From the NCBI GenBank assembly GCA_903915155.1, contig CAIWRU010000148.1, forward strand, positions 1 through 49,199: 49,199 bases of DNA. Direction: 5' to 3'. Source of the DNA: an uncultured Mucilaginibacter sp. Its GTDB lineage: Bacteria > Bacteroidota > Bacteroidia > Sphingobacteriales > Sphingobacteriaceae. Position numbers and translations under genes: made by a program. Shown here piece after piece: positions 1 to 49,199 of this stretch (the first letter of the stretch is position 1; each line of letters starts with the position of its first letter). The notes beneath the pieces were generated by a model that saw nothing but the letters and a program-made list of their open reading frames with translations, was not told the origin of the DNA and ran no database searches.

Positions 1-1
1 C

Positions 2-1009
2 GATAAAATGGAAGTAGAATTGGAAAATCCTTACATCCTTATCTACGACAAAAAAATATCTTCAATGAAGGAATTGCTTCCTATCCTTGAAAAACAAGTA
101 CAAACCGGCAAACCACTTTTAATTATTGCTGAAGACCTTGATGGCGAAGCATTAGCTACATTGGTAGTTAACAAGATTCGTGGCTCACTGAAAGTTGCTG
201 CCGTTAAAGCACCAGGTTTTGGCGACCGTCGTAAAGCTATGTTGGAAGATATCGCTATCCTTACAGGCGGTACCGTTATTTCAGAAGAAAGAGGCTTTAA
301 ATTAGAAAGTGCTGACCTTTCAATGTTAGGCCAGGCCGAAAAGATCTCTATCGATAAAGATAACACAACCATTATTAATGGTAACGGCGATTCTGAAACT
401 ATTAAAGGAAGAGTAAGTGAAATAAGGGTTCAAATAGAGAATACTACTTCTGATTACGATAAAGAAAAATTACAGGAACGTTTAGCTAAACTTTCAGGTG
501 GTGTAGCAGTGCTATACATTGGTGCAGCTTCGGAAGTTGAAATGAAAGAAAAGAAAGACCGTGTTGACGACGCTTTACACGCAACCCGTGCCGCTGTTGA
601 AGAAGGCATAGTTGCTGGTGGTGGCGTTGCTTTCATCCGTGCGGTTGAAGCTTTGGTTGACCTTAAAGGCGATAACGAAGATGAGAACACTGGTATCCAG
701 ATCATCCGTCGCGCTATCGAAGAGCCATTGCGCCAGATATGCGAGAACGCAGGTATCGAAGGTTCGATCGTGGTTCAAAAAGTTAAAGAAGGCAAAGCCG
801 ACTTTGGTTACAATGCACGTACCGATAAATATGAGAACCTGATAAAAGCAGGCGTTATCGATCCTACTAAAGTAGGCCGTGTAGCGTTGGAAAATGCAGC
901 TTCAATTGCAGCCATGCTGTTAACAACTGAATGCGTATTGGCCGATGATCCGGAAGATGCACCTGCTGGCCCACCAATGGGTGGCGGCGGCATGGGCGGT
1001 ATGATGTAA
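2..1009 (+). CDS. groL: Chaperonin GroEL, 3' part (5' end outside window)
   Basis: This is the C-terminal 335 residues of the 60-kDa chaperonin that folds proteins in an ATP-driven double ring with GroES in the cytoplasm. The reading frame is open to the left edge and starts mid-protein ([20 protein letters not shown] is apical-domain sequence), so the Met at position 8 is internal. Visible family features are the apical segment with [17 protein letters not shown], the intermediate-domain return [20 protein letters not shown], the equatorial segment [17 protein letters not shown], and the Gly/Met-rich tail GGGGMGGMM. The family is about 545 residues, so roughly the first 210 are missing because of the window boundary, not a gene defect. 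groES would be expected just upstream. A composite terminator repeat follows the stop at once. Identification is certain. Confidence 0.98.
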
Positions 1010-1142
1010 GCCTCACCCCAAACCCCTCTCCGGTAGAGAGGGGCTTAAAAATAAATTGTAAAGCCCTTTTCTTAATTGAGAAGGGCTTTACATTTTATAT
1101 GATTTTAAAGTCTCCCCTACCGGGGGAGATTTAGAGGGGGCT
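1010..1142. repeat. Stop-adjacent GC-rich composite repeat with terminator core
   Basis: This repeat starts directly after the groL stop. The left arm (1012-1045) holds CCCCTCTCCGGTAGAGAGGGG. The right arm (1107-1142) holds CTCCCCTACCGGGGGAG followed by ATTTAGAGGGGGCTG. Between them lies a perfect 11-bp hairpin, GTAAAGCCCTT/AAGGGCTTTAC at 1058-1091, extended by three inner pairs, which should end groL transcription. The same architecture recurs at 14379-14466 and 20989-21116, with shorter relatives elsewhere in the window. Confidence 0.8.
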
Positions 1143-1213
1143 GTCTATTTTTTTAGACAAGGTTTTTTTGTTTGCTACTGTATCGAAAGTCATAACAATG
1201 TAAGCGGACAGTC

Positions 1214-1243
1214 ATTAGTTAATCAAATGATTGATTAACTAAT
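1214..1243. promoter_or_regulatory. Perfect 13-bp palindrome, possible operator
   Basis: ATTAGTTAATCAA (1214-1226) and TTGATTAACTAAT (1231-1243) are perfect inverted repeats around a 4-nt ATGA centre. It is AT-rich, has no T-tract and is not at a gene end, so it looks more like a dimeric protein-binding site than a terminator. It lies 21 bp upstream of a TAAATTTG promoter element. The rest of the 1143-1457 gap shows only the small reading frame described below. Confidence 0.35.
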
Positions 1244-1263
1244 TCAAAGCGTGGTTTTGTGTG

Positions 1264-1271
1264 TAAATTTG
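1264..1271 (+). promoter_or_regulatory. Bacteroidota -7 element TAAATTTG
   Basis: TAAATTTG matches the TAnnTTTG -7 consensus of the Bacteroidota primary sigma factor. No convincing -33 TTTG is seen at the right distance. It would drive the small reading frame at 1327 and perhaps the MscS gene. Confidence 0.4.
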
Positions 1272-1326
1272 AATAACATTTCTGATACACCAAGTTTCAG
1301 GCATGGCATTTGAATAAAACACAACA

Positions 1327-1428
1327 ATGAAAAATCTACAAGCAAAAACAAGACACTTTCAATCAGCAATGGTTGAATGGTTATTTTTTAAAGGCCCCGA
1401 GCTTTTTATATCTATCTACGGCAAATAA
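1327..1428 (+). CDS. Possible small protein, 33 aa
   Basis: An ATG opens a 33-codon frame (MKNLQAKTRHFQSAM, then VEWLFFKGPELFISIYGK) ending in TAA. The N-terminal half is basic and polar and the C-terminal half is hydrophobic/aromatic. I do not recognise a family. In its favour are the upstream -7 element and palindrome, and its place in an otherwise empty 450-bp gap. Against it are its shortness and the lack of any homology evidence. It ends 29 bp before the MscS start, so it could also be a leader peptide for that gene. Confidence 0.25.
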   Translation: MKNLQAKTRHFQSAMVEWLFFKGPELFISIYGK

Positions 1429-1457
1429 TAAATTCTTATTAACTTCGTCCCATACTT

Positions 1458-2246
1458 ATGGAGCTAACGAAGTTTTATCATCAGGCGTACGATAGCATAA
1501 TCAAAATCGCGCCTAATTTCATTATAGGATTAATAATTTTACTCACAGGCCTTTGGCTTATAAAAATACTGCGGACGCGCCTGCGTTTACGTATGAGTAA
1601 AAGGAAGGTACATTCTTCGCTGCAACCCTTTTTTCTAAGCCTTACTGTAACATCATTATATATTTTACTGATAATATTGGTAATGAATATAATAGGCCTG
1701 GAAATGAGTGTATTTACCACTGTTATAGGTGGCTTTACCGTTGCAGTTGGTTTGGCGCTATCGGGTACCTTTCAAAATTTTGCAGGAGGCGTACTGATAC
1801 TATTACTAAAACCTTTCGATCTTGATGATAGTATACAAGCGCAGGGCCAGGAAGGCACGGTAACATCTATACAAATGTTTTATACCGTATTACTTACTGC
1901 CGATAATAAAACCATTATTATACCTAACGGGAAATTATTTAACGAAGTTATAGTCAACATTACGCGCGAAGGCAAACGCCGCCTTGATTTTGAGGTGAAG
2001 CTGGCTTATGCTGCGGATATTGACAAAGCCAAACAAATAATGCTCGACGCTATTAAAACAACCGATGGTTTGTTGCCCGACCCAGCTCCACGCGTGGGCC
2101 TTATAGGATTAGATTCTGATTCCATAAGGTTTACCATAAATGTTTGGCTCGAACCGGCTAATTATTTAAACGCCAAGATAGCCCTGCAGGAAAAAATAAT
2201 AAAAAATCTGGGTGCCGCGGGCATCAGTTTCCCAAAACCGGGTTGA
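1458..2246 (+). CDS. Small-conductance mechanosensitive channel, MscS family
   Basis: A 262-residue inner-membrane channel that opens on membrane tension and releases solutes after osmotic downshock. Three N-terminal membrane helices are visible (about residues 18-35, 57-80 and 84-112). The third is the Gly/Ala-rich pore helix GGFTVAVGLALSGTFQNFAGG, followed by the LLLKPFDLDDSIQAQGQEGTV beta domain and the IPNGKLFNEVIVNIT segment typical of MscS. The C-terminal alpha/beta domain ends at GISFPKPG. Length is close to the 286 aa of E. coli MscS, so this is the minimal form. No gene on either side is in the same operon with confidence; sdaA starts 42 bp downstream on the same strand. Confidence 0.93.
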   Translation: MELTKFYHQAYDSIIKIAPNFIIGLIILLTGLWLIKILRTRLRLRMSKRKVHSSLQPFFLSLTVTSLYILLIILVMNIIGLEMSVFTTVIGGFTVAVGLALSGTFQNFAGGVLILLLKPFDLDDSIQAQGQEGTVTSIQMFYTVLLTADNKTIIIPNGKLFNEVIVNITREGKRRLDFEVKLAYAADIDKAKQIMLDAIKTTDGLLPDPAPRVGLIGLDSDSIRFTINVWLEPANYLNAKIALQEKIIKNLGAAGISFPKPG

Positions 2247-2288
2247 TCCTTTTTTAACCAACTTTAACTGATAATAATTTTTCACCAG

Positions 2289-3716
2289 ATGCAAAGAGAG
2301 CAGATTTCCGTTTTTGACATGTTTAAGATCGGGATAGGTCCGTCAAGTTCGCATACACTTGGTCCGTGGCGTGCTGCGCAGCAATTTTTGCAGGTATTGC
2401 AACGGCAACAGGCCTTGCCATTGGTTGAAGGAATAAGGATATTTTTATATGGTTCACTGGCCAAAACCGGGAAAGGCCACGGTACTGACATAGCCATACT
2501 ACTGGGCTTGAGCGGCGATGACCCTGTAACTTTCGATGTAAACGCTATCGATTCAAAAATTGAGTCGATTAAAACATCGCATAAGCTAATGCTGGCCGGA
2601 ACAGATGAGGTTAACTTTGTGGTTGATGATGACCTGTTGTTCCTGTTTAACGAAAGTTTACCCTATCATCCCAACGCGGTAACCTTCCAGGCGTTGCTAA
2701 TGGGCGATAAAGCCATATCGGCAACCTATTATTCCATAGGTGGTGGTTTTGTAGTTAAAGATGGCGATCAAGGTCAGCAAAAAGGCGAGGTCGACCTACC
2801 GTTCCCAATTGATACCCCAGGCGATCTGCTGCACTGGTGCATGAAAACCGGCCTCAAAATATCAGGGGTGGTAATGGAAAATGAGCTGGCCTGGCGCACC
2901 GAACAGGAAACAAAAGCAGGTGCGCTAAATATTTTCAGGGTGATAAAAGAGTGCGTATACCGCGGCTGCCATACCAAAGGCAATTTGCCCGGCGGCCTTA
3001 ATGTATCGCGCCGCGCCGCAAGCCTAAACCGCAAATTAATAGGGGAGCAGGCCTACAATAATTTTGATGAATGGATAACCGCCATTCGGCAAACGGGCAG
3101 CAGCTTCAAGAATATTTTAGATTGGGTAAGCTGTTTTGCGTTAGCCGTTAATGAGGAAAATGCTTCGTTCGGCCGCGTGGTAACCGCGCCAACCAACGGG
3201 GCAGCAGGCGTTATACCTGCCGTACTCATGTACTACATAGCATTTTGCGATGGCTATACCGATGAACAGATACTTAATTTTATGTTCACCGCATCGGAAG
3301 TAGGCAGTATATTTAAAAAAGGGGCCACTATATCGGCAGCTATGGGCGGCTGCCAGGCCGAAATAGGTGTATCGTCTGCAATGGCTGCTGCTGCGCTTAC
3401 AGAGAATTTAGGTGGTACCCAGCGCCAGGTATTAATGGCTGCCGAAATAGCCATGGAACATCACCTCGGCCTAACCTGCGACCCCATTGGCGGCCTTGTG
3501 CAAATACCTTGTATCGAGCGTAACACCATGGGCGCTATAAAAGCCATAACAGCATCACAACTGGCCCTGCAAAGCAACCCCGAAAACGCTAAAGTAAGTT
3601 TAGATGCCGTAGTGCGTACCATGTGGCAAACCGCCCAGGACATGAACTCCAAATACAAAGAAACATCCGACGGTGGCCTGGCAATAAACATACCTATAAG
3701 TTTGCCTGAGTGTTAA
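2289..3716 (+). CDS. sdaA: L-serine dehydratase, single-chain iron-sulfur type
   Basis: Converts L-serine to pyruvate and ammonia with a [4Fe-4S] cluster. At 475 residues it is the single-chain form (beta plus alpha domains fused). The beta domain opens with [21 protein letters not shown]. The catalytic alpha domain carries the family block [18 protein letters not shown]. Three cysteines, C355 (GGCQAE), C397 (LTCDP) and C408 (QIPCIE), have the 42/11 spacing of the cluster ligands in characterised single-chain enzymes. The stop overlaps by 4 bp with that of the convergent GDSL lipoprotein gene. Together with the SerB fusion in this window it points to active serine turnover, though the two are not linked in an operon. 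Confidence 0.96.
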
Positions 3717-4423
3717 TGCTTTTTTATTCTTTCAATAACCATCGGCGCCAACTGGTTTACCCACAGAGTGTACATTGTCCCCGAAGGATGCAAACCGTCA
3801 GGTGCAACTAAGCTCAAGTCGTTCGCTGCTTCCCTTGAAATGCCCGTTATATCTAAATAATTAACACCAGCGTTTAAACTTTCTTGTTTATTAATAGCAT
3901 TAAACTGGTCAATCTCGGGGCTTATGAAACTTTGCCTTGATTTTCCAAAAGGCGTTACCCCATAATCGGGTATCGACAATACAAAAACTCTCGTACTGTC
4001 GCCCCCGGCGAAATTTATGGCGGCGTGTAAAAGTTGTATGAAATTGGCGCGATAATGTTCCTGTGTCAGCCCGTCGTATTGGTCGTTTACGCTTATAAGT
4101 AAAGTAACTATCTGGTATTTATTATTGGTGATGTTGCTGTTGGCTATCCCGGCTATCAGGGCATCGGTTGTCCACCCTGTAACAGCAATTATTGTTGGTG
4201 CAGGAACGTTGAACCCGCCCCGGGTTAATGCATGGGCTAACTGGACAGGGTATGATTCCGAAGCAGGAACTGATTGCCCAATGGTATATGAATCGCCTAA
4301 AGCAAGATAATGCTGGGTCGTTGTATCAGGCGAGGCAACAATTTTTGATGCTACTTCAGCAATAGGCTTTTTACACCCGGCAAACATTACCATACTTACC
4401 AATAGCAATTGTAATGTTTTCAT
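3713..4423 (-). CDS. SGNH/GDSL-family hydrolase lipoprotein (copy 1)
   Basis: A 236-residue exported esterase/lipase-like protein. The signal peptide ends in lipobox MFAGC, so it should be lipidated. SGNH blocks are in order: block [12 protein letters not shown] with the nucleophilic Ser, block [14 protein letters not shown] (the Asn of the oxyanion hole), and block V PDGLHPSG with the catalytic Asp and His. The substrate cannot be told. It is last in a four-gene minus-strand operon, 11 bp after a close paralogue (4435-5181) with which it shares long identical stretches such as [18 protein letters not shown] versus [18 protein letters not shown]; this is a tandem duplication. Confidence 0.9.
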
Positions 4424-4434
4424 ACCCTTGCTGA

Positions 4435-5181
4435 TTATTTTTTGGTTAGCCGTGCTTCAACCATGGGCAAAAGCTTCAGAATCCATTGCGTATACATTTT
4501 ACCCGATGGGTGCAGGCCGTCAGGGGCTATTAAACTCAAATCGATAGCAGCCTCGCGCGATATGCCGGTAATATCAAGGTAATTAACGCCTGCATTACCG
4601 CTTTCTTCGCGGTTTATGGCATTAAACGCGTCAATTTCAGGGCCTATTACAGCATCCTGGCCGCCGGCAAAGGGGGTTACCCCATAGTCTGGTATTGATA
4701 ATACAAATACACGGGTTTTATCGCCCCCGGCATAGCTTATGGCGGTATTTAGCAATTGAACAAAATTGGTGCGGTAACTGCTTTGTGTATTCCCCTGAAA
4801 TTGGTCGTTCACGCCTATTAATAAGGTAACAAAGCTGAAATTGTGCTGTAAAGGCGCATGGACATTAATAGCGGTTATCAGGTTAAGAGTTGTCCACCCG
4901 GTAACTGCAATTATTTGCGGGTCGTTGGTGTTGATATATCCTGCTATTCTTAATGAATCAGCAAGCTGGTAAGGAAATGATTGTGCCTGTGGCTCGGCTT
5001 CGCCAACGGTATAGGAATCGCCTAAGGCTAAATAATTTATGGTGTCGTGATACATTGGTTTTACAATAACGGTGGTATCGGGTGTTTTGGTCGTAACAAT
5101 ATTTTTTACAGGCGGCTCTGCCTTTTTAGAGCAGCCAGCAAAAGCTGTTAACGTAATTAAAATAAATTGTAAAGCTCTCAT
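4435..5181 (-). CDS. SGNH/GDSL-family hydrolase lipoprotein (copy 2)
   Basis: A 248-residue paralogue of the following gene. The signal peptide ends in lipobox TAFAGC with a mature Cys-Ser-Lys-Lys start; KK after the Cys does not match the negatively charged surface-export signal described for some Bacteroidota lipoproteins, so it is probably periplasm-facing. Catalytic blocks are [23 protein letters not shown] and PDGLHPSG. Its ATG overlaps the lipB stop by 4 nt (ATGA), so the two are translationally coupled. Why two secreted esterases sit in an operon with a phosphopantetheinyl transferase and LipB is unclear. Confidence 0.9.
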   Translation of the reverse strand: MRALQFILITLTAFAGCSKKAEPPVKNIVTTKTPDTTVIVKPMYHDTINYLALGDSYTVGEAEPQAQSFPYQLADSLRIAGYINTNDPQIIAVTGWTTLNLITAINVHAPLQHNFSFVTLLIGVNDQFQGNTQSSYRTNFVQLLNTAISYAGGDKTRVFVLSIPDYGVTPFAGGQDAVIGPEIDAFNAINREESGNAGVNYLDITGISREAAIDLSLIAPDGLHPSGKMYTQWILKLLPMVEARLTKK

Positions 5182-5921
5182 CCTAATATCTCCATATCAA
5201 ACAATACGGAAATATGGTGCTTTAGGATTTTTTTTACTTCATTAATATCAACTTCCCTGCCTAATTCTTTTTGCAGCGATGTTACAGCCTTATCATCAAT
5301 ACCGCAGGGGATAATGTTTTTAAAATAATCGAGATCGGTATTTATGTTAAAGGCCAGGCCGTGCATGGTTACCCAACGGCTGCAGCGTACGCCCAAAGCG
5401 CATATTTTCCGGGCATTTTCGTTCTCTGAATCAAACCAAACGCCGGTATAGCCGGGGTAGCGGCCGGCCTTTAAACCATAGTCGGCAAGGGTAAGTATTA
5501 CCGCTTCTTCCAGCGTACGCAGGTACAGGTGTATATCGGTAAAAAAATTATCAAGGTCGAGTATGGGGTAGCATACAATTTGCCCCGGTCCGTGATAGGT
5601 AATGTCGCCCCCGCGGTTTATAGGATAGTACGAGGCATTCTTGTCTTTCAGTCCTTGTTCGTCAAGCAATAAATGTTGGGGCTTGCCGCTTTTGCCTAAG
5701 GTATAAACATTTGGGTGTTCGCAAAATATCAAATAGTTGGGGGTAGTATCTTCAATTACTACAGTATTATTTGACACCGCTGCATTGGCTGCAACGGTTT
5801 GCCGGTTGCGTATAACGGTCTTTATGCCAACAGTATCGTTAAATAATTCCTCCTGTTTTTCCCAGGCCTGCTTGTAATCTATTAGTCCCCAGTCTTTAAA
5901 TAATACTTGTTTATTTTTCAT
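5178..5921 (-). CDS. lipB: Lipoyl(octanoyl) transferase LipB
   Basis: Moves octanoyl from octanoyl-ACP to the lipoyl domains of 2-oxoacid dehydrogenases and the glycine cleavage H protein. The 247-residue protein shows RGGDITYHGPGQIVCYPILD, the catalytic-Lys block KICALGVRCSRWVTMHGLAFN and the catalytic-Cys block IIPCGI. Odd point: residues about 34-58 (VIRNRQTVAANAAVSNN and on) form a low-complexity insert between the N-terminal helix and LIFCEHPNVYTLG that short LipBs lack. It overlaps the upstream phosphopantetheinyl transferase gene by 11 nt. The pairing makes sense, because that enzyme produces the holo-ACP that carries the octanoyl group. Confidence 0.95.
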   Translation of the reverse strand: MKNKQVLFKDWGLIDYKQAWEKQEELFNDTVGIKTVIRNRQTVAANAAVSNNTVVIEDTTPNYLIFCEHPNVYTLGKSGKPQHLLLDEQGLKDKNASYYPINRGGDITYHGPGQIVCYPILDLDNFFTDIHLYLRTLEEAVILTLADYGLKAGRYPGYTGVWFDSENENARKICALGVRCSRWVTMHGLAFNINTDLDYFKNIIPCGIDDKAVTSLQKELGREVDINEVKKILKHHISVLFDMEILG

Positions 5922-6564
5922 TAAGTTCTCCTTTCACATAGCCAATCATGTAATCCTCGTACTGCATATACTCAACCTTGTAATTAAGGTCAACATCATC
6001 CTTATGTAAATGTGCTTCTAGTGAGCCTTCAGTCAAAAATTCAAAAGGCGCTATAGATATATTATCAGCAAACGATACTTCTTTTTGCCCGTAGCATTTA
6101 TAAATAGACTCTTTGGCGCACCAGCATACATACAAATGCTGTATTTTATGCTCTTCGTTGATAAAAGCCATTTCGGCGGGGCGCATAAACTTTTCGGCTA
6201 TGCGTTCCACTTTTTCTTTTATCAGCTCAATATCAATACCCACCGTTGCGTTACGGCTCATCATTACCGCCGCATAATCAAATGAATGGCTGAATGATAT
6301 ATGGTAAGGCAAATTCACTAAATAAGGCTTGCCATGGATATCAACCTTGCAATCAATATATTCATCGGTACGCAGCATGGTACGCAGCAGCACGCGTGTG
6401 CCCAGCCAGTGTAAGTGGCGTTTACTTTTGCTTATCTGTTCAAAATAGGCCTTTTCGTGGGCATCGAGCTGTAGTTGTTTGTACAGTTCTGCCGCTTCTT
6501 CCTCAATTTTCCAGAGTGCAAATTCTGTATTATCATCAACCCGGTGCCGGTATACTATAGCCAT
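5911..6564 (-). CDS. 4'-phosphopantetheinyl transferase (Sfp-type)
   Basis: A 217-residue enzyme that attaches the phosphopantetheine arm of CoA to carrier proteins. Motifs seen are the HGKPYL and ISFSHSFDYAAV blocks, the metal-binding VGIDIE and the WCAKESIYKCYG helix, in the order expected for the Sfp/AcpT superfamily. No polyketide or peptide synthetase lies nearby, so the target is probably the fatty-acid ACP. It is first in an operon with lipB and two GDSL lipoproteins. A TAAGTTTG element sits 25 bp upstream of the ATG. Confidence 0.92.
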   Translation of the reverse strand: MAIVYRHRVDDNTEFALWKIEEEAAELYKQLQLDAHEKAYFEQISKSKRHLHWLGTRVLLRTMLRTDEYIDCKVDIHGKPYLVNLPYHISFSHSFDYAAVMMSRNATVGIDIELIKEKVERIAEKFMRPAEMAFINEEHKIQHLYVCWCAKESIYKCYGQKEVSFADNISIAPFEFLTEGSLEAHLHKDDVDLNYKVEYMQYEDYMIGYVKGELNEK

Positions 6565-6589
6565 AAAAGTAAAATTGCAAAAAGGATGG

Positions 6590-6597
6590 CAAACTTA
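6590..6597 (-). promoter_or_regulatory. -7 element TAAGTTTG for the transferase-lipB operon
   Basis: Read on the minus strand, TAAGTTTG matches TAnnTTTG and ends 25 bp before the phosphopantetheinyl transferase ATG. No clear -33 TTTG was identified. Confidence 0.5.
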
Positions 6598-6638
6598 TGT
6601 CAAATAATTATAATTTAGCCATATAACATCTCAATCAA

Positions 6639-7175
6639 ATGATATTATCAGATAAACGCATCCTCGAAGAAATTGATAAAGGTACCATTATTATTGAACC
6701 CTTTAAACGTGAATGTTTAGGCACAAACTCATACGATGTGCATTTAGGGAAACACCTGGCCACTTATCGCGATAGGGTGCTTGATGCCAAGCTGCATAAC
6801 GAGATAGATTATTTTGATATACCCAAAGAGGGATTTACCTTGCAACCAAACACACTATACCTGGGTGTAACGTTGGAATATACCGAAACACATGCCCATG
6901 TGCCTTTTCTTGAGGGAAAATCAAGCACGGGCCGCCTGGGTATTGATATACATGCCACAGCAGGTAAGGGCGATGTAGGCTTCTGCAACACCTGGACGCT
7001 GGAAATTTCATGCGCCCAGCCGGTACGTATTTATGCAGGCATGCCCATAGGCCAGTTGATATATTTTGCCGTTGAAGGAGAGATTGAGGTAATGTACAAT
7101 ACCAAAAATAACGCGAAATACAGCAACCCCACCACGCGCCCTGTTGAGAGCATGATGTGGAAAAACAAGTTCTAA
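6639..7175 (+). CDS. dcd: dCTP deaminase
   Basis: Deaminates dCTP to dUTP, feeding dTMP synthesis. The 178-residue protein shows LGTNSYDVHLG near the N-terminus, the FLEGKSSTGRLGI block (active-site Ser/Arg), IDIHATAGKGDVGFCNTWTLEI with the catalytic Glu, and the C-terminal NNAKYSNPTTRPVES substrate lid. Length matches the homotrimeric Dcd family. It is divergent from the phosphopantetheinyl transferase operon, sharing a 74-bp gap. Confidence 0.95.
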   Translation: MILSDKRILEEIDKGTIIIEPFKRECLGTNSYDVHLGKHLATYRDRVLDAKLHNEIDYFDIPKEGFTLQPNTLYLGVTLEYTETHAHVPFLEGKSSTGRLGIDIHATAGKGDVGFCNTWTLEISCAQPVRIYAGMPIGQLIYFAVEGEIEVMYNTKNNAKYSNPTTRPVESMMWKNKF

Positions 7176-7257
7176 ACCCTTAACCAAGCGCTTGTTTTGG
7201 TAACACTGTTGTTATAAACAAAAAGCTATTGCATTTTTCCTGAAATTAGGCCATAGT

Positions 7258-9975
7258 ATGATGAATTACAGGAAGATAATAGCCGCATTAGTATTAATAA
7301 CGGGGTTTGTTTTTATCACCGCGTTTATTGGCCCGGGCGATGGCTCCGTACAAAAAATTGCTGCGCAGCTGAATAAATGGGCAGCATCAAACCCTCCCGA
7401 AAAAGTTTATTTACAATTCGATAAGCCTTATTATTCCGTAGGCGATGATATATGGTTCAAGGCATATATTACGCTTGGCGGGCTGCATCGGTTATCGGGC
7501 TTAAGCGGTGTTTTAAATGTGGAACTTTTAGACGACCGCGATTCAATAAAACAACATATAAAGCTGCCTGTTGCAAGCGGTTTAACCTGGGGCGACTTTG
7601 CTTTATCTGATACACTTGCTGAAGGTAACTACCACATACGCGCCTACACCAACTGGATGCGCAACGCCGGCGAGGATTACTTTTTCGACCAGCACATTAC
7701 CATTATTAATGCCATAAGCAACAAGGTATTTGCAAAAGCCGCCTATACCTACTCCACCGAAAACGGGAAAGAAAAAGTTAATGCGCTAATAAATTATACC
7801 GATGGCAATGGCGCACCCTATGCTGCTAAAGAGGTAAAATATACCGTAGAACTCAACGGAAAGACCGTTGCCCATGGTAAAGGTATAACTGACGATAAGG
7901 GTAACGTAGCTGTTAATTTTACCAATTCGCTCAATACCCAGTTTAGTTCGGGTAGGGTGGTCACTGACCTGGTGATTGATAAGAATGAAACCATTACTAA
8001 AACCGTTCCTGTAAAAGCTATTTTGGCTAATGTGGATGTGCAGTTTTTCCCCGAAAGCGGCAGCCTGGTTAACGGGATACATTCAAAGGTGGCATTTAAA
8101 GCGGTTGGGGCCGATGGTTTGGGTACCGATATAAAAGGAACAATTATTGACGATAAGCTTAACGCTGTTGCCACCTTTAACAGCCAGCATTTGGGCATGG
8201 GTTCCTTTATGCTCACTCCTGAAACCGGCATGGTGTATAAAGCACATATTATTTTTGCTGATGGCTCATCGAAAGACCTTGACCTGCCCAAAGCCGTTGA
8301 CAAAGGCTACGTTTTATCCATTGGGACCGACGACCCTGATGCTCTGAAGATAAAAGTAAGCACCGGCAGGCAATTACTGATAGATAATACTGTTGATACG
8401 CTTACCCTGGTTGCGCAAAGCGGTGGGCAAATATACTATGCTGCTAAAAGCAATCCCGGCAGTACCAACTTTACAGCAACCGTTCCCCGCGACCGTTTTC
8501 CATCGGGTATTGCACAATTCACTTTGTTCTCATCAAAAGGTGAACCATTGAGCGAACGCCTTGTTTTTATCCAAAACCCCGATCAGCTTAAGCTTAATGT
8601 AAGCACCGACAAGCAAACTTACGCGCCGCAGCAAAAAGTTAAAATAAATCTAAATGCCCAAAATTCAGATGCAAAGCCGGTTATCGGCGGTTTTTCTGTA
8701 TCGATTACCGATGAAACTAAGATCCCGGTTGATGAAAATGCTGGAAACAGTATACTGGCTAATTTCCTGCTCACATCTGATCTTCGGGGATATATAGAAA
8801 AGCCTAATTATTATTTTAATGATCCCACCGACCAAACCCGCGCCGACCTTGACTTACTGATGCTTACCCAGGGCTATCACCGTTTTGAGTGGAAACAGAT
8901 CATGAATGATAAATTTCCCGTTATCACTTATCAGCCCGAAAAAACACTGGCCATAAGCGGTCATATTACAACATTGGGTGGCAAGCCCATTGCGCATGGT
9001 AAAGTAACTATGTTGTCAACACAAAGAGGCTTCGCTTTTTTAGATACGGTGACTGATGACCAGGGCAGATTTGAATTTAAAAACATGGCTTTTGCCGATA
9101 GCCTAAAATTTGTGATACAGGCCCGCACAGGTAAGGACCGTAAAAATGTACAGATAGACCTTGATAACGTAACGCAGCAGGGCGTAACTCAACATAAAAC
9201 GGCCCCCGATATACAGGTAAGTGTTTACGATGGGGTATCGGCCTATTTTAAAAGCGCCAAAACGCTTTATAATGAGGAGATAAAGTATGGGCTGGCCAAG
9301 CGCACTATTGTTTTAAAAGAAGTGGTGATAAAAGATACCCGCGCTACCGTAAAACACTCAACAAACCTTAACGGGCCGGGCAACGCCGACCAGGTTTTAA
9401 CCAGCGACCAGATAGGATTGGGTTTTAATGACCTAACATCGTTAGAGGGGCGACTTATAGGTGTTAGCTTTCGTAATGGCATACCCTATTCAACCCGGGG
9501 AGGGCAGATGGCTGTTTATTTGGATGGCATGAAATTACAATCAAGCGAATTGAATATGATCGTTATGGCAGATGTAGCGAGTATTGAAGTATTACGTTCA
9601 GGAGCATACACCGGTATTTACAGTGGTTCGGGTGGGCCGGGAGGAGAATTGATCATAACCTCGAAAGATGGCAGCGAGATATACAAGGATAACCTGAAGC
9701 GGCCTGTGCCGGGCATTATTACCTACTCGCCTATAGGTTACTATAAAAGCCGGTTATTCTACTCGCCGCAATATGACGATCCCAAAACCAATATACCCGT
9801 TGCCGATCTGCGTACAACTATATACTGGAACCCCAATATTATTACGGATAAAGATGGCAACGCATCATTTGAATTTTTTAACGCCGGTAGCAAAGCTACT
9901 TACCGTTTGGTTATTGAAGGCATTGATGGCGATGGTAATTTAGGCAGGCAGGTGTACCGGTATAAAGTGGAATGA
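7258..9975 (+). CDS. Exported MG2-like / TonB-plug domain protein
   Basis: A 905-residue protein with an N-terminal signal segment (IIAALVLITGFVFITAFIG). Residues about 48-150 (EKVYLQFDKPYYSVGDDIWFKAY) are typical of the MG2 macroglobulin-like domain. Ig-like segments follow, then a carboxypeptidase-regulatory-like domain (about 565-640; ISGHITTLGGKPIAHGKVTM). A TonB-dependent-receptor plug-like domain covers about 735-815 (LTSLEGRLIGVSFRNGIPYS, DGMKLQ, IEVLRSG). The end is YWNPNIITDKDGNASFEFF, an alpha-2-macroglobulin-like strand. No 22-strand barrel follows the plug, so it cannot be a receptor by itself. This architecture is widespread in Bacteroidota with no assigned function; envelope or periplasmic location is inferred. 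It stands alone in its transcription unit. Confidence 0.8.
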   Translation: MMNYRKIIAALVLITGFVFITAFIGPGDGSVQKIAAQLNKWAASNPPEKVYLQFDKPYYSVGDDIWFKAYITLGGLHRLSGLSGVLNVELLDDRDSIKQHIKLPVASGLTWGDFALSDTLAEGNYHIRAYTNWMRNAGEDYFFDQHITIINAISNKVFAKAAYTYSTENGKEKVNALINYTDGNGAPYAAKEVKYTVELNGKTVAHGKGITDDKGNVAVNFTNSLNTQFSSGRVVTDLVIDKNETITKTVPVKAILANVDVQFFPESGSLVNGIHSKVAFKAVGADGLGTDIKGTIIDDKLNAVATFNSQHLGMGSFMLTPETGMVYKAHIIFADGSSKDLDLPKAVDKGYVLSIGTDDPDALKIKVSTGRQLLIDNTVDTLTLVAQSGGQIYYAAKSNPGSTNFTATVPRDRFPSGIAQFTLFSSKGEPLSERLVFIQNPDQLKLNVSTDKQTYAPQQKVKINLNAQNSDAKPVIGGFSVSITDETKIPVDENAGNSILANFLLTSDLRGYIEKPNYYFNDPTDQTRADLDLLMLTQGYHRFEWKQIMNDKFPVITYQPEKTLAISGHITTLGGKPIAHGKVTMLSTQRGFAFLDTVTDDQGRFEFKNMAFADSLKFVIQARTGKDRKNVQIDLDNVTQQGVTQHKTAPDIQVSVYDGVSAYFKSAKTLYNEEIKYGLAKRTIVLKEVVIKDTRATVKHSTNLNGPGNADQVLTSDQIGLGFNDLTSLEGRLIGVSFRNGIPYSTRGGQMAVYLDGMKLQSSELNMIVMADVASIEVLRSGAYTGIYSGSGGPGGELIITSKDGSEIYKDNLKRPVPGIITYSPIGYYKSRLFYSPQYDDPKTNIPVADLRTTIYWNPNIITDKDGNASFEFFNAGSKATYRLVIEGIDGDGNLGRQVYRYKVE

Positions 9976-9990
9976 CCTGCCCGCTGTTAT

Positions 9991-10860
9991 TTACTTTGCG
10001 AGGCTGAATTTTCCCCAAAAATCAACTGATTTAAACATTTCGCCAAACTCAGCATTGCTGTTGCTGCCACCTCCGCCACCACCGTGACGGCCGCCTCTGC
10101 CGCCGCCGCCCATTCCGCCTCCGCTACCCATGCTACCGCCTCCGCCAGGACGACCGCCACCACTACCCGGCCCGCCGCCCATACCTCCTTCGCCACCGCC
10201 ACCTTGCGGACGCTGTACGCCATTTATTTTAATGTTGAATGACCATAGGTTTTTGCCGCTTTCATCGGCATGGAAAAATTTCATGGGTATGGCCTCTTCG
10301 TATATAAGGTTGCCCGCGGCATCATAATCAATAGCTGTTTGTATGCCGTAGGTATTTGATGTGGTTATCATGTCATCCTCAATATTCTTGCTAAAGCCGG
10401 TTACTTTAATGCCGCGTAAATTGGTGAGTTTTTCTCTTAACAGTGCGTCGCGGTCTCCTTGGGTAACGCCGTCTTCGGCATCTTGCTTATGGTTAAAAAC
10501 CGGGGTGCTGCCTTGCACATTCAGGGGATAGGTAACACTGAAAGCCTCTTTTCTTTTTCCTTTTGGGTCGATAGTGAAAGTTAGCCCCGCGTTTAAAATG
10601 CGGGCCGCCTCGCTCCGGTCATAAATCTTTACGGCAAGGTATAAAGTGTCTTTGGTGTTGGCTAGCATATAGTTTAGCCGTTCTTCGGGGCTATAAAAGC
10701 TCAGGCTATCGTTCCACTCTTTAATATCGCCATCAACCACAATATTTTTGGGCGGCAACTTTAAATTAAACTGGCTTTCAGGCGCTTGTGCGCGGCACGT
10801 GTTAATTAGAATAAATTGCAAAACGATAAAAGCAAGAACAAGGGTAGGGGATTTTTTCAT
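9991..10860 (-). CDS. Exported protein with Gly-rich C-terminal region
   Basis: A 289-residue protein. I prefer the ATG at 10860 (MKKSPTLVLAFIVLQFILINTCRA, a good signal peptide ending in AQA) over one four codons earlier. The N-terminal part has PPKNIVVDGDIKEWNDSL and DTLYLAVKIYDRSEA, which resemble the CBM9-like sugar/haem-binding fold of exported proteins; this is a weak assignment. Residues about 215-275 are almost wholly Gly with Met, Ser and Arg (GGEGGMGGGPGSGGGRPGG), probably disordered. The C-terminus returns to ordinary sequence (FGEMFKSVDFWGKFSLAK). It is convergent with the MG2/plug gene, with 15 bp between the stops. Confidence 0.7.
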   Translation of the reverse strand: MKKSPTLVLAFIVLQFILINTCRAQAPESQFNLKLPPKNIVVDGDIKEWNDSLSFYSPEERLNYMLANTKDTLYLAVKIYDRSEAARILNAGLTFTIDPKGKRKEAFSVTYPLNVQGSTPVFNHKQDAEDGVTQGDRDALLREKLTNLRGIKVTGFSKNIEDDMITTSNTYGIQTAIDYDAAGNLIYEEAIPMKFFHADESGKNLWSFNIKINGVQRPQGGGGEGGMGGGPGSGGGRPGGGGSMGSGGGMGGGGRGGRHGGGGGGSNSNAEFGEMFKSVDFWGKFSLAK

Positions 10861-10941
10861 GATGTGTGGCAATTTTAAAATATCAAATGTTTAAACTGTT
10901 CACTTTAATGCAATTCTAACCGATTTATTATAGTTTTTGAG

Positions 10942-10949
10942 TAATTTTG
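10942..10949 (+). promoter_or_regulatory. -7 element TAATTTTG of clpS
   Basis: TAATTTTG matches TAnnTTTG and ends 9 bp before ATG 10959. An upstream TTG in the clpS frame (10947) overlaps the element, so it cannot be the start. Transcription should begin only a few bases before the ATG. Confidence 0.6.
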
Positions 10950-10958
10950 CAGTTACAT

Positions 10959-11240
10959 ATGCCGACCGAAGTACAGGAAGAAACTTTTACACTCGAAGAG
11001 TTATTGGTAGGTTTGAAGGAGCTTCACCGCCTTATTTTATGGAATGATGATGTCAACAGTTTTGATCATGTAATATTTTGCATGATGAAATATCTCGACT
11101 ATTCTGAATCGCAAGCTGAGAAGATAGCCTGGAAGGTGCACAACGAAGGGAAATGTGCCGTATTGGAAGGCTCCTTCACCGAAATGGAGATATACCGAAA
11201 AATTCTACAGCAGGAAGGGCTCACTGTTACAGTTGAGTAA
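10959..11240 (+). CDS. clpS: ATP-dependent Clp protease adaptor ClpS
   Basis: A 93-residue adaptor that hands N-degron proteins to ClpAP (or ClpCP) in the cytoplasm. Visible are the disordered N-terminus, HRLILWNDDVNSFDHVIFCMMKYLDYS (the ND and H residues that bind the substrate N-terminus and ClpA), AWKVHNEGKCAVLEGSFTEMEIYRKILQQEGLTVTVE. The start is the ATG at 10959; the TTG four codons earlier lies in the -7 promoter element. It is followed by two hairpins. The ClpA/C partner is not in the window. Confidence 0.93.
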   Translation: MPTEVQEETFTLEELLVGLKELHRLILWNDDVNSFDHVIFCMMKYLDYSESQAEKIAWKVHNEGKCAVLEGSFTEMEIYRKILQQEGLTVTVE

Positions 11241-11270
11241 TTGTTTGCAGTTCAATAGCACCATAAAAAA

Positions 11271-11294
11271 CAAAGGCCCGCTCCCGGGCCTTTG
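11271..11294. terminator. 10-bp hairpin after clpS
   Basis: CAAAGGCCCG and CGGGCCTTTG pair perfectly around CTCC. It is preceded by an A-run, so on the minus strand it ends in a U-tract. It can act as a terminator for minus-strand read-through and stabilise the clpS 3' end. Confidence 0.6.
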
Positions 11295-11367
11295 CCATAC
11301 AATTGTTTCACAGTACATGATATGGTTTAGGTTTTGCTAAATAACAACTAATATTTTCCTTACCGCC

Positions 11368-11387
11368 GGGTGAAAACACCCTTTTTT
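11368..11387 (+). terminator. Rho-independent terminator on the clpS strand
   Basis: GGGTG-AAAA-CACCC is followed directly by TTTTTT. The stem is short (5 bp) but has an ideal tetraloop and T-tract. Confidence 0.55.
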
Positions 11388-11425
11388 ATAGGTGTATTTA
11401 TACGCTTTAGGCGTTGTACGGCTAT

Positions 11426-11457
11426 AAAAAAAGCCGCTTGTTTAACAGGCGGCTTTT
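11426..11457 (-). terminator. Rho-independent terminator of ilvE
   Basis: AAAAGCCGC (11429-11437) pairs with GCGGCTTTT (11449-11457), with more inner pairs (TTG/CAG). On the minus strand it is followed by a T-run. It lies 20 bp after the ilvE stop. Confidence 0.75.
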
Positions 11458-11477
11458 GCATATTAAAAAGTTTAGTA

Positions 11478-12542
11478 TTAAACTATATAGTTCCAGCCAT
11501 GTGTGTCGGGTGCATTGCCGTACTTAATGGCATCCAGTTCGCGTAATACTCTCTGCGAAAATTCGCGGGTTTTGGGGTCGCTTAAAAAGTATTCTTCACC
11601 ATTAAGACTGATGGAGCCTACCGGCGCTATGGTTGCGGCAGTACCGGCACCAAAAGCATCTTCAAGCTTGCCGTTTTTAGCGCCTTCAATAATTTCGGCT
11701 ACCGAAACGCGTCGTTCTTCAACCGGGTAGCCCCATTCGCGGGCCAGGGTTAAAACTGTATCGCGGGTTACGCCATCTAAAATAGTATCACGGGTTGATG
11801 GGGTGATCACCTTGCCATCCAGCACAAACACTACGTTTGCAGCGCCCATTTCTTCAATGTATTCATGGTTTTTGGCGTCGGTCCATATCAGTTGGTCAAA
11901 ACCTTCTTCGGTGGCCTTTTTGGCAGGGTACATGGCACCGCCATAGTTACCCGATGATTTTGCATAACCCATACCGCCTTCAGCCGACCGGGTATAATGG
12001 GTTTCGATCTTCACCCTTAAAGTTTTTGAAAAATAGGGGCCGGTTGGGCCTAAAAGCACCATGTATTTGTAAGTGGTTGATGGCGCTACACCCAAATAAC
12101 GGTCGGTAGCGAACATGAACGGCCTGATGTACATGGAATGATTGGCTTTGCCTGGTACCCACTCACGATCAATATCAACAACAGCAGCAATGCTTTGTAT
12201 AAATATATCTTCGGGTAGGGTAGGCATGCACAACCTTTCGGCCGATTTATTAAAGCGCTTAGCGTTTTTATCAGGCCGGAATACCGATACGGTTCCGTCG
12301 GCGTGTTTGTAGGCTTTCAACCCTTCAAAAAACGATTGCCCGTAATGTAATGCCGAAATTGCAGGGCTGACACTAATATCGCCATAAGGGACTATCTGGA
12401 AATTCTTCCATTCGCCATCTTCATAATCGGCCACGAACATGTGGTCGGAAAATGTTCTTCCAAATGGCAGGTCGTTAAAATCCGTTTGTTCTAAACGTGA
12501 ATTTGGTGTTTTGGTGATCTTGATGTCCAGCGTCTCAGTCAT
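11478..12542 (-). CDS. ilvE: Branched-chain amino acid aminotransferase
   Basis: PLP-dependent fold-type IV transaminase making or degrading Leu, Ile and Val with 2-oxoglutarate/glutamate. At 354 residues it is of the longer, eukaryote-like BCAT subtype. Blocks seen are HYGQSFFEGLKAYKHADGTVSVFRP, RPFMFATD, the PLP-lysine block YAKSSGNYGGAMYPAKKA, EYIEEMGAANVVFV and FGAGTAATIAPVGSI. It is monocistronic. The 276-bp gap upstream (12543-12818) is AT-rich and I see no gene, RNA or clear promoter match in it. Confidence 0.95.
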   Translation of the reverse strand: MTETLDIKITKTPNSRLEQTDFNDLPFGRTFSDHMFVADYEDGEWKNFQIVPYGDISVSPAISALHYGQSFFEGLKAYKHADGTVSVFRPDKNAKRFNKSAERLCMPTLPEDIFIQSIAAVVDIDREWVPGKANHSMYIRPFMFATDRYLGVAPSTTYKYMVLLGPTGPYFSKTLRVKIETHYTRSAEGGMGYAKSSGNYGGAMYPAKKATEEGFDQLIWTDAKNHEYIEEMGAANVVFVLDGKVITPSTRDTILDGVTRDTVLTLAREWGYPVEERRVSVAEIIEGAKNGKLEDAFGAGTAATIAPVGSISLNGEEYFLSDPKTREFSQRVLRELDAIKYGNAPDTHGWNYIV

Positions 12543-12818
12543 GGCATTAGGGTATTAGTAGTTAAAATGGCAAGTTAAGGATTTTGTATGATAGTTCATA
12601 GCAGCCCCTTCTTTCGCTCATAAATTGTATGGTTAACATAACTTAACGTGATTTACACATAGCTTAAAAATAACTAATTGATTATCAATTATTTAATACA
12701 AATTGATGTTAACCATGAGTTTTGTATCATTTTGCCGCAAAATGCCCGGCAGAATATAGAAAACTTACTTAGTTAATTTTACCGGCACGAACTTTTTTAA
12801 CATTCCTAAAGCAGGTTT

Positions 12819-13772
12819 TTAGAGTGGGCCCAATGCCTTCTCCACCCACGCTTTACCCCAATTCTCTTCCTGTTCGGTTGTCCATAATGAAGGATAAAAT
12901 ATGCGCTTCTGAAAACGCGAAGGCAGATATTTTTGCCAGTTGGTACCGCCGGTGGCTTTTATCTCATCCGGCTCGCGGTTAAGGTAGCGCACCGCCGATT
13001 TATAATGCACCAGCGGCCAGTTCACATTTACATTTACATCCAGTTGGCGCAGTTCATCTTCAAGTTCCTTGGTCGAACGGCCTTCGTATTGCAGTTGCTG
13101 TAGTAAGGCGTTAAAATTATGCTGCGTTGTGGCTTTGCCCAGCTCAATAAATGTTTTGCTGTATTTTTTCTCGAACTGTTTAAGCGTCAGTGTTTTTTTG
13201 CCTGTAGCCAGTTCCGTAGCGCCCGATTTCCAGTATAAATGGTCAAACTGTTCCTCAATCGGCGCGTCGCGTAGTTCTATTCGTTTATCTTTTGCTACCA
13301 GGTTAATAAAATCAGTAGCGTATATTTCTATCATGCGGTATTGGCCCGATTGAAAACCACTGGCCGGCAACAGCGACATGCGGAATTTTAAAAATTGCTC
13401 TTTCTCCATACCATCCACCATAATAGCGAACGACTGGGTAAGCGCTTCAAAATAACTGTTGATGCGTTTTAACCGCGCTGTAAAAAACTCGGTAGTTAAA
13501 GGTTTCGCTTCTGCTATTTGTTTACACTCATGCAACGCCAGTTTAAAATACAATTCGGTTATCTGGTGATACATGATGAATATTTCCTCATCAGGGAACG
13601 GTGTTTTCGGGCTTTGCAGGCTTAGTAACGTATCCAGGTGTATGTAATCCCAATAAGTTAAAAAGTCGGCGTAGAGTAGGCCGTCGAGGTATGAGGGCAT
13701 ATCCTGGCCCATGGCCTCGTATTTTTCCTGAAGTCGCGACAGGCGTTCTTCAATTTCGGGTGTGAAATGCAT
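12819..13772 (-). CDS. kynA: Tryptophan 2,3-dioxygenase
   Basis: Haem dioxygenase that opens the indole ring of L-Trp to N-formylkynurenine, the first step of the kynurenine route. The 317-residue protein has DFLTYWDYIHLDTLLSLQSP, FIMYHQITELYFKLALHE, LPASGFQSGQYRMIEIYATD, and a C-terminal VHYKSAVRYLN with a probable proximal haem His, then ATGGTNWQKYLPSRF. The last block differs from the GTGGSSG consensus of classical enzymes, as seen in a divergent bacterial branch. I chose ATG 13772. A TTG two codons earlier (13778) is part of the TACATTTG promoter. No other kynurenine gene is adjacent. Confidence 0.88.
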   Translation of the reverse strand: MHFTPEIEERLSRLQEKYEAMGQDMPSYLDGLLYADFLTYWDYIHLDTLLSLQSPKTPFPDEEIFIMYHQITELYFKLALHECKQIAEAKPLTTEFFTARLKRINSYFEALTQSFAIMVDGMEKEQFLKFRMSLLPASGFQSGQYRMIEIYATDFINLVAKDKRIELRDAPIEEQFDHLYWKSGATELATGKKTLTLKQFEKKYSKTFIELGKATTQHNFNALLQQLQYEGRSTKELEDELRQLDVNVNVNWPLVHYKSAVRYLNREPDEIKATGGTNWQKYLPSRFQKRIFYPSLWTTEQEENWGKAWVEKALGPL

Positions 13773-13775
13773 GGT

Positions 13776-13783
13776 CAAATGTA
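13776..13783 (-). promoter_or_regulatory. -7 element TACATTTG three bases from the kynA ATG
   Basis: On the minus strand the order is TACATTTG-ACC-ATG. If the start site is at the usual distance the mRNA has essentially no leader. Confidence 0.6.
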
Positions 13784-13907
13784 GTAAAGAAACATCAGCC
13801 TGTAAAGGCTTAAACTAAACGGCTGGTCATACAAACGTCATCGCACTAATATTTTAAAAACATATTGCGCCCTGCTTGTTATATGTTTATACAAAACCGC
13901 TACGATC

Positions 13908-14378
13908 ATGATTAAGAAAATATTAATAGGCGTTGACGACAGTAAATACGCTGAAAATGCCGCGAAATACGGATTTAAACTTGCCGAAGCACTTGACGCT
14001 CACGTAGGGCTGGTAAATATACTGGAGCCTATGGCCATACCTATGGCAGGCGGTGGTGCCGATGAGATTTTGGGTACATCCATCCAGGGTGTTGGTACAC
14101 CTAACGCCGATATAATAGAGGCAGAAACCAGGATGTCGGAAAATATTATTGAAAGCACCATTAAAAAGTATGCCGGTAAAACGCAGGTTACCCATTTTAA
14201 TGAATACGGCCCGACCGGCGAGGGCATAATCAGCTGTAGTTTGGAGTTTAAAGCCGATATAATAGTGTTAGGTACACATGAACGCACTGGCCTCGACAGG
14301 CTATTCTCGGGCAGTGTTGCCGAATACGTGGTGCGCCATTCTACTATACCCGTTTTGGTGGTGCCGAGTGGGGAGTAA
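13908..14378 (+). CDS. Universal stress protein, UspA family
   Basis: A 156-residue single-domain Usp. It starts KKILIGVDDSKYAENAAKYGFKLA and ends with the ATP-binding signature VLGTHERTGLDRLFSGSVAEYVVRHSTIPVLVVP (G-x2-G-x9-G-S), so it is likely an ATP-binding dimer. The central region (residues 45-75) is Gly/Ala-rich. Its exact role (redox or nutrient stress) is not determinable. A stop-adjacent repeat fills the whole gap to the convergent serB fusion. Confidence 0.93.
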   Translation: MIKKILIGVDDSKYAENAAKYGFKLAEALDAHVGLVNILEPMAIPMAGGGADEILGTSIQGVGTPNADIIEAETRMSENIIESTIKKYAGKTQVTHFNEYGPTGEGIISCSLEFKADIIVLGTHERTGLDRLFSGSVAEYVVRHSTIPVLVVPSGE

Positions 14379-14468
14379 GCCCCCTCTAAATCTCCCCCGG
14401 AAGGGGAGACTTAAACTTCGCATTTTTTTAAAGTCCTCCCTACCGGGGAGGATTTAGGTGGGGCTGAC
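14379..14468. repeat. Stop-adjacent GC-rich composite repeat
   Basis: The repeat fills the gap between two convergent stops. The left arm is GCCCCCTCTAAATCTCCCCC then GGAAGGGGAGAC. The right arm is AAAGTCCTCCCTACCGGGGA then GGATTTAGGTGGGGCTG. Each arm forms its own small hairpin and the two arms are roughly inverted copies. A T-run (14425-14431) lies between. It probably works as a bidirectional terminator. Confidence 0.8.
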
Positions 14469-15761
14469 TTAATACAGCAACCTAAACTTAATAGTTTGTT
14501 CAATAGCCTTTAACTCGTTCAGTACCTGGGTGTCATAACCTGCATCAACATCGGTTATTACATAACCTATCTGCGGGTTGGTCACCAAAAACTCGCCTAC
14601 TATATTAATGTTGTGTTTGGCAAATACCTCGTTTATCTGCGCCAGTATGCCCGGTACGTTTTTGTGGATGTGTATCAGCCTGTGTGCGTTGTTGATGCGC
14701 GGTGGCTGCAGGTCGGGGAAATTGCAGCTGGTATGTGTTTTGCCCTCGTTCATAAATGCCATTACCCTTTTGGGGATAAAGTCGTCATTGCGGGGGTTGT
14801 GTTTGGGGTCGTCGAAAATAATAATGCCGTTCTCGCAGGCAGCTTCAGCCAGTTTGCGACTGGCGATCTTGCCAAAAATACCTATCACTTTTAGTCGCCC
14901 CGCGTTTTGTAATTGCTCGGGCGTTGGCTGGTTGTCCTCATCGCAAAACAATATGCCCGCTTCTTCCAGGTATTTGTCTTCTATACTTTCGCGTTCGCGG
15001 ATATTGTAACCTTCCTTGCGCATTTGTGCCAGTGCTTCTTCCTCAATATCGCCTATCACCAAACATTTTATCCGGTTTTTAGGGTACGATATGGCCCTCG
15101 GCAACTTGTTGATGTACAAAAACTCGTCGAAACTTGGGGTGATATGGTCGGCTTTCTCAGCAACTGATTTACGCTCAATATTCTCGGTAAAGGCAAAAAA
15201 CTTCTTGATCATGCCCGATTCTTTCAGCTGGAAATCCGAATAGCCATCGCCAATGCCATAAATATCGCCTTGCAGGTTAAGCTCCTTTAATAATTTAACC
15301 TTGCCACCTTCCTGCGATAGTGGGTTTTCCCGGTCGTAGCCGATAATATTGCCGTCATCATCAAACACAAAGGTATTGGCGTAGATATTTTCTTTTTTAA
15401 TGTGGTACTCAGTAACTACGGGTGTAATAAACTCCTTAAACCCGCCCGATACTATCAATACCTCATCCTGGTGGTTTTTGAAAAATATGGTATTGCGTGA
15501 AAAAGAGGTAGATACTTTCTTTTTTAAATGGGTGATCAATTGTTTTAAATGCTCGCGGTTAGCCTGCAACAGTTTAACGCGCGCCTCCAAACTTTGGGTG
15601 AACGACAAGCGCCCTTCCATCGAGGCATTGGTGAGGTCCTCAATTTGTTGGTATATTTTTTCCCTGTCGGGATGATTTTTTAGTGATATGCGGGCGAGTT
15701 CGTCCAACGCTTCAACCTGGGTAAAGGTGCTGTCGAAGTCGATAATAAAATATTGATCCAT
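14469..15761 (-). CDS. serB: Phosphoserine phosphatase fused to a SerA remnant with ACT domain
   Basis: A 430-residue two-part protein. Residues 1-220 are a HAD phosphatase of SerB type: DFDST (8-12) with nucleophile D8, IVSGG (103-107), and GDGYSD (171-176). Residues 228-325 (IKCLVIGDIEEEALAQMRKE, LKVIGIFGKIASRKLAEAA) resemble the N-terminal substrate-binding segment of 3-phosphoglycerate dehydrogenase SerA. From about 330 the sequence jumps to the SerA C-terminus, with CNFPDLQPPRINNAHRLIHI and an ACT domain (361-430) ending KFRLLY. The roughly 190-residue NAD-binding Rossmann domain of SerA is absent, as is the RSR-type substrate motif. It should therefore dephosphorylate phosphoserine but not oxidise phosphoglycerate. 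The ACT part probably senses serine. No SerA or SerC gene is adjacent. Confidence 0.88.
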   Translation of the reverse strand: MDQYFIIDFDSTFTQVEALDELARISLKNHPDREKIYQQIEDLTNASMEGRLSFTQSLEARVKLLQANREHLKQLITHLKKKVSTSFSRNTIFFKNHQDEVLIVSGGFKEFITPVVTEYHIKKENIYANTFVFDDDGNIIGYDRENPLSQEGGKVKLLKELNLQGDIYGIGDGYSDFQLKESGMIKKFFAFTENIERKSVAEKADHITPSFDEFLYINKLPRAISYPKNRIKCLVIGDIEEEALAQMRKEGYNIRERESIEDKYLEEAGILFCDEDNQPTPEQLQNAGRLKVIGIFGKIASRKLAEAACENGIIIFDDPKHNPRNDDFIPKRVMAFMNEGKTHTSCNFPDLQPPRINNAHRLIHIHKNVPGILAQINEVFAKHNINIVGEFLVTNPQIGYVITDVDAGYDTQVLNELKAIEQTIKFRLLY

Positions 15762-15824
15762 TTCGATTGCAAATGTGCAAATTTTTGTGGGAATGGTTAG
15801 TGAAGAAATTTCTAACAGTTGTTG

Positions 15825-15832
15825 TACTTTTG
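15825..15832 (+). promoter_or_regulatory. -7 element TACTTTTG
   Basis: Matches TAnnTTTG and lies 15 bp before the ATG of the small lipoprotein gene. It supports the ATG at 15848 over upstream in-frame starts, which would fall before the promoter. Confidence 0.55.
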
Positions 15833-15847
15833 AACAAACCTAAAGCA

Positions 15848-16144
15848 ATGAAAAAGATATTACAATTTAGTTTGATAGTTTTGATTATAGGTTGTACTCA
15901 TAAACCTTCTCCTCTGGAATTAAAACAATTAAGGGCTGAAGCCGCTGTTAAAAATTATCTTAATTCTAAATCAAATAAAAAATTTGAAAATCTTCGCTTT
16001 ACAAGATTGCAAATGCGGGATAAAACCGACTACGAAATAGGGGTTTTAGACTTTATCCCTGAAAGATACAAAATTGTAAACCGTACAGTATATTTTGTTG
16101 TAGATTCATCTTTCACAAAAGTTGAGCCAGGCCTTACTTATTAA
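15848..16144 (+). CDS. Small putative lipoprotein, 98 aa
   Basis: Begins MKKILQFSLIVLIIGCTHKPS, a signal peptide with lipobox LIIGC, so the mature protein would be about 83 residues anchored by Cys. The rest (VKNYLNSKSNKKFENLRFTR and so on, YKIVNRTVYFVVDSSFTKVE) matches no family I know. Codon use is visibly more AT-rich than in the neighbouring genes, which could mean recent acquisition. Its 3' end overlaps that of the convergent epimerase by 11 bp. An alternative start 27 codons upstream is rejected because the promoter lies inside it. Confidence 0.7.
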   Translation: MKKILQFSLIVLIIGCTHKPSPLELKQLRAEAAVKNYLNSKSNKKFENLRFTRLQMRDKTDYEIGVLDFIPERYKIVNRTVYFVVDSSFTKVEPGLTY

Positions 16145-17108
16145 TCTTCAACGCCGCACAAATTTCCTTCACCGATTCCGCCACCGGCTTAAACTCAATG
16201 CCGATAGCTTTTTTTATTTTACTGTTATCATAGTTGCGCGTTTGCGATGCCGTTTTAGCCGCAACTTTATCTATAGATGGCGCTTTGCCGGTAATTGCCG
16301 CCGCAAATGTCGCGCCGCGCCAGGCCAGTTCCATCATCCAGGGTTTGGCTAATGTGGCGGGTGGTTTTATGCCGAAGCCGTTGGCAATGCTTGCGGTAAT
16401 ATCTTTATAACTTATGTTTTCGGCGTTAATAATATAGCGCTCGGCTTGTATGCCGCTATTCATTAAGGCTATCATGCATTTGGCAACATCGGTCACATCA
16501 ACAAAGCCGCCGGTGCCGAGTGTGTAAAACTTTAACCCTTTACGCACGGTTTCAAACAATTGCCCCGTTCCTTCAGTGCCTGCATTGGCGCCAATAATTA
16601 ACGATGGGTTTACTATAACCGCGTCGAGTCCTTCAGCAATACCGCGCCATACTTCCATCTCGCTTTCCAGTTTTGAAATGGCATAGCCATCGTTCTCGCT
16701 GGTTTCTTCTAAATGGGTATTTTCATTTATCAGCAAGCCGGGCAAAGCCTGCCCGATAGCCGCTATCGAGCTTACATGCACCAGCCGTATGCCACGCTCC
16801 AAACAAAGGTTAACCAGGTTGGCCGTGCCCGTAACATTGGTGCGTATCATAGGTTGTTTATCGGCCTGTTTTAATGATACCCATGCCGCGCAGTGGTAAA
16901 CCTGTGTTATACCCTCAAGAGCATTTTCCAAAGCGAAGATGTCCATCATATCAGCATCAACCCATTCAATATTATTTTTATATGGGATGAGCAGCGCCGG
17001 GATAACCGAACTGCCGCGTTTGGTACAACGAATAACATTGCCCGCCTGTACCAGTTGCATAGCCAGCTCCGAACCTAAAAAACCTGTAGCGCCTGTAACC
17101 AGTATCAT
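16134..17108 (-). CDS. NAD-dependent epimerase/dehydratase family protein (extended SDR)
   Basis: A 324-residue Rossmann-fold oxidoreductase. It starts MILVTGATGFLGSELAMQL (TGxxGxxG NAD motif). DADMMD binds the adenine, HCAAWVSL follows, and the catalytic triad is Ser (HVSSIAAIG) with YAISKLESE giving YxxxK. C-terminal sequence resembles the dihydroflavonol reductase/3-beta-HSD-like branch. The substrate is unknown. ATG 17108 is chosen; a TTG three codons earlier is inside the promoter. It is monocistronic. Confidence 0.88.
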   Translation of the reverse strand: MILVTGATGFLGSELAMQLVQAGNVIRCTKRGSSVIPALLIPYKNNIEWVDADMMDIFALENALEGITQVYHCAAWVSLKQADKQPMIRTNVTGTANLVNLCLERGIRLVHVSSIAAIGQALPGLLINENTHLEETSENDGYAISKLESEMEVWRGIAEGLDAVIVNPSLIIGANAGTEGTGQLFETVRKGLKFYTLGTGGFVDVTDVAKCMIALMNSGIQAERYIINAENISYKDITASIANGFGIKPPATLAKPWMMELAWRGATFAAAITGKAPSIDKVAAKTASQTRNYDNSKIKKAIGIEFKPVAESVKEICAALKINK

Positions 17109-17114
17109 AGCTTG

Positions 17115-17122
17115 CAAATGTA
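17115..17122 (-). promoter_or_regulatory. -7 element TACATTTG of the epimerase gene
   Basis: On the minus strand, TACATTTG ends 6 bp before ATG 17108. The mRNA leader should be a few bases at most. Confidence 0.6.
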
Positions 17123-17141
17123 TATTAATTTGAAGATAATA

Positions 17142-17298
17142 TAATTTGAAGATTTGGTGATTTGAAAATTTGAAAATGAATTAACATATCGTTAAATTTT
17201 CAAATTACTTATTGATATTTTGAATATGTTTGTTTGCCTGATGAGAACGCTTGGAATGCTAATTTTCAAATCTTCAAATCACCGAATTTTCAAATTAG
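17142..17298. repeat. Word-repeat inverted repeat, 37-bp arms (TTTGAAAA words)
   Basis: The left arm (17142-17178) is built of repeated words such as ATTTGAAG, ATTTGGTG and ATTTGAAA. The right arm (about 17260-17296) is its reverse complement with about 4 mismatches in 37. The spacer is about 80 bp and contains a partial third copy (TTTTCAAATTA, 17199-17209). A single arm of the same word family is at 22421-22448. It fills the gap upstream of the arginase-fold gene. Confidence 0.75.
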
Positions 17299-17302
17299 AA
17301 AT

Positions 17303-18484
17303 ATGTCATTAGCCGATTTTTTTACACCCATTGATCTAAGTAAGATAATCCCTAAAAAGGGTTATTATACCAGCCATTTGGGTGATAAGATAAAGCATTA
17401 TACCACAGATTTTCCGGATTTTGAGCAGGATGTGGATATGGCCATCATCGGTGTTCAGGACGACCGCAACGCCATAAACAACGCAGGCTGCGGCCTCGCG
17501 CCCGATTATGTGCGCGAAAAGCTTTACCAGCTGAATGAGGGCCCTTATAATTGCCGCATTGTCGACTTGGGGAATATTAAGGCAGGTGCCAGTGTGACTG
17601 ATACATACTTTGCCTTAAAAACTGTTGTTGAGGAACTGATTAAGAAAGATATTATCCCCGTTATCATCGGCGGCGGGCAGGACCTTACCTACGCCCAGTA
17701 TATGGGCTATGAAAATTTGGAGCAGCGTGTTGACCTGGTGGTGATCGATTCGCATTTCGATTTGGACGATGATATTCACCCGGATAGTATTGAAACCACA
17801 TCTGAATCATATCTTAATAAAATATTCCTGCACGATCCTAATTACCTGTTCAACTTTAGTAACCTGGGTTATCAGACCTATTTTACCAGCCAGGCAGGTT
17901 TACGAGTGATGGAGAAACTGTTTTTTGATGTGCATCGCCTGGGCGAATTAACCGGGCAGATAGCCGTTGCTGAACCTATTATCCGCAACGCCAACATGGT
18001 GAGCTTTGATATAAGTGCTATACGTTCGGCTGATGCCATGGGTAATGCCAATGCAACGCCCAATGGTTTTTATGCCGAGGAAGCCTGCCAACTTTGCCGC
18101 TACGCGGGCATTAATGATAAACTGACTTCCATCGGTTTTTACGAATTTAACCCGGCCTATGATAATAACGGGCAAACCGCCATGCAACTGGCGCAAATGG
18201 TTTGGTGCTTTATCGATGGTTTTTATAGCCGTAAAAAAGACTTTCCGCTTCAGCCAAAATCGCAGTACATTATTTACAAAACACGGTTAATGCATGACGG
18301 TCATGAGGTGATTTTTGTAAAAAGCAAAAAAACCGACCGTTGGTGGATGCAAGTGCCGTACCCAACCGGCGGCTCAAAAAACGAACGCTCGCATTTGGTG
18401 CCCTGCAGTTATGAGGATTATAAGATTGCCGTTTCCGGCGAAATGCCCGACCTTTGGTGGCGCACTTATCAAAAACTAAGCTGA
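17303..18484 (+). CDS. Arginase/formiminoglutamase-family protein with altered metal site
   Basis: A 393-residue ureohydrolase-fold protein; the start is MSLADFF at 17303, because an upstream in-frame ATG lies in the repeat. Family sites are recognisable. DSHFD (149-153) keeps three of the manganese ligands of the DAHxD motif. SFDIS (234-238) keeps the first Asp of SxDxD but has Ser for the second. The GGDHS loop reads GGGQD (123-127), with Gln in place of the ligand His. The Glu of FYEFNP (near 281) is kept. Proteins like this are often labelled formimidoylglutamase in Bacteroidota. With two of six usual ligands replaced, ordinary binuclear-manganese chemistry is doubtful. No histidine-degradation gene is nearby. 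Confidence 0.78.
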   Translation: MSLADFFTPIDLSKIIPKKGYYTSHLGDKIKHYTTDFPDFEQDVDMAIIGVQDDRNAINNAGCGLAPDYVREKLYQLNEGPYNCRIVDLGNIKAGASVTDTYFALKTVVEELIKKDIIPVIIGGGQDLTYAQYMGYENLEQRVDLVVIDSHFDLDDDIHPDSIETTSESYLNKIFLHDPNYLFNFSNLGYQTYFTSQAGLRVMEKLFFDVHRLGELTGQIAVAEPIIRNANMVSFDISAIRSADAMGNANATPNGFYAEEACQLCRYAGINDKLTSIGFYEFNPAYDNNGQTAMQLAQMVWCFIDGFYSRKKDFPLQPKSQYIIYKTRLMHDGHEVIFVKSKKTDRWWMQVPYPTGGSKNERSHLVPCSYEDYKIAVSGEMPDLWWRTYQKLS

Positions 18485-18536
18485 TATATAATTCAATCGG
18501 TTTTTAAGCGTTAATTAGTTCAACACTTTTTTGTTC

Positions 18537-19700
18537 ATGAAGAAAATATTCATTTGTATAATAGCTTTATTGCCTTCGCTGGCATTTGCACAGGGCGGGT
18601 TTAAGATAACCGGTAACGTTAAGAGCCTAAATGCACCTGCACACGTATACCTGCTTTATAATGTAGGTGCCAATAAAGTGGTCGACTCAGCAGTTGTTGC
18701 CAACAACAGCTTTACCTTCACCGGCAGCGTACTTAGCCCGGTAAGTGCCACTATGGTAGTCGATCCATCAGGCCAGGGGTTTACAAAATTTTCGCAACGA
18801 TTTGCACAACAAACCGATAATACCAAGCTGCCGGATTTTTTCAACTTTTATTTGGAAAACGATACTGCCAGTATTATCGCAACCGATTCTATAGCCAAAG
18901 CAACTATAACAGGTTCGCCTATTAACGATGACAACAAATTGCTGACAGCACAATTAGTGCCGGTGCAAAAAAAGGCGCAACAATTAATGAGTGAAAGCAA
19001 TTCGGCAACATCGGCGCAACAAAACAGCGACGCTTTTAAGGCCGACATAGAAGCGAGGCAAAAAGCTTTGCAGCAGGAGCAGATTTCCGTTTTGGAGAAA
19101 TTCATAAAGGCAAAGCCCAACAGTTATCTAAGTTTAATGGCGCTAAGCTCACTCGGGCCGGTAATCGATGTGTCAGCGCTTGAGCCTCTATATACCTCAT
19201 TAGGGCAAAATTTAAAGGATATGGAAAGTGGCAGGGCCATTAAAAAATCAATCGATGCCTTAAAGCCGACGGCCGTGGGCGCAGTTGCCCCTGACTTTAC
19301 GCAAAACGACGTGAACGGCGCACCGGTATCATTATCATCGTTCCGTGGTAAGTACGTATTGGTTGATTTTTGGGCATCGTGGTGCGGCCCGTGCAGGCAG
19401 GAGAACCCGAACCTGGTAAAAGCTTATAACAAATTCAAGAGCAAAAACTTCACGGTATTGGGTGTGTCATTAGATAAGCAAGAGGGTAAAGCCGACTGGC
19501 TGGCAGCTATAAAATCAGATGGTTTGGTTTGGACGCAGGTATCTGACTTGGGCTACTGGAATAATAAGGCCGCCCTTTTATATGCGGTACAATCTATCCC
19601 CCATAATTTTTTAATTGACCCCAGCGGTAAAATAATAGCCAAGGATCTGCGCGGCAGTGATCTTGACGCCAAACTAACTGCCATTTTTGGTAAGATGTAG
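18537..19700 (+). CDS. TlpA-like thioredoxin-fold protein with DUF4369 domain (copy 1)
   Basis: A 387-residue exported thiol-disulfide protein. The signal peptide is MKKIFICIIALLPSLAFA. A DUF4369-type beta domain follows (about 22-130; FKITGNVKSLNAPAHVYLLY), then a helical linker and a C-terminal TlpA/AhpC-type thioredoxin domain (from about 245) with active site WASWCGPCRQENP and cis-Pro block QSIPHNFLIDPSGKI. It likely reduces or exchanges disulfides in the periplasm. ATG 18537 is preferred to a TTG two codons earlier. It is one of a tandem pair. Confidence 0.9.
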   Translation: MKKIFICIIALLPSLAFAQGGFKITGNVKSLNAPAHVYLLYNVGANKVVDSAVVANNSFTFTGSVLSPVSATMVVDPSGQGFTKFSQRFAQQTDNTKLPDFFNFYLENDTASIIATDSIAKATITGSPINDDNKLLTAQLVPVQKKAQQLMSESNSATSAQQNSDAFKADIEARQKALQQEQISVLEKFIKAKPNSYLSLMALSSLGPVIDVSALEPLYTSLGQNLKDMESGRAIKKSIDALKPTAVGAVAPDFTQNDVNGAPVSLSSFRGKYVLVDFWASWCGPCRQENPNLVKAYNKFKSKNFTVLGVSLDKQEGKADWLAAIKSDGLVWTQVSDLGYWNNKAALLYAVQSIPHNFLIDPSGKIIAKDLRGSDLDAKLTAIFGKM

Positions 19701-19707
19701 TTTTTTG

Positions 19708-19798
19708 AGAAGCAAGAGTAAAGATGCAAGAATCAAGATTAAAGAAATAGTTAAAATTTTTGTCTTGGCTCTTGCATCTTGATTCTTGCTTCTTAATT
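19708..19798. repeat. Word-repeat inverted repeat, about 30-bp arms (CAAGA words)
   Basis: The left arm has AGAAGCAAGAGTAAAGATGC then AAGAATCAAG. The reverse complement of the right arm has AGAAGCAAGAATCAAGATGC then AAGAGCCAAG. That is about 26 of 30 matches around a spacer of about 25 bp. It lies between the two tlpA-like genes and may separate their transcripts. Confidence 0.75.
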
Positions 19799-19848
19799 CT
19801 ATTTATTACTTTTATCGCAATACCCCTGGCTAAACTTTTTTAATTTAC

Positions 19849-20988
19849 ATGAAAAAACTTATTCTACTTATGCTGGCATCGGCCCCGGCAGTACTTTTTG
19901 CACAGGAAAAATATGTGCTTAATGGTAAGGTTGGTACTATAACTGCTCCCGCAAAAATATTTATGACCCACCGCGATGGCGCGACTACCATAACCGATTC
20001 TGCAAGCGTAACCAATGGCGCTTTTACCTTCAAGGGCGAGGTTAAAGATATTACCCGCGCCAGTTTGGTTGTAGATTATAAAGGTGGTGGTATCCAAAGC
20101 ATCGACAGGCGGTCGGCAGATGCGCTTACCATTTACCTGGTTAATGGCACAACAAATATTACGAGCACCGATTCATTATCAAAATCAAAACTAACAGGTA
20201 CTAAGGTTAATGAGGATAACCAGCGTTATAACGCTTTTCTTAAGCCTTATAATGATGCTGAAGCCGCTTTGGAAAAAGAATACGAAGCCGCTCCCGATGA
20301 AAAACGTAAATCAAAAGAATTTGGGGAGTATATTGATAAAAAGGACAGCGTAAATCAAATACTATCAGAAGATCTGAACAAGAAATTTATTGCAGCCAAT
20401 CCCGATTCATATATCAGTTTGCAAGCTTTGCGCGGGATAGGCGGCCCGTATCCTGATGTTACTGTGCTCGAACCTGCTTTTAACAATCTTTCGCCTGCTA
20501 TAAAAGCTACCACTGCGGGAGTGGCCTATAAAAAGTATATTGATATACTTAAAACAGTAACCATAGGCCAAATGGCGCCGGAATTTGCACAGGCAGATAC
20601 TAATGGCAAGATGGTGAGCCTGTCGTCTTTCCACGGGAAATATGTACTGCTTGATTTTTGGGCGTCATGGTGCGGCCCTTGTCGCGCTGAAAACCCGAAC
20701 GTGGTAAAGGCATATAATAATTTTAAAACGAAGAACTTTACCATATTAGGCGTATCGTTAGACAGGCCAGGTAAAAAAGATGCATGGCTAAAAGCTATAC
20801 ACGACGACCACCTGGCCTGGAACCATGTGTCCGACCTTAAATTCTGGGATAGCGAAACTGCCAAATTATACGGTATACAAGCCATTCCACAAAACCTGCT
20901 GATTGATCCAAGCGGAAAAATTATCGGCAAAAACCTTTTCGGCGATGACCTGGAAAAGAAATTAGCAGAGTTATTCGGGAAGATATAG
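19849..20988 (+). CDS. TlpA-like thioredoxin-fold protein with DUF4369 domain (copy 2)
   Basis: A 379-residue paralogue of the preceding gene. The signal peptide is MKKLILLMLASAPAVLFA. The N-terminal DUF4369 domain is YVLNGKVGTITAPAKIFMTH. The thioredoxin domain holds WASWCGPCRAENPNVVKAYN and QAIPQNLLIDPSGKI. The linker differs most between the two copies, which suggests different partners. Tandem duplication is evident from shared order and motif identity. A composite terminator repeat follows directly. Confidence 0.9.
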   Translation: MKKLILLMLASAPAVLFAQEKYVLNGKVGTITAPAKIFMTHRDGATTITDSASVTNGAFTFKGEVKDITRASLVVDYKGGGIQSIDRRSADALTIYLVNGTTNITSTDSLSKSKLTGTKVNEDNQRYNAFLKPYNDAEAALEKEYEAAPDEKRKSKEFGEYIDKKDSVNQILSEDLNKKFIAANPDSYISLQALRGIGGPYPDVTVLEPAFNNLSPAIKATTAGVAYKKYIDILKTVTIGQMAPEFAQADTNGKMVSLSSFHGKYVLLDFWASWCGPCRAENPNVVKAYNNFKTKNFTILGVSLDRPGKKDAWLKAIHDDHLAWNHVSDLKFWDSETAKLYGIQAIPQNLLIDPSGKIIGKNLFGDDLEKKLAELFGKI

Positions 20989-21116
20989 CAGCCCCCTCTA
21001 AATCTCCCCCGATAGGGGAGACTTTAAAAATTAAAACAAAAGCACCTCTGCTAAACTAACAGAGGTGCTTTTGTTTTTAAGCCCTCCCTTCCGGGGAGGG
21101 TTTGGGTGGGGCTGCC
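20989..21116. repeat. Stop-adjacent GC-rich composite repeat with perfect 17-bp terminator
   Basis: The left arm is CAGCCCCCTCTAAATCTCCC then CCGATAGGGGAGACTTTAAA. The core is a perfect hairpin, AAAACAAAAGCACCTCT (21033-21049) with AGAGGTGCTTTTGTTTT (21061-21077). The right arm is CCCTCCCTTCCGGGGAGGG then TTTGGGTGGGGCTG. It fills the whole gap between the convergent stops of the tlpA-like gene and purD, and should terminate both. Confidence 0.85.
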
Positions 21117-22391
21117 TTACAACAAATCAAACCCAATATCTTTCCTAAAATACATGCCATCGTAATAAATACGGCTGGCATCGGCGGTGGCTTGCTGCAG
21201 GGCCTTGAACATATCATCCTGTAACGAGGTGATAGCTATCACCCGGCCGCCCGATGTTTTTACTTCGCCGTTATCCATATAAGTCCCGGCGTGAAAAACA
21301 TATGAGTCACGTATGTTTTCCATACCTGTCATTACCTTATCCTTTAAGTATTTGCCGGGGTAACCGCCTGCCACCATCATTACTGTAGCTGCTACTTTGT
21401 TTGATATGACCAGCTCTTTTTCGTTCAGATTACCTTCGGCAACACCTAATAACAAGTCGACTAAATCTGATTCTATTCGAGGCAGTACACTTTCTGTTTC
21501 CGGGTCGCCCATGCGGCAGTTGTACTCGATCATATATGGGTCGCCGCCGCAGTTCATCAGTCCGATAAAAATAAAGCCCTTATAAGGTATGCCCTCGCTT
21601 TTCAAACCCTCAATGGTAGGTATTACCATTCGTTCTTCCACCTTTTTCAAAAATTCAGCATCGGCAAATTGTACCGGTGACACCGAACCCATGCCGCCGG
21701 TATTTAACCCGGTGTCACCTTCGCCAACACGTTTATAGTCTTTAGCCGACGGCAGCATCTTATAGTTGGTTCCATCTGTAAGCACAAAGACAGAAAGCTC
21801 GATACCCTGTAAAAACTGTTCAACCACAACTTTCGAGCTGGCATCACCAAATTTGGCGTGTGTAAGCATTTCTATTAGTTCCTGCTGCGCTTCCTGTACG
21901 GTAAGGCAAATCAACACTCCTTTCCCGGCGGCCAGGCCATCCGCCTTTAAAACAATAGGCAAGCCTATTGTGGGCAGGTAATCAAAACCCTCCTGTAACG
22001 TTTCGCGTGTGAAAGTGCGCGATGCCGCAGCCGGGATATTGTGCCGCTCCATAAACTGTTTAGAAAAATCTTTGCTGCCTTCCAGTTGCGCCCCTTCGGC
22101 TTGCGGGCCTATAACCGGGATATTCTTTAACTCATCATCTGCCAGGAAAAAATCATGTATGCCCCGCACTAAAGGTTCCTCGGGTCCCACCAATACCAGG
22201 TTTATCGCGTTAGCTAAAACACACTGTTTAATACCCTCAAAATCAGTAACAGCAATGTTAACATTAGTGCCGTACTGGCCGGTGCCGGCATTTCCGGGTG
22301 CTATAAATAGCTGTTCACATTTTTTGCTTTGCGATAATTTCCAGGCGAAGGCGCTTTCCCTTCCACCCGAACCAAGGACCAGGATGTTCAT
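21117..22391 (-). CDS. purD: Phosphoribosylamine--glycine ligase
   Basis: GAR synthetase joins phosphoribosylamine and glycine with ATP, step two of purine synthesis. The 424-residue ATP-grasp protein has the N-domain MNILVLGSGGRESAFAWKL, GPEEPLVRG, ATP-grasp PIVLKADGLAAGKGVLIC, the purD signature YNCRMGDPETE and the B domain VMMVAGGYPGKY. Length fits the family. A near-match to the -7 element, TATCTTTA, lies 4 bp before the ATG. It is monocistronic. Confidence 0.97.
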   Translation of the reverse strand: MNILVLGSGGRESAFAWKLSQSKKCEQLFIAPGNAGTGQYGTNVNIAVTDFEGIKQCVLANAINLVLVGPEEPLVRGIHDFFLADDELKNIPVIGPQAEGAQLEGSKDFSKQFMERHNIPAAASRTFTRETLQEGFDYLPTIGLPIVLKADGLAAGKGVLICLTVQEAQQELIEMLTHAKFGDASSKVVVEQFLQGIELSVFVLTDGTNYKMLPSAKDYKRVGEGDTGLNTGGMGSVSPVQFADAEFLKKVEERMVIPTIEGLKSEGIPYKGFIFIGLMNCGGDPYMIEYNCRMGDPETESVLPRIESDLVDLLLGVAEGNLNEKELVISNKVAATVMMVAGGYPGKYLKDKVMTGMENIRDSYVFHAGTYMDNGEVKTSGGRVIAITSLQDDMFKALQQATADASRIYYDGMYFRKDIGFDLL

Positions 22392-22420
22392 GGGGTAAAG
22401 ATAAGTTTTTTTGATGTGGC

Positions 22421-22448
22421 AATTTGATGATTTGAAAATTTGAAAATA
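22421..22448. repeat. Single arm of the TTTGAAAA word repeat
   Basis: GGCAATTTGATGATTTGAAA continues as ATTTGAAAATAA. It matches the left arm of the 17142-17298 repeat; no partner arm was seen here. Confidence 0.55.
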
Positions 22449-22459
22449 AAGCCTGGTTC

Positions 22460-22521
22460 ATTGCCGTTGGCTTTAGCCAACGGGTATAGTAGCAACAATA
22501 AAATCCGGCTTTAGCCAAAAT
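22460..22521 (+). repeat. REP-like unit C (62 bp), distant from the transposase
   Basis: Starts ATTG + CCGTTGGCTTTAGCCAACGG (a 9-bp hairpin with a TT loop), then 21 unrelated bases, then CCGGCTTTAGCCAAAAT. The same two ends bound units at 37008-37066 and 37189-37247, next to the Y1 transposase. The middle differs in every copy. Confidence 0.85.
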
Positions 22522-22537
22522 AAACACTTGATAATTT

Positions 22538-22545
22538 TAATTTTG
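22538..22545 (+). promoter_or_regulatory. -7 element TAATTTTG
   Basis: Matches TAnnTTTG, 15 bp before ATG 22561. It rules out an in-frame upstream ATG at 22528, which lies before the element. Confidence 0.55.
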
Positions 22546-22560
22546 TGTAGATACAGTATC

Positions 22561-23091
22561 ATGAGGCGATTAGATAAATACCGGAAATTGCCGGTTTATA
22601 AAAAAGCGGAAGAACTTGCAGAGTTGGTTGAAGTAATTGCCGCGGCAATAAAAGACGGGGATCAAAAGGAATATTATGAAAGGGAACTAATAGGTAACTC
22701 CTACATCGTACAGGCTAAAATTGCCGGTGCGGAAGGCGGGGGCCTGTATTCGCTGCGTATGCAGAATGCCGTGGTTATTAGAATTGCTGTACAGGATATG
22801 TTCAACGCGGTAGCTGCATCGGCTATGATGGATGTAAATGAAGAAGATTATGTTGACCTAATGCGCGAAAAGGTAGAAGAATTTCGTTTGGTGTTTGTTG
22901 ATTGGATTCGCGGGTTTGATAAATCTTATGACATCCCTGATAATTGGGCGATAAGGTATGATACAAGTACGCCTGAACAGGAGAAACTGGAAGAACTGAT
23001 GTTTGATGACGACAAGTTTTTTAACGACTTTGACGATGATGACGAAGATACGACCGGCTTAGGCTGGGATGAGGATGATCTGAATGATTAA
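22561..23091 (+). CDS. Helical protein of unknown function with acidic tail, 176 aa
   Basis: Starts MRRLDKYRKLPVYKKAEELA. Residues 1-120 are predominantly helical. The opening 'YRKLPVYKKAEEL' together with NSYIVQAKIAGAEGGGLYSL recalls the four-helix-bundle family related to 23S intervening-sequence proteins, but the match is faint and this is inference only. The last 30 residues are very acidic (DDDKFFNDFDDDDEDTTGLG). No signal peptide or membrane segment is present, so it is probably cytoplasmic. It lies just after a REP-like unit and upstream of secA, separated by a 157-bp gap with its own promoter. Confidence 0.6.
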   Translation: MRRLDKYRKLPVYKKAEELAELVEVIAAAIKDGDQKEYYERELIGNSYIVQAKIAGAEGGGLYSLRMQNAVVIRIAVQDMFNAVAASAMMDVNEEDYVDLMREKVEEFRLVFVDWIRGFDKSYDIPDNWAIRYDTSTPEQEKLEELMFDDDKFFNDFDDDDEDTTGLGWDEDDLND

Positions 23092-23169
23092 GCTATCCCA
23101 AAATAGTGACAAACTCAATTTTAATAACATTCCAACCTTCAAACATTCCAACTTTACAACACAAATCCT

Positions 23170-23177
23170 TACCTTTG
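23170..23177 (+). promoter_or_regulatory. -7 element TACCTTTG of secA
   Basis: Matches TAnnTTTG 71 bp before the secA ATG. The leader holds a small hairpin, AATTGC-ACTGGC-GCAATT (23197-23214). A direct-repeat stretch (CATTCCAAC...CATTCCAAC, 23128-23155) lies just upstream of the element. Confidence 0.45.
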
Positions 23178-23248
23178 CCTGCCATTATGACTTTTAAATT
23201 GCACTGGCGCAATTGTTGAGTTCGTGATGTTCTATATATCAAATTAAC

Positions 23249-26200
23249 ATGTTAGAATTTTTTAGTAAGCTTTTTGGAAGCAAATCAGAACGGGATGTAA
23301 AAAGCATTTTGCCTTTAGTTGAAAAAGTTAAGGCTGAATTTGCCAAACTCGGCGATATAAGCAATGATGAGCTCCGGGCCAAAACCATAGAATTTAAAGA
23401 AACTATTGCAACCGGGCTTGCCGGTATAGACAGCGAAATACAGGCGATAAAAGATCGTACTGAAAATGAGTTGGATATGGACGTAAACGAGAAGGTTGAA
23501 CTGTATACACAGTTAGATAAACTCGAAAAAGACCGTAATAAAGAGCTGGAAGATATATTAATGAATATCCTTCCTGAAGGCTTCGCGGTAGTAAAAGAAA
23601 CTGCCCGTCGTTTTAAAGAAAACAAAACCATTGAGGTTACTGCCACCGATTTTGACCGTGAACTGGCTGCCCGCAAAAGCAATGTGGTAATAAAAGGCGA
23701 TAAAGCCATACACCATAACACATGGTTAGCCGCTGACAACGAAGTGACCTGGGACATGGTACACTACGATGTGCAGTTGATAGGTGGTGTTGTATTGCAC
23801 CAGGGAAAAATTGCCGAAATGGCGACAGGTGAAGGTAAAACGCTGGTAGCCACGCTTCCTGCATATCTGAATGCACTTGCCGGACAAGGCGTACATATTG
23901 TAACGGTGAATGATTACCTTGCCCGCCGCGATAGCGAGTGGATGGGGCCGTTGTATGAGTTCCACGGTTTATCGGTTGATTGTATTGATAAGCATGAGCC
24001 AAACTCGGAAGAACGCCGCAAAGCTTATTTGAGCGACATTACCTTTGGTACCAATAACGAATTTGGTTTTGACTACCTGCGTGACAATATGACACGCAGC
24101 CCCGAAGAACTTGTACAACGCAAATTACATTTTGCCATGGTGGATGAGGTTGACTCGGTGTTGATTGATGATGCACGTACACCTTTAATTATATCGGGCC
24201 CTATACCGCGTGGCGATGAACACGAGTTTTATGAGCTGAAACCGCGCATTGAGCGTTTGGTTAACGCGCAAAAGGCTTACGTGAACTCCGCACTTAACGA
24301 AGCTAAAAAATTAATCGCTGAAGGTAAAACAGGCCCGGATGAAGGTGGTCTGGCCTTATTGCGTGCTTACAGGGGCCTGCCAAAAAGCAAGGCACTGATA
24401 AAATTTTTGAGTGAAGGCGCTAACAGGCAAACCCTGTTAAAAACCGAGAACAATTACATGCAGGACCAAAGCAAGGAAATGCCAAAGGTTGATGCCGAAC
24501 TGTATTTTGTTATCGATGAGAAAAATAACCAGGTTGAGCTTGCCGAAAAAGGTATTGAGCTGATAACCGCAGCAGGTGAAGATCCGCATTTCTTTGTAAT
24601 GCCTGATGTGGGTACCGAAATTGCCGAGATTGAAAAAGGTAATATCCCTGCCGATGAAAAAGTAAGCAGGAAAGATGAGTTGATGCGCGATTTCTCGATC
24701 AAATCAGAACGTATCCACTCGGTTAACCAGTTATTAAAAGCTTACACACTTTTTGAAAAAGATACCGAATACATTCTTGATGAAGGCAAGGTAAAAATAG
24801 TTGATGAGCAAACAGGCCGTGTATTGGATGGCCGCCGTTACTCTGATGGTTTGCACCAGGCAATTGAGGCTAAGGAAAATGTGAAGGTAGAAGATGCGAC
24901 CCAAACATTCGCAACTATCACCCTGCAAAACTACTTCCGTATGTACCACAAGCTTTGCGGTATGACGGGTACTGCAGTTACTGAAGCAGGGGAATTCTGG
25001 ACCATATACAAACTGGATGTGGTTGAAATCCCGACCAACACGCCAACCAGCCGTTCGGATATGCAGGACTTGGTTTACCGTACTGTGCGCGAAAAGTACA
25101 ATGCAGTAGCCGACGAAATTGTGAAACTAACACAGGCAGGTCGCCCGGTATTGGTGGGTACAACTTCGGTTGATATATCTGAATTATTGAGCCGCATGCT
25201 TAAGTTGCGAGGCATAAAACATAACGTGCTGAACGCCAAAATGCACCAGAAAGAGGCCGATATTGTGGCCGAGGCTGGTAAAACGGGCACCGTTACCATA
25301 GCTACCAACATGGCTGGTCGTGGTACGGATATAAAATTAGGCCCTGGTGTTAAGGATGCCGGTGGTTTAGCCATTGTAGGTACCGAAAGGCATGAATCGC
25401 GCCGTGTTGACCGCCAGTTGCGTGGTCGTGCAGGCCGCCAGGGTGACCCGGGTTCATCGCAATTCTTCGTATCGCTGGAAGATAACCTGATGCGTATTTT
25501 CGGTTCGGAGCGTATCTCGAACATGATGGTGAAAATGGGTATCGAGGAGGGCGAAGTAATTCAGCACTCCATGATCTCAAAATCCATTGAGCGTGCACAG
25601 AAGAAAGTAGAAGAAAACAACTTCGGTATCCGTAAACGTTTATTGGAGTATGACGACGTTATGAACTCGCAGCGTACCGTTATTTACACCAAACGTAAAA
25701 ATGCCCTATTTGGCGAACGCCTTGATGTTGATTTAAGCAACACCATTTTTGATGTGGTTGAGGATATTGTTGTTGAATACAAAGAGCAGAACAATTACGA
25801 AGGTTTCCAACTGGAAATGATCCGTTTCTTTACGGTTGATGTACAATTAAGCGAAGAAGATTTTGGCTCGATGAATACCAACCAAATTACTGATGCTGTT
25901 TTTGCTGAGGTAATGGCGTTTTACAAACATAAATCCGAAGCTATTGCCGCGCAGGCATACCCTGTTTTGAAGGATGTATATGATACCCGCGGCGAATATG
26001 TTGAAAGTATTGTTGTGCCGTTTACCGATGGTGTACATGGCATGCAAATAGCTGTTCCGCTTAAAAAGGCTATCCAGAATAAAGGTTTGGAAGTGTTTAA
26101 ATCATTTGAAAAGAATGTAACGCTTACCGAGATAGATGATTCATGGAAAGAGCACCTGCGCGAAATGGACGAACTGAAACAATCGGTACAAAACGCGGTT

Positions 26201-26551
26201 TACGAACAAAAAGACCCGTTGTTGGTTTATAAGTTCGAAGCGTTTGAGTTATTCAGGAATATGCTGGCGGCGGTAAATAAAGAGATGGTGAGCTTCCTGT
26301 TCAGGGGGGGTATAGCCGTGCAACAGCAGGCCGATGAAATTCGTGAAGCAAGGCCGTTGCCGCGCACTGATCTGAAGAACATCCGCACCTCGAAACCGGA
26401 AACGGTTCAGGCCAGCGGCATACCGATGCTTGATGATACCCGCGAACAGCAAAAGCCAAGCCCGGTTAGGGTTGAGCAAAAAATAGGCAGGAATGATCCA
26501 TGCCCATGCGGAAGCGGTAAAAAGTTTAAAAACTGCCATGGCCAGGCATAA
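23249..26551 (+). CDS. secA: Protein translocase ATPase SecA
   Basis: The motor that pushes preproteins through SecYEG. Domains in order: NBD1 with Walker [12 protein letters not shown] (near residue 190) and [15 protein letters not shown]; the preprotein cross-linking region; NBD2 with [28 protein letters not shown] and the [11 protein letters not shown] arginine finger; helical scaffold and wing domains; and the C-terminal zinc-binding SecB/ribosome contact [14 protein letters not shown]. At 1100 residues it is about 200 longer than the E. coli protein; extra sequence lies between about residues 330 and 460 (for example [20 protein letters not shown]). It heads a cluster with a SPOR protein gene 10 bp downstream. 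Confidence 0.98.
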
Positions 26552-26561
26552 TTTTACAAAT

Positions 26562-27017
26562 ATGAAAAGCAGCATGCCTTTTTGTAGCGCTATTTTTGCA
26601 GTAACAATAAGGTGCGCTGTTTTTCTGGGTTTGCTGTTTCTTCCCTCGCTTTTATCGGCGCAAACACGCGGAAAAGTTGAGGTGGATAAAAACCCAAAGG
26701 TTGACTCGCTGATAGGTAATTACCTGGTTGGCGGCAAAACCGGGAACGGCAACGCACCCTCATCCAATGGCTTCCGGGTACAGATATTCAGCGGATCAAG
26801 CAGGAAAGGCGCGTATGCGGCGCAGGCAAAATTCCTTGATAAATATCCTGCTGTGCCCACCTACGTTACTTACCGCGAACCAAATTTTAAGGTTCATGTA
26901 GGTGATTTCCGGTCGCGGCTTGAAGCTGAAAAAATGATGGACGATCTGAAAGATTACTTCGCCGGCCTTTTTATAATTGAAGAAAAAATAAACCTTCCAA
27001 AACTCGATACAGAATGA
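26562..27017 (+). CDS. SPOR-domain exported protein
   Basis: A 151-residue protein. The start is ATG 26562, after the secA stop. A hydrophobic N-terminal segment (FAVTIRCAVFLGLLFLPSLLS) acts as signal or anchor. The SPOR domain (about 75-148) reads GFRVQIFSGSSRKGAYAAQA then KVHVGDFRSRLEAEKMMDDL. SPOR domains bind glycan strands stripped of stem peptides at division sites, so a periplasmic peptidoglycan-binding role is likely. Its stop overlaps the next gene's start (ATGA), showing coupling to the M20 peptidase. Confidence 0.88.
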   Translation: MKSSMPFCSAIFAVTIRCAVFLGLLFLPSLLSAQTRGKVEVDKNPKVDSLIGNYLVGGKTGNGNAPSSNGFRVQIFSGSSRKGAYAAQAKFLDKYPAVPTYVTYREPNFKVHVGDFRSRLEAEKMMDDLKDYFAGLFIIEEKINLPKLDTE

Positions 27018-28198
27018 TAAAAGAGAAAATACAGGAATTAGCCGGAAGCATATTTAATGATGTGGTAGCCAACCGTCGTCACCTGCATTCTCATCCTGAA
27101 CTCTCGTTTCATGAAGTAGAAACTTCTGCTTTTGTCGCCAAAAAATTAGATGAACTGGGTCTGCAATACCAGCGCATGGCCGATAATGGTTTGGTTGCCC
27201 TGATAAAAGGCGAAAAGCCATCGGACCAGGTAGTGGCCCTCCGCGCTGATATGGATGCGTTACCTATTTTGGAAGCTAATGATGTTCCTTACAAATCGCA
27301 AAATACCGGTATAATGCATGCTTGCGGTCACGATGCGCATACCTCTTCGTTACTGGGTACAGCCAAAATATTAACCGGCCTTACCAGCCAGTTTGGTGGC
27401 ACTGTTAAATTGATATTTCAGCCTGCCGAAGAAAAACTGCCTGGTGGCGCAAGTTTGATGATAAAAGAAGGCGTACTGGAAAACCCTAAGCCACAAGCTG
27501 TAATTGGTCAGCATGTAATGCCTTTAATTGATGCAGGCAAAGTAGGTTTCCGTGCAGGCAAATATATGGCATCGGCTGATGAGATATATGTAACTGTACG
27601 CGGTAAGGGCGGCCATGCTGCGCAGCCGCAACAAAATATCGACCCGGTATTGATCACCGCGCATATCCTTACGGCTTTGCAACAAGTGGTAAGCCGCTTT
27701 GCCGATCCAAAAACGCCATCAGTGTTGTCGTTTGGTAAGGTGATAGCTAACGGCGCCACTAATGTTATCCCCAACGAGGTTTATTTGGAAGGCACCTTCC
27801 GCACGATGGATGAAAAATGGCGCGCAGAGGCTCACATCAAAATGAAAAAACTGGCCGAAGGCATTGCCGAAAGCATGGGCGGCAGCTGCGAGTTCAACAT
27901 TATGAAGGGTTATCCTTTTTTGGTGAACGAAGAAAAATTAACCGCCGCTACCCGTGCCAGTGCCGAGGAATACCTGGGCAAAGAAAACGTACTCGACCTG
28001 GATATATGGATGGCAGCTGAAGATTTCGCTTATTACTCACAGGTAGCGGATTCATGTTTTTATCGCTTAGGTACCCGCAACGAAAGCCGTGGTATTACTT
28101 CATCGGTACATACGCCAACTTTTGATGTGGAAGAATCGGCTTTGCAATTGAGTACCGGCTTGATGGCTTATTTGGCTATTAAGCAGTTGGGGAACTAG
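27014..28198 (+). CDS. M20-family amidohydrolase (N-acyl amino acid / hippurate hydrolase-like)
   Basis: A 394-residue cytoplasmic zinc hydrolase. Metal-site blocks are RRHLHSHPELSFHE, VVALRADMDALPI, MHACGHDAHTSSLLGTA, FQPAEEKLPGGA (catalytic Glu pair), the lid-domain HAAQPQQNIDPV and the C-terminal MAAEDFAYYSQ. This is the M20D subfamily, which removes N-acyl groups from amino acids. The exact substrate is open. It is translationally coupled to the SPOR gene by a 4-nt overlap. Confidence 0.92.
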   Translation: MIKEKIQELAGSIFNDVVANRRHLHSHPELSFHEVETSAFVAKKLDELGLQYQRMADNGLVALIKGEKPSDQVVALRADMDALPILEANDVPYKSQNTGIMHACGHDAHTSSLLGTAKILTGLTSQFGGTVKLIFQPAEEKLPGGASLMIKEGVLENPKPQAVIGQHVMPLIDAGKVGFRAGKYMASADEIYVTVRGKGGHAAQPQQNIDPVLITAHILTALQQVVSRFADPKTPSVLSFGKVIANGATNVIPNEVYLEGTFRTMDEKWRAEAHIKMKKLAEGIAESMGGSCEFNIMKGYPFLVNEEKLTAATRASAEEYLGKENVLDLDIWMAAEDFAYYSQVADSCFYRLGTRNESRGITSSVHTPTFDVEESALQLSTGLMAYLAIKQLGN

Positions 28199-28235
28199 AC
28201 CGCTGATTTAGGTGATTTTTGGATTTCGCTGATTT
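28196..28235 (+). repeat. CGCTGATT word repeat, arm 1 of a pair flanking two genes
   Basis: AGACCGCTGATTTAGGTGAT then TTTTGGATTTCGCTGATTTT. A reverse-complement relative is at 29716-29757. The arms enclose the exported protein and SRPBCC genes. Confidence 0.5.
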
Positions 28236-28244
28236 TAATTTCAA

Positions 28245-29174
28245 ATGAAAAAGATCGCCTTTTTAGCTTTCTGCTTTAGTCTTTTTGCTTTCAGCTCAAA
28301 AGCCCAGCAACAGGGCCGTTTCAACCCCGATACCATCCGCACTATTGTTATTGATTCCGTTGTAAACATCCGCTCGCACAAACTCAACGCGCAGGATTTT
28401 ATTGATGCGGTGTTGGCCGATACCGGATTTTATAAAGCGTTCCGTGATATGAAGAAATATTCCTTCACTGCTGAGAATTACGTTTACACCTTCGACAGAA
28501 AGGATAAAATAGATGGCAAGATCTACCGCAAGCTAAGGCATACCAATACCAACGGAAAATACGCCGTAACCTACATAGCTAAAAGCGACAGCGGCAATGT
28601 GTACAAGAAAAATGGTAAATACCAGTTGTACACTGTGAATATGTTCGATTATATTTTTACCAATGCTTATAAGTCGGGTCCCGGCTCGGGTAACCCGTTT
28701 CAAGTTACTGATGGCGGTAAGGATGCGTCCTACAAAAGCAAGCTAAAAAAACTCATATTCGCGCCAGGTCATAGAGTGGATGGGTTGCCATTTATCAGCA
28801 ACAAGACCGAAATATTCTCGCCCGATATGCGGCAATTCTACTATTACCAGTTTGCGCGTGGTAAATATCTGGACAGCATACCAGTTTACCGTTTTAAGGT
28901 GATTAAAAAAAGCAGTACGCAGGATAATGATGTGGTGATAAAAGAACTCACCACCATTTTTGATGTACGTACTTTTCAAATTTTAGGCCGATATGTGAAT
29001 GTTAGTTACCACAATATGTTCATCGACTTTGATGTACAGATGAATATTGAGTTAAGCAAAGTTGATGGCGAGCTTGTCCCCGCCAAAATAACTTACCAGG
29101 GGAATTGGGACATACCGTTCCATAAAGCGGAAAGGGCGAGCTTTTTGATTGTGCAGAAAGAGTACGCCCCCTAA
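28245..29174 (+). CDS. Exported protein of unknown function, 309 aa
   Basis: The signal peptide is MKKIAFLAFCFSLFAFSSKA, cut near AQQ. The mature part is rich in Tyr, Lys and Asp and alternates like a beta-rich protein (KYSFTAENYVYTFDRKDKI, EIFSPDMRQFYYYQFARGKY, VKITYQGNWDIPF-like ending). No transmembrane barrel or catalytic motif is recognised. The final residues, EYAP and stop, come from a dispersed GC-rich repeat. It is convergent with, and overlaps by 4 bp, the SRPBCC gene. Confidence 0.7.
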   Translation: MKKIAFLAFCFSLFAFSSKAQQQGRFNPDTIRTIVIDSVVNIRSHKLNAQDFIDAVLADTGFYKAFRDMKKYSFTAENYVYTFDRKDKIDGKIYRKLRHTNTNGKYAVTYIAKSDSGNVYKKNGKYQLYTVNMFDYIFTNAYKSGPGSGNPFQVTDGGKDASYKSKLKKLIFAPGHRVDGLPFISNKTEIFSPDMRQFYYYQFARGKYLDSIPVYRFKVIKKSSTQDNDVVIKELTTIFDVRTFQILGRYVNVSYHNMFIDFDVQMNIELSKVDGELVPAKITYQGNWDIPFHKAERASFLIVQKEYAP

Positions 29175-29190
29175 CCCCCTGAAGGGGGAA
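29166..29190. repeat. Stop-overlapping GC-rich repeat
   Basis: ACGCCCCCTAACCCCCTGAA then GGGGGAA. It is a member of the stop-adjacent repeat family. It supplies the terminal AP-stop of the upstream gene and, on the other strand, PPSGG-stop of the SRPBCC gene. The hairpin CCCCCT-GA-AGGGGG sits at 29177-29190 or close by. Confidence 0.75.
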
Positions 29191-29644
29191 CAATAGCAGC
29201 TTCTGCAACCTGCTTAATAATATGATTTCTTGTGGTGAGCAAATTCGTCATGTATCTTTTCAAAACCAGCAAATTAGCCAACTTTCCTAAAACACCTAAC
29301 GGCGATTCAAAAACAAACACATCCTTCATCACCGTATGTCCATCAACCTGCGAAAAATGGTGTTCATGCCGGATGCTTTTGAAAGAGCCGCTTACCATTT
29401 CATCAACAAAATAAGAGGGATAATTAAATTCAGTAATTTTTGAGGTGAGATTTTGCCGGATGCCGAAATGCTTTGCCCGCCAGGTAACGGTTTCGCCTAA
29501 TTCAATTAAGCCGCTGGTTTTGCCTGCTATAGCCTTTTCGCCGGTTTGTTTGGTGGATTCCATGTGGAGATCGATGTTGCGGGATAGGTCGAACACCTTT
29601 TCAATGGGGGCGTTGATCTTAGTTAGTAATTCGATTCTTGCCAT
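29171..29644 (-). CDS. SRPBCC (START/Bet v1-like) family protein
   Basis: A 157-residue single-domain ligand-binding fold. The hallmark start is ARIELLTKINAPIEKVFDLS. Beta strands follow (GETVTWRAKHFGI, LTSKITEFNYPSYFVDEMV, RHEHHFSQVDGHTVMKDVFV), then the C-terminal helix (LGKLANLLVLKRYMTNLLTT). It fits the 'cyclase/dehydrase or polyketide cyclase-like' group of unknown ligand. The last five residues (PPSGG) derive from the dispersed repeat and may not be part of the ancestral protein. Confidence 0.85.
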   Translation of the reverse strand: MARIELLTKINAPIEKVFDLSRNIDLHMESTKQTGEKAIAGKTSGLIELGETVTWRAKHFGIRQNLTSKITEFNYPSYFVDEMVSGSFKSIRHEHHFSQVDGHTVMKDVFVFESPLGVLGKLANLLVLKRYMTNLLTTRNHIIKQVAEAAIVPPSGG

Positions 29645-29665
29645 AGTATATTTACTAAAATAACA

Positions 29666-29696
29666 GATTTACGAAGTTTTTAAAACTTCGTAAATC
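29666..29696. repeat. Perfect 15-bp inverted repeat
   Basis: GATTTACGAAGTTTT and AAAACTTCGTAAATC flank a single T. It lies between the SRPBCC start and the asnS stop, so it could terminate asnS or be a short mobile-type repeat. Confidence 0.6.
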
Positions 29697-29715
29697 AATA
29701 GCAAGGGTTTCTCTC

Positions 29716-29757
29716 AATCAGCGCAATCAAAAGAATCAGCTAAAAATCAGCGGTCTA
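29716..29757 (-). repeat. CGCTGATT word repeat, arm 2
   Basis: Reverse complement reads AGACCGCTGATTTTTAGCTG then ATTCTTTTGATTGCGCTGAT. It shares words and the leading AGACCGCTGATTT with arm 1 at 28196-28235. Its end touches the asnS stop. Confidence 0.5.
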
Positions 29758-31203
29758 AAACTCCGCATTCTTCGGGTACCTTGGGAAAGGTATCACATCC
29801 CTTATGTTCCCCATGCCAGTAACGAACAGTACTAAACGTTCAAAGCCCAAACCAAAACCTGCATGCTGACAAGCGCCGAACCTGCGGGTATCCAGGTACC
29901 ACCACAGTTCTTCTTTTGGTATGCCCATTTCGTCCATGCGTTGTTCCAGTTTGTCCAAACGCTCTTCACGCTGCGACCCGCCTACTATCTCGCCAATGCC
30001 GGGGAATAGTATGTCCATCGCGCGAACAGTTTCGCGACCCTGTGCATCCGGCTCATTCTGGCGCATATAGAATGCTTTTATCTCTTTTGGGTAATCGGTT
30101 AATATCACCGGTTTTTTAAAGTGTCTCTCCACCAAGTAGCGCTCGTGTTCTGATTGCAGGTCGGTGCCCCAGCCTTCAACCGGGTATTGAAACTTCTTCT
30201 TTTTATTGGGTGTTGATTCTCTTAATATTTCAATAGCCTCGGTATAGGTAAGGCGCTCAAAATCGTTATCTAAGCAGAATTTCAGTTTATCAAGTAAACT
30301 CATTTCCGAGCGCTCGTTCTGTGGCTTTTGTTTTTCTTCTTCGGTTAAACGCTGGGTTAAAAATTCCAGGTCTTCTGCGTTTTTGTCCAGCACATATTTG
30401 ATCACATATTTCAGCAATTCTTCCGCCAAATTCATGTTGTCGGTCAGGTCGTAGAACGCCATTTCTGGCTCTATCATCCAAAACTCGGCTAAGTGACGGG
30501 TAGTGTTCGAGTTCTCCGCCCTGAATGTTGGCCCGAAAGTATAAATATCGCTCAGAGCCATCGCACCAAGCTCGCCTTCTAATTGACCTGATACGGTAAG
30601 GTTGGTTGGGCGACCGAAAAAGTCTTGTTTAAAATCTATCTCGCCGGTATCTGTTTTTGGTACATTGTCCAGGTCGAAATTGGTTACGTGGAAAGTTTCG
30701 CCTGCGCCCTCAGCATCTGATGCGGTAATGATCGGTGTGTGCAAATAAACGAACCCTTTCTCCTGGAAAAACTGGTGAACAGCAAATGCCAGGCTGTTAC
30801 GCACACGGAAGATAGCCCCAAAAGTATTGGTGCGGAAACGCAGGTGTGCTTTTTCGCGCAAAAACTCAAGGGTCTGCCTTTTAGGCTGTAAGGGGTATTC
30901 TTCGGGGTCGCAATCGCCCAGTATTTCAATATCTTTGGCTATAACTTCAAATTTTTGTCCCTGGCCTAATGAGGGTATCAGTTCACCAGTAACACTAATG
31001 GCTGCGCCAAAGGTTATGCGTTTAAGCAGGGCGGGGTCGGTGTTTTCAAAATCAACAACAATTTGCAGGTTACTGTTGGTCGAGCCATCATTCAATGCTA
31101 TAAAACGGTTTTGGCGAAAGGCGCGTACCCACCCCTTAACGGTTACATCAATTCCGGTTTGCTCACTCTGTAATATTGCTTTTATTTTTGTCCGCTGGCT
31201 CAT
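29755..31203 (-). CDS. asnS: Asparaginyl-tRNA synthetase
   Basis: Charges tRNA-Asn with Asn. The 482-residue class IIb enzyme has the N-terminal OB-fold anticodon-binding domain (about 15-105; [20 protein letters not shown]), motif 1 near [20 protein letters not shown], motif 2 ([26 protein letters not shown] in two parts) and motif 3 [15 protein letters not shown]. HAEFxM-like [13 protein letters not shown] separates it from AspRS. Having AsnRS means that Asn-tRNA need not be made through mischarged Asp-tRNA, which is relevant to the odd GUC tRNA-like genes further on. Confidence 0.97.
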
Positions 31204-31225
31204 GTTGTTAAAATATTCCGAGCGG

Positions 31226-31233
31226 CAAAAATA
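31226..31233 (-). promoter_or_regulatory. -7 element TATTTTTG of asnS
   Basis: On the minus strand, TATTTTTG matches TAnnTTTG and ends 22 bp before the asnS ATG. Confidence 0.5.
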
Positions 31234-31326
31234 CTACTATTTGTTTAATAGTGGTATTCAAATTTCAGGCGGATAGCGATAATAAAAGCTTAAAATTATA
31301 CTGCACCGAAATAGCAGCAGTTTGAT

Positions 31327-31334
31327 TAGTTTTG
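31327..31334 (+). promoter_or_regulatory. -7 element TAGTTTTG of the EamA gene
   Basis: Matches TAnnTTTG, 18 bp before ATG 31353. An in-frame TTG at 31332 overlaps it and is therefore not a start. Confidence 0.55.
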
Positions 31335-31352
31335 CGCCTTGCAATTATTTTA

Positions 31353-32213
31353 ATGAATCCAAAGCTCAGCCTGTTCATCGGCATATTGTGTATATCCTTT
31401 TCGCCCATATTTGTAAAACTTGCCGGGGTGGCACCTATTGGCGGCGCGTTTTACAGAGTGTTTATTGCATGGTTGTGCTTGCTGCCTTACTGCATTATAA
31501 AAAAGAAAATTAAGGTTAACAGGAAACAATTATTAGTGGCCTTGCTGGCAGGTATGGTATTTGCGCTAGATGTCGCAGTTTGGAATATTTCATTATTAAA
31601 AATCAGCGCCACAGTATCAACCCTCATCGCTAACCTTGCCCCGGTTTGGGTAGGCCTGCTTAGTCTTCTTATACTCAAAAAAGGCTCGGGCCGTTTATTT
31701 TGGATTGGCACCGTAACAGCTATTATCGGGATGGTAGTATTGGTGGGATATGAGCATATCCTGCACCTGGAGATAAACGCAGGTATTTTGCTGGCAATAT
31801 TAGCCAGTTTATTTTACGCCATATACATTATGATAACCAAAAATATCATGGCGCATATCAACCTGTTTAGCTTTATGTTTTACTCAATGCTGGGAGCGAG
31901 TGTGTTTTTATTATTGGTGAACGGCATTATGGGGAATAATATTATCGATTACTCATTGAATGTATGGTTGTGTTTTATAGGGATGGGATTACTTTGCCAG
32001 CTTACCGGTTGGCTCACCATTAATTATTCGTTGCGGTATCTTGAATCGACCAAAGTGTCCATTACCTTATTGAGCCAAACAGTATTTGCGGGCTTGATGG
32101 CAACTTTTCTGCTGGCCGAGAGATTGGATGTAAGCGAAATTATAGGCAGTGTGATTGTACTGGCGGGTATTGCTGTTACTTTTTTGAAACCACGCAATAA
32201 AATTATTGCTTAA
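31353..32213 (+). CDS. EamA/DMT-family transporter
   Basis: A 286-residue inner-membrane transporter with about ten membrane helices in two EamA repeats (first half from LSLFIGILCISFSPIFVKLAG, second from GILLAILASLFYAIYIMITK). The characteristic end-of-repeat helix AGLMATFLLAERLDVSEIIGS is followed by VIVLAGIAVTFL and a basic cytoplasmic tail. Drug/metabolite exporters of this family move amino acids or small metabolites; the substrate cannot be read from sequence. ATG 31353 is used. Confidence 0.9.
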   Translation: MNPKLSLFIGILCISFSPIFVKLAGVAPIGGAFYRVFIAWLCLLPYCIIKKKIKVNRKQLLVALLAGMVFALDVAVWNISLLKISATVSTLIANLAPVWVGLLSLLILKKGSGRLFWIGTVTAIIGMVVLVGYEHILHLEINAGILLAILASLFYAIYIMITKNIMAHINLFSFMFYSMLGASVFLLLVNGIMGNNIIDYSLNVWLCFIGMGLLCQLTGWLTINYSLRYLESTKVSITLLSQTVFAGLMATFLLAERLDVSEIIGSVIVLAGIAVTFLKPRNKIIA

Positions 32214-32269
32214 AGAATGATTGGGGCATTTATTGTATATTAGGTTCTAATCAGATTGATGTTTTGCTT

Positions 32270-32277
32270 TACATTTG
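32270..32277 (+). promoter_or_regulatory. -7 element TACATTTG upstream of the HigA-like gene and dnaG
   Basis: Matches TAnnTTTG, 40 bp before ATG 32318. It is the nearest promoter to both this gene and dnaG. Confidence 0.55.
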
Positions 32278-32317
32278 CAACACTTGATTGCAAACTCCAA
32301 AAACTCTGCATAGGACG

Positions 32318-32683
32318 ATGGGTACATCATTGAAATTATTAGAAACGGAAGCTGAATATAATATCGCGCTTGAAAGAACGATCGAGATATTCCATGCCAC
32401 TGAGGGTACACCCGAAAGTGACGAATTGGATATTCTACTTTTGCTGATCAAGGATTATGAAGACCGCCATTATACTATACCTGCGCCCGACCCCATTGAA
32501 GTGATAAAACTAAAGCTTGAAGAAAAGGGATTAAAGCAAAAAGACCTGGAACCTATAATTGGCTCCAAGGGCTATGTTTCGCAGGTTTTATCAGGTAAAA
32601 AAGAACTTACACTCAAAATGGTTAAAGGCCTGCATCAATATTTAGGAATATCTGCCGATATTTTTTTAGCTGATACTAAATAA
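32318..32683 (+). CDS. HigA-type HTH antitoxin-like regulator (no toxin adjacent)
   Basis: A 121-residue protein. The N-terminal helical segment (ETEAEYNIALERTIEIFHA) and C-terminal Xre-type helix-turn-helix (about 66-118; LEEKGLKQKDLEPIIGSKGY, VSQVLSGKKELTLKMVKGL) match the HigA antitoxin group that ends in a Cro/C1 domain. No HigB-like toxin lies upstream; the preceding gene is the EamA transporter. Only 15 bp separate it from dnaG on the same strand, so the two are probably co-transcribed. It could be a solitary transcriptional regulator that binds its own promoter. Confidence 0.8.
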   Translation: MGTSLKLLETEAEYNIALERTIEIFHATEGTPESDELDILLLLIKDYEDRHYTIPAPDPIEVIKLKLEEKGLKQKDLEPIIGSKGYVSQVLSGKKELTLKMVKGLHQYLGISADIFLADTK

Positions 32684-32698
32684 TACTATATTTTATCA

Positions 32699-34630
32699 AT
32701 GATTACAAAACCCACTATCGACCGTATTATGGAAGCCACCGACATTGTGGAGGTGATAGGGGAGTTTGTGCAGTTAAAAAAACGCGGCGCAAATTATGTG
32801 GGCTTGTCGCCATTCGCGAATGAGCGCACACCGTCATTCACGGTGTCGCCGGTTAAAGGTATTTTTAAGGATTTTTCTTCGGGTAAAGGGGGCAGCGCCG
32901 TTACTTTTTTAATGGAACTGGAAAAATTCACCTATCCCGAAGCCCTCAAATGGCTGGCAAAAAAGTATGGCATTGAGGTGGAGGAAACCGTTGAGGCCCC
33001 TGAGAACCGGGAAGCCGAGAACCACCGCGAAAGCCTGATGATAGTAAGCGGTTACGCCGCTAAATTTTTTCATGAAAGTTTGCTGGAGACGGATGAAGGC
33101 AAAAACATCGGCCTAAGTTATTTTAAAGAGCGCGGCTTCAGTAAGGAAACAATAACCAAATTCGAGTTAGGCTACTCGCCCGACCAATGGGAAGCTTTTA
33201 CCGGTCAGGCATTAAAGGAAGGTTACCAGCAGGAGTTTTTAGAGGAAACAGGTTTATCTGTAAAACGAGATAACGGTTCGCTTTATGACCGTTATCGTGG
33301 CAGGGTAATGTTCCCGATACACAGCTTTACCGGTAGGGTTATCGCCTTTGGTGGCCGTACTTTAAAAAGCGATAAGAACGTACCGAAATACGTCAATTCG
33401 CCTGAATCGGAGATATATCATAAGTCGAGCGTATTATATGGGTTGTATTTTGCCAAGAAAGCCATACGTGAAGAAGATAATTGCTATTTGGTTGAGGGTT
33501 ATGCCGATGTAATTTCGGTTCACCAGGCAGGGATCGAGAACGTGGTGGCTTCATCAGGCACATCCTTAACCGTTGAGCAGATCAGGCTCATAGGCCGTTT
33601 GACTAAAAACATCACCATATTATATGATGGCGATGCCGCTGGCATAAAGGCAAGTTTGCGCGGACTGGATATGATACTGGAAGAGGGCCTGAATGTAAAG
33701 GTGGTGTTATTCCCTGACGGGCACGACCCGGATTCATACGTACGGTTAGTAGGCACCAGTGCCTTTAAAAAATACATTGCCGATACCCGGAAGGATTTTA
33801 TTTTATATAAAGCCGATATACTGCTGAAAGATGCAGGCACCGATCCGATAAAAAGGGCGGAGGTGATCCGCGAAATAGTGGAAAGCATCGCCAAAATACC
33901 CGATTCGATCAAAGCATCGGTATTTATAAAGGAGTGCAGCTATATTTTAAAGATAGATGAACGCGCGTTGCTATCCGAACTGAACAAAATGCGGATGGCA
34001 AAAGCCAAAAAGGATTCGCAACAGCAACAACATCAGCAAACACAATGGCCCGCCCCGGTTGACGAAGCATTGCTTTATGAGCCAGAAATTAAGGAAGAAA
34101 GAGACGATTCGAGCCAGGAAAAAGAGATCATCCGCCTGTTATTATTATACGGCAATAAAATGATCGATTGGGATGGTATAGCTAATACTTATATCGGCCC
34201 GTTTATGATTGCCGAATTAAGCGATGTTGATTTTGAACATAAAGCCAGTAAAGACTTCGTCGAACTATACCGTAAAGAAGTAGAGAACGGCGTTTTGCCC
34301 GATGAGCAATTCTTTATCCATTATCCCGATAAGGAAATAGTCGACCTTACGGTTACCCTCATCGCCACAAAATACACGTTGAGCGAAAACTGGTACGAGA
34401 TGCACCGCATATTGGTGCCCGATGAGCAAGCCAATATGAAGGCCACTATTCTGGGTGCTATATTTCACCTTAAGAAACAAAAGGTGGGCAAAATACTGGA
34501 AAGCTTACGCAACGAACTGCAAAAGACCGAAAGCGAAACCGACCAGGAGATATTGCTGAACCAATATATGCAGATGAAGAAGGTGGAGAAAACCATATCC
34601 GATTACTTAGGCTCTGTAATACTTAAATAA
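32699..34630 (+). CDS. dnaG: DNA primase DnaG lacking zinc-finger ligands
   Basis: Makes RNA primers for replication. The 643-residue protein has an N-terminal CHC2-type fold (1-95) in which all four zinc ligands are replaced: LSPFANE (S37, A40) for CPFHxE and KDFSSGKGG (D58, S61) for HCFGCGKGG. The primase core follows (ERGFSKETITKFELGYSPD; RGRVMFPIHSFTGRVIAFGG). The TOPRIM domain is EGYADVISVHQAG with YDGDAAG. The C-terminal helicase-binding domain runs from about 450. The loss is probably shared with other Bacteroidota primases. TAA overlaps the next ATG (TAATG), coupling it to yraN. Confidence 0.95.
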   Translation: MITKPTIDRIMEATDIVEVIGEFVQLKKRGANYVGLSPFANERTPSFTVSPVKGIFKDFSSGKGGSAVTFLMELEKFTYPEALKWLAKKYGIEVEETVEAPENREAENHRESLMIVSGYAAKFFHESLLETDEGKNIGLSYFKERGFSKETITKFELGYSPDQWEAFTGQALKEGYQQEFLEETGLSVKRDNGSLYDRYRGRVMFPIHSFTGRVIAFGGRTLKSDKNVPKYVNSPESEIYHKSSVLYGLYFAKKAIREEDNCYLVEGYADVISVHQAGIENVVASSGTSLTVEQIRLIGRLTKNITILYDGDAAGIKASLRGLDMILEEGLNVKVVLFPDGHDPDSYVRLVGTSAFKKYIADTRKDFILYKADILLKDAGTDPIKRAEVIREIVESIAKIPDSIKASVFIKECSYILKIDERALLSELNKMRMAKAKKDSQQQQHQQTQWPAPVDEALLYEPEIKEERDDSSQEKEIIRLLLLYGNKMIDWDGIANTYIGPFMIAELSDVDFEHKASKDFVELYRKEVENGVLPDEQFFIHYPDKEIVDLTVTLIATKYTLSENWYEMHRILVPDEQANMKATILGAIFHLKKQKVGKILESLRNELQKTESETDQEILLNQYMQMKKVEKTISDYLGSVILK

Positions 34631-34998
34631 TGGCCAAACACCTCGAACTTGGCCGCAAGGGCGAAAGTATGGCAAAAGCCCACCTGGAAAATGCCGGTTA
34701 TGAAATATTGGACGAAAACTGGACGCACGGCAAAGCCGAGGTTGATATAATTGCCTATAAAGACAAGGTTATTATATTTGCTGAGGTAAAAACGCGCAGC
34801 GGCAACGCTTTTGGTGACCCCGAGGATTTTGTTGATGCCCGTAAACAACGCCTGCTGGTTGAGGCAGCCGATGAATATATTTACCTGATGGAGCATGAGG
34901 GCGAGGTGCGCTTTGACATTATCTCCATTTTATTTGATAAAACCGATAACTATACACTAAAGCATATTGAAGATGCGTTTTGGCCACATGCCACTTAA
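34630..34998 (+). CDS. YraN/UPF0102-family putative endonuclease
   Basis: A 122-residue protein with the PD-(D/E)xK-like nuclease fold: GRKGESMAKAHLENAGYEIL, KAEVDIIAYKDKVIIFAEVKTRSG (E-x-D and EVK active-site residues) and ARKQRLLVEAADEYI. The family is often close to replication or ribonuclease HII genes, and here it overlaps the dnaG stop by one base. Its biological substrate is not settled. Confidence 0.9.
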   Translation: MAKHLELGRKGESMAKAHLENAGYEILDENWTHGKAEVDIIAYKDKVIIFAEVKTRSGNAFGDPEDFVDARKQRLLVEAADEYIYLMEHEGEVRFDIISILFDKTDNYTLKHIEDAFWPHAT

Positions 34999-35002
34999 CA
35001 CC

Positions 35003-36064
35003 ATGAATAATAAATTAGTAATATTTTTTGCAGCCATTGTTTTATTAGCCTTTGGCTGTCACCATAATAATGAGCAGGTTAATATCAGCATAAGTCCTGA
35101 AGCTGGTTCCGCGTATAAAGCAGGGGATGTAGTAAATGTGAAAGTTGGCTTACCTTCGGATGCAAAAGTTGATTCTATTGTTTACTTGATAGATTCAACC
35201 AGATTCGTCTCGCGTAAAGATTCTGCGGCGCTTAGTCTTAAAACCGATAGTATGCCTTTGGGTATAAAGTTAATAACTGCTCGGGTTTACCAGGGCGCTA
35301 CAAAGCAGGAAGTATCAACAAATATTCTATTACTGGCAGCCAAAGCCCCGGAGAAATACACTTTTAAGGTAGTTAAGGTTTTTCCGCATGATACCAGCAG
35401 CTACACCGAAGGTTTGCTGTACCAGGACGGCTTTTTATACGAAAGCAGCGGCGGTACGGTAACGGAAGGAATCGGGCAGTCGAGTTTGAGGAAGGTGGAG
35501 CTGAATACAGGTAAAGTAGTTCAAAAAGCCATGCTCGATCCGAAGATATTTGGGGAAGGTATTTCAATTGTCGGCAACAAAATATACATGATGACCTGGA
35601 CAACCAAGATAGGTTATGTGTACGATAAAGACTCGTTTAAATTATTGAACACTTATACCGACAGCGTTGGTATTGAAGGCTGGGGACTGTGCTTTGACGG
35701 GAATAAATTATATAAGGATGATAGCAGCAACCGCGTTTGGTTTATTGATAAAAATAAATGGAAGGCAACCGGCCATATTGATGTATGCGACAATACCCGC
35801 CAGATAGATTCGCTGAATGAACTGGAATATATTGGTGGAAAATTATACGCCAATGTGTACACCCAGAATTATATATTGATCATCGACCCAAAAACAGGAA
35901 CGGTTTTAGGCACGATTGACCTGTCGCCCCTAGTCGCTGAAAATCATAAAAATGCTAATGCTGATGTGTTGAACGGCATAGCGTATGATGCTAAAACCAA
36001 CCGTATATTTATAACCGGTAAAAAATGGCCGCATTTGTACCAGGTAGAATTTGTGAAAGAATAG
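35003..36064 (+). CDS. Glutaminyl-peptide cyclotransferase lipoprotein
   Basis: A 353-residue exported enzyme of the five-bladed beta-propeller glutamine cyclotransferase family, which turns N-terminal Gln into pyroglutamate. Start ATG 35003 gives a signal peptide with lipobox LLAFGC. An Ig-like segment (30-115) precedes the propeller (from about 125). Propeller blocks are FPHDTSSYTEGLLYQDGFLYESSG, KIFGEGISIVGNKIYMMTW, GWGLCFDGNKLYKDDSSNRV, LNELEYIGGKLYANVY and DVLNGIAYDAKTNRIFITGK. In Bacteroidota, secreted proteins often carry N-terminal Gln after signal cleavage, which is the likely target. It lies 4 bp after yraN. Confidence 0.93.
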   Translation: MNNKLVIFFAAIVLLAFGCHHNNEQVNISISPEAGSAYKAGDVVNVKVGLPSDAKVDSIVYLIDSTRFVSRKDSAALSLKTDSMPLGIKLITARVYQGATKQEVSTNILLLAAKAPEKYTFKVVKVFPHDTSSYTEGLLYQDGFLYESSGGTVTEGIGQSSLRKVELNTGKVVQKAMLDPKIFGEGISIVGNKIYMMTWTTKIGYVYDKDSFKLLNTYTDSVGIEGWGLCFDGNKLYKDDSSNRVWFIDKNKWKATGHIDVCDNTRQIDSLNELEYIGGKLYANVYTQNYILIIDPKTGTVLGTIDLSPLVAENHKNANADVLNGIAYDAKTNRIFITGKKWPHLYQVEFVKE

Positions 36065-36065
36065 G

Positions 36066-36494
36066 TTAGTTTTTCTTATTCAATTGATAAAATTCCTCAT
36101 TGATAAGCATTCCGGAGCCGTAATTGAGTAAAGCTTTTATAGGGGTTGGCCCAATACGGAACATAACCGCTCCTGTAGATTTATATTTGCTTCCACTACC
36201 GCGTGAACAAAAATAAGCTTTAAGAATAGGTGTCTTGTCTTGGAAATAAATAATTTCTCCGGTTGTATCAAATTGCAATGCGGGTACGTTTTTAGCTTTT
36301 GTGATCAGCTCCTTTAAATAATTCAGGTCTATAGGCCTGTTTGTTTTATAAGTGGATGGTTTGCCTTTGAAAAAATGAATTTCAATATTATTTACATTAT
36401 CTAGGTTAGGCATTCTTGTTTTAAAATGCACTGTTGCGTTTGCAGTTAAATAAAATAGAAAAGCAAATATCAATGGGAATGCTGACCTAGTCAT
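36066..36494 (-). CDS. Small exported protein of unknown function, 142 aa
   Basis: The signal peptide is MTRSAFPLIFAFLFYLTANA. The mature part reads HFKTRMPNLDNVNNIEIHFF, KGKPSTYKTNRPIDLNYLKE, then a LILKAYF-like strand region with one Cys (AYFCSRGSG). No family is recognised. It is visibly AT-rich compared with its neighbours, and lies 14 bp downstream of the transposase gene on the same strand, which suggests that the two came in together or that it is transcribed from the transposase promoter. The stops of this gene and the glutaminyl cyclase gene are adjacent. Confidence 0.65.
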   Translation of the reverse strand: MTRSAFPLIFAFLFYLTANATVHFKTRMPNLDNVNNIEIHFFKGKPSTYKTNRPIDLNYLKELITKAKNVPALQFDTTGEIIYFQDKTPILKAYFCSRGSGSKYKSTGAVMFRIGPTPIKALLNYGSGMLINEEFYQLNKKN

Positions 36495-36508
36495 AAAGAT
36501 ATTATTTA

Positions 36509-36943
36509 TTATATAGCAATTTGTTGCCAGCCATACCTGGTCATAAATTCATCAACCTCCTCATCAAACGATTTTTTGGCATGATGCTGCTCCTGGTTAT
36601 TGATGTAGTTTGTAACCGCTTCAACCTGCGATTCACCTATCGATACAGCGAAATAATCATCCTGCCAGTTAAATTTTTCAGATGTCAATTTATTTTGATT
36701 GATCCAAAATGAAGATTCGCCTTTTATTAACTGGCTGATTTTAGCAATATTTTGATCTTTTCCCAATGATATAAGGCAATGGATATGGTCGGTATATCCA
36801 TTTATTGTTTTTAGGAATATGTCCTTCTCTTTACAATTTGCAGCAATGTGTTTATGCAAATCATATCTGAATTCCTTTTTTAATAAAGTTTCGCGGTTTT
36901 TTGTAGCAAAAACTAAATGCACCCAGATTTTTACAAATGACAT
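36509..36943 (-). CDS. Y1 (IS200-like) REP-associated transposase
   Basis: A 144-residue HUH-fold single-strand DNA transposase. The metal-binding HUH pair is H53-I-H55 in GYTDHIHCLISL and the catalytic Tyr is most likely Y113 in VTNYINNQEQHH. The start FVKIWVHLVFATKNRETLL is the family hallmark. It is not flanked by IS200-type end hairpins of its own. Instead, palindromic 59-bp units lie just upstream, as in REP-associated transposases that act on dispersed REP sequences. It looks intact. TATATTTG 20 bp before the ATG is its likely -7 element. Confidence 0.9.
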   Translation of the reverse strand: MSFVKIWVHLVFATKNRETLLKKEFRYDLHKHIAANCKEKDIFLKTINGYTDHIHCLISLGKDQNIAKISQLIKGESSFWINQNKLTSEKFNWQDDYFAVSIGESQVEAVTNYINNQEQHHAKKSFDEEVDEFMTRYGWQQIAI

Positions 36944-36962
36944 AGTAAGGGATAAGTTTATT

Positions 36963-36970
36963 CAAATATA
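36963..36970 (-). promoter_or_regulatory. -7 element TATATTTG of the transposase gene
   Basis: On the minus strand, TATATTTG matches TAnnTTTG and ends 19 bp before the transposase ATG. Confidence 0.5.
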
Positions 36971-37007
36971 ATATTATTCAGGCATGTGTTGAAATAGCGT
37001 GGGGTTG

Positions 37008-37066
37008 ATTTTGGCTAAAGCCGGTTTGGGATTTTATAGTATCCGTTGGCTGAAGCCAACGGCAAT
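37008..37066 (-). repeat. REP-like unit A (59 bp)
   Basis: Read on the minus strand: ATTG + CCGTTGGCTTCAGCCAACGG (plus-strand 37043-37062), 18 unique bases, then CCGGCTTTAGCCAAAAT. The ends are nearly identical to units B and C. It is inverted relative to unit B. The 36944-37354 gap holds units A, D and B, a terminator and a stop-adjacent repeat; no gene is seen in it. Confidence 0.85.
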
Positions 37067-37106
37067 ATGGAGAAATTAAACCGTGCACATGGGTTTGCGT
37101 AAATAT

Positions 37107-37145
37107 AACTCATTGCCATTGGCTTCAGCCGATAGGCAATGAGTT
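37107..37145. repeat. REP-like hairpin D, variant
   Basis: AACTCATTGCC and GGCAATGAGTT (perfect 11-bp arms) enclose ATTGGCTTCAGCCGATA. It shares the GGCTTCAGCC core and ATTGCC start of the REP palindrome but has a longer outer stem and lacks the second end. Confidence 0.75.
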
Positions 37146-37188
37146 AATAATAAACGGAATTCTTGATAAATAATAAACTGATAATCCA

Positions 37189-37247
37189 ATTGCCGTTGGC
37201 TTTAGCCAACGGACAAGGAAAAAAGCTATTCCGGCTTTAGCCAAAAT
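37189..37247 (+). repeat. REP-like unit B (59 bp)
   Basis: ATTG + CCGTTGGCTTTAGCCAACGG, 18 unique bases, then CCGGCTTTAGCCAAAAT. It has the same orientation and ends as unit C at 22460. With unit A it forms an inverted pair with a 122-bp spacer that contains hairpin D. Confidence 0.85.
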
Positions 37248-37280
37248 ACCGCCAGCAACCCAACGATTTAGTATCAACTA

Positions 37281-37308
37281 AAAAGAGCCCGAAACTTCAG
37301 GCTCTTTT
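37281..37308. terminator. Bidirectional rho-independent terminator
   Basis: AAAAGAGCC (37281-37289) pairs with GGCTCTTTT (37300-37308). It lies after the pgi stop (minus strand) and should block read-through into the REP region. Confidence 0.7.
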
Positions 37309-37330
37309 GGTTTAATATGATCTTCAAAAA

Positions 37331-37354
37331 CTCCCACTTCAGGGGGCTGGGGGG

Positions 37355-37357
<3 letters not shown>
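37331..37357. repeat. Stop-overlapping GC-rich repeat at pgi
   Basis: On the minus strand the pgi stop TAG runs straight into CCCCCCAGCCCCCTGAAGTG GGAG. It is a relative of the 29166-29190 repeat and supplies the stop context. Confidence 0.65.
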
Positions 37358-39028
<1,671 letters not shown>

Positions 39029-39166
39029 GGATTTAAATATTCAGGTAATAATTTAATCTGAATTCTTACAATTCGGTGTATTAATCGTGTACTAATAACA
39101 CACCCTACTTAGTGTTTGTTTTACACCATTTGAATTGTCATATTTTAAACAGAATTTGTATTTTAT

Positions 39167-39199
39167 TTTGATATTAAAAAAAATTATTTGCTATATTTG
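39167..39199 (+). promoter_or_regulatory. Promoter TTTG-N21-TATATTTG
   Basis: TTTG at 39167-39170 and TATATTTG at 39192-39199 give a Bacteroidota -33/-7 pair with a spacer slightly above the usual length. It lies 66 bp before the helical protein gene. Confidence 0.55.
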
Positions 39200-39265
39200 T
39201 TTAAATGATAATTAAAACACGAATTTATAATCATTTTGTTAATCGGCTTTTAAAACTCAACTGCA

Positions 39266-39700
39266 ATGTTTGAAAAACTTTTTTTGCTTGTAAAAAATAA
39301 CGCCGGGACGGCTGTTATTAGCAATCCGCTGATTCCTGAAAAATACCGCGATGCGGTAATTAACGATGCTTCAAGTTCAATTATTGAAGTATTAAAGGGC
39401 CAGATGGAAAGTGGTAAATTAAAGGACCTTGTAAAGTATTTTCAATTCTCGGGTGTTTATAATAACCCGTTGATATCAAGTGCCGTTAAAAAGTTCGCCA
39501 ATAAGTTGAATAATTTCTACAATATTGATTCGGCAGAAGCCATGAAAATAGCTAACGCGCTTATACCACCTGTAATGCAGGAAATGATAAGAGAATCAAA
39601 AAGTGAGCAAAACAAAGAGTTTGCCTTAAGCTCACTTCTTTCAAAATTAAGCGGAAATTTTATAGATATGAACGTGCTGCTAAACCAGATAGCGATATAA
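39266..39700 (+). CDS. Small helical protein of unknown function, 144 aa
   Basis: Starts MFEKLFLLVKNNAGTAVISN. The whole protein appears alpha-helical with amphipathic stretches (AVINDASSSIIEVLKGQMES, SSAVKKFANKLNNFYNI, ANALIPPVMQEMIRESKSEQ). No signal peptide or membrane helix is seen. It resembles bacterial proteins with unnamed helical domains in which NPLIPxxxxxAV repeats occur (a possible internal pair is SNPLIPEKYRDAV and NNPLISSAVKKFA). The function is not known. It has its own promoter and terminator. Confidence 0.65.
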   Translation: MFEKLFLLVKNNAGTAVISNPLIPEKYRDAVINDASSSIIEVLKGQMESGKLKDLVKYFQFSGVYNNPLISSAVKKFANKLNNFYNIDSAEAMKIANALIPPVMQEMIRESKSEQNKEFALSSLLSKLSGNFIDMNVLLNQIAI

Positions 39701-39726
39701 CTAAAAATATTTTATTAACTACCTCT

Positions 39727-39755
39727 AAGGGCCTGTCGTTTTGACGGGCCTTTTT
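39727..39755 (+). terminator. Rho-independent terminator
   Basis: AAGGGCCTGTC (39727-39737) pairs with GACGGGCCTTT (39743-39753) and is followed by a T-run. It lies 27 bp after the helical protein stop. Confidence 0.8.
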
Positions 39756-39759
39756 CATT

Positions 39760-39852
39760 TGTCTGAACCGTGATTCGCATGATTAAAGGATTACATGATA
39801 AACTATTAAAATCCTTCAATCTTTTAATCATGTAAATCAAGGTTCAGACAAT
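39760..39852. repeat. Word-repeat inverted repeat, 41-bp arms (GATTA words)
   Basis: The left arm is TTGTCTGAACCGTGATTCGC then ATGATTAAAGGATTACATGA. The right arm reverse complement is TTGTCTGAACCTTGATTTAC then ATGATTAAAAGATTGAAGGA. About 33 of 41 positions match. It ends 18 bp upstream of the prfB -7 element. Confidence 0.8.
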
Positions 39853-39869
39853 CCGACATCCGAAATTAT

Positions 39870-39877
39870 TATATTTG
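39870..39877 (+). promoter_or_regulatory. -7 element TATATTTG four bases from the prfB ATG
   Basis: Order is TATATTTG-CCAC-ATG. The mRNA would be leaderless or nearly so. Confidence 0.6.
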
Positions 39878-39881
39878 CCAC

Positions 39882-40974
39882 ATGACTAAAGAACAAATTC
39901 AGGATTTAAGGGACAGAGTTACGTCCCTGAGGAGGCATCTTTGACATCGATACCAAACTCGATGCGCTTCAGAAAGAACAGGATATAACACTAGGCCCCA
40001 ATTTTTGGGATCAGCCTAAAGAAGCCGAAAAAGTACTGGCTTCGATAAAAACAAAAAAAATATGGACCGACGCATTCCAAAAGGTTGAGGCTGTAGTTGA
40101 GGATGCTGGGGTAATGTATGAGTTTTTCCAGGCCGGCGATGCTACCGAAGCTGAGATGCAGGAGCAATACAACGCGGCCATAAAAGCTGTTGAGGAACTG
40201 GAATTTAAAAACATGCTTTCAGCCGAGGAAGACCAGCTGAACGCCGTGTTGCAGATAACAGCCGGGGCAGGTGGTACCGAAAGCTGCGACTGGGCAGGGA
40301 TGTTGATGCGCATGTATATGATGTGGGCCGAGAAAAATGGCCATAAAGTTACCGAACAGGATTACCAGGAAGGCGACGTAGCGGGTGTAAAAACCGTTAC
40401 ACTGCAAATAGAAGGTGAATTTGCCTACGGTTATCTAAAAGGCGAAAATGGTGTTCATCGTTTGGTGCGCATATCGCCGTTTGATTCCAATGCCAAGCGC
40501 CATACTTCATTTGCATCGGTATACGTTTATCCGCTGGTTGATGATACCATCGAGATAGACATTAACCCGGCTGATATTGAGTTTGAGACTTTCCGCTCGG
40601 GCGGTGCGGGTGGGCAGAACGTGAATAAGGTGGAAACCGCTGTGCGTTTATACCACAAGCCATCGGGCATTATTATAAAGAACCAGGAATCGCGCTCGCA
40701 ATTGCAGAATAAGGATAACGCCATCAGGTTGCTGAAATCGCAATTATACGAGGCCGAGATGCGCAAGCGCATGGAACTGAGCAATGCCATTGAAGGGAAT
40801 AAAAAGAAAATAGAATGGGGATCGCAGATAAGAAATTATGTGTTGCACCCGTACAAATTAGTGAAGGATTTGCGTACCGGCCACGAAACATCAAACGCGG
40901 CCGCAGTATTGGACGGTGACCTTGACGATTTTTTAAAAACCTATTTAATGGAATTTGGCGGACCTAAGAGTTAA
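39882..40974 (+). CDS. prfB: Peptide chain release factor 2, with programmed +1 frameshift
   Basis: RF2 ends translation at UGA and UAA. Frame 0 runs from ATG 39882 through 20 codons to CTT, where TGA (39942-39944) stops it. A +1 shift gives GAC and a continuous frame from 39943 to 40974, total 363 residues. The site reads AGGAGG-CAT-CTT-TGA-C, matching the classical E. coli layout AGGGGG-UAU-CUU-UGA-C. After the shift the sequence includes [15 protein letters not shown] (SPF stop-codon-reading tripeptide) and [18 protein letters not shown] (GGQ hydrolysis motif). It is a functional gene, not a pseudogene. An ATG at 40114 is internal. The esterase gene starts 4 bp after its stop. Confidence 0.97.
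39930..39945 (+). promoter_or_regulatory. prfB +1 recoding site
   Basis: AGGAGGCATCTTTGAC. The SD-like AGGAGG is 3 nt from CTT, the slippery codon precedes TGA, and C follows TGA (poor termination context). RF2 scarcity promotes the shift, an autoregulatory loop. Confidence 0.95.
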
Positions 40975-40978
40975 TAAA

Positions 40979-41884
40979 ATGAAAAAAATAACCTTTGCAT
41001 TAATGCTTATTACCAGCACAGCTTTCGCACAGCAAACCCCCATCCCGTTATACCCTAACGGCGTGCCCAATTCAAAAAAAGCACCAGCCACCTACGTTGA
41101 AAAATTGGATCAGAATTCCTTCTTGTCAAGTGTTACCGTGCCGACTATTACGCCCTATTTCCCGGCGAAGGATGTTGCGAATGGTGCCGCAGTGGTAATA
41201 TGCCCTGGTGGTGGCTATGGCGGCCTTTCAATGGTGAATGAAGGCTCAACTATTGCCGAGGCATTTAATAAAATTGGTGTTGCTGCGTTTATTTTAACCT
41301 ATCGCCTGCCAAGCGATGATATTATGGTTAATAAAACCATTGGCCCATTGCAGGATGCACAGCGTGCTATTCAAATGATAAGGCAAAATGCAGCTAACTG
41401 GAACATCAACCCAAACAAGGTAGGTATTATTGGTTTTTCAGCTGGAGGTCACCTGGCATCGACAGTCATTACCCATTTTGATAGGGCCGTTATCGAGAAT
41501 TCAGCTAATATTAACTTGCGCCCCGATTTTGGGATTTTGCTGTACCCTGTAATATCATTCGGGCCGATGGCGCACGTAGGTTCGCGCGAAAATTTGATAG
41601 GTAAAAATCCGTCGCAGGAATTGGTCGACCTTTATTCAAATGAAAAACAAGTAACTGCCAACACCCCGCCAACGTTTTTGGTGCATGCCGAAGATGATGG
41701 AGCCGTCCCTGTACAAAATAGCATTATGTTTTACGACGCACTGCTGCAAAATAAGGTAAAAGCCGAAATGCACATTTACCAGGCCGGTGGCCACGGGTTT
41801 GGGCTAAACAACTCGACTACTAAAGATAAGTGGTTCGAAAGGTTAACCAACTGGATGGATGAGAATGGGTGGTTGAAGAAATAG
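40979..41884 (+). CDS. Exported alpha/beta-hydrolase, acetyl-xylan-esterase-like
   Basis: A 301-residue protein with signal peptide MKKITFALMLITSTAFAQQ. The fold shows VVICPGGGYGGLSMVNEG (oxyanion HGGG-type loop as PGGGYGG), the nucleophile elbow GIIGFSAGGHLAS (G-x-S-x-G), the catalytic Asp near LVHAEDDGAVPV and the His in QAGGHGFGL. This pattern fits the BD-FAE/endo-xylanase-associated esterase group that removes acetyl groups from polysaccharides. The substrate is inferred only. ATG 40979 is used. It is co-transcribed with prfB, a linkage with no obvious functional meaning. Confidence 0.88.
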   Translation: MKKITFALMLITSTAFAQQTPIPLYPNGVPNSKKAPATYVEKLDQNSFLSSVTVPTITPYFPAKDVANGAAVVICPGGGYGGLSMVNEGSTIAEAFNKIGVAAFILTYRLPSDDIMVNKTIGPLQDAQRAIQMIRQNAANWNINPNKVGIIGFSAGGHLASTVITHFDRAVIENSANINLRPDFGILLYPVISFGPMAHVGSRENLIGKNPSQELVDLYSNEKQVTANTPPTFLVHAEDDGAVPVQNSIMFYDALLQNKVKAEMHIYQAGGHGFGLNNSTTKDKWFERLTNWMDENGWLKK

Positions 41885-41962
41885 TTTGCAGTTTACAGTG
41901 GGCGGTTTGCAGTTATAATAGCCGCAAACAAACTGCAAACCGCCCACTGTAAACCGCAAACT
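41883..41962. repeat. Near-perfect 32-bp inverted repeat (GTTTGCAG words)
   Basis: AGTTTGCAGTTTACAGTGGG then CGGTTTGCAGTT is matched by the right arm with one mismatch in 32; the spacer is 16 bp. It lies exactly between the convergent stops of the esterase and DUF486 genes, so it can form a strong hairpin in both transcripts. Confidence 0.9.
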
Positions 41963-41965
41963 GAA

Positions 41966-42337
41966 CTACCATTTTTTAAATATCACAAACACTGCCAATA
42001 CAATCAGGCCGAATCCTAATAAATGGTTCCATGCCAGCTTTTCGTCTTTAAAAAACAGCAGGGTAAATATCATGAAAATCGTTAGGGTTATAGCTTCCTG
42101 TATGGTTTTGAGTTGAACAAGTGTAAACGGGCCGCCATTGCCCTGGAAACCGCCTTCGTTAGCCGGCACCTGGAACAGGTATTCAAAAAAAGCCAGTCCC
42201 CAGCTTATTAAAATAAGGCCTAGCATCGGCAGATTTTTGCCCCACGAAAAATCCTTGAATTTAAGGTGGCCGTACCAGGCGAAGGTCATAAAGGTGTTGG
42301 AAATAGTTAGGAAGAGTATAGTTTTAAGTCCTTTCAT
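41966..42337 (-). CDS. DMT-family small membrane protein (DUF486)
   Basis: A 123-residue membrane protein with four predicted helices (about 5-20, 35-52, 78-95 and 103-119). Family hallmarks are NTFMTFAWYGHLKF, ISWGLAFFEYLFQVPANEGG and QLKTIQEAITLTIFMIFTLL. DUF486 proteins resemble half of a drug/metabolite transporter and probably act as dimers. The function is unknown. It stands alone. Confidence 0.9.
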   Translation of the reverse strand: MKGLKTILFLTISNTFMTFAWYGHLKFKDFSWGKNLPMLGLILISWGLAFFEYLFQVPANEGGFQGNGGPFTLVQLKTIQEAITLTIFMIFTLLFFKDEKLAWNHLLGFGLIVLAVFVIFKKW

Positions 42338-42505
42338 AATTTATTTTATTTTGAAGCAATAACATCAGCTTGCGCGGTTTGTTCGTTTTTGTAATTTTAA
42401 TAAACTAATTACTAATCTCCAATCGCTAAAATCTACACGAAGTGTGCAAAACTCCTTTTTGATTTCTAAACAAAGAGTGCCAACTTCGCAGTCCAATTTT
42501 AATAC

Positions 42506-44800
42506 ATGACTTCGCATTTTAAAAAAATAGCCGCCGAATTATCCATTGCCGAAAAACAGGTAAGCGCTACTGCCGCTTTGCTTGATGAAGGCGCTACCGT
42601 GCCATTTATTTCCCGTTACCGCAAGGAAATGACGGGTACACTGGATGAGGTGCAGGTAACCGCCATCCGCGACCGCCTGCTGCAATTGCGCGAACTGGAT
42701 AAACGCCGCGAAGCTATCCTGAAATCGCTTACCGAACTGGGTAAACTAACCCCGGAACTTGAAAAGCAGGTAAATGATGCTGAAACCATGGTGGCTTTGG
42801 AAGATATCTACCTGCCTTATCGCCCAAAAAGAAAAACACGCGCTTCGGCAGCGCGGGAAAAAGGCTTGCAGCCATTGGCTGATGCGCTATTCGGTCAAAA
42901 TAGAATAGACCTGGAAATTGAAGGCGCTAAATATATCGACGAAGAAAAAGGCGTAAATACTATTGAAGAAGCGCTGGCCGGTGCGAGGGATATTATCGCC
43001 GAACAAATAAGCGAGAATGCCGAGGCCCGTACCAAAATACGGACTTTGTTTGTGGAAAAAGGCAATTTTGAATCGAAGGTAATAACAGGCAAGGAGGAAG
43101 CAGGCATAAAATATAAAGACTACTTTGAGTGGACGGAGCCGGTGAAAACTGCGCCATCGCACCGTATATTGGCCATGCGCCGCGGCGAGAAGGAAGAAAT
43201 ACTTTGGCTGGATATAAAACCGCAGGAAGAAGAAGCCATCGCAGCTTTGGAAAATATGTTTGTAAAGGGCAACAATGCTTCATCAAACCAGGTGCAGCTG
43301 GCTATTGCCGATGGCTACAAGCGCCTGCTTAAACCATCGATGGAAACAGAAGTACGCCTGCTTACTAAAAAGAAAGCCGACGAAGAGGCAATCCGTGTAT
43401 TTGCCGAGAATGCAAGGCAGCTGCTGTTGGGCGCGCCGCTTGGTCAAAAACGTGTTATGGCTATCGACCCCGGCTTCCGTACAGGCTGCAAGGTGGCTTG
43501 TTTGGATGAGCAGGGTAAACTACTGGAAGATACTGCTATCTATCCGCATACAGGCGCGGGGCAGGCAACGCAGGCCGAAAAAACTACCAGGTACCTGTTT
43601 GAAAAACATAAAATTGAAGCCATAGCCATAGGTAACGGAACCGCCGGGCGCGAAACTGAGGTATTTATCCGCAACCTTAACCTGCCGGGAGCGGTTATTG
43701 TTATGGTAAACGAAAGCGGCGCTTCCATCTATTCTGCATCTGAAGTGGCGCGTGATGAGTTTCCTGATAAGGATATTACGGTTAGGGGCGCGGTTTCTAT
43801 AGGTCGCAGGCTGATGGATCCGTTGGCTGAATTGGTAAAGATAGACCCGAAATCAATAGGTGTAGGGCAGTACCAACATGATGTAGATCAGAATAAGCTG
43901 CAAACTTCATTGGATGATACTGTTATAAATTGTGTGAACGCGGTAGGAGTGGAACTAAACACAGCATCGAAACAAATACTGGCTTATGTGTCGGGCCTTG
44001 GTCCGCAATTGGCGCAAAATATTGTGGAGTACCGCGATGCGAACGGAGCCTTTAAGAAAAGGGAGCAATTGAAAAAAGTACCCCGACTGGGTGATAAGGC
44101 TTTTGAACAGGCGGCAGGTTTCCTGCGCATCCATCATGCTGAAAACCCGCTGGATACAAGCGCTGTTCACCCCGAACGTTACGAACTGGTAAAGCAAATG
44201 GCTAAGGATGCAGGCTGTACCGTGAAAGACCTGATGGGCGATGACAAACTGCGCAAAAGTATCCCGCTGCAAAAATATACTTCGGAAACTGTGGGTCTGC
44301 CAACGCTAAACGATATCATAGCCGAACTGGCCAAACCCGGTCGCGACCCGCGCGAGCAATTTGAAACCTTCAGCTTTACCGAAGGCGTAAATTCCATAAA
44401 CGACCTGAAGCCTGGTATGAAATTGCCAGGTATTGTAACCAATATAACCGCTTTCGGCGCTTTTGTGGATATTGGCGTTCACCAGGATGGGCTGGTGCAT
44501 TTAAGCCAGATCACCAACCGCTTTATAAAAGACCCAAACGAGGTTTTAAAAGTAGCGCAAAAAGTGGAGGTAACCGTTACCGAGGTGGATGTGAACCGCA
44601 AGCGCATTTCGTTAACCATGAAAGAGAATGAAAAACGTGAACCTGTGAGTAAACCCGTTTATAATAAGCCTGCACAAAAGCAAGTGAACGCAGGGCCCTC
44701 TACGAGAGACCCTGCTAAGACGTTTAATAAAAAGGCTGAAGTTGAACCCGAAGGTGATTTGCAGTTGAAATTGGCGGCGTTGAAGAATATGTTTAAGTAA
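42506..44800 (+). CDS. tex: Tex-family RNA-binding transcription accessory protein
   Basis: A 764-residue cytoplasmic protein that binds nucleic acid and influences transcription. Domains in order: the Tex N-terminal helical region (AELSIAEKQVSATAALLDEG; PFISRYRKEMTGTLDE), a YqgF-like RNase-H fold (RVMAIDPGFRTGCKVACLDE), helix-hairpin-helix (VGVELNTASKQILAYVSGLG; RLGDKAFEQAAGFLRI) and an S1 domain (LPGIVTNITAFGAFVDIGVH, DGLVHLSQI). The C-terminal tail (after about 715) is Lys/Pro-rich and looks disordered. Length is typical. A terminator hairpin follows at 44805. Confidence 0.96.
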   Translation: MTSHFKKIAAELSIAEKQVSATAALLDEGATVPFISRYRKEMTGTLDEVQVTAIRDRLLQLRELDKRREAILKSLTELGKLTPELEKQVNDAETMVALEDIYLPYRPKRKTRASAAREKGLQPLADALFGQNRIDLEIEGAKYIDEEKGVNTIEEALAGARDIIAEQISENAEARTKIRTLFVEKGNFESKVITGKEEAGIKYKDYFEWTEPVKTAPSHRILAMRRGEKEEILWLDIKPQEEEAIAALENMFVKGNNASSNQVQLAIADGYKRLLKPSMETEVRLLTKKKADEEAIRVFAENARQLLLGAPLGQKRVMAIDPGFRTGCKVACLDEQGKLLEDTAIYPHTGAGQATQAEKTTRYLFEKHKIEAIAIGNGTAGRETEVFIRNLNLPGAVIVMVNESGASIYSASEVARDEFPDKDITVRGAVSIGRRLMDPLAELVKIDPKSIGVGQYQHDVDQNKLQTSLDDTVINCVNAVGVELNTASKQILAYVSGLGPQLAQNIVEYRDANGAFKKREQLKKVPRLGDKAFEQAAGFLRIHHAENPLDTSAVHPERYELVKQMAKDAGCTVKDLMGDDKLRKSIPLQKYTSETVGLPTLNDIIAELAKPGRDPREQFETFSFTEGVNSINDLKPGMKLPGIVTNITAFGAFVDIGVHQDGLVHLSQITNRFIKDPNEVLKVAQKVEVTVTEVDVNRKRISLTMKENEKREPVSKPVYNKPAQKQVNAGPSTRDPAKTFNKKAEVEPEGDLQLKLAALKNMFK

Positions 44801-44804
44801 CAAA

Positions 44805-44831
44805 AAATGCCACGCTAAAAGCATGGCATTT
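44805..44831. terminator. Terminator between tex and the Lrp gene
   Basis: AAATGCCA (44805-44812) pairs with TGGCATTT (44824-44831), with a short GC/GC inner pair. A-runs and T-runs on both sides allow it to serve both convergent genes. Confidence 0.7.
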
Positions 44832-44856
44832 ATATTTAAAAAAGGCAAGTAAATTT

Positions 44857-45333
44857 TTATTCCAGCGTTATCTGCCTTTTAATGCTTTCTTCCAATGAGA
44901 TGAAGGTTTCGGTACGTTGTACGCCGGTTATGCCTTGTATTTGCTCGTTCAATATCTCACGCAGGTGTGTGGTATCGTGGCATACAATTTTGGCAAAAAT
45001 GCTCCAACTGCCTGTGGTATAGTGTAATTCAACAATTTCTTTTACGTCTTTCAGCTGTTTTACAGCCTCGTTGTATTGAGACCCCTTTTCGAGGTATATG
45101 CCCAAAAAGGCGGTTATATCATAACCTAGTTTTTGCGGATCAACTTCCAAAGTGGCGCCTTTGATAACACCCATCTCCTCCAACTTTTTCATACGCACAT
45201 GGATAGTTCCGCCCGAAACGATCAATTCTTTAGCGATTTCCGTGTATGGAGTGGTCGCATTTTTCATTAAAATCGATAAAATCTGAATGTCAAGATTATC
45301 AATTTCTAAATTTTGGGCTTTTCTATGTGTCAT
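44857..45333 (-). CDS. Lrp/AsnC-family transcriptional regulator
   Basis: A 158-residue DNA-binding protein. The N-terminal winged HTH is LEIDNLDIQILSILMKNATT, PYTEIAKELIVSGGTIHVRM. The C-terminal ligand-binding RAM domain is GYDITAFLGIYLEKGSQYNE and ending ETFISLEESIKRQITLE. It likely responds to an amino acid and oligomerises. It is divergent from the tRNA-like unit, sharing the AT-rich 45334-45430 region, so it could regulate that promoter; this is inference. Confidence 0.93.
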   Translation of the reverse strand: MTHRKAQNLEIDNLDIQILSILMKNATTPYTEIAKELIVSGGTIHVRMKKLEEMGVIKGATLEVDPQKLGYDITAFLGIYLEKGSQYNEAVKQLKDVKEIVELHYTTGSWSIFAKIVCHDTTHLREILNEQIQGITGVQRTETFISLEESIKRQITLE

Positions 45334-45406
45334 AAATTTTAAATTCTATACTAATATACAACATTAATTAAAATAAAACTAAAAATAAAATTATTTTGTT
45401 GAAATA

Positions 45407-45438
45407 TTTGCAAGGAATTGATAGGTCTGTTAGATTTG
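45407..45438 (+). promoter_or_regulatory. Promoter TTTG-N20-TAGATTTG of the tRNA-like unit
   Basis: TTTG (45407-45410) and TAGATTTG (45431-45438) form a good Bacteroidota -33/-7 pair with a 20-bp spacer. Downstream, GTTCTTTAAAA (45466-45476) resembles a NusB/S10 boxA, the antitermination site of rRNA leaders. The first tRNA-like RNA starts at 45488. Confidence 0.65.
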
Positions 45439-45487
45439 TAATAAGCAAATAACCAATTGCTAACCGTTCTTTAAAAACAAAACACAA

Positions 45488-45599
45488 TGTTGGGTGGTGA
45501 AATTTTTGGCAGACACACCTCCTTGTCCCGGTGGCGGAGATCATAGAAAACCCGAAGCGGGCTAACTACTCTGTGGAGGTTCGAATCCTTCCCCAACAG
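45488..45599 (+). tRNA. tRNA-like RNA 1, class II-type, anticodon GUC (Asp)
   Basis: The 112-nt sequence folds as a tRNA. Acceptor is TGTTGGG (45488-45494) with CCCAACA (45592-45598) and discriminator G. The D arm is Leu-like: GTG (45497-45499), a 14-nt loop with TTGGCAGA, CAC (45514-45516). The anticodon stem is CCTCC/GGTGG, with one U-U mismatch, and the loop TTGTCCC reads GTC at 45525-45527. The variable arm (45535-45574, 40 nt) has stem CGGAG/CTCTG, TAG/CTA and a tip hairpin CCCG-AAG-CGGG. T arm is GGAGG-TTCGAAT-CCTTC. CCA is not encoded. The AspRS identity bases G34, U35, C36, C38, G73 and G10 are all present. Class II bodies are otherwise Leu, Ser or Tyr. A 10-nt-loop alternative pairing, CACC/GGTG, is possible in the anticodon arm, so decoding ability is uncertain. 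Confidence 0.72.
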
Positions 45600-45634
45600 C
45601 AATTCGCCTGAGAAACGAATTAAGAATAACATAA

Positions 45635-45750
45635 TGTAGGATGGTGAAATTTTTGGCAGACACACCTCCTTGTCGCGGTGGCGAAGATCCTGGGAAACTC
45701 TTAGCAATAAGAATAACCACTTCGTGAAGGTTCGACCCCTTCTCCTACAG
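45635..45750 (+). tRNA. tRNA-like RNA 2, class II-type, anticodon GUC (Asp)
   Basis: The 116-nt second copy has acceptor TGTAGGA (45635-45641) with TCCTACA (45743-45749) and discriminator G. D arm is the same as copy 1. Anticodon arm CCTCC-TTGTCGC-GGTGG reads GTC at 45672-45674, again with the U-U mismatch. The variable arm (45682-45725, 44 nt) has stem CGAAG/CTTCG, TGG/CCA and a tip hairpin TCTTA-GCAA-TAAGA. The T arm is GAAGG-TTCGACC-CCTTC, fully paired. Relative to copy 1 paired changes occur in the acceptor, variable and T stems, which supports a conserved fold. The 35-nt spacer before it holds AATTCG-CGAATT (45601-45621), a possible processing hairpin. No encoded CCA. Confidence 0.72.
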
Positions 45751-45782
45751 CTCTTCTCATAATTTAGGTTTATAATTGGTTA

Positions 45783-45812
45783 GTAAAGGCCCCTGCCCAT
45801 CAGGGGCTTTAC
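45783..45812 (+). terminator. Terminator of the tRNA-like unit
   Basis: GTAAAG-g-CCCCTG pairs with CAGGGGCTTTAC around CCCAT (one bulged G). It lies 33 bp after the second tRNA-like RNA. Confidence 0.8.
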
Positions 45813-45820
45813 TTATTTTA

Positions 45821-45846
45821 GGCCCCCCGGCCCCCTAAAGGGGAAG
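45821..45846. repeat. GC-rich repeat after the tRNA-like unit
   Basis: GGCCCCCCGGCCCCCTAAAG then GGGAAG. It is a member of the stop-adjacent repeat family, here after an RNA terminator and not a stop codon. Confidence 0.6.
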
Positions 45847-45861
45847 CGAGTAAATTTTTAT

Positions 45862-45965
45862 AATATCGAATAATGAATTTCGAATTTCGAACGCCGAAGT
45901 TGGAAAATATATGAATGAGTTTTTATACTTCATTATTCGATATTCAGCATTCGGTGTTCGATATT
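45862..45965. repeat. Word-repeat inverted repeat (TTCGAA/ATCGAA words)
   Basis: The left arm (45862-45900) has TAATATCGAATAATGAATTT then CGAATTTCGAACGCCGAAG. The right arm reverse complement (45927-45965) has TAATATCGAACACCGAATGC then TGAATATCGAATAATGAAG. The match is looser than in other members, but the word pattern and ends are shared. Confidence 0.6.
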
Positions 45966-45972
45966 AATAAAA

Positions 45973-45999
45973 AAAGGCCTCGGTACAACCGAAGCCTTT
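45973..45999 (-). terminator. Terminator of the outer-membrane barrel gene
   Basis: AAAGGC pairs with GCCTTT and, after one mismatch, TCGG with CCGA around TACAA. The A-run on its left becomes a T-tract for the minus strand. Confidence 0.7.
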
Positions 46000-46016
46000 C
46001 TTTATGCTTTTCAAAA

Positions 46017-46037
46017 GCTCCCCCTTTAGGGGGCTGT
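46017..46037. repeat. Stop-adjacent GC-rich repeat
   Basis: AGCTCCCCCTTTAGGGGGCT then G. It lies 2 bp beyond the barrel gene's stop codon and forms CCCCCT/AGGGGG. Confidence 0.65.
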
Positions 46038-46039
46038 GC

Positions 46040-46609
46040 TTACAGTATCTTAAACCCTACACTCAGCGAAAAGATATTAGCACGCTGGCCGTAGTTTTCA
46101 TTCAATTTGGTTAAGCCGCCTTCATAGCGCAAGTCGGCAGTAAGTCCTAAAATATCTACACCTACACCCGCCTGGTAGCCTAATGTACCATTATTATATT
46201 TGCCAAAATCGTGGTAAGCATCGGATAAGCTTTGTGAAAGACTATGACTTAAAACAGAAGTATAGACCGGACCGGCCATGATCCTAAAATTTGTGCCGCT
46301 GGTTCCAAATCTTTTTCCTAATAACAACGGGATATTTAAGTTGGTAAAACTAACGTGCCCGCTAACAGAGTTGTCTGTTGCATGGAAATTACCGCCGGTA
46401 CCGCTTAAATACACTTCAGGCTGAATATAGATGCCCTCGCCTATGCGTGCAAAAACCCCCGCCTGGTAGCCGGTACGTGTTGATGAACTCAGATTATCGG
46501 TGTTGATGTTGGAGAAATTTACGCCTCCTTTTATGCCGAGGCTGAATTGAGCTTTGGCCGTAATACTTACCGCCACAAGCATTGTTAAACATAAGAGATA
46601 CTTTTTCAT
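46040..46609 (-). CDS. Outer-membrane beta-barrel protein (porin-like, about 8 strands)
   Basis: A 189-residue protein with signal peptide MKKYLLCLTMLVAVSITAKA. The mature part begins QFSLGIKGGVNFSNINTDN and alternates amphipathic strands (TGYQAGVFARIGEGIYIQPE, LNIPLLLGKRFG, GYQAGVGVDILGLTADLRYE), ending in FSLSVGFKIL, a C-terminal strand ending in a hydrophobic residue. This is the PorT/OmpX-like small barrel family common in Bacteroidota; pore activity is not implied. Its neighbours give no hint of function. Confidence 0.9.
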   Translation of the reverse strand: MKKYLLCLTMLVAVSITAKAQFSLGIKGGVNFSNINTDNLSSSTRTGYQAGVFARIGEGIYIQPEVYLSGTGGNFHATDNSVSGHVSFTNLNIPLLLGKRFGTSGTNFRIMAGPVYTSVLSHSLSQSLSDAYHDFGKYNNGTLGYQAGVGVDILGLTADLRYEGGLTKLNENYGQRANIFSLSVGFKIL

Positions 46610-46709
46610 GGTTTGATGTGTTTGGTTTTAATTTGGTTTGACCAAATTGTTAATTACAGGTTTAACCATTGTCGTGCCAAAAAATTGCCCTTGACGGCAT
46701 ATTTTTTTA

Positions 46710-46717
46710 TATTTTTG
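46710..46717 (+). promoter_or_regulatory. -7 element TATTTTTG of the CsbD-like gene
   Basis: Matches TAnnTTTG and lies 18 bp before ATG 46736. It excludes upstream in-frame starts, which lie before the element. Confidence 0.55.
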
Positions 46718-46735
46718 CTGAAAGTTTTTTATAAC

Positions 46736-46951
46736 ATGGCAGAAATAAGCATATCAAACAAAGACTGGCAAAGGGTAAAGATCAAGATACAACGTAAGTA
46801 CAATAACCTTACCGATGAGCAGCTACAGTATACCGAAGGGCAGGAAGAAGGGCTGATCAGCAACCTGATGCAGCTGGTAAACCGCAACAGGGAATATGTA
46901 GTATTCACCCTTAAAAAAGCTTTGGTGAATATTGATAACAACCGTTTGTAG
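46736..46951 (+). CDS. CsbD-like small stress protein, 71 aa
   Basis: A 71-residue cytoplasmic helical protein. W11 in NKDWQRVKIKIQRKYNNLTD and EQLQYTEGQEEGLISNLMQL follow the CsbD pattern (W-x2-hK, K-x-nLTDdeL-x-x-i-eGk-e-x-L). CsbD proteins are general-stress induced and unfolded-like; the molecular job is unknown. The start is set by the promoter at 46710. A word-repeat element begins at its stop. Confidence 0.8.
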   Translation: MAEISISNKDWQRVKIKIQRKYNNLTDEQLQYTEGQEEGLISNLMQLVNRNREYVVFTLKKALVNIDNNRL

Positions 46952-47153
46952 ATATGAGATATTAGATGTGAGATATGAGACGGCCCCCCTCCATATCATA
47001 TATTAACCGTATATAGAGCACTTCTCATATCTTATTTGTCAAAGCTTATACTTATTTTTATAGTTTATCGTAATAATAATATATTAGGTAGATATGTGCT
47101 TTGAAGATACTGTTATCTCAAATCTCAAATCTCATGTCTCAAATCTCATATCT
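46950..47153. repeat. Word-repeat inverted repeat (GAGATATGAGA words)
   Basis: The left arm (46950-46980) is AGATATGAGATATTAGATGT then GAGATATGAGA. The right arm (47123-47153) reverse complement is AGATATGAGATTTGAGACAT then GAGATTTGAGA. About 26 of 31 match. The spacer is long (142 bp) and carries an extra CTTCTCATATCTTA (47021-47034). It fills the gap between the CsbD-like gene and the protease gene. Confidence 0.75.
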
Positions 47154-47161
47154 GTTCTTAA

Positions 47162-48892
47162 ATGAAAAGAAATTATAAAAAGTTATTGCTCTCTGCCGGT
47201 GTAGTGGTACTGGCCTTAGCCATATTTAGTTTTGACGATGACCTGTTCCAGGTATCAAAAAATCTCGACGTTTTTGCATCATTATATAAAGAGGTTAACA
47301 TTAACTATGTTGATGATATCAACTCGGCCAAAATGTTAAAAACAGGCGTTGATGCCATGCTTGATGGTTTGGATCCTTATACCGAGTTTGTGCCTGAATC
47401 GGAAATTGAGGATTATAAATTGCATTACGTTAGTACCCAATACGGCGGCATAGGCGCGGGTATATTTTCGCGCAACGGAAATGTATATGTGTCGGATGTG
47501 TTTGAAGGGTTCCCGGCAGCAAAATCGGATGTGCGCCCCGGCGACCAGATTGTTAAAATAAACGGCATTGACCTGAACAGTAAAAATAGTGATGAGGTTA
47601 GTCAATTGCTAAAAGGCTCAAAAGGGGCTGTTATTAAATTGCTGATAAAACGCGGTAGCGATGTGGCAACTGAAAAGGACCTTATCCGCGATGAAATAAA
47701 ACAACCTAATGTTTCTTATTCCGGCATGGTTGCCGGTAATATGGGGTATATTAAACTGGACAGATTTCTTGAAAATTCGGGGCAGGAAGTTACTGACGCA
47801 TTGGTTCAGCTCAAAAAAAATAACCCGGACGGTATCATACTCGACCTGCGTTCAAACGGTGGCGGTATATTGCAGGAGGCCGTAAAAATTGTAAATCTTT
47901 TTGTTCCTAAAGGCACGCAGATCGTATCGCAGCGGGGAAAAGTAAAAGAAAAAGACGTTTCCTACACCACTGTTAACGAGCCTTTGGAACCGAATTTACC
48001 TTTGGTGGTTTTAGTGAACAGCCATTCGGCGTCCGCATCAGAAATTGTAGCCGGCTCATTGCAGGACCTTGACCGCGCTGTAATTATCGGCCAGCGCAGC
48101 TATGGCAAAGGGTTGGTACAACAAACATTTTCGCTCCCATATAACAGTTTGGTTAAAATAACCATCGCCAAGTATTATGTGCCATCGGGCAGGTGTATAC
48201 AGGCTATTGATTATACACACCGTAAGGACGATGGCAGTGTAGTGCGGGTAGCAGATTCGCTGATACACGAATTTAAAACCAAAGACGGCCGCTCTGTTTA
48301 TGATGGCAGCGGTATATACCCTGACGTGCCGGTTGCCCAGGAACATTTTGCCAGCATTACCCAAAGCTTGTTAAGTAAGCTACTGGTGTTTGATTATGCC
48401 ACTTATTATCGCGACAAGCACGCCAAAATTGGTGATGCACGAACTTTCAGCATGTCAGATGCTGATTATGATGATTTTGTAAAATTTCTTTCAGATAAAA
48501 GTTACAGTTACAATTCAGCTTCGGAAAAATTGTTGAACGATCTTAAAACGGAAGCAACCAAGGAAAAGCAGTTTAGCGAGATACAAACCGAATATGATAA
48601 TTTAAAAGCCAAGCTGCTTGCCACCAAGAAAAATGACCTACAGCTGCATAAGGACGAGATAAAACAAGTGCTTGAAAATGAAATAGCTTCGCGTTATTAC
48701 TTTAACCGCGGGCGTTATGAAACGAATTTTAAATATGATACCGAGCTGGCCCAGGCTGTTAAAACCATGCAGGATAAAAACCAGCTTATCGCCATATTAC
48801 AAGGTACCGGCAATTACAAAGTAATAGGCAAGCCCATAGCAGCAGTTTCGGTTAAGAAGGAAAAGGATAGTAGCGACAACGACAGCCAATAA
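47162..48892 (+). CDS. C-terminal processing peptidase, S41 family
   Basis: A 576-residue exported serine protease. The N-terminal hydrophobic segment (LLLSAGVVVLALAIFSF) serves as signal/anchor. The PDZ domain (about 85-165) is YGGIGAGIFSRNGNVYVSDV, GDQIVKINGID. The S41 domain is GYIKLDRFLENSGQEVTDAL, GIILDLRSNGGGILQEAVKI, the catalytic Ser in HSASASEIVAGSL and the Lys in IGQRSYGKGLVQQT. A C-terminal helical region (about 440-560) is Lys/Glu-rich. It cuts periplasmic or envelope proteins near their C-termini. It stands alone. Confidence 0.95.
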   Translation: MKRNYKKLLLSAGVVVLALAIFSFDDDLFQVSKNLDVFASLYKEVNINYVDDINSAKMLKTGVDAMLDGLDPYTEFVPESEIEDYKLHYVSTQYGGIGAGIFSRNGNVYVSDVFEGFPAAKSDVRPGDQIVKINGIDLNSKNSDEVSQLLKGSKGAVIKLLIKRGSDVATEKDLIRDEIKQPNVSYSGMVAGNMGYIKLDRFLENSGQEVTDALVQLKKNNPDGIILDLRSNGGGILQEAVKIVNLFVPKGTQIVSQRGKVKEKDVSYTTVNEPLEPNLPLVVLVNSHSASASEIVAGSLQDLDRAVIIGQRSYGKGLVQQTFSLPYNSLVKITIAKYYVPSGRCIQAIDYTHRKDDGSVVRVADSLIHEFKTKDGRSVYDGSGIYPDVPVAQEHFASITQSLLSKLLVFDYATYYRDKHAKIGDARTFSMSDADYDDFVKFLSDKSYSYNSASEKLLNDLKTEATKEKQFSEIQTEYDNLKAKLLATKKNDLQLHKDEIKQVLENEIASRYYFNRGRYETNFKYDTELAQAVKTMQDKNQLIAILQGTGNYKVIGKPIAAVSVKKEKDSSDNDSQ

Positions 48893-48898
48893 AACAGT

Positions 48899-49199
48899 TT
48901 AAAATATTCCTGGTATCAGCTTTTTAACATTGCCCTTGTAATGGGTATACTGATCGCCAAATTCTTCGGTCAGCGCTTTTTCCTCAACGGTTATTCGGTA
49001 GCTTATAGCTATAAACGTGGGCACAAACATTATAATAAAACTTAACCAGTTATTAAGGCATAGCCCAAGCCCGGCTATTATTAATATTAGGCCCAGGTAA
49101 CTGGGGTGCCGTACTACTTTATATAATCCGTTAGTTTTTAATATGTGTTCGTTCGCGATAGCTACATCAACAGTGAACATTTTTCCTAATTGGTAAACG
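48899..49199 (-). CDS. Isoprenylcysteine carboxyl methyltransferase-like membrane protein, 3' part
   Basis: The reading frame runs off the right edge: about 99 residues are seen and the start is outside the window, so the Met at 49180 is internal (VYQLGKMFTVDVAIANEHIL precedes it). KTNGLYKVVRHPSYLGLILI is the hallmark of the ICMT/PEMT superfamily (RHPxYxG). Two membrane segments follow, then ISYRITVEEKALTEEFGDQY with the E-E-x3-x-x-F-G-x-x-Y motif. The substrate is unknown; bacterial members may methylate small or lipid substrates. It is convergent with the S41 protease gene, 6 bp from its stop. Confidence 0.85.
   Translation of the reverse strand, partial: VYQLGKMFTVDVAIANEHILKTNGLYKVVRHPSYLGLILIIAGLGLCLNNWLSFIIMFVPTFIAISYRITVEEKALTEEFGDQYTHYKGNVKKLIPGIF

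Follow-up and report, generated by a model that had tools for sequence, protein, structure and literature searches.

The RNA pair and its neighborhood

The window, by which we mean the whole stretch of 49,199 nucleotides that was analyzed, comes from an uncultured Mucilaginibacter genome (the host) and carries two tRNA-like RNAs in tandem on its forward strand. Copy 1 (45488..45599, +, 112 nt) has a GUC anticodon at 45525-45527 and a variable arm at 45535-45574, with U1 at 45488, A72 at 45598, and G73 at 45599. Copy 2 (45635..45750, +, 116 nt) has its GUC at 45672-45674 and its variable arm at 45682-45725, with U1 at 45635, A72 at 45749, and G73 at 45750. CCA is encoded at neither copy. A Bacteroidota-type promoter, TTTG-N20-TAGATTTG, was assigned upstream (45407..45438, +) by sequence match to what we take to be the consensus, and the same two-box pattern recurs within 150 nt upstream of the RNA at 45 of 75 and 27 of 77 loci, compared with about 0.5 expected and a maximum of 3 in shuffled sequences. 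ARAGORN called no tRNA genes in the window, and Rfam returned no match at gathering score in the window and none at E up to 1 in positions 45380-45860. The window also holds a gene for asparaginyl-tRNA synthetase (AsnRS; 29755..31203, −), not adjacent to the RNA pair, whose product is the predicted user of the free asparagine discussed below.

Directly after G73 of copy 2 lies a 3′ element (45751..45821, +) with a terminator hairpin (45782-45813) and a T-rich tail. This element (CTCTTCTCATAATTTAGG... followed by the terminator hairpin) occurs elsewhere in the host without a tRNA-like RNA, at G000:C9:25211-25259 (L031, L033), where it may form an independent small RNA. Five same-genus genomes carry, immediately upstream of it, stubs of 48 to 59 nt that have an acceptor stem, a D-type hairpin, and a T arm and lack an anticodon arm (on the forward strand, L045 589-637, L046 567-615, and L048 587-634; in reverse-complement coordinates, L047 about 622-680 and L051 about 630-680).

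Divergent from the RNA pair, 154 nt from copy 1, is a gene encoding an AsnC-type regulator of 158 aa (44857..45333, −). The closest relative of this protein with a solved structure is E. coli AsnC (2cg4, 130.1 bits, versus 52.5 bits for Lrp, 2gqq), and its best NCBIfam model is AsnC, 83 bits ahead of the other models; since its score of 175.9 bits is below the equivalog cutoff of 227 bits, we call it AsnC-type only. In a clustering of the proteins encoded around 72 RNA loci, each stretch being 4 kb or longer (three that were shorter were dropped, and second loci of some genomes were included), the divergent AsnC-type regulator was the sole recurring family, present at 45 of the 72 loci at 92 to 233 nt from the RNA and absent from the stretch read at the remaining 27, and no other family was found at more than 8 of the 72. 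A divergent AsnC-type gene was likewise present at 51 of 79 loci among the matches listed in a set of named genomes described below. In E. coli, asnC is divergent from asnA. The 8 Bacteroidia asnA stretches that we searched contained no AsnC-type gene. Among 40 genomes without the RNA, 11 have an AsnC-type gene (E up to 1e-20), and inspection by eye of 13 such loci from these genomes revealed no common partner.

Structure, distribution, and conserved determinants

A preliminary description of the locus had proposed two tandem tRNA-like RNAs, and its main structural statements were borne out: both copies have a 7-bp acceptor stem, a 3-bp D stem, a 5-bp T stem, and a GUC anticodon, with variable regions of 40 nt (copy 1) and 44 nt (copy 2). 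The five-position anticodon stem of both copies contains the reported U-U mismatch, at 29-41, which is kept throughout the genus but is mostly C-G elsewhere. Of the variable arm described as having three stacked parts, the arms are present, but the innermost hairpin differs in register between copies 1 and 2. A minimum-energy fold of one strand recovered the acceptor, variable, and T helices and differed in the D and anticodon region, so that the assignment of these two arms comes from comparing relatives.

Structure was evaluated in two alignments. In a MAFFT alignment of 24 sequences from four families, assessed over 28 pairs against 500 shuffles and slid controls, 95.4% of cells pair, compared with 90.1% in shuffles (0 of 500 reach the observed value) and 47.9 to 60.1% in slid controls; 9 of the 28 pairs change on both sides, compared with 5.7 in shuffles (7 of 500), while the number of further pair types was not beyond chance (166 of 500 shuffles reach the count). 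When 103 distinct sequences were aligned to a covariance model, a procedure that leans toward the structure, 97.6% pair versus 89.3% in shuffles (0 of 500) and 51.6 to 63.2% in slid controls, and 16 pairs change on both sides versus 8.5 (0 of 500). The paired changes between the two window copies that were noted earlier are real and accompanied in relatives by covariation beyond chance, and this covariation supports the tRNA cloverleaf (7-bp acceptor, D, anticodon, and 5-bp T stems). The variable region ranges from 37 to 121 nt across 90 members. The arm varies in its outer part but retains GGGATAAA or GGGAAAC opposite TAACC at its inner base (for example in L049, L050, L221, and the window copies); the retained sequence may mark a site of contact.

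When 60 relatives were searched at the DNA level, the tRNA-like RNA was recovered in 35 of 36 genomes of the genus, mostly as two tandem copies and in some genomes as single copies at one or two loci; in the remaining genome (G015, 71% complete) only the 3′ element was matched. The pair is also present in the same-genus genome G033 and in Mucilaginibacter sp. X4EP1. The search for relatives by covariance that had been proposed was carried out with a model (R1) built from 24 sequences of four families, with a member cutoff of at least 65 bits. It matched 72 of 396 Bacteroidia genomes, among them the host, across 19 families. Among the matches listed, those at or below 61 bits were of ordinary tRNA size except for one (G239, 56 bits), which on reading is a long-armed member and was left out of the counts. 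Twenty loci below the cutoff in non-carriers were inspected, of which 19 are tRNA-Leu and 1 is a short-armed relative, and a laxer model search of 40 non-carriers gave nothing above 60 bits. In a 392-genome sample of the phylum, 3 of the 40 genomes matched at E up to 1e-13 lie outside Bacteroidia (G650, G658, and G713).

Named genomes were searched with a DNA pattern that spans the D loop and the anticodon, is blind to the acceptor stem, and fixes GUC and C38; the resulting set partly overlaps in genomes with the 90-member set below. At least 120 stretches match, and the 80 listed come from Mucilaginibacter, Pedobacter, Chitinophaga, Algoriphagus, Cyclobacterium, Dyadobacter, Spirosoma, Neolewinella, and others. 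Of these 80, 79 hold a model match (105 matches in total), the exception being a metagenome-assembled genome labeled Gemmobacter; one listed match is labeled Ignavibacteriales, for which contamination is possible. CCA directly follows 13 of these 105 listed members. We found no account of such RNAs in a literature search that had few subscription papers and no preprints in reach.

Two further observations concern atypical relatives. G092, which belongs to the genus of two long-armed carriers, has a 76-nt relative (L194 1500-1576, −) with U1-A72, G73, anticodon AUC, and a short variable loop, suggesting that the long arm may be dispensable; this genome, which is without GlnRS, was kept among the non-carriers according to the model verdict. 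At L130, weak model matches at 3291-3397 and 3619-3731 (14.4 and 25 bits) upstream of a full copy may be decayed copies.

Base identities were counted in 90 members, defined as matches of at least 65 bits in 75 selected stretches, with most same-genus stretches left out. U1-A72, G2-C71, and G73 are each present in 90 of 90. Over the 89 members counted for the anticodon loop (L122 lacks part of it), the anticodon is GUC in 84, UUC in 3, and CUC in 2; U35-C36 is found in all 89, C38 in 87, and position 33 is U in 73, G in 11, and C in 5. Among the matches listed from named genomes, U1-A72 occurs in 104 of 105, G73 in 105 of 105, and U33 in 92 of 105. According to the review PMC9976931, the strong determinants for Asp are G73, G34, U35, C36, and C38. 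All five are present in both window copies, as the preliminary description had reported, and are conserved in the family, whereas G10, which it also listed, is not conserved in relatives. In that review, U1-A72 is also stated to confer amidation of Asp-tRNA-Asn and G1-C72 to prevent it (PMC9976931), and the family has the U1-A72 first pair of a GatCAB substrate. The determinants for charging with Asp and a mark for amidation are thus combined in these RNAs. They depart from tRNA-Asp in the first pair (U1-A72 rather than G1-C72 in 90 of 90) and in having a region of 37 to 121 nt rather than a class I variable loop. Since the G1-C72 of bacterial tRNA-Asp is said in that review to help position the 3′ end in AspRS (PMC9976931), U1-A72 could lower charging.

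Among 40 ordinary tRNAs of the host, U1-A72 was found only in tRNA-Asn and two tRNA-Gln; the fourth tRNA starting with U is the initiator, whose U1 is not paired with A72. The suggested check for a normal tRNA-Asp(GUC) showed that one is present in the host genome, and the tRNA-like RNAs are therefore extra. The acceptor/T branch is an ordinary 7/5 branch, neither lengthened nor shifted as in allo-tRNA, selC* tRNA-Cys, and tRNA-Sec. Glutamate-type anticodons occur in five members (UUC in L088, L092, and L121; CUC in L102 and L109), and we speculate that these RNAs are charged with glutamate and yield glutamine.

Amidation and asparagine genes in carrier genomes

We compared 40 carriers of the RNA with 40 non-carriers, hand-picked from the 396-genome Bacteroidia sample and spread over families; the p values ignore shared ancestry. 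GatCAB, judged by gatB alone, was found in 40 of 40 carriers, including the host, versus 24 of 40 non-carriers. A genome with GlnRS does not need GatCAB for Gln-tRNA. GlnRS was above cutoff in 23 of 40 carriers and 18 of 40 non-carriers, and among these genomes gatB was present in 23 of 23 carriers versus 2 of 18 non-carriers (G047 and G369; Fisher p 1.5e-9, ancestry ignored). The contrast holds within families f1, f2, and f36, while f67 has an exception in G369. G047, a genome without the RNA, has at G047:C19:17848-20151 a 1120-aa open frame with a gatB match (363 bits) and, beyond it, a region of AspRS/AsnRS type, which resembles a fusion of GatB with a synthetase.

AsnRS was above cutoff in 79 of 80 genomes, the miss being a carrier (G101, 91% complete). 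AsnA was above cutoff in 7 of 80, two of them carriers, and just below it in the non-carrier G043. Because of relatives, all 80 genomes show an AsnB-family match at E up to 1e-3; the family was therefore counted only at its curated cutoff, above which matches may include paralogues, giving 67 of 80 genomes and 32 of 40 carriers. Eight carriers fall below that cutoff (G000, which is the host, G346, G312, G037, G318, G379, G249, and G285), and none of these has an AsnA match. Five non-carriers also fall below the AsnB cutoff, of which G147 and G068 have AsnA. For the other three, G369 has GlnRS and gatB, without AsnA or AsnB above cutoff and with no RNA found; G250 is without AsnA, AsnB, and the RNA; and G109 is like G250 and also without gatB. 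These three speak against the asparagine carrier reading given below. The host itself has AsnRS, GatB, and GlnRS, no AsnA match, and a single AsnB match at E 1e-5, below cutoff. Given an AsnB-family match in 32 of 40 carriers and AsnA in two, the RNA would not be the sole route to asparagine in all carriers.

AspRS was read in the host and 19 other carriers at two positions that we take to govern Asp/Asn specificity. The P. aeruginosa Asp/Asn enzyme carries His at the first and no Lys at the second, and the E. coli enzyme carries Leu and Lys, respectively. The second position is Lys in 20 of 20 carriers, and the first is Leu in 11, Phe in 4, Lys in 4, Gln in 1, and His in none; the host agrees with E. 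coli, not with the P. aeruginosa enzyme, at both. Judged from these residues, the carrier enzymes fit an AspRS that would reject tRNA-Asn yet accept the GUC RNA.

Proposed role and comparison with known systems

Taken together, U1-A72, the co-occurrence with gatB, and the AsnC-type neighbor indicate a specific function. The preliminary description had missed these three features, and its broader idea of a nonstandard role is supported in part, by the conserved Asp determinants and by the presence of a normal tRNA-Asp beside the extra RNAs. The reading that we favor, on balance and by sequence evidence, is that the two copies belong to a conserved family of tRNA-like RNAs that are likely charged by AspRS and would be amidated by GatCAB, serving as dedicated asparagine carriers under AsnC-type control. 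AspRS would charge the RNA with aspartate, GatCAB would read U1-A72 and convert Asp-RNA to Asn-RNA, and asparagine would then be freed from the RNA and used by AsnRS; to our knowledge, no enzyme that releases asparagine from Asn-RNA has been described. The AsnC-type regulator would match the supply of the RNA to asparagine, and the long arm, weakened anticodon stem, and frequent loss of U33 would bar the RNA from decoding. More tentatively, and with somewhat less confidence than we attach to the charged and amidated carrier as such, a non-decoding tRNA could thereby act as a reusable cofactor that turns AspRS and GatCAB into an asparagine synthase, replacing AsnA/AsnB in Mucilaginibacter and some other Bacteroidota.

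The main rival is that the same charged RNA acts as a regulator. The RNA would be charged and amidated alike, and its state, or its binding of AspRS or GatCAB, would be an asparagine signal without bulk synthesis. The conserved determinants suit this reading equally well, and both the AsnC-type gene divergent from the RNA and the AsnB-family genes above cutoff in most carriers speak for it. However, in eight of the carriers tested, the host among them, neither an AsnA match nor AsnB above cutoff was found, which argues for a synthesis route and not just a signal, and we regard a purely regulatory RNA as unlikely, if a serious contender.

Less probable again is synthesis of asparagine on the ordinary tRNA-Asn through a nondiscriminating AspRS and GatCAB, with the tRNA-like RNA having an unrelated role. 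Such a route has been demonstrated elsewhere and suggested for some Bacteroidetes (PMC4206432), and the U1-A72 of the host tRNA-Asn would permit it. Against it, the AspRS of all 20 carriers examined has Lys at one position and never His at the other, and the tracking of the RNA by gatB in GlnRS genomes would be left unexplained.

The remaining alternatives were set aside. An adaptor or donor accepting serine or leucine, as envisaged in the preliminary description, is most improbable. G73 and the long arm, both present, suit SerRS, and the D arm resembles that of tRNA-Leu, with most of the next-best matches of the model being tRNA-Leu, but the conserved GUC and C38 would be superfluous for SerRS, which needs neither, the six host tRNA-Leu all have A73 whereas the family has G73 in 90 of 90, and the arm length is unconstrained while XUC with C38 is conserved; leucyl charging is thus disfavored, and for seryl charging nothing further was found in support. 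We give as little credence to the possibility that in Mucilaginibacter the RNA is mainly a processing leader freeing the 3′ RNA at 45751-45821: although that element begins directly after G73 of copy 2, is near-identical across the genus, and also lies behind the short stubs at other loci, relatives outside the genus (L032, L049, and L050) have the RNA without the element and keep the determinants, and a simple small-RNA leader was rejected accordingly. Least credible is a tRNA that decodes Asp codons and brings in aspartate or, by intended mistranslation, asparagine. The complete cloverleaf with GUC speaks for it, but the host already has a normal tRNA-Asp(GUC), 16 of 89 members have G or C at position 33, the U-U mismatch in the anticodon stem runs throughout the genus, and U1-A72 would be harmful in an RNA that was amidated and decoded.

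If the asparagine carrier reading is correct, a tRNA has been retained for making an amino acid, not for decoding, which would explain why GatCAB is kept in Bacteroidota that have both AsnRS and GlnRS and would offer a directly testable case of an RNA as a dedicated biosynthetic carrier. It also bears on annotation, as these RNAs are missed by ARAGORN and Rfam and the genomes using them could pass for asparagine auxotrophs or for genomes with a relaxed AspRS.

The nearest known system is tRNA-dependent asparagine synthesis on tRNA-Asn, described for Bdellovibrio bacteriovorus with a nondiscriminating AspRS and GatCAB (PMC4206432). According to the same paper, 18 genera, including some Bacteroidetes, have AsnRS, GlnRS, and GatCAB and no Asn synthetase, and synthesis on tRNA-Asn was suggested for them (PMC4206432); we offer the tRNA-like RNAs as another possible carrier beside tRNA-Asn. 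As in Bdellovibrio, Asp charging followed by GatCAB amidation is predicted on an RNA with U1-A72 in a genome that also has AsnRS and GlnRS. Here, however, the RNA predicted to act as carrier is not tRNA-Asn but an additional one that bears an Asp anticodon and has a long arm, and a relaxed AspRS would be unnecessary.

Compared with bacterial tRNA-Asp(GUC), the family shares the five strong AspRS determinants and G2-C71 and differs in its first pair, in the size of its variable region, in a U33 that is not fixed, and in being additional to the normal tRNA-Asp. Like tRNA-Sec, which also carries one amino acid being turned into another, it has a long variable arm; unlike tRNAs of the tRNA-Sec type, whose acceptor is lengthened according to PMC7609411, it keeps the 7/5 branch, and no Sec, Cys, or Ser context was found. 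The D-arm sequence resembles that of class II tRNA-Leu, a probable ancestor, from which the family is distinguished by G73 instead of A73, an XUC anticodon, U1-A72, and a longer arm. Finally, the arrangement recalls asnC-asnA of E. coli in that an AsnC-type gene is divergent from a presumed asparagine-making function, with the difference that the partner of the regulator here is an RNA gene.
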